This document shows positions 1-20,126 of a stretch of 20,126 bases of DNA, in pieces. This DNA comes from a virus, in IMG/VR virus record IMGVR_UViG_3300042465_002701, positions 1 through 20,126 of that record, one strand, 5' to 3'. The position numbers and the translations under genes were made by a program. The notes beneath the pieces were generated by a model. That model was not told where the DNA came from and did no database searches. It saw only the letters and a program-made list of their open reading frames with translations. How positions within the stretch are numbered: position 1 is the stretch's first letter; each line of letters starts with the position of its first letter.

Positions 1-3000
1 GTGGGTAAAATGTTACTTGATGGTTTAGTAAAGGGATTATCTAAACTAAGAACTATTATTGTAGCGGCTTTTACGGCTGCAATGCCTTTCTTAAGAAGCA
101 TGTTGACAAAAGTTCTTTCGTTTGCGTTAAAACGTGCGTTATTTTTAATTCCTGGTATTGGGCTTCTTCTTGGCGGTGCGGCATTAGCTTACGATCTTGC
201 TGACATGGGAGGTGCATTTGATGGTGACAAAGGTGATGATGCTGGAAAGCCAAAAAGTCCATCAAGAGGAGCCCCTAAAAAATCTTCTTCTTCAGCGGCA
301 GCTGGACCAGATCCATATGCGCCATCAAGTCCAGAAGATCAAGGTGTATCTGATGCAGTTCGAGCAAATTCACCTGTTGGTAAACCAGCTACTACTGGTG
401 CAAACAAAACTTCAGGCTTGAAGTGGAGAGTTCCTTTAAGAAATTCATATACTGTAACTAGTGAACATGAAGAAAAAAGAGGACCACCAAAATACAAAAC
501 AAGTTATACACACAAAGGTATTGACTTAGCTTTATATCAAGGAGCACCTGTTGTTGCGGCCGCTGATGGTATGATTACTGTAAATAGTAGTGACGCTAGA
601 TCAGGTAATTTTGTGATGATGGATCACGGAAGTGGATACACAACATTCTATGCACATTTGTTAATGTCGAATTCTATGCCTGGAACGAAAGTGACAGCGG
701 GAACTGTAATTGGATATGTTGGATCATCTGGGTTTTCTTCTGGTCCACATTTACACTTTGAGATTCGTTTAAATGGTGTGTCAAAAAATCCTAGAGACTT
801 TATACAACTAGGAAAAAAGGCACAATTAACTAAAGTAGATCGTGAAGCTGAAATACCAAAGCCAGGCCCTGCAGATTCTGGAGAGTCTGCTGATCCAAAG
901 AAATCACCAGGACCTACATCAAGAAGAGATAATTCTAAATTTAATGTTCCTGGATATGCCGCACAAGTAAATAAAAAATTAACAGACAATGCAGTTACAA
1001 AATATTATAAAGTATTGTCTGAGGGAAAAACAGAAGCAGAAGCGAAAAAACTTGCACTTGAAATAGCATCAACTAATCCTGTTGCAAAAAAAGCAGTAGA
1101 AGAAGCATCGGAAAAATTCAAAGCTGAAGTTGATAAAGATTCTGCAATTAAACCCAAATCAGTTGATCTTGTTCCAGCATCATCTTTGGCTGTCACACCA
1201 TTGATTGAAATGGGTGACGGCGCCGTAGCTGAAGCCGCTGCCGCACGCCCAATTTCAAATGCTGTTGTAAACGCAAGAAATAAAGCTGTAGCAGACAAGT
1301 TGTTGTCTGATCGTAAAGCGGAAGAAAGTAAAAAAGAAGTTGTTAAACTTTTACGCCAAACATCCGAAAATACTCGCATTACTGCTAAAGAACTTAAGAG
1401 TAATCGAATTACAATGTCTAAGGGTAAATTCACTAGACCCGAAGATGTATTAGCCAGAGCAAATAAACAATTTACAGATAGTCTACAGAGACAGTTAACT
1501 AAAACTATTTCTGGCACTTTGATGAAAGCATTGTATCCAGGTGGATATAAAAATGTAAGTCAACGAACAGCATCTGGACAAATGTACAGAGGTGAACAAC
1601 TTAACAAGATGTTGGGTGTTACGCCAGCACTCACTAAATTAGGCACATCAATATTTGGTAAGCAATACGGTCCTGCATTTGGCCAAATTTTCAGCAAAGC
1701 CGCAACATCTTATATGGAAGTTGGTGCTAGGTCTGTAGCAAAAGGTATCTTTGGTTCGATGGGAATGAATGATGACCAAGCAAATATTCTTGGTGGACAA
1801 ATTTTAGGCAATCTTGCTAAAGGAACTAAGCAAGGTAAGCTGACTGCACTTGAACAAATTCTTTATGGTGCGAGTGGAGGTACTGTTGCATTAGGACCAG
1901 AGACTATATTTGCAAAATATGGATTTGCATCTCCGCAAGATGGCATTGGATACATGGCTAATGTATTGGGTTCGTCTTTGATGAGTCCTATTAATAGTGG
2001 ATTGGGAACTACGCCACTCAATATGCGTAACATGGATCCAAGAATGAGAACCATGGGTGCGTTCGGTGGTTATGGTGGTGAGTATGGTGGTTTGCCTACA
2101 GGAATGCCTTCTGCAGGCACATTGCAAGCGGCCGCACAAAATAATCCATTGATGCAAGTGACTAAAGATGGTATGGTTGTTCTTGCAGATAACGTGCCAC
2201 AGTTAACAAAAGATATAGGCGCACAACTCAATACCGCAAAACAAGCAGAAATAGATGCACAACAAAGATACTTACTTGCAGAAAAAGGCAGTGATGAAAG
2301 ATCCATTCTCCAAAGGCAGATCAATGAAGCACAATACGAACAGCAGATATTAACAAACAAACTTCTTTCAAGTAGAGGATCAGGTGGCGGAACATCAGTT
2401 AGCGTAGGTGGTAGCGGTGGTGGAGGATTCTTTAGCGGAGGTGGTCCTCTTGCTGAAGTTGGTAATATGGCTCTTGATATGGGCAAGTCTGCTGTCACAC
2501 AAAAAGTAGTTCAATCGATGGGCATTAAAAATCCATACATGAATATGCTTGCATCATTTGCAGTTAACAAAGGTGTAAGTTATCTTGGTGGTAAAGCATT
2601 TGATTTGTTCAAAGGCACAGAAATGGGCCAGAGTGTTATGGGTGGATTCTCTGGAATCACCAATGCTTACCAATCAGTTGCACCAACATGGGCTGGTGGC
2701 TGGGATGCAACTACAAAAGCAGACTTCTTCTCTAATGCCGCTAATGCTGGTGGGACTGGTGGAACAGCCGCTGGTGTTAGCCCTGTTGTTACGGGTTTTG
2801 AAGCTGTTGCGCCATACTTACCTTATATACCAGCGTTTGTCGCATTGATGAAAGGTGACGTTGGTGCCGCGGCTGGATATGCTGTCGGTGCATTCGCTGG
2901 AACTGCAATTGGCGCATCTATGGCCAAAGCGGGCTTTGCGGCGGGTGGGCCCGTTGGTGCTGTTGCAGGATTTGTTATTGGAACTGTTTTAGCTAAGTTT

Positions 3001-4053
3001 TTGGGCAAGAAAAAAAGACAGCCTAATCCAGCAGTATGGCGTATTATTCGTGTCAGCGACAATAATAATATTAATTTAATTGTAGATTTACAAGCGCCTA
3101 GAGAAAATCCACCCAAAGAATTTAATGAACTTTGTGATAGTTTACTCAGGGTTGGATTTAACGCAACAAAGGCTGCCGAAATTGCAACTAAAAAATCAAC
3201 CCCATTTGATTTTATTATGTGTACAATGGATGTGCGTGGTGTGTATTTCAGTTTAAGAAAAGGTGATCCAACATCTGCTGATTTCAAGGCAATATCATTG
3301 GGTGCGCCAGACAAGTCATTTTCTGCAGGTAAAGCCGCTTCACAAATTGTTAAACTTGTTACGGACACATTTAAAGAAGCATATGCCGCTGATGCAACCG
3401 CTATTGATAAAGTAACCAAAGATTTAAATAAAAAAACTTATAAAGAGATATCTACGGGCTTGACGAAAGAATTGAATAAGGGCACTGGAAAATTAGCTAC
3501 TGGAAAATTAGACACTACAGTAGAGCGAGGCGTGTTTGGTGCTACTGTCGCACAAGATGCAATTATTACGACTGGTATGGCTAATAAGCCTCAAGCCGAA
3601 ATCGCTGGTGGTGAATATAGTTCAGGCACACCACCGATGGTTTATAGTATGAAAGAAGGCAAGTATGTTGAAACGCCATCGAAAGAAGAAACTATAACAC
3701 AAGTTGGTGAAGATGGAACATATCAAGTTAAACGTAAAGTGTATGATACTAGCGTATTGATGATAGATAAAGATGGTAATCCAATATACGACAAAAATAA
3801 TAGTGGCGGTATTGACTTAGCAGATATTGTTAAACCAACATTAACAGCAACTTCAGGCACAATCACATCTGGCACAACAGTGACAACAACCACATCAGGA
3901 ACAACAGGAACAACCGGTGATGTGACAGTTAATACTGTTGCAGATAACAGTCAAAAGAATAATCAATCTGTTAATACATACTACGCAAGCACATTAAGCA
4001 AAACTAAGAATCCTATTAAAGATGCTATGTTGCAAACTGGTATGCCTGCATAA
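1..4053 (+). CDS. Giant virion-associated protein with M23 endopeptidase domain (possibly 5'-partial)
   Basis: 1350 residues are visible. The first codon is a GTG at base 1, so the true start may lie outside the window; an ATG is the fourth codon. Residues ~15-65 are hydrophobic and amphipathic, then comes a Ser/Pro/Lys-rich linker. Residues ~150-268 form a peptidase M23 (LytM-like) domain: H171xxxD175, H219 in FYAHL, and H250-L-H252. These are the expected zinc and catalytic residues for cutting peptidoglycan cross-links. Further on are an Ala/Lys-rich helical stretch, a coiled-coil-like stretch (~740-790), a Gly-rich linker (~797-815), a glycine-zipper hydrophobic segment (~960-1000) and a Thr/Ser-rich tail. 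D1264-N1266-S1268-G-G-I-D-x-x-D1275 resembles an EF-hand or dockerin calcium loop. The size and composition suggest a tape-measure or baseplate/injected virion protein that opens the cell wall during DNA entry; that role is inferred. It is the only gene here on the plus strand. Confidence 0.8.
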   Translation: MGKMLLDGLVKGLSKLRTIIVAAFTAAMPFLRSMLTKVLSFALKRALFLIPGIGLLLGGAALAYDLADMGGAFDGDKGDDAGKPKSPSRGAPKKSSSSAAAGPDPYAPSSPEDQGVSDAVRANSPVGKPATTGANKTSGLKWRVPLRNSYTVTSEHEEKRGPPKYKTSYTHKGIDLALYQGAPVVAAADGMITVNSSDARSGNFVMMDHGSGYTTFYAHLLMSNSMPGTKVTAGTVIGYVGSSGFSSGPHLHFEIRLNGVSKNPRDFIQLGKKAQLTKVDREAEIPKPGPADSGESADPKKSPGPTSRRDNSKFNVPGYAAQVNKKLTDNAVTKYYKVLSEGKTEAEAKKLALEIASTNPVAKKAVEEASEKFKAEVDKDSAIKPKSVDLVPASSLAVTPLIEMGDGAVAEAAAARPISNAVVNARNKAVADKLLSDRKAEESKKEVVKLLRQTSENTRITAKELKSNRITMSKGKFTRPEDVLARANKQFTDSLQRQLTKTISGTLMKALYPGGYKNVSQRTASGQMYRGEQLNKMLGVTPALTKLGTSIFGKQYGPAFGQIFSKAATSYMEVGARSVAKGIFGSMGMNDDQANILGGQILGNLAKGTKQGKLTALEQILYGASGGTVALGPETIFAKYGFASPQDGIGYMANVLGSSLMSPINSGLGTTPLNMRNMDPRMRTMGAFGGYGGEYGGLPTGMPSAGTLQAAAQNNPLMQVTKDGMVVLADNVPQLTKDIGAQLNTAKQAEIDAQQRYLLAEKGSDERSILQRQINEAQYEQQILTNKLLSSRGSGGGTSVSVGGSGGGGFFSGGGPLAEVGNMALDMGKSAVTQKVVQSMGIKNPYMNMLASFAVNKGVSYLGGKAFDLFKGTEMGQSVMGGFSGITNAYQSVAPTWAGGWDATTKADFFSNAANAGGTGGTAAGVSPVVTGFEAVAPYLPYIPAFVALMKGDVGAAAGYAVGAFAGTAIGASMAKAGFAAGGPVGAVAGFVIGTVLAKFLGKKKRQPNPAVWRIIRVSDNNNINLIVDLQAPRENPPKEFNELCDSLLRVGFNATKAAEIATKKSTPFDFIMCTMDVRGVYFSLRKGDPTSADFKAISLGAPDKSFSAGKAASQIVKLVTDTFKEAYAADATAIDKVTKDLNKKTYKEISTGLTKELNKGTGKLATGKLDTTVERGVFGATVAQDAIITTGMANKPQAEIAGGEYSSGTPPMVYSMKEGKYVETPSKEETITQVGEDGTYQVKRKVYDTSVLMIDKDGNPIYDKNNSGGIDLADIVKPTLTATSGTITSGTTVTTTTSGTTGTTGDVTVNTVADNSQKNNQSVNTYYASTLSKTKNPIKDAMLQTGMPA

Positions 4054-4081
4054 AAAAGGGGAAGCATTTTACTGCTTCCCC
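4052..4081 (-). terminator. Intrinsic terminator after gp32
   Basis: A perfect 9-bp stem (bases 4058-4066 with 4073-4081, GGGGAAGCA/TGCTTCCCC) closes a 6-base loop. Read on the minus strand it is followed by six T residues (4057-4052), the classic Rho-independent form. It lies 29 bases past the gp32 stop codon and ends the minus-strand replication transcript. The T tract overlaps the stop codon of the convergent plus-strand gene. No T tract follows the stem in the plus direction, so it should stop plus-strand transcription less well. Confidence 0.88.
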
Positions 4082-4109
4082 GTCAAGTCACAAAGGAGAT
4101 TACGAAATA

Positions 4110-5021
4110 TTAATCTTCAGCCAACTTCTCAAAATAACTCAAGTCTTCGTCATCATCAACTGAGTCTGCAACTGTAGTTTTCTTAGCAGGTGCTGGCGCT
4201 GGTTTAGCTGAAGCAGTAACTGGTACGTTAGGCTTAGTGGACTGATAGTTATCACCAGAAGAACCATCTTCAAGTCCAAGCACTTTGTTCAAACGTGCTT
4301 TCAACTCATCATAAGACTTAAAGTTCTTTTCATCTAAGAATTCAGACAAGTTGTACTCTTGTTTCCAAATACGTTCTAGATCATCTTCATCACCAGACAA
4401 TGGTGCTGATGTATCAAACTCAGACTTATCATAATTCTGATAGCCTTCAACTTTACGAATCTTCAACTTGAAGTTCGCACCTTCCCAGAGATCAAATGGA
4501 TTGACAGCGACTTCATCTTCAAACTCAGGATTCATCTTTTCATTTAACTTGTCGAAAATCTTCTTGCCGAATTTGAACAACTTAACTGTTCCGTCATTGT
4601 CAGAGTTTGCAGGGTCTTTGACAATATAAACGTTTGCGATATACTGCAACTTACGCTTTTGCTTACGTGCAATATCTTTGTTAGCATCAGAACCAGAGTT
4701 CCATAGAATGCTATTGTGTTCAGACACAGGGTCTTTCTTGTTGAGTGTAGTCAACGAATTTTCAATGTACCATCCACCAGGACCTTGAAACGAGTGCTGA
4801 AATACTTGAACCCAAGGCACATCTTCGCCTGCGGGTGCGGGAAGAAAACGAATCGTTGCGAATCCATTGCCTGCTTTGTCTACTGTGGGTTTCCAGAAGC
4901 GAAGGTCTTCATAAGACTTCTTACCTTCTTCTTTGTTTGTGAGTTTGGAAACTGCGTCTGTGAGTTTTTCCAAATCTTTGGTGCGTGACTTTTTCAAATC
5001 TGCAAATGATGATGATGCCAT
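4110..5021 (-). CDS. 32: gp32-like single-stranded DNA-binding protein
   Basis: 303 residues, matching T4 gp32 in length and order of parts. There is a basic N-terminal cooperativity region (KKSRTKD near 10-16). An OB-fold core follows, with the family signatures DKAGNGFATIRFLP (48-61), GGWYIENS, VVKDPANxxxxGxVKLFKFGKKIFDK and PFDLWEGANFKLKIRKVEGYQNYDKS. It ends in a Pro/Ala linker and a very acidic tail (DDDEDLSYFEKLAED) of the kind that contacts replication partners. It coats ssDNA during replication, recombination and repair. The protein has no cysteine at all. The three Cys ligands of the T4 gp32 zinc site are replaced (Ser89 and neighbours), so this is a zinc-less form. The ATG is preceded by AAGGA at 10 bases. 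It follows gp59 on the same strand and ends at a strong terminator. Confidence 0.95.
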   Translation of the reverse strand: MASSSFADLKKSRTKDLEKLTDAVSKLTNKEEGKKSYEDLRFWKPTVDKAGNGFATIRFLPAPAGEDVPWVQVFQHSFQGPGGWYIENSLTTLNKKDPVSEHNSILWNSGSDANKDIARKQKRKLQYIANVYIVKDPANSDNDGTVKLFKFGKKIFDKLNEKMNPEFEDEVAVNPFDLWEGANFKLKIRKVEGYQNYDKSEFDTSAPLSGDEDDLERIWKQEYNLSEFLDEKNFKSYDELKARLNKVLGLEDGSSGDNYQSTKPNVPVTASAKPAPAPAKKTTVADSVDDDEDLSYFEKLAED

Positions 5022-5041
5022 ATTAGTATATTCCTTGTATG

Positions 5042-5158
5042 TTAAGTATTAAATGTATGTTTTGCTTGTCCACTTTTATCATAATCTACTGTATTATATA
5101 GTCGATCACAATTCTCTTTTTGTGACAATAGACGGCAAACCTTCTTGGGTTTAGCCAT
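5042..5158 (-). CDS. Possible 38-residue basic protein between gp59 and gp32
   Basis: An ORF of 38 codons starts with ATG 8 bases after the gp59 stop and ends 20 bases before the gp32 start. The product begins MAKPKKVCRLL and is basic, with two Cys residues and a Tyr/Asp-rich middle. No good Shine-Dalgarno precedes it, so initiation would rely on coupling to gp59. A longer in-frame start inside gp59 exists but would overlap it by about 80 bases and is less likely. I do not recognise a family. The stretch may instead be an untranslated leader for gp32, since it contains a TATAAT sequence. Confidence 0.4.
   Translation of the reverse strand: MAKPKKVCRLLSQKENCDRLYNTVDYDKSGQAKHTFNT
5093..5098 (-). 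promoter_or_regulatory. Possible -10 element upstream of gp32
   Basis: The minus strand reads TATAAT about 72 bases upstream of the gp32 start. No TTGACA-like -35 lies at 16-18 bases, so it could only act as an activator-dependent (middle-type) promoter or be chance in AT-rich DNA. Separate transcription of gene 32 is known in T4 and makes the position plausible. Confidence 0.25.
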
Positions 5159-5166
5159 TACTGCCA

Positions 5167-5763
5167 CTAAGCCACTACTAACTCTCTGAGTGACTTTTTC
5201 ATCCGTGCCGTATCGTAATTTAAAAAGGGCTGGTACTTTTTGCATAACTTGCTTACCTCTTTGTAGATTGGATCATGTATCATTGTATCATATCTTTTGA
5301 CAAAATGCAATAGTGAATTCAATATTGCTAGAGTCTCCAGACTGATTTCTCCTCTTAAATATTTCTTGATGATTGGTGGATGATCTCCACTTTTAGCATC
5401 AAAAAATTCATTCAGTTCGTTGGCTGACCAACCAGAGATAAAGTCCATCTCATTTTTAAATACATACGTCAAAGATTCTTGCCTACGTTTCCATTCTTTG
5501 TAGCGTTCTTCACACTCTTCAGACAGAAGTTCACCGACCCACATTTTTGTGTCGTGCATAAAATTAGAAACTAAAAACTCTTCTAAGTAAGCATCTTTAC
5601 GATTGCCAAGTTTAGCAAAAAAGATTTTGTCTTTACGTTTCAAAAACGAATCGTATGTGACATTGACTTTCTTGTTGTACTTGAACCAATCGTAACTGTC
5701 TAACGTAAAATGATTTTTAATTCCTAAATAAACCTTGTATGCGTCTATAGCATCCATCTTCAT
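5167..5763 (-). CDS. 59: gp59-like loader of the gp41 replicative helicase
   Basis: 198 residues, close to T4 gp59 (217). The N-terminus, DAIDAYKVYLGIKNHFTLDSYDWFKYNKKV, is the typical start of gp59 in aquatic T4-like phages. The rest is helical and basic (KWRR/KKYLRGE, KKYQPFLNYDTARMKKSLREL), as expected for a protein that binds fork DNA, gp32 and the helicase. Its start ATG shares one base with the stop of the upstream gp33 gene (TGATG), and a GAGG lies 10 bases upstream, so translation is probably coupled. The order 33-59-32 is the same as in T4, which supports all three calls. Confidence 0.92.
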   Translation of the reverse strand: MKMDAIDAYKVYLGIKNHFTLDSYDWFKYNKKVNVTYDSFLKRKDKIFFAKLGNRKDAYLEEFLVSNFMHDTKMWVGELLSEECEERYKEWKRRQESLTYVFKNEMDFISGWSANELNEFFDAKSGDHPPIIKKYLRGEISLETLAILNSLLHFVKRYDTMIHDPIYKEVSKLCKKYQPFLNYDTARMKKSLRELVVA

Positions 5764-6002
5764 CAGTCTTCGACCTCAATAGGTAATCTAGCTTTCGGTG
5801 CAATCATTTTCAACTTCATTGCTTCACCTTCAATAGAAGACTTCATGCGAGGTGTAATTAAAGATGCCGCAGTCTCAACTTCAATGTTTTTGATAGTACA
5901 GTATTCAATGATGGCATCAATCATTGTAATTGGATGCCTATCGAATTGAATCTTTTTGATTTCGGTTTCAAACTCTTTCTGAGTCAGAATTTTAAGATTC
6001 AT
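5763..6002 (-). CDS. 33: gp33-like late-transcription co-activator
   Basis: 79 residues from the ATG at 6002. A TTG start at 6044 would add 14 residues but overlap the upstream gene by 53 bases. T4 gp33 bridges RNA polymerase and the gp45 sliding clamp at late promoters. The call rests on position directly upstream of gp59 as in T4, on size, and on a small acidic-helical layout (HPITMIDAIIEYCTIKNIEVETAA then SLITPRMKSSIEGEAMKLKM) like gp33 in other aquatic T4-like phages. The C-terminus is ARLPIEVED, a short hydrophobic/acidic tail such as gp33 uses to dock on the clamp. No strong Shine-Dalgarno is seen. It overlaps the preceding gene by 11 bases, which suggests coupling. Confidence 0.8.
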   Translation of the reverse strand: MNLKILTQKEFETEIKKIQFDRHPITMIDAIIEYCTIKNIEVETAASLITPRMKSSIEGEAMKLKMIAPKARLPIEVED

Positions 6003-6183
6003 AGAATCGTACCGATGTAATTCTACCGTTTTTGTAGTAGCCAAATTGTGTTTGCACCTTTGCTGGTTTTGCTGTACGAAAATTTGAATTATTTATCTCA
6101 CTCTCGGATGCATAGTAGTAAGCTGGATATCCATTCTTACGCTGATACGATCTCACTTTAACTTCAGTTTTCATAATACTCAT
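5992..6183 (-). CDS. Small basic phage protein of unknown function
   Basis: 63 residues (MSIMKTEVKVRSYQRKNG...). The ATG at 6183 is chosen because GAGGA lies 9 bases upstream. An upstream in-frame ATG would extend it back through the hydrolase gene without a ribosome site. The product is rich in Tyr, Lys, Arg and Ser, with alternating charged/aromatic stretches (EVKVRSYQRKNGYPAYYYASES, VQTQFGYYKNGRITSVRFYES) that look like beta strands. I recognise no family. It sits between the hydrolase and gp33 and overlaps gp33 by 11 bases, so it belongs to the same transcript. Confidence 0.7.
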   Translation of the reverse strand: MSIMKTEVKVRSYQRKNGYPAYYYASESEINNSNFRTAKPAKVQTQFGYYKNGRITSVRFYES

Positions 6184-6199
6184 TGCAAAATTTCCTCTG

Positions 6200-6709
6200 T
6201 TATAATCTATAAAAAATATGGCCTTCAATTTGTGCAATTCTATGCACTTTGTTAACCCATGCGGGCTTAACATCAATTGCATGGAAGTGTGTAGCGCCCT
6301 CTAAGAGTTTAATTATATCACTACCTATTGCTTTTGTCAACAGAAGTTTCGCAACTTCATATGATTCTTTCCAACGAATGTTGTTGGCGGGTGGTGTGTT
6401 TGCTTGTTTGGTATTGTACCAAGAAAACTGGTATGGCTCCGTGACAACATCACGAATGTTTTTTGGATAGCGTTTATCCTTTAGTCTGTTTAGTGTCACT
6501 ACGCCCACAGCAATCTTGCCAATAAGTGGTTGATTGCCAGCTTCGTGATAGATGTTCATTGCCATCCAATACAAGTCTGCTTTACTTGAATCTTTTGGTG
6601 CAGTTGATGCTTCTGATAATTCTCTGAGTGTTGGTAATGTCGCTGATGCATGTGACAGAGATGTGATTGACAATAGTACTAAAAATATTACGGCGAGTAA
6701 TGCTCTCAT
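6200..6709 (-). CDS. Sec-exported SleB-type cell-wall hydrolase (probable endolysin)
   Basis: 169 residues. The N-terminus is a clear signal peptide: MRALLAV, then a hydrophobic core and SHA-SA, with likely cleavage after A21. Residues ~44-169 match the Hydrolase_2/SleB family. E56 in YHEAGNQP is the likely catalytic acid, followed by G-x-x-AVGVVTLNR, DVV-x-x-PYQFSWYN (91-99), a W113, GATHFHA (138-144), KPAWV and GHIFYRL at the C-terminus. The enzyme should cut the glycan backbone of peptidoglycan in the periplasm. With a signal peptide it would reach the wall through the host Sec system rather than a holin pore. The ATG has AAGGA six bases upstream. It is unlike T4 gene e lysozyme. A role in lysis is inferred. 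Confidence 0.88.
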   Translation of the reverse strand: MRALLAVIFLVLLSITSLSHASATLPTLRELSEASTAPKDSSKADLYWMAMNIYHEAGNQPLIGKIAVGVVTLNRLKDKRYPKNIRDVVTEPYQFSWYNTKQANTPPANNIRWKESYEVAKLLLTKAIGSDIIKLLEGATHFHAIDVKPAWVNKVHRIAQIEGHIFYRL

Positions 6710-6731
6710 ATTTTTCCTTTCTTTTTTGAAC

Positions 6732-6754
6732 GGAGGGATACATTGTACCCCTCC
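6732..6754 (-). promoter_or_regulatory. Leader hairpin upstream of the hydrolase gene
   Basis: GGAGGG (6732-6737) pairs with CCCTCC (6749-6754), then a single A/C mismatch, then TAC with GTA around a 3-base loop. It lies 22 bases upstream of the hydrolase ATG and 10 bases past the preceding stop codon. On neither strand is it followed by a T tract, so it is not an ordinary terminator. It could stabilise or process the mRNA or modulate hydrolase translation. On the minus strand its 5' arm contains AGGAGGGG, a sequestered Shine-Dalgarno-like motif. Confidence 0.5.
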
Positions 6755-6764
6755 TGCAAACTAA

Positions 6765-7001
6765 TTATGCGTTATCGATAAACGCTTTTAATTCTTTTGC
6801 TTTCTTCAGTATGTCTTCTGAAGTTGGAAACTCAGGATTTTCTGGTCTGTTTGGTACAGTAACGCCAGTGTCTCTTGCGATACTTGATTCAACCTCCCAT
6901 TTTTCTCTGATCCAATTTTGCTTTGCGTAATAGTCTTCCATTACGATGCCTTTCGCCATATCGAGAATCTCAAGGCGAATTTCGAACGGTGTTTTACTCA
7001 T
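6765..7001 (-). CDS. Small conserved phage protein, unknown function
   Basis: 78 residues, starting MSKTPFEIRLEILDMAKG. The ATG at 7001 has a full AGGAGG four bases upstream; the ORF open to 7040 would put that site inside the gene, so the shorter form is right. The product is mostly helical and charged: a helix from 5-40 (EIRLEILDMAKGIVMEDYYAKQNWIREKWE), a Pro/Asn-rich hinge (VPNRPENPEFPT) and a C-terminal helix (SEDILKKAKELKAFIDN). It resembles a small conserved protein of cyanophage-type T4-like viruses, but I cannot name a function. A late-promoter-like motif lies about 60 bases upstream. Confidence 0.85.
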   Translation of the reverse strand: MSKTPFEIRLEILDMAKGIVMEDYYAKQNWIREKWEVESSIARDTGVTVPNRPENPEFPTSEDILKKAKELKAFIDNA

Positions 7002-7055
7002 ATTTCCTCCTGTGTGTGATGAGTTGTGTAAGATACCCAAAAAATGTTTAGTGGG

Positions 7056-8039
7056 TTATCTATTTAGCAATTTATTAAGAATTCTTGAATAATCTTGCCA
7101 AACGCTTTCCTTGCTGTATGCTTTATACAGAGGTTCTAGGGGTGCAGTACCATTTGCAATGATTTGCTTGATGCTACTATTTTCAATTAAAACACTAGGC
7201 TTTAAGTCCCAGTAGTTTCGCATCTGATGACTGCGTGTTACTGCAATAGGGCGCCCTGACGCTAATGCATAGTCTGGACTACTTGCTAGACCACATCCAT
7301 CTAGATAATCATAGAAGTAACAGTTAATCGTATTTTGCGCTAACAAGTTAATAATCTGCTGAGTGTCTAATAGATCATGTGTGATAATAACATCAATTCC
7401 TGGTTTTGTGATAATGCGTCTAACTTCTTCTGCTCTTGCAAGTGCATTACTTCCTTTACGTCCATGAACTTGATCTTCATAGAACCCAAAAGGAATGTGA
7501 AGTCTTAATGTTGCTTCATCAAATTCTTCTTGTACTTTGTGCGCTAGACTAGCAATGCCTTTGTGTGGTGGACCAAACCCTTGAAATCCTATGATTGGTT
7601 TCTCAGGCTCAACGTATGATACTGTTGGTTTTCCTGGAAGCAAACGATTTGTCGTAAACACATGTTGCGTTTCTTTCACGCTAGGATCATCTGCAATAAT
7701 GTATTCCCAACCATGATTGAATCTAGGTAAGTATGCATCTGCAATTGATTGGCTCATGTCATGCATGATTCGGATGTGTTTGATTTCAGGAAACACATGT
7801 CTCAAATGTGGATGATCCATCCATGGAGTTGTTCCTGGTGCGTAGTTATAAACGATTGCTTCAGGTCTGAAAGATAGAATTGCGTCTTCTACTGTAGGAA
7901 TATCGTCTGCGTAAACCATCTTAAAATTAAATTCTGGATGTTCAAGTAATACTTTTCCTGTAACATCACCCATCAATCCTATACCACAAGCGGCTTTAAA
8001 TCCTAAAGTCTGTGTGACAAATAATATAGTGCGTTTCAT
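7056..8039 (-). CDS. Glycosyltransferase-like protein (GT-B type, GT4-like)
   Basis: 327 residues from the ATG at 8039, which follows the upstream stop codon by one base and has GGA about 10 bases upstream. The N-terminal half has a Rossmann-like start (TILFVTQTLG) and the strand PEAIVYNYAPGT. The C-terminal half begins with IIGFQGFGPPHKG (149-161), like the GT-B linker before the nucleotide-binding domain. It contains NTINCYFYDYLDGCGLASSPDYALASGRPIAVTRS (236-270), with the small-residue and D/E-x-x-ALASG pattern by which GT4 enzymes bind a sugar nucleotide. The donor and acceptor are unknown. It is a clear paralogue of the protein at 9009-9935, sharing the same order of motifs and a similar C-terminus (IKQIIANGTAPLEPLY versus IKDIVAGGIEPFQEFY). 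It is the last gene of the glycan cassette. Confidence 0.75.
   Translation of the reverse strand: MKRTILFVTQTLGFKAACGIGLMGDVTGKVLLEHPEFNFKMVYADDIPTVEDAILSFRPEAIVYNYAPGTTPWMDHPHLRHVFPEIKHIRIMHDMSQSIADAYLPRFNHGWEYIIADDPSVKETQHVFTTNRLLPGKPTVSYVEPEKPIIGFQGFGPPHKGIASLAHKVQEEFDEATLRLHIPFGFYEDQVHGRKGSNALARAEEVRRIITKPGIDVIITHDLLDTQQIINLLAQNTINCYFYDYLDGCGLASSPDYALASGRPIAVTRSHQMRNYWDLKPSVLIENSSIKQIIANGTAPLEPLYKAYSKESVWQDYSRILNKLLNR
7060..7068 (-). promoter_or_regulatory. Late-promoter-like motif (GCTAAATAG)
   Basis: On the minus strand CTAAATA (7067-7061) resembles the T4-type late -10 element (TATAAATA; C-TAAATA variants occur in cyanophage-type relatives). It sits at the end of the sugar cassette, about 60 bases upstream of the start at 7001. 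This could allow late expression of that gene and the hydrolase. The motif is short, so this is tentative. Confidence 0.35.
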
Positions 8040-8040
8040 T

Positions 8041-9012
8041 TTATTGTTTTCCATTTTCAACATTAAAATTAATCCATCGATAGGTTTCTTTCAGTCCCTC
8101 TTTCAGATTTTGACTTGGGCGCCAATTTAATTTTTCTTCTATCAACTCATTGTTACTGTTACGTCCACGCACACCTGTTGGACCATCAATGTGTTTCTTG
8201 CGAATTGTTTTACCTGCAATTTGTGCAACAAGATCAACTGTATCATTAATGCTAATCATTTGATCTGCACCAATGTTAACTGGACCATGAAACGTTTCAC
8301 TGTTCATCAGGTGTCTAACACCTTCAATGCAATCATCAATGTATAGAAAACTTCTAGTCTGTTCACCATCACCCCAAATTTCAATTTCATCGCCATCATT
8401 CGCTTTTGCAATCTTTCTACAAACTGCGGCTGGAAACTTCTCTTTACCTCCGTCCCATGTACCATATGGACCAAAGATGTTATGAAATCTAGCAACTTTG
8501 TTTTGCATACCATGTTGACGATTGTATGCATGAAACAGTCTTTCAGAGAATAACTTCTCCCATCCATATTCAGAATCAGGATGTGCTGGATATGCACTTG
8601 ATTCTCTGCAATCAGGACTTATATTTGTTGATTGTAATTCTTCATTATACACACATGCACTACTACTGAAGAAAACTTTTTTGATGTTCATTTCTTTGCA
8701 TCTATGAAGAACATTCAAATTAATCGTTGCACTATTGTGCATTACATCTGCATCATAGAGATTTGTATTGATATAGCCTGCACCACCCATGTCGGCAGCC
8801 AATTGATACACTTCATCAAATTGTTGGTCAATAACTTTTCGTACTTCAGATTGTGAAGTTAAATCTGCAAGTTGAAAATCATCTGCGTGACTGTATTCAT
8901 GTTCATGTAGTTTTTTATCTGCACCACGAACCCAATAACCTTCTGATTTTAAACGCTTAACCATGTGGCCGCCAATGAAGCCACCTGCGCCCAGTACTAA
9001 TGCAGTTTTCAT
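8041..9012 (-). CDS. GDP-mannose 3,5-epimerase-like SDR sugar epimerase
   Basis: 323 residues, the usual length for extended short-chain dehydrogenases. GAGGFIGG (8-15) is the NAD-binding Gly motif; SSSAC (116-120) and Y149-x3-K153 form the active site. AADMGGAGYINTN, FHNIFGPYGTWDGGKEKFPAAVCRK (177-200) and GDGEQTRSFLYIDD are diagnostic for GDP-mannose 3,5-epimerase. C120 and K192 correspond to the Cys and Lys that act as acid/base in the plant enzyme. The reaction would be epimerisation at C3 and/or C5 of a GDP-linked mannose, or of the 4-keto product of the Gmd encoded upstream; the exact substrate is inferred. The start ATG overlaps the upstream stop by four bases (ATGA). Confidence 0.87.
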   Translation of the reverse strand: MKTALVLGAGGFIGGHMVKRLKSEGYWVRGADKKLHEHEYSHADDFQLADLTSQSEVRKVIDQQFDEVYQLAADMGGAGYINTNLYDADVMHNSATINLNVLHRCKEMNIKKVFFSSSACVYNEELQSTNISPDCRESSAYPAHPDSEYGWEKLFSERLFHAYNRQHGMQNKVARFHNIFGPYGTWDGGKEKFPAAVCRKIAKANDGDEIEIWGDGEQTRSFLYIDDCIEGVRHLMNSETFHGPVNIGADQMISINDTVDLVAQIAGKTIRKKHIDGPTGVRGRNSNNELIEEKLNWRPSQNLKEGLKETYRWINFNVENGKQ

Positions 9013-9935
9013 TTGTCTAATAACCCTTCGTACAATGTCAATAATTTATTTGGATTCCAAACATCATAGAATTCTTGAAATGGTTCAATTCCACCAGCAA
9101 CAATATCTTTGATTGAAGTTTTTGTCAAATCGTTGAAATCTCTTCTGGTGTGTGATAAGAATGTGGAATCATTAACGCCAAAAGGTTTCTTTGATGCTAA
9201 CGCACGATCTACTGATCCACTCACACCAGGAACATTTGGTGTCTTATACCAATACAGATTAATGTCGTTTTGATTCAACCAAGTAATCAAATCTTTCTTA
9301 TTGAAGAATTCTTGAGTTACATTAATTTGAACATTACTCTTAGCCAGTTTTCTACATGCTTCTTCTAATGAATTTGAAAGTCCACCGCTTGGATCAACGT
9401 AAGCACCATTTGATAGATGAAGATTTAGAATAACATCTTCGCTAAACTGTTCGTTTATTAAACCAATGATTTGTTCTAGATTCTTTGTTACGTTACTAAT
9501 ACCGCTTGTGCCAATCTTCAACACTTCATTAGCTTTTGAATATTGAATGTTGTCGTAATATGTGATCGGTGGCACACCAGCGTATTCATCACCCAAAGTT
9601 TCTTTTCTAGGGTCAGTGAAAATGTAAGAACTAACTCCAGTAAATTTATTAACATGTTCGTGTCCAACAATCGCTAGTTGTTTAGCATTTGTTGAATTTG
9701 CAATTGGTCTAGTGATGCCATTGTTTAACCAATTCAGCGTAGATGGATGATGATTGTATATAATAGCATATGGGTCTACAACTGATACTCTATCATTAAA
9801 TTCTTTATACGAATTTGTAGCTAAAAATTCAAACTCATAATTTTTAGACGTTTTTAAAATTTCATATACAGAATCTGCATACTGATAGATGCCACATTCT
9901 TTAGTCGCACCAGTTACTAAAATTACTTTTTTCAT
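9009..9935 (-). CDS. Glycosyltransferase-like protein, paralogue of the one at 7056-8039
   Basis: 308 residues. It opens with a Rossmann-like VILVTGATKECG, then PYAIIYNHHPSTLNWL (55-70), which matches PEAIVYNYAPGTTPWM in the paralogue. The motif VLKIGTSGIS marks the start of the second domain. NDINLYWYKTPNVPGVSGSVDRALASKKPFGVNDS (223-257) aligns with the sugar-nucleotide-binding region of the paralogue. Both domains of a GT-B fold are therefore present, though residues are diverged and the specificity cannot be read. It overlaps genes on both sides by four bases, so it is co-translated with the epimerase and the GT9-like gene. Transfer of the cassette's sugar to LPS, capsule or virion is inferred. 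Confidence 0.68.
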   Translation of the reverse strand: MKKVILVTGATKECGIYQYADSVYEILKTSKNYEFEFLATNSYKEFNDRVSVVDPYAIIYNHHPSTLNWLNNGITRPIANSTNAKQLAIVGHEHVNKFTGVSSYIFTDPRKETLGDEYAGVPPITYYDNIQYSKANEVLKIGTSGISNVTKNLEQIIGLINEQFSEDVILNLHLSNGAYVDPSGGLSNSLEEACRKLAKSNVQINVTQEFFNKKDLITWLNQNDINLYWYKTPNVPGVSGSVDRALASKKPFGVNDSTFLSHTRRDFNDLTKTSIKDIVAGGIEPFQEFYDVWNPNKLLTLYEGLLDK

Positions 9936-10852
9936 GTTATATGTTTTGTGGATTTTCTATCAGAAGAATATGCTGGTGTCAGAATTAAATCTGTTATGAT
10001 TCTAATTGCAACGTTATCATCTATTGTATCACTAAAATATGAGTTTGTCAAATAGTCACCCTCACCCATCAAACAATCTCTCATTCTGTGGCTGAAACAC
10101 ATGAATGTTTGTTCTGGATTGTTCATGTTTGATTTGGTGTGTGCGTATGTAAACGGACCACTATTCTTACCAATAATCAACTTTGCAAACTGACTGATAT
10201 AAGCAATCTGATTTAAATTGCCTGTTGGAGAACCAAATATCTTATCTGTACAACTTACATTCTTATTAGATATTCCAATGTCGTGCGTAATTAAAAATTC
10301 ATAGTCTGGAAAACTAGATGATATAGAGTCGATGATATTTTTCATATCACCCATGCTACTCTGTTCGCTTTGCTGAACACCATTGCAAATGAGAATCAAA
10401 TTCTTTGGAATGGTTAATCTCAAATATGAATTGCATTCTTTCAAATCAAAACGATACCAATCAATCTTTGGTAGATAGAAAAAGTAATCACCTTTCATTT
10501 CAATTTCTAATGCATTGAAAATTTCTTTCCACATCGTGTGAAGACAATGAAAATTAGCATGATCTTTTTCTGCTAAGTGTTTGCCAATCCAACAACCAAC
10601 CCAAGTGTTAATGTATAATGTATTGGGTTCAGTTTGTGAAACCGCTAAAGGCACAAAAGTGCCAATAGCAGGAATTTCGTTAAGTGTTACATGCTTACAA
10701 TTTAAATCCTCTACAATGTTTGGATGATTGTTGTGTGCATATAAGAATTCAACATTAGGAAAACGGCTAATGATATCACGAACATATTCTTTGTTTATGA
10801 AACAGTCGCCGTTTCTCCATTGATTGAAGAAAACGATCTTGGTGAAATTCAT
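9932..10852 (-). CDS. GT9/heptosyltransferase-like glycosyltransferase
   Basis: 306 residues. The N-terminus KIVFFNQWRNGDCFINKEYVRDII resembles the GT9 opening (G-D-x-x), here with Asn-Gly-Asp. The C-terminal half carries a strand-loop NLILICNGVQQSEQSS, where heptosyltransferases bind the nucleotide phosphate, and LIIGKNSGPFTYAHT (225-239). The latter corresponds to the S/N-D/N-SGP-x-H/A motif of the ADP-heptose:LPS family. It most likely transfers a sugar to a polysaccharide acceptor; a true heptose donor is not implied. It overlaps the methyltransferase upstream and the next gene downstream by four bases each. The relationship is distant, so another GT-B family is possible. Confidence 0.6.
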   Translation of the reverse strand: MNFTKIVFFNQWRNGDCFINKEYVRDIISRFPNVEFLYAHNNHPNIVEDLNCKHVTLNEIPAIGTFVPLAVSQTEPNTLYINTWVGCWIGKHLAEKDHANFHCLHTMWKEIFNALEIEMKGDYFFYLPKIDWYRFDLKECNSYLRLTIPKNLILICNGVQQSEQSSMGDMKNIIDSISSSFPDYEFLITHDIGISNKNVSCTDKIFGSPTGNLNQIAYISQFAKLIIGKNSGPFTYAHTKSNMNNPEQTFMCFSHRMRDCLMGEGDYLTNSYFSDTIDDNVAIRIITDLILTPAYSSDRKSTKHIT

Positions 10853-12072
10853 TTTGAAATAATTTCAAAGATTGGACATGGAACAATGAATGAACCACCC
10901 GCATCTAAGAATGCTTTTTCTCTTGTTTGGAATTCGCTAATGAAGTGCCATGGAAGAACCAAAGCATAGTCTGGATTTGCTTTACGCATTTCTTCTTCGC
11001 TGACAATTGGAATGTTTGTTCCAATTGTTTTATAACCAAACTTGTATGGGCTACGTTCTGCAATAGCATTGATGTGAGTACCATCTAAACCAAAGTATTG
11101 TAGCAACGTATTGCCTTTAGTACTTGCGCCATAACCATAGACACTCTTACCTGAAGACTTTGCTTCTTCAATAAATGTAAGAACATCGTTTCTCAAATCA
11201 TCAAGTCTAATTTTGAATGCGTCCCAAACTAAAGGACTTGAAATATCTAAAACATTATGCTCATAGTTTAGAATTGATTCTACACGATAATTACACACAT
11301 CACGCAAAGGAGAAGTTCCAAAACTTGTAATGTTTGCAGTATCTTTTTGGAAGTAAACTCTGAAGCTACCACCATTCGTATCATTCAAACTGCAATCGAC
11401 AAGATTAAATCCATGTTGAGAAAATAGCTTACTAATACTCTTCAAGTCATAGTAATAAACGTGTTCGTGACAAATGTTATCAAACGCTAATTGATTGACC
11501 ATCAAAGGTGTATAACTCATCTGAAGAACAGCAACGCCATCATCGTCAAGAATGTCATACATGTCTTGTACAAATGGATGTGGATTGTCTAAGTCATAGA
11601 ACATCGCAATGCAAGTAATAACTTTTGCTTTTTTATCTGCAAACTTTGTTTTCTTCCATGCATCTTTGCTGAAGTAATCTTGTACAACAGTAGCAACTTT
11701 ACTGCTTTCTGCATAGAATGAATCATCGCAAGGATCAATACCAACTTTGTTTAGATTGTCTGGTACTGCTTTCAATAGTGTGCCATCGTTACATGCAATG
11801 TCAAGCCAAATGTCATCGTCTTTCAACTTAACTCTGGATGTAATTTCTTTAACAATGCCTTGAAGTTCAAGTGTCATGCTAGTATTGATTGCACTACGAT
11901 ACCAATACTTACCCCACATTGTGGATGCTGGTGCAACATCTTTTAATCGTGGTGCGCCTAACTCTTCATCAAGATACAAATCAAGACTGTACTTTTTACG
12001 TCCAGCCATTTCGCTGTCATCTTTAATAAAGTCGCTTACATAGTGATCGCCAAGTTCAAGTAGTTTTTTCAT
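10849..12072 (-). CDS. SAM-dependent sugar C-methyltransferase (TylCIII/NovU type)
   Basis: 407 residues from the ATG at 12072, chosen for GAGGA five bases upstream. Three parts are visible. Residues ~1-60 are a shortened version of the N-terminal (Methyltransf_13-like) domain. Residues ~70-260 hold the SAM-binding Rossmann fold (IWLDIACNDGTLL, 88-100; GIDPC; ITCIAMFYDLDNP) and the family hallmark NICHEHVYYYDL with H202-E-H204. Residues ~290-407 are the C-terminal (Methyltransf_14-like) domain with VYGYGASTKGNTLL (311-324). Relatives add a methyl group to C3 of 4-keto-6-deoxy nucleotide sugars; Gmd, encoded upstream, makes such a 4-keto sugar as its GDP form. Unusually, the N-terminal zinc cysteines of the family are absent. 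Confidence 0.9.
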   Translation of the reverse strand: MKKLLELGDHYVSDFIKDDSEMAGRKKYSLDLYLDEELGAPRLKDVAPASTMWGKYWYRSAINTSMTLELQGIVKEITSRVKLKDDDIWLDIACNDGTLLKAVPDNLNKVGIDPCDDSFYAESSKVATVVQDYFSKDAWKKTKFADKKAKVITCIAMFYDLDNPHPFVQDMYDILDDDGVAVLQMSYTPLMVNQLAFDNICHEHVYYYDLKSISKLFSQHGFNLVDCSLNDTNGGSFRVYFQKDTANITSFGTSPLRDVCNYRVESILNYEHNVLDISSPLVWDAFKIRLDDLRNDVLTFIEEAKSSGKSVYGYGASTKGNTLLQYFGLDGTHINAIAERSPYKFGYKTIGTNIPIVSEEEMRKANPDYALVLPWHFISEFQTREKAFLDAGGSFIVPCPIFEIISK

Positions 12073-12073
12073 A

Positions 12074-12451
12074 TTATTCCTCATGTGATTTTTCTTCAAC
12101 TAATTCCGAATTACAAAGAACATTTATTTCTTTTTTGATTCGGCTTCGTTCATCGTTTGTTTTATATATCTTTCTTGCAACATCAATAAATGCTGATTCA
12201 AAAAAGTTAGTTTTTTCGTAATGTCTAATGTCTTCTTCAAGAAACCATAAACGCAAATTGATTTCCATCAATTGTTGTTGTTGTTCTAGCACATCTTTTT
12301 GTATTGTAACATATTCAGAAAGAGAAGTCAATGCATCATGTTCTTTTTGAACATTGATTAGTTTTTCTTTGTCTTTAATCTGAGTGAGTTTGATTTTCAG
12401 AATGGTAATCTTATCTACAAGTTCACCGACACTTACTGGTATATTAATCAT
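12074..12451 (-). CDS. DUF6165-like coiled-coil protein of sugar clusters
   Basis: 125 residues. The start INIPVSVGELVDKITILKIKL is the signature I associate with a family of unknown function, DUF6165. Members often lie beside LPS or nucleotide-sugar genes. The remainder is a long heptad-like helix region (~20-85, QKEHDALTSLSEYVTIQKDVLEQQQQLMEINLRLWFLEEDIRHYE) and a charged C-terminal helix, so it probably forms a coiled-coil dimer or scaffold. No catalytic residues are evident. Its ATG overlaps the upstream stop by four bases, and the methyltransferase begins directly after its stop. Function is unknown; support of surface-glycan synthesis is inferred from position only. Confidence 0.75.
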   Translation of the reverse strand: MINIPVSVGELVDKITILKIKLTQIKDKEKLINVQKEHDALTSLSEYVTIQKDVLEQQQQLMEINLRLWFLEEDIRHYEKTNFFESAFIDVARKIYKTNDERSRIKKEINVLCNSELVEEKSHEE

Positions 12452-13329
12452 TTTCTTTCAATGTCCTCTTCAATGCAATTTTCGCCATATTGAATTTCAA
12501 TAACTCTCAATGGTTCATCTGTTTCATTGCAGAGTTTGTGCCATTGTTCTTTATTAATATGTAGACTTTCAAATTTATTGTAAGTCCCAACTAAGTCCAT
12601 ATCAGTACCAGCATTTAGTGTGTAGACTGTAGCAGTACCTTCAGCAACAAACCAATGCTCGGCTCTGTCTTTGTGTTTTTGCATACTTAAACAAGTTTTA
12701 GCACCAACAGTTAATTCTTTTACTTTGATTTCTTTACCTTGTTCATGCAGTACTCTATAGTATCCCCATGCTCTGCTAGTCTTAGGTGCTTTCCACTCTT
12801 CAAGAATCCATGAAGATGAATTCATTTTGTTATCACCACCAACAGAGAATACAAATTCTAAGTTTTCTTTGTATTGTATATCATCAAGCAATCCCATTTC
12901 TGGAATGTTTTCTGCTGTTCTATCTCCACCATTTGCAAAAATGATCTTTGCGCCAGGAAATGTTTGAGTTGCTTGCTTGATTGCATTGATAGAATTATTT
13001 TCATCATCGTTAAATTCTATAACGTAATCTACCATCTCTAAATTCTTAATCAACTGAAAACGTTCATCCCAAGTATAGAACGAACGTCCTTTTTTTCTTT
13101 TCAACCAAGAATCAGAATTGATACCGACAACAAGTGTGTCGCCTAATGCTTTAGCCGATTTGAAGTATGCAAGATGCCCTGAGTGAAGTGGATCAAATCC
13201 ACCTGTCACTAGAACAACTCTTTTTTCTGGTGACTTAACTAAAACTCTAAAGTTTGGTGGTGCACCAAAGTCTCTAGCATAGACTGTCTTACCGCCATCT
13301 GGACTTTCATATATTTTAGGGGTTTCCAT
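12448..13329 (-). CDS. Fusion of a cytidylyltransferase-like domain and a ManC-type cupin
   Basis: 293 residues in two domains. Residues ~36-175 are a HIGH-type nucleotidyltransferase: GGFDPLHSGHL (43-53, with H49-S-G-H52), GINSDSWLKRKKGR, and NKMNSSSWILEEW (168-179) in the place of the ISTTxII motif of TagD/RfaE-type enzymes. These activate a small phosphorylated sugar or alcohol with CTP or ATP. Residues ~184-293 are a cupin like the C-terminal isomerase part of type II mannose-6-phosphate isomerase/GDP-mannose pyrophosphorylase: SRAWGYYRVL, VKELTVGAKTCLSMQKHKDRAEHW (Q217, H219, H225) and H264, probably binding metal. The usual ManC pyrophosphorylase domain is absent. The ATG has GAGGA nine bases upstream, inside the end of gmd (14-base overlap). 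Confidence 0.85.
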   Translation of the reverse strand: METPKIYESPDGGKTVYARDFGAPPNFRVLVKSPEKRVVLVTGGFDPLHSGHLAYFKSAKALGDTLVVGINSDSWLKRKKGRSFYTWDERFQLIKNLEMVDYVIEFNDDENNSINAIKQATQTFPGAKIIFANGGDRTAENIPEMGLLDDIQYKENLEFVFSVGGDNKMNSSSWILEEWKAPKTSRAWGYYRVLHEQGKEIKVKELTVGAKTCLSMQKHKDRAEHWFVAEGTATVYTLNAGTDMDLVGTYNKFESLHINKEQWHKLCNETDEPLRVIEIQYGENCIEEDIERK

Positions 13330-14347
13330 TTTTCTGAATCCTCATTTCACTTTCGCACATATCGAACACTAAATCTTTAAATGTATACTCTGGTGTCCAA
13401 CCCAAAACAGTTTTTGCTTTAGTGCAATCACCAAAAATTGTTGGCACTTCTGCTGGACGATAAAAATCTTTATTCACTTTGATGATAGTCTTGCCTGTAG
13501 ATTTATTGATACCAATTTCATCTAAACCTTCACCACGCCATTCAATTTCAAATCCAAGATATGTTGCAACATCATTACAGAAGTCTTTTACTGAATGCTC
13601 TTCACCACTAGAGATTGCATAGTCATCTGGTTTGTCTTGTTGCAGAATCAACCACATCGCACGAACGTAATCTTTAGCATGTCCCCAATCACGCCTTGCT
13701 GTTAGATTTCCTAGTTCTAGAATATCTTGCAAACCTAGATGAGTACGAATCATACCTAATACAATTTTACGTGTAACAAATTCAGGACCTCTACGTGGAC
13801 TTTCGTGATTAAACAAAATACCATTGCATGAGAATAGATTAAAACTCTCACGATAGTTTACTGTAATCCAATAGCCATACATCTTAGCAACAGCATAAGG
13901 TGAACGTGGATAGAATGGAGTGTTTTCTGTTTGTGGAGTTTCTTTTACCTTACCATACAACTCACTAGTTGATGCTTGATAAAATTTGACTTGCTTTTCT
14001 TTAGATAATCGTTTGACTGCTTCAAGCAATTTGAGTACGCCAATAGCGTTAACATCGCCAGTGTATGTTGGGCAATCATAACTTACGCTAACGTGACTTT
14101 GTGCGCCTAAGTTATAAACCTCATCTGGTCTTACTTTGAGCATAATACTTTCAAGATTAGCCGCATCTGTTAGATCGCTATAGTGAAATGTAATTTGGTC
14201 TTTGACATGGTTGATGTTTGCAGTATTGTTTCCTGTACTTGAACGGCGTACAAGACCATGCACATCATAACCTTTTTCAAGTAGAAGTTCTGCTAGATAA
14301 CTTCCGTCTTGTCCTGTAATACCCGTAATCAAGGCAGTTTTTTGCAT
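13316..14347 (-). CDS. gmd: GDP-mannose 4,6-dehydratase
   Basis: 343 residues, full length for Gmd. ALITGITGQDGSYLAELLLEKGY (5-27) is the NADP-binding motif. VRRSS (33-37) and NLGAQSHV are typical, T127-S-E129 and Y151-x3-K155 form the catalytic set, and NHESPRRGPEFVTRKI (180-195) binds GDP-mannose. The enzyme converts GDP-mannose to GDP-4-keto-6-deoxymannose, the branch point to fucose, rhamnose and C-methyl deoxy sugars. It is the first gene of the cassette; GDP-mannose itself must come from the host since no complete ManC is encoded here. An AGGA lies ten bases before the ATG. It begins just downstream of the tmRNA coding piece and may be transcribed in part by read-through from the tmRNA promoter. 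Confidence 0.95.
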   Translation of the reverse strand: MQKTALITGITGQDGSYLAELLLEKGYDVHGLVRRSSTGNNTANINHVKDQITFHYSDLTDAANLESIMLKVRPDEVYNLGAQSHVSVSYDCPTYTGDVNAIGVLKLLEAVKRLSKEKQVKFYQASTSELYGKVKETPQTENTPFYPRSPYAVAKMYGYWITVNYRESFNLFSCNGILFNHESPRRGPEFVTRKIVLGMIRTHLGLQDILELGNLTARRDWGHAKDYVRAMWLILQQDKPDDYAISSGEEHSVKDFCNDVATYLGFEIEWRGEGLDEIGINKSTGKTIIKVNKDFYRPAEVPTIFGDCTKAKTVLGWTPEYTFKDLVFDMCESEMRIQKNGNP

Positions 14348-14380
14348 ATTATTTCCATCCTATTTTATTATAAAATTAGT

Positions 14381-14411
14381 GACAGGTTATTCTGTTACGA
14401 GGAAACCTGTC
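14381..14411 (-). terminator. Hairpin at the end of the tmRNA coding piece (possible terminator or processing site)
   Basis: A perfect 8-bp stem, GACAGGTT (14411-14404) with AACCTGTC (14388-14381), closes a 15-base loop and is followed by ACTAATTTT. The T tract is weak, so termination would be partial. It may instead define the 3' end of the coding piece. Its 3' arm can also pair over seven bases with AACAGGT in the acceptor piece (14763-14757), so a switch between local and inter-piece pairing is possible. Confidence 0.5.
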
Positions 14412-14428
14412 GAAACCCTAGTCAGCGT

Positions 14429-14461
14429 TTAGGCTGCCAATGCGAAACGTGAGTCGTTTGC
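14429..14461 (-). other. tmRNA tag reading frame (ANDSRFALAA-stop)
   Basis: From the resume codon GCA (14461-14459) the frame reads ANDSRFALAA then TAA (14431-14429). The encoded tag starts with AND, the same as E. coli ANDENYALAA, and ends in ALAA, the signal read by ClpXP/ClpAP-type proteases. An A lies four bases before the resume codon, as in other tmRNAs. The stop sits in the loop of a small CAGC/GCTG hairpin. With the uncoded alanine brought by the charged tmRNA, the tag added to stalled proteins would be A-ANDSRFALAA. Confidence 0.9.
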
Positions 14462-14558
14462 GTTTACTTTTTTTTCTTCTTTTTACATCGTTGCTGATGT
14501 GCTGTCCACTCTGTTACTCTTTGCCCTGTCGAAACTATGCACCCCCATCAAAAATAAA

Positions 14559-14711
14559 TTATATAATTGTATTTTCTGAAACGACATATACTTTCCAATT
14601 AGGATGTTTTTTAGAAAGACTTTCCGCTTTAACGAGCAAATGTTCTTTACTCTTACTTACACCTTTTACGAAAGTTTTGTCGCCAGTTTTTACTACAATT
14701 TTATATTTCAT
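14559..14711 (-). CDS. 50-residue ORF inside the tmRNA intervening segment
   Basis: The ORF fills 153 of the 175 bases between the acceptor CCA and the coding-piece GGGGGTG, on the tmRNA strand. The ATG is 11 bases past the CCA and the TAA ends 12 bases before the coding piece. The product (MKYKIVVKTGDKTFVKGVSK...) is basic and alternates strand-like and helix-like stretches: KYKIVVKT, TFVKGV, then SKEHLLVKAESLSKKHPNW and KVYVVSENTII. This looks like a compact beta-beta-alpha-beta protein rather than random sequence. No good Shine-Dalgarno is present (only AAAAG upstream), so expression is uncertain. It would be carried on the piece of precursor RNA normally discarded in tmRNA processing. I recognise no family. 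Confidence 0.6.
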   Translation of the reverse strand: MKYKIVVKTGDKTFVKGVSKSKEHLLVKAESLSKKHPNWKVYVVSENTII

Positions 14712-14721
14712 AATTTACTTT

Positions 14722-14786
14722 TGGTGGAGGTGGGGGGATTCGCACCCCCGTCCAGAACCTGTTTCTCTTTGCTTCATACAGCAATA
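14722..14786 (-). ncRNA. tmRNA acceptor piece
   Basis: This piece probably starts near 14786, about seven bases after the -10 element, and ends at CCA (14722). It holds GGTTCTGGAC, close to the sequence before the T arm in proteobacterial tmRNAs. It also holds a T arm of five G-C pairs (14749-14745 with 14737-14733) around TGCGAAT, the acceptor strand CACCTCC, the discriminator A and an encoded CCA. The T loop has G where the conserved second T (position 55, pseudouridine) is expected. The size of about 65 bases fits acceptor pieces of known two-piece tmRNAs. Confidence 0.87.
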
Positions 14787-14792
14787 ACTAAC

Positions 14793-14821
14793 ATTATATC
14801 ATTATTTATGCAACTAGTCAA
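14793..14821 (-). promoter_or_regulatory. Near-consensus sigma-70 promoter of the tmRNA
   Basis: Minus strand: -35 TTGACT (14821-14816), a 17-base spacer, and -10 TATAAT (14798-14793) preceded by TG one base away (extended -10). Transcription should start near 14786, just before the acceptor piece. The -35 overlaps the stop codon of the nuclease gene. The spacer also contains CATAAATA (14808-14801), one base from the T4-type late -10 TATAAATA, so late phage transcription could start here too. Confidence 0.85.
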
Positions 14822-15503
14822 TCAGTACCGCATCATATGCTTCACGGTAAGATATAAAATCTTTGATGTAATCATTGCGTTTCTTAATGAACACTTGTGG
14901 ATGTTCAGAGTCAACGGCAATCATAATTACAATTTGAGATACTGGTATTCCAGTTCGTTCTTCATACATGACTGCATAAGCAGAACACTGCATAAAGTAT
15001 CCCTTAATCCAACTCTCTTCTTTTAATTTGCCTGAAGTCTTGAAGTCGATAATAGATAATTTGCCATCATATTCTGCAATACAGTCAACTCTACCAGCAA
15101 CTTTTAAATGATGCGAATACAAAGGAATCTCTAACGCATGAATGTTGTTTACATGTTCATCCAATAGAGGTTGTAACGATTTGAACATAGCAATGGTATC
15201 TGGCATTGTCTTGTGTATATGCGCTGGATTTGTGCGGGCATAATCTTCTTCATTGTTCAAATAGTTTTCGCAAATCTTGTGTACTTTAGTTCCACGATTG
15301 GATGCTCTAGTTGAAATACGATTCGCTTCTTCTTCACCCACACGTTTTCTCCATTCAAGGATTTTATCTTTGCCGTGTTGGGATGTAATCGTAGTCACAG
15401 AAGGATATAGTAATCCCTCTGGTGTCTTATAGAATCGTTTGCCGTTTATTGTTTCGGTTTCCAAATCATAGTCAATGTCGCATCCAATGTGTTTAAATTT
15501 CAC
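14814..15503 (-). CDS. PD-(D/E)XK nuclease, RecB/Cas4-like exonuclease
   Basis: 229 residues. The start is a GTG at 15503 with AGGA eight bases upstream. Family motifs appear in order: RGTKVHKICENYL (70-82) with H75, an acidic strand ALEIPLY with E125, GRVDCIAEYDGKLSIIDFKTS (137-157) with D140 and D153-x-K155, and Q172-x3-Y176. This is the metal-dependent active site of the RecB/lambda-exonuclease-type superfamily. Similar proteins are common in T4-like phages of aquatic bacteria, where they are thought to act in recombination, host DNA breakdown or repair. The substrate is not shown here. It lies just downstream of PhoH with a 29-base gap holding a late-promoter-like motif. Its stop codon overlaps the tmRNA promoter. 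Confidence 0.9.
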   Translation of the reverse strand: MKFKHIGCDIDYDLETETINGKRFYKTPEGLLYPSVTTITSQHGKDKILEWRKRVGEEEANRISTRASNRGTKVHKICENYLNNEEDYARTNPAHIHKTMPDTIAMFKSLQPLLDEHVNNIHALEIPLYSHHLKVAGRVDCIAEYDGKLSIIDFKTSGKLKEESWIKGYFMQCSAYAVMYEERTGIPVSQIVIMIAVDSEHPQVFIKKRNDYIKDFISYREAYDAVLID

Positions 15504-15532
15504 TTCAGTAATCCTGTAGTTATAATGATATT

Positions 15533-15541
15533 TTATTTAGC
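15533..15541 (-). promoter_or_regulatory. Late-promoter-like motif before the nuclease gene
   Basis: The minus strand reads GCTAAATAA across the end of phoH (CTAAATA at 15540-15534), about 31 bases upstream of the nuclease GTG. It is the same motif as at 7060-7068, again overlapping a stop codon. It could be a T4-type late promoter, but AAATAA at a gene end can arise by chance. Confidence 0.3.
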
Positions 15542-16351
15542 AGTTTCAATTCCATCTTCGTATTGCAGTTTAGCAAGAATGTAATCTTTTACCAATGATG
15601 AACGAACAATATCATCTACAGTAAATTCAATCTTTGTAAATGCATTCATGTGATATGCAATGTCAAAGAATTTAAGAATACCAGACACATCATTCTTCTT
15701 CTTATTCAAATCTGTTTGTCTGTAGTCACCACACCAAATAATTTTAGAACGATAACCAACCCGTGTCATTACAGTATCAATTTCTTCATATGTCATGTTT
15801 TGCATTTCATCAACAATAATGATAGCATCATCAAATGACATACCACGAATGAATGATGTAGAAATAAATTCAATATGACCTTGTTCTTCTAATCTATCCC
15901 ATGCATCTTTGCGGCCAAAAAGGGTGTCGCAGATTTGACGATATGGTTGTTGATAGATTTCCATCTTTTCATTTACGTCACCAGGTAAATGTCCGATCTC
16001 TCGGCTTTGAACCGCAGAACGTACTACAATGATTTTATCAAATGGATTTGATTTGTCCATCACTTCTTCGATTGCTTTGTATAGCGCACAGAATGTTTTA
16101 CCTGTACCTGCTACACCATGAAGTGCTACAAAATAGTCTCCACGCTTATATGCATCAAAGAAAAGTTTTTGGTTTTCTGTTAGGGGATCAAAAGTCTTTA
16201 AATCGTCTAGTCTAAGTCTGAGTGTGTTATTGACTGATTTTAATTTAGGAGGGATTTGAAATTCTGGTTCAGTATTTGCCGCTTTAGATACAGCAGGTTT
16301 TCTTGCCATAGGTGCCCTTTTTGATGTTGTAGTATTTTTATGCGTTGCCAT
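15533..16351 (-). CDS. phoH: PhoH-like P-loop ATPase
   Basis: 272 residues. A basic, Thr/Ala-rich N-terminus (1-30) precedes the PhoH domain: LTENQKLFFDAY (57-68), Walker A GVAGTGKT (79-86), VVRSAVQSREIGHLPGDVNEKM, Walker B IIIVDEMQN (177-185) and IIWCGDYRQTDL. PhoH proteins are ATPases, in bacteria linked to RNA handling and to the phosphate regulon. phoH is widespread in marine and freshwater phages, although its phage role is not settled. It starts two bases after the stop of the preceding gene without a clear Shine-Dalgarno. An internal ATG (residue 15) preceded by AAAAGGG is a possible alternative start at 16309. Confidence 0.93.
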   Translation of the reverse strand: MATHKNTTTSKRAPMARKPAVSKAANTEPEFQIPPKLKSVNNTLRLRLDDLKTFDPLTENQKLFFDAYKRGDYFVALHGVAGTGKTFCALYKAIEEVMDKSNPFDKIIVVRSAVQSREIGHLPGDVNEKMEIYQQPYRQICDTLFGRKDAWDRLEEQGHIEFISTSFIRGMSFDDAIIIVDEMQNMTYEEIDTVMTRVGYRSKIIWCGDYRQTDLNKKKNDVSGILKFFDIAYHMNAFTKIEFTVDDIVRSSLVKDYILAKLQYEDGIETAK

Positions 16352-16353
16352 TA

Positions 16354-16590
16354 TTAGAACGTGTTAATATTTCCTAAAGGGTGCGCTTCTTTAGCTTTGG
16401 CAAGGACTTCTCTAAATCCATTGTCTGGCTTTCGTAAACCCAACCTAACAGGATCGCCTAATGATGGAGCTCCTAGTAAAATAGATTCTAGATGTGGATT
16501 GTCTTTGAGGTATTCTTCTCTAACACTCATGCTAAAGAATTTTTCTGTTATTTCACCAGTATCTTTATTGATGAAGTTGTATGTTGGCAT
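16354..16590 (-). CDS. Small conserved phage protein with FmdB-like start, no cysteines
   Basis: 78 residues. MPTYNFINKDTGEITEKFFSMS resembles the opening of FmdB-type zinc-ribbon proteins (MPxYxY..C..CG), but with no Cys at all, so no metal site. The rest is EEYLKDNPHLESIL and a C-terminal DNGFREVLAKAKEAHPLGNIN, a pattern I associate with small conserved proteins of T4-like cyano- and pelagiphages. GGAG lies six bases before the ATG. It overlaps the upstream gene by 26 bases and is followed two bases later by phoH. Function is unknown. Confidence 0.82.
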   Translation of the reverse strand: MPTYNFINKDTGEITEKFFSMSVREEYLKDNPHLESILLGAPSLGDPVRLGLRKPDNGFREVLAKAKEAHPLGNINTF

Positions 16591-17137
16591 TGTTTACTCC
16601 GTATGAGAACCATTCTGGGATTTCTCTGTTTTTCCAATTTGCGAATCTCGCCTTATCATGTATATAGTAGTTTTGATATGACCGAATAGAATCATTTGTC
16701 ACTTTGTAGATATCGGGCATTGCAGGAGTAGGCTCAGTGAATGGAATGTCAGCAATGTTTTCTGGAGGCACACAAAGATATTTTGCATATTTTTCACACG
16801 CATGGTGTTTGCCGTATCGATGTGTATACTCAGCCAATAAGTGAGTCCACATCTGATACAGCCACATATAGTTTTGTTTGCTTGCACGAACCCATATGTT
16901 TGACGGATGATTAACGTGTGATGCTTTCATCAAGCTGTATTCAATGATTTCGTTTTTCATGCGCCAACGTTGAATGTTACGATTGTTTGAAGTCTTATCT
17001 ATGTATTTGTCGCCATCAAGAACACGGTGTGTGGTAGACATGAGTTGTGCATACTCAATAATCATTTTAACAACGTGTTTGTCTAAGTGCATTTCTGCAC
17101 AGACTTTTGGATTGGGATCAAGATAGAAGATGTTCAT
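16565..17137 (-). CDS. Conserved phage protein, unknown function (possible pyrimidine-dimer glycosylase relative)
   Basis: 190 residues. MNIFYLDPNPKVCAEMHLDKHVVKMIIEYAQLMSTTHRV is a distinctive opening, with H17 and H21 spaced like metal or catalytic residues. Then come SHVNHPSNIWVRASKQNYMWLYQMW, EYTHRYGKHHACEKY and a C-terminus MPDIYKV...SYQNYYIHDKARFANWKNREIPEWF rich in Trp, Tyr and His. Such proteins recur in cyanophage-type T4-like genomes. The N-terminal 'AEMHLDKHVV' and C-terminal 'W-x-K' region are faintly like T4 DenV, so a DNA-repair role is possible, but I cannot support it by more than this. It overlaps the upstream gene by four bases. Confidence 0.75.
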   Translation of the reverse strand: MNIFYLDPNPKVCAEMHLDKHVVKMIIEYAQLMSTTHRVLDGDKYIDKTSNNRNIQRWRMKNEIIEYSLMKASHVNHPSNIWVRASKQNYMWLYQMWTHLLAEYTHRYGKHHACEKYAKYLCVPPENIADIPFTEPTPAMPDIYKVTNDSIRSYQNYYIHDKARFANWKNREIPEWFSYGVNNANIQLHQ

Positions 17138-17355
17138 ACGAAATCGTAAGTCTTTTCAAAAATAGGACCATCACAAATATAAAGTTCTCCGTCAATACCT
17201 TTCATAAGATAATCACCAGCTTTGCCTTGCTTGTAATTACCCTCTAAAGTATTTACACGAAAATCTTCGTCAATACGTTTAGCATTGATAACAATAGGAC
17301 GTTTCATGCATGGTGACATGCTATCAACGTTTTCGAATGTGTCATAAGTTTTCAT
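17134..17355 (-). CDS. Small phage protein with 'GDYLMKGIDGELYIC' motif
   Basis: 73 residues. The core RPIVINAKRIDEDFRVNTLEG (19-39) followed by KAGDYLMKGIDGELYICDGPIFEKTYDFV matches a widespread small phage protein type with a P/A-GDWxxxGxxGExYxxxxxIFExTYE ending. It is probably a small beta barrel; no function is established to my knowledge. GGAG sits five bases before the ATG. It overlaps both neighbours by four bases (ATGA), which marks it as part of a tightly coupled operon. Confidence 0.82.
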   Translation of the reverse strand: MKTYDTFENVDSMSPCMKRPIVINAKRIDEDFRVNTLEGNYKQGKAGDYLMKGIDGELYICDGPIFEKTYDFV

Positions 17356-17774
17356 ATTCTCTCCACAATTACTTTTTCACCATTATCGGTACCAAACGAC
17401 ATGTTCTCATAGTATACACGAACGAGACCCTTTCGTGCAAGTGAAACACATGTCACACATGCACCAAAGTAATTTACATTTTCGGTAATCTCTTCAATAG
17501 ATTCGCTTGGCACACCTTCAGCACGGGATAACATTTCTGTCATTAGCACAATGTCTTCCATACGCTCATTGAATTCGCTGTCACCCTCATCAATTATTTC
17601 CATTAACACTTCTAAGTTTTCATCAGATAACTTCTTAAAGAATTTCCCTAATGATGTGTAAGGATTACGCATCAGCATTTTTGCTACTGATCTTGTTACT
17701 GGCAAAAGTTTGTCTGATCCAATAATCTTTTCCATATCTGGATGTGAATTCTCAAAGTCAATAGGGTCTTCCAT
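17352..17774 (-). CDS. Acidic protein of unknown function
   Basis: 140 residues. The first half is helical (DKLLPVTRSVAKMLMRNPYTSLGKFFKKLSDENLEVLMEIIDEGD). The middle is very acidic (SEFNERMEDIVLMTEMLSRAEGVPSESIEEITENVNY), and the end is ACVTCVSLARKGLVRVYYENMSFG with a CxxC at about 111-114. I do not recognise a family. GGAG lies five bases before the ATG, which shares one base with the stop of the metallophosphoesterase gene (TAATG). Translation is therefore likely coupled. Confidence 0.78.
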   Translation of the reverse strand: MEDPIDFENSHPDMEKIIGSDKLLPVTRSVAKMLMRNPYTSLGKFFKKLSDENLEVLMEIIDEGDSEFNERMEDIVLMTEMLSRAEGVPSESIEEITENVNYFGACVTCVSLARKGLVRVYYENMSFGTDNGEKVIVERI

Positions 17775-18691
17775 TAAATCTCCACGTATTTTAGTTTAAA
17801 GTTATCAGCACGGTCTTCATAATTAATGTATCCACGTGGATTGCAAACAACCCTAGTAGTACCAATCATATAATCAAAGTCTTCGTGTGTGTGTCCATGA
17901 GTCCACAATTTAATTTGTGGATTATCAAGAATGAATTGATCCAAACGGCTACTGTATGCACCATTCATAATCACTTCAGTTTGATATCGTGGATGTGTAG
18001 ATGCCTTGCTAGGTGCATGATGCCCAACAACAACATACTTGTTTGTATTCTCACCAAGCATTGCAGTAGTCACTTGAATGTATTGTAACATTTTCTTGTG
18101 ATCTTGTACAGTATCTTCTGGTGTGAATCTAGCAGGACGTTTATGAAATTCGGCTTGTTGAATTGGTTGCCCATTTTCATCTAACTTCACATTGCCATCA
18201 GCATCATATGCATTGACCATTGTCTTGTACGATACCATTTCGGTGCTGTTTTGAATAATGCGAAAATCATTCATTATGCCACGAATGTGTGCAAGTGTAA
18301 CAGGGTCTTGTGCATTCATGTCAGTCCACAATGTACCACCAATAAATGTTACGTCATCAATGACTACATGTTCTTTGTCAAGGATGTGTAGATTCGGAAT
18401 GTGTCCGAGAAAGTTTCGTAGAATGGTAAACGTTTCAGCATAGTCACCATTATAGTGTTCGTGGTTGCCGGCAATGTAAATCACTTTAGGAAATTCAAAC
18501 GCACAACGGGAAAAGAAGTCAATATAACGTTGACTTTTACCATACTCTACAAGCCCATATGGATCAGACTTACGAAAGTCAGCGGCAACGCAGATATCGC
18601 CAGACAGTATTAATACGTCAGCGTTTTCTTCGTTCTTTAAAATTAAGTCTCCGAATTCAAGGTGAACATCGGAAGCAATAGCAATTTTCAT
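17774..18691 (-). CDS. Calcineurin-like metallophosphoesterase
   Basis: 305 residues from the ATG at 18691, preceded by GAGAG; a TTG four codons upstream is a weaker start. All motifs of the two-metal phosphoesterase fold are present: SDVH (D8, H10), LSGD (D32), AGNHEH (N76, H77), VVGHH (H224) and HGHTH (H267, H269). The active site should be complete. Substrates in this superfamily range from phosphoproteins to nucleotides and DNA ends; this one lacks features that point to the SbcD/Mre11 group and is likely a small cytoplasmic hydrolase. The gene follows a HAD phosphatase gene, suggesting a pair acting on phosphorylated small molecules. Confidence 0.9.
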   Translation of the reverse strand: MKIAIASDVHLEFGDLILKNEENADVLILSGDICVAADFRKSDPYGLVEYGKSQRYIDFFSRCAFEFPKVIYIAGNHEHYNGDYAETFTILRNFLGHIPNLHILDKEHVVIDDVTFIGGTLWTDMNAQDPVTLAHIRGIMNDFRIIQNSTEMVSYKTMVNAYDADGNVKLDENGQPIQQAEFHKRPARFTPEDTVQDHKKMLQYIQVTTAMLGENTNKYVVVGHHAPSKASTHPRYQTEVIMNGAYSSRLDQFILDNPQIKLWTHGHTHEDFDYMIGTTRVVCNPRGYINYEDRADNFKLKYVEI

Positions 18692-18699
18692 TTTTACTC

Positions 18700-19215
18700 T
18701 CAATCGGTATGAGGTGGGAGAATATACTCTTCACAATAAAATTGTAGTTTAGCAATAGTCTCATTTACATCTTTATGCAGTATCGTAATACCGCCAGCGG
18801 CACCAAACGAATCAATTACGTCTGGTGTGTCATCAACTAAAATAGTTGTTGATGTTGCATATGCGGCTTTTAATTTACGGCCGGGTACAGTATTTATTTT
18901 AAATTCAATACCACGTTCGCAAAGCCACTGTGTCTTTTGGATTGTCACTTCAGTATGATACTTCATTCCACCACTTGAAGTCAACATTTCAATTTCAATG
19001 TTTGGTATAGTTCGCACGTAAGCAAGCAATTCTTGCCCGCCAGGATTCCAATCTAGTGTAGCAAAGTTTTCACCTTCAATAAATTGAACCCAGTTACTTG
19101 AGAAGTTTTTTCTATCTCTAGACGAACCAGGACTTTCACCAAACAATTCAAGATATCGGTTCTCAAAGGAACACAAAACACCATCCATGTCTAGATAAAG
19201 TTTACTCACACCCAT
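18700..19215 (-). CDS. HAD-family phosphatase (5'-nucleotidase-like)
   Basis: 171 residues. LYLDMDGVLCSFE (7-17) holds the nucleophile and acid (D9, D11). EMLTSSGG (76-83) is motif II, the Lys of motif III is probably in GRKLKAA (112-118), and TTILVDDTPDVID (123-135) holds the motif IV aspartates. The short cap after motif I (ENRYLELFGESP...W) is like small 5'(3')-deoxyribonucleotidases, so salvage of nucleotides is a reasonable guess. Its ATG follows a weak GGA, and the gene overlaps the 3' end of the small membrane-protein gene by 10 bases. Confidence 0.87.
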   Translation of the reverse strand: MGVSKLYLDMDGVLCSFENRYLELFGESPGSSRDRKNFSSNWVQFIEGENFATLDWNPGGQELLAYVRTIPNIEIEMLTSSGGMKYHTEVTIQKTQWLCERGIEFKINTVPGRKLKAAYATSTTILVDDTPDVIDSFGAAGGITILHKDVNETIAKLQFYCEEYILPPHTD

Positions 19216-19328
19216 ATAATCAATCCAATAACAATCATAATCACAAAATACTCCATGAGAGTAAAATGTTGTATCATCTTATAGAACCAGTCATACTGCA
19301 ATAATTTCTCATATAGTGAAAGTTTCAT
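19206..19328 (-). CDS. Hidden 40-residue single-pass membrane peptide
   Basis: A 40-codon ORF fills the apparent gap between the genes at 18700 and 19325. Its ATG overlaps the upstream stop by four bases (ATGA) and its TGA lies 10 bases inside the HAD gene. The product begins MKLSLYEKLLQYDWFYKMIQH and ends in a hydrophobic segment (EYFVIMIVIGLIIWV, 26-40), giving one transmembrane helix at the very C-terminus. Tail-anchored small proteins of this kind in phages can act in lysis, inhibition or superinfection exclusion; none of these is shown here. The perfect fit in the operon supports it being real. Confidence 0.7.
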   Translation of the reverse strand: MKLSLYEKLLQYDWFYKMIQHFTLMEYFVIMIVIGLIIWV

Positions 19329-19483
19329 TCTGACATTCTCGCAATTAAATTTTGTAAAACAGGCTCTATCTCAAAAACGGGAATGCTTGACATATACTGA
19401 ACGTATGTTACAACGTCAGCACCAGTCAAGCCTTGATCCCATGCTTCAAGGATGTATCGTTCTATTACTACACGGTCATCCAT
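19325..19483 (-). CDS. Small acidic protein, unknown function
   Basis: 52 residues from the ATG at 19483, where GGAG lies four bases upstream. The frame stays open to 19564, but a longer form would overlap the next gene by 68 bases. MDDRVVIERYILEAWDQGLTGADVVTYVQYMSSIPVFEIEPVLQNLIARMSE reads as two to three short helices with an LTGADVV turn. It has no recognised family. The stop codon overlaps the next ATG (ATGA). Confidence 0.7.
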   Translation of the reverse strand: MDDRVVIERYILEAWDQGLTGADVVTYVQYMSSIPVFEIEPVLQNLIARMSE

Positions 19484-19496
19484 ATCACTCCAATAA

Positions 19497-19994
19497 TTAT
19501 GTTCGAATATATGCTTCAGCAAATTGGCGGTCTTCAAAGTCCTCAACGTCTGTATCGATTTCATCTAACAGGTTGACGGGTTTCTTTGCAGAAGACTTTG
19601 CCATCGCAGACATAATTCCATCAAGGGAATCACCAGCACGAACGGGCACAGGAGTAACTTTCTTCGCTTTCACAGGCTTTGCAGTCTTAGCAACGGCAGT
19701 CTTAACTGTAGTTGTCTTAGGCTTTGCAACAGCTTTGGTAGCTGAAGCGGCAAATGCGCCACTAGCAATTAGTTGTTTCATTTCGTCAATGTTGACGAGT
19801 TCGTAACCAACTACCTTGCGACCATCACGGACGCTTTTGATGATAGCACCAGCAAAGATTTTCGTGTCAAGTAACACATTCGAAACACGGTACACGGAGT
19901 CGTATTGCATTTCTTCACAAAGTTTCTCTGCACTAAAAACGCCGCCCTGTGAGAGGACGACAATAGCTTTTTGCCAACGATTTGATTTTGCCAT
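19497..19994 (-). CDS. Possible winged-helix protein with Lys/Ala-rich tail
   Basis: 165 residues. Residues ~5-75 (RWQKAIVVLSQGGVFSAEKLCEEMQYDSVYRVSNVLLDTKIFAGAIIKSVRDGRKVVGYELVN) have the pattern of a winged-helix domain: helix, helix-turn-helix around SAEKLCEEM-x4-VYRVSNVLLD, then a beta wing. A disordered stretch of Ala, Lys, Pro, Thr and Val (~80-120) looks like a histone H1-type tail, and the C-terminus is acidic (LLDEIDTDVEDFEDRQ). DNA binding and transcription control or DNA compaction are plausible but inferred. AAGGA lies eight bases before the ATG. The gene is first behind a promoter with an operator-like dyad. Confidence 0.8.
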   Translation of the reverse strand: MAKSNRWQKAIVVLSQGGVFSAEKLCEEMQYDSVYRVSNVLLDTKIFAGAIIKSVRDGRKVVGYELVNIDEMKQLIASGAFAASATKAVAKPKTTTVKTAVAKTAKPVKAKKVTPVPVRAGDSLDGIMSAMAKSSAKKPVNLLDEIDTDVEDFEDRQFAEAYIRT

Positions 19995-20030
19995 AATATA
20001 TTTCCTTAAAAAGAGTTAATCAACAGATAC

Positions 20031-20059
20031 ATGGTAACACACCATGGGGTGTTTGTCAA
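20031..20059 (-). promoter_or_regulatory. Sigma-70-type promoter with operator-like dyad in the spacer
   Basis: Minus strand: -35 TTGACA (20059-20054, consensus), a spacer of exactly 17 bases, and -10 TACCAT (20036-20031, four of six). The spacer is filled by an 18-bp dyad (20036-20053): AACACCCC-AT-GGTGTGTT, seven of eight positions symmetric. A repressor bound there would block RNA polymerase. The start of transcription would be about 30 bases upstream of the gene ending at 19497. Confidence 0.68.
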
Positions 20060-20126
20060 GCGGTAACGACAAAAGGTTTGTCCCACTTACCAACATTGAT
20101 ATGAGCATAGTAAGCGGTATCGAAAT
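20056..20126 (-). CDS. 3' end of a gene entering from the right edge (partial)
   Basis: In one minus-strand frame the last 70 bases read FDTAYYAHINVGKWDKPFVVTA followed by TGA (20058-20056), whose TGA is inside the -35 TTGACA of the promoter. The composition is protein-like and the arrangement matches the tight packing elsewhere. Only 22 residues are visible, so no function can be given. Confidence 0.45.
   Translation of the reverse strand, partial: FDTAYYAHINVGKWDKPFVVTA

Follow-up and report, generated by a model that had tools for sequence, protein, structure and literature searches.

Candidate small-protein genes in the intervening segments of permuted phage tmRNA genes

Phages that encode tmRNA, including its circularly permuted, two-piece form, are well documented: a 2022 survey (PMC9004378) reports 402 phages with tmRNA, with two-piece molecules accounting for 53 of the 133 unique structures and marine or aquatic phages being the source of 50 of these 53. 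The same study describes two-piece ssrA in the OM43 phage Melnitz and the Pelagibacter phage Mosig, so the suggestion of an earlier, sequence-only reading of the locus considered here, that a permuted tmRNA in a virus may be undescribed, does not hold. Further isolates in which permuted tmRNAs were found are Xanthomonas phage Rb1, Synechococcus phages S-CAM1 and S-CAM3, Pseudomonas phage UF_RH6 and Caulobacter phage CcrSC. The permuted tmRNAs of S-CAM1 (L428:706-1020) and S-CAM3 are of the cyano-type and unannotated, as is the beta-type permuted tmRNA of UF_RH6, a phage of P. aeruginosa (L432:779-1199). The S-CAM1 “hypothetical protein” AOV57467.1 was rejected as an open reading frame (ORF) of the intervening segment (IVS), given that this CDS overlies the tmRNA itself and the IVS is only 4 nt long. 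The permuted phage tmRNA is therefore already known; what the present locus adds is a small protein gene under purifying selection between the two pieces.

The DNA analyzed here, hereafter the window, comprises 20,126 nt of the IMG/VR record IMGVR_UViG_3300042465_002701 and belongs to a T4-like freshwater phage; it contains a circularly permuted two-piece tmRNA gene (14376-14821, minus strand). Mosig, a T4-like marine phage with a permuted tmRNA in the slot exonuclease-tmRNA-gp33-gp59, resembles the window, but its IVS is 44 nt long and lacks a spanning ORF; for Melnitz, PMC9004378 gives a glutamine riboswitch and mentions no IVS gene. ARAGORN calls a single permuted tmRNA in the window (14338-14814, minus strand; tag ANDSRFALAA), and cmscan matches the Rfam model RF04321 (tmRNA_permuted) at 107.5 bits, above its gathering threshold of 47 (E=1.7e-20). 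The older beta_tmRNA model (RF01850) scores 74.6 bits against a gathering threshold of 84, which is passed by the ORF-bearing relatives L092 (149.7) and L095 (94.7). The window shares with both models the overall architecture, the tRNA-like domain and the tag resume region, and departs from them in this low RF01850 score and in its long coding IVS.

Along the minus strand, a promoter is followed by the 3′ piece, the IVS and the 5′ piece with the tag frame. The putative sigma70-like promoter (14793..14821; TTGACT-17-TATAAT with an extended TG) matches the consensus at 11 of 12 positions, in agreement with the near-consensus promoter of the sequence-only reading; three promoter-like sites were found in the region compared with 1.9 expected from shuffles, and a T4 late promoter, TATAAATA, was looked for in the window and not found. 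The 3′ (acceptor) piece (14722..14786, its 5′ boundary approximate), delimited with ARAGORN and RF04321, includes the T arm and ends with the acceptor 3′ strand CACCUCC (14732-14726), A73 and an encoded CCA (14724-14722). The IVS occupies 14547..14721, and its excision would be expected from known permuted tmRNAs. The 5′ (coding) piece (14376..14546, its 3′ end approximate) starts with the acceptor 5′ strand GGGGGUG (14546-14540) and comprises the D domain UUUCGACAGG, the ARAGORN-predicted tag frame ANDSRFALAA-stop (14429..14461), which recurs unchanged or as near variants in relatives, and a terminal hairpin, GACAGGTT..AACCTGTC (14381..14411), identified by alignment and altered on both sides in the relative L042 (GATGGGTT..AACCCATC).

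The acceptor stem forms across the IVS with all 7 base pairs, and its sole G-U pair is at 3-70. Among relatives, stem positions 4-6 co-vary (GGGGGUG/CACCUCC, GGGCUUG/CAAGUCC, GGGCCGG/CCGGUCC, GGGGAUG/CAUCUCC) while G3-U70 is constant; this comparison uses loci reached via the neighboring exonuclease protein rather than via RNA. Loci from the wide scans cannot serve here, as their search pattern presets U70-C-C together with a portion of the T arm. The acceptor piece is thus encoded first and on the same strand, and the T arm, the D-domain motif and a hydrophobic tag end in -AA are all in place, so that the call of a permuted two-piece tmRNA, with a single G-U at 3-70, an encoded A-CCA and a tag ending in ALAA-stop, is borne out in every sequence detail, and also by scans with ARAGORN and RF04321 of the kind that had been proposed as its check. 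The T loop of the window (14733-14749) and its relatives is the atypical TGCGAAT, in which position 55 is a G; elsewhere among phage tmRNAs, the T loop reads GGCAGTA or TGCAATT, and the usual TT is missing.

The two ends of the IVS form a closing helix. The 5′ arm, AAAGTAAATT (14712..14721), abuts the start codon of the ORF described below and pairs at 10 of 10 positions with 14560-14551, that is, with the 3′ arm, AATTTATTTT (14551..14560), which overlaps the stop codon of the same ORF. Between the latter arm and the 5′ piece lies a conserved UGAU (14547..14550; TGAT in 83 of 104 arm pairs) that partly pairs with ACCA, and through ACCA/UGAU the predicted helix folds continuously with the acceptor stem (z = -5.1 vs shuffles). 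In a set of 104 distinct arm pairs from phages, standard pairs form at 92.5% of positions. This fraction does not exceed 70% in any of 500 shuffles of the partners or 61% in slid registers, and A-U, U-A, G-C and C-G are all seen at several positions, indicating covariation. Thauera and several alphaproteobacterial IVSs end likewise, the Thauera-type IVS sharing with the window both the closing helix and the UGAU end, and for this reason the helix appears to be general to permuted tmRNAs, with phages having filled its loop.

What almost fills the loop in the window is a predicted gene for a protein of 50 amino acids, MKYKIVVKTGDKTFVKGVSKSKEHLLVKAESLSKKHPNWKVYVVSENTII (14559..14711, minus strand), which starts 10 nt past CCA and stops 12 nt before the 5′ piece. 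The gap had been measured correctly as 175 nt (14721-14547), but the protein gene inside was missed. Relatives of this ORF were found at 27 loci in scans of IMG/VR, with identities of 58-94%; most of them sit in IVSs of permuted tmRNAs of both the alpha-model and the beta-model type, and the tmRNAs that host them carry five tags (ANDSRFALAA, ANDELYALAA, ANDNAFLMAA, ANDNKFALAA and ANDNFAPSGYALAA). The length is invariant at 50 codons, the start lies 10 nt after CCA, or some 19 nt after it in a single group of the alpha type, and the stop lies 12 nt ahead of the 5′ piece. Among 13 copies, dN/dS (Nei-Gojobori) is mostly 0.1-0.25 and third positions are the most variable; as judged by codon comparison, this pattern shows a protein gene under purifying selection. 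The product is basic (11 Lys, 4 acidic residues), and AlphaFold2 predicts a beta-beta-alpha-beta fold (pLDDT 90). Searches of PHROGs, Pfam and NCBIfam gave no significant family match, and fold searches gave no significant match either (best E 0.31 in PDB and 0.0095 in BFVD); the likeness to the antitoxin ATfaRel2 (TM 0.69, E 1.4) and the phage antitoxin Dmd (E about 4) is too weak and was discarded. No relatives were found in INPHARED or in GTDB genomes as searched.

The tmRNA and the 50-aa gene also occur apart from each other. In the close relatives L008-L025, the tmRNA is retained and the ORF is missing: compared with L008, the 3′ piece of the window is identical at 80/80 nt and the 5′ piece at 171/175, and the 88-nt IVS of L008 is unrelated. 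In the comparison with L010, BLAST homology stops at 14553 and restarts at 14716, at both IVS ends. These alignments show that loop content has been exchanged between constant tmRNA flanks. Conversely, L089/L090/L114, L094 and L091 carry the ORF with no intact tmRNA next to it. In L114, it stands alone among ordinary genes, with ATGA overlaps both upstream and downstream, the downstream neighbor resembling dCMP deaminase; in L094 and L091, an apparent worn remnant of the 3′ piece precedes the ORF and the 5′ piece is missing, and in L091/L116 a second, intact permuted tmRNA with the tag ANDNVFDVALAA and a 90-nt non-coding IVS lies 0.6 kb downstream (L116:5334-6506).

The explanation that we consider fairly probable is that the locus holds two nested genes in one transcription unit, a permuted tmRNA and a protein gene in its loop, with the excised loop serving as a cargo slot for small genes. 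In the precursor, the acceptor stem would extend via ACCA/UGAU into the 10-bp helix of the IVS ends; by cleavage at G1 and behind CCA, host tRNA-processing enzymes would next release the two-piece tmRNA, which would be charged by the host AlaRS and would work with host SmpB to rescue ribosomes, and the 50-aa protein would be translated from either the precursor or the excised IVS. Across phages, the loop behaves like such a slot: the tmRNA flanks are nearly constant, and what lies between them is nothing, a structured RNA, a tRNA or a small ORF from any of about 20 unrelated families. The 50-aa protein itself most probably serves the phage as a small accessory protein that would be co-expressed with the tmRNA, and is not an obligate subunit of it, since it persists in phages and places from which the tmRNA is gone. 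Among the points against this explanation, the ORF of the window lacks a clear Shine-Dalgarno sequence and its start codon abuts a stable helix, several IVS ORFs extend into the 5′ piece, and the 50-aa family turns up in IVSs of the alpha as well as the beta type, which is more than free exchange of cargo alone might predict.

This recurrence, with fixed length and start position, also speaks for the strongest alternative, in which the 50-aa protein works in partnership with the tmRNA, by binding to it, to SmpB or to ribosomes or by controlling how the precursor is processed, and is encoded in the IVS for that reason; the strongly basic character of the protein points the same way. However, closely related phages (L008-L025) have the tmRNA and no ORF, the ORF survives lacking an adjacent intact tmRNA (in L091 next to a decayed 3′ piece), and many unrelated ORFs occupy the same slot. 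Because each gene is found without the other, cargo is favored over obligate partnership; a functional partnership is unlikely, although it keeps some probability on account of the spread of the family over both IVS types.

The cargo-slot explanation extends beyond the 50-aa family. A wider pattern scan yielded, among the matches listed, at least 186 permuted phage tmRNAs (186 kept of 192 ARAGORN entries, those with an IVS length of 0 being standard-form tmRNAs and removed) and at least 121 distinct IVSs of 20 nt or more. Among these matches, 28 distinct IVSs reach a length of 130 nt or more, and 25 of them are spanned (80% or more) by an ORF that starts within 30 nt of CCA, with shuffle p<0.05 for 23; between 80 and 130 nt, this is the case for 17 of 45 IVSs, 10 of them with p<0.05, and below about 80 nt the listed matches have no excess of ORFs over chance in shuffles. 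By blastp, the ORFs of the listed matches fall into about 20 unrelated families, of which the 50-aa protein is the most widespread and one matches PHROG 4098 (4e-11); many families, judged by eye, are single-pass membrane peptides of 23-41 residues. A grouping of the L148 ORF with that of L061 was discounted because the similarity comes only through translated 5′-piece sequence. In eight smaller families, pooled pN/pS comes to 0.42, a weaker signal than that of the 50-aa family, and taken singly the small families are weak. One loop holds an RNA gene: a tRNA-Arg(CCG) with an encoded CCA is predicted in the IVS of one close relative among the permuted tmRNAs (L026:6884-6957). Motifs of a potential ribosome-binding site (AAGG, AGGA, GGAG or GAGG within 16 nt of CCA) are present in 30 of 40 coding compared with 10 of 77 non-coding IVSs (p=3e-11, an optimistic value given that 13 short ORFs were admitted to the coding set on inspection by eye). 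In many families, the UGA of the conserved UGAU at the IVS end is the stop codon of the ORF.

In sampled bacteria, IVSs are mostly 4-90 nt long; those above 100 nt occur in three alphaproteobacterial genomes and consist of hairpins and repeats where inspected, and no convincing ORF was found in the bacterial IVSs sampled. A contig binned in an Alteromonadales MAG (L426, G003:C228) contains a phage-like permuted tmRNA with a 147-nt IVS and a 37-aa ORF, and may be misbinned phage. No description of IVS ORFs of this kind was found in the literature searched, a partial set that did not include the classic tmRNA papers.

A broader proposal, to which we give somewhat less than even chances, is that these loci form a general nested-gene platform, in which the excised segment would double as a small mRNA (or pre-tRNA) and one processing event would yield both a rescue RNA and the mRNA of a small protein for host takeover. 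In L040, L061, L060, L046, L175 and L254, the stop codon of the IVS ORF lies inside the mature 5′ piece. The cut at G1 would in such cases leave a non-stop message, in conflict with tmRNA maturation, and under the same proposal this message could become a substrate of the phage's own tmRNA.

The phage presumably supplies the RNA only and uses the SmpB of its host. SmpB (PF01668) was absent from all 14 phage records searched, namely the window and 13 relatives (more than 1.5 Mb in total, with several records in the range of 140-180 kb and a single one as long as 383 kb; some are fragments, so that single absences are weak), and bacterial controls were positive. With SmpB in none of the 14, the tmRNA would serve only the SmpB-dependent pathway of the host, and the idea of a rescue and tagging system supplied by the phage itself is unsupported as worded. 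The same absence would fit a diversion of the host system, with the phage tmRNA soaking up SmpB or replacing the host tag instead of rescuing ribosomes, and there is a precedent in the tag-less tmRNA of phage DS6A, which when expressed inhibits E. coli tmRNA (PMC11915505; PMC4131195). Divergent relatives nevertheless keep a full tag frame with an ALAA-type end together with G3-U70, which a sponge would not need, and diversion is accordingly rather improbable. Predicted tags of unusual length, about 30 aa (for example ANADTFDFSAMSFTGNTVRGAANESRFALAA), occur in the phage permuted tmRNAs of L184, L230, L166 and L238.

A leader peptide or chance frame, of which only the translation or nothing at all would matter, might be suspected in an IVS ORF that is short, abuts a helix and matches no protein family, but this reading is very hard to reconcile with purifying selection at the codon level, constant length, a stand-alone operonic copy and a range of identity from 94% to 58% with saturated synonymous sites.

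The surroundings of the locus are those of a phage: the window encodes T4-like gp32, gp59 and gp33 homologs, an exonuclease (phrog_298) and PhoH, and the search of other phage genomes that had been suggested recovered dozens of independent contigs of viruses in which the tmRNA adjoins the exonuclease. The T4-like genes and this conserved position indicate that the locus is not host DNA, a junction with which had been named as grounds for doubt. An assembly artefact or a host-derived gene, for which no favorable point was found, can be dismissed given the identical arrangement in many independent contigs, always among phage genes. By gp32 and exonuclease, the nearest named relatives are cyanophages with only about 50-55% identity, so there is no close isolate. 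Between the tmRNA and gp33 (7056-14347), the window carries a sugar-nucleotide/glycosylation cassette (GDP-mannose dehydratase, methyltransferase, cytidylyltransferase and others) that was not found at the corresponding place in the relative L109.

The IVSs of tmRNAs have been treated as waste, yet in many phages they carry protein genes apparently under selection, and standard annotation misses these genes and, often, the tmRNA as well. The loci provide a compact and testable case of two genes on one transcript that maturation would separate or set in conflict, and they are a source of uncharacterized small phage proteins encoded beside a ribosome-rescue RNA.

Two described systems also place a gene within a removed segment of tmRNA. 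In the archaeal-binned genome GCA-2688965, the IVS of a permuted tmRNA holds a gene for tRNA-Ala (PMC11915505); there, however, the nested gene is an RNA and a single case termed unique, whereas phage IVSs contain recurrent protein genes and, in L026, one tRNA. The second system consists of tmRNAs of the standard form with a self-splicing group I intron in the T loop that carries the gene of a LAGLIDADG homing endonuclease (PMC11915505), and a mobile intron or homing endonuclease was considered for the window. No group I intron was matched by Rfam at the locus, and no nuclease domain scored above the cut-off in the 50-aa ORF; with neither an intron nor a LAGLIDADG, HNH or GIY-YIG domain in the insert, this identity was rejected. 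Thus, although in both cases a protein gene lies within a tmRNA segment that is removed, the phage IVS genes differ from the intron-borne ones in that their tmRNAs are permuted and intron-free and in that they appear to encode tiny, unrelated proteins.
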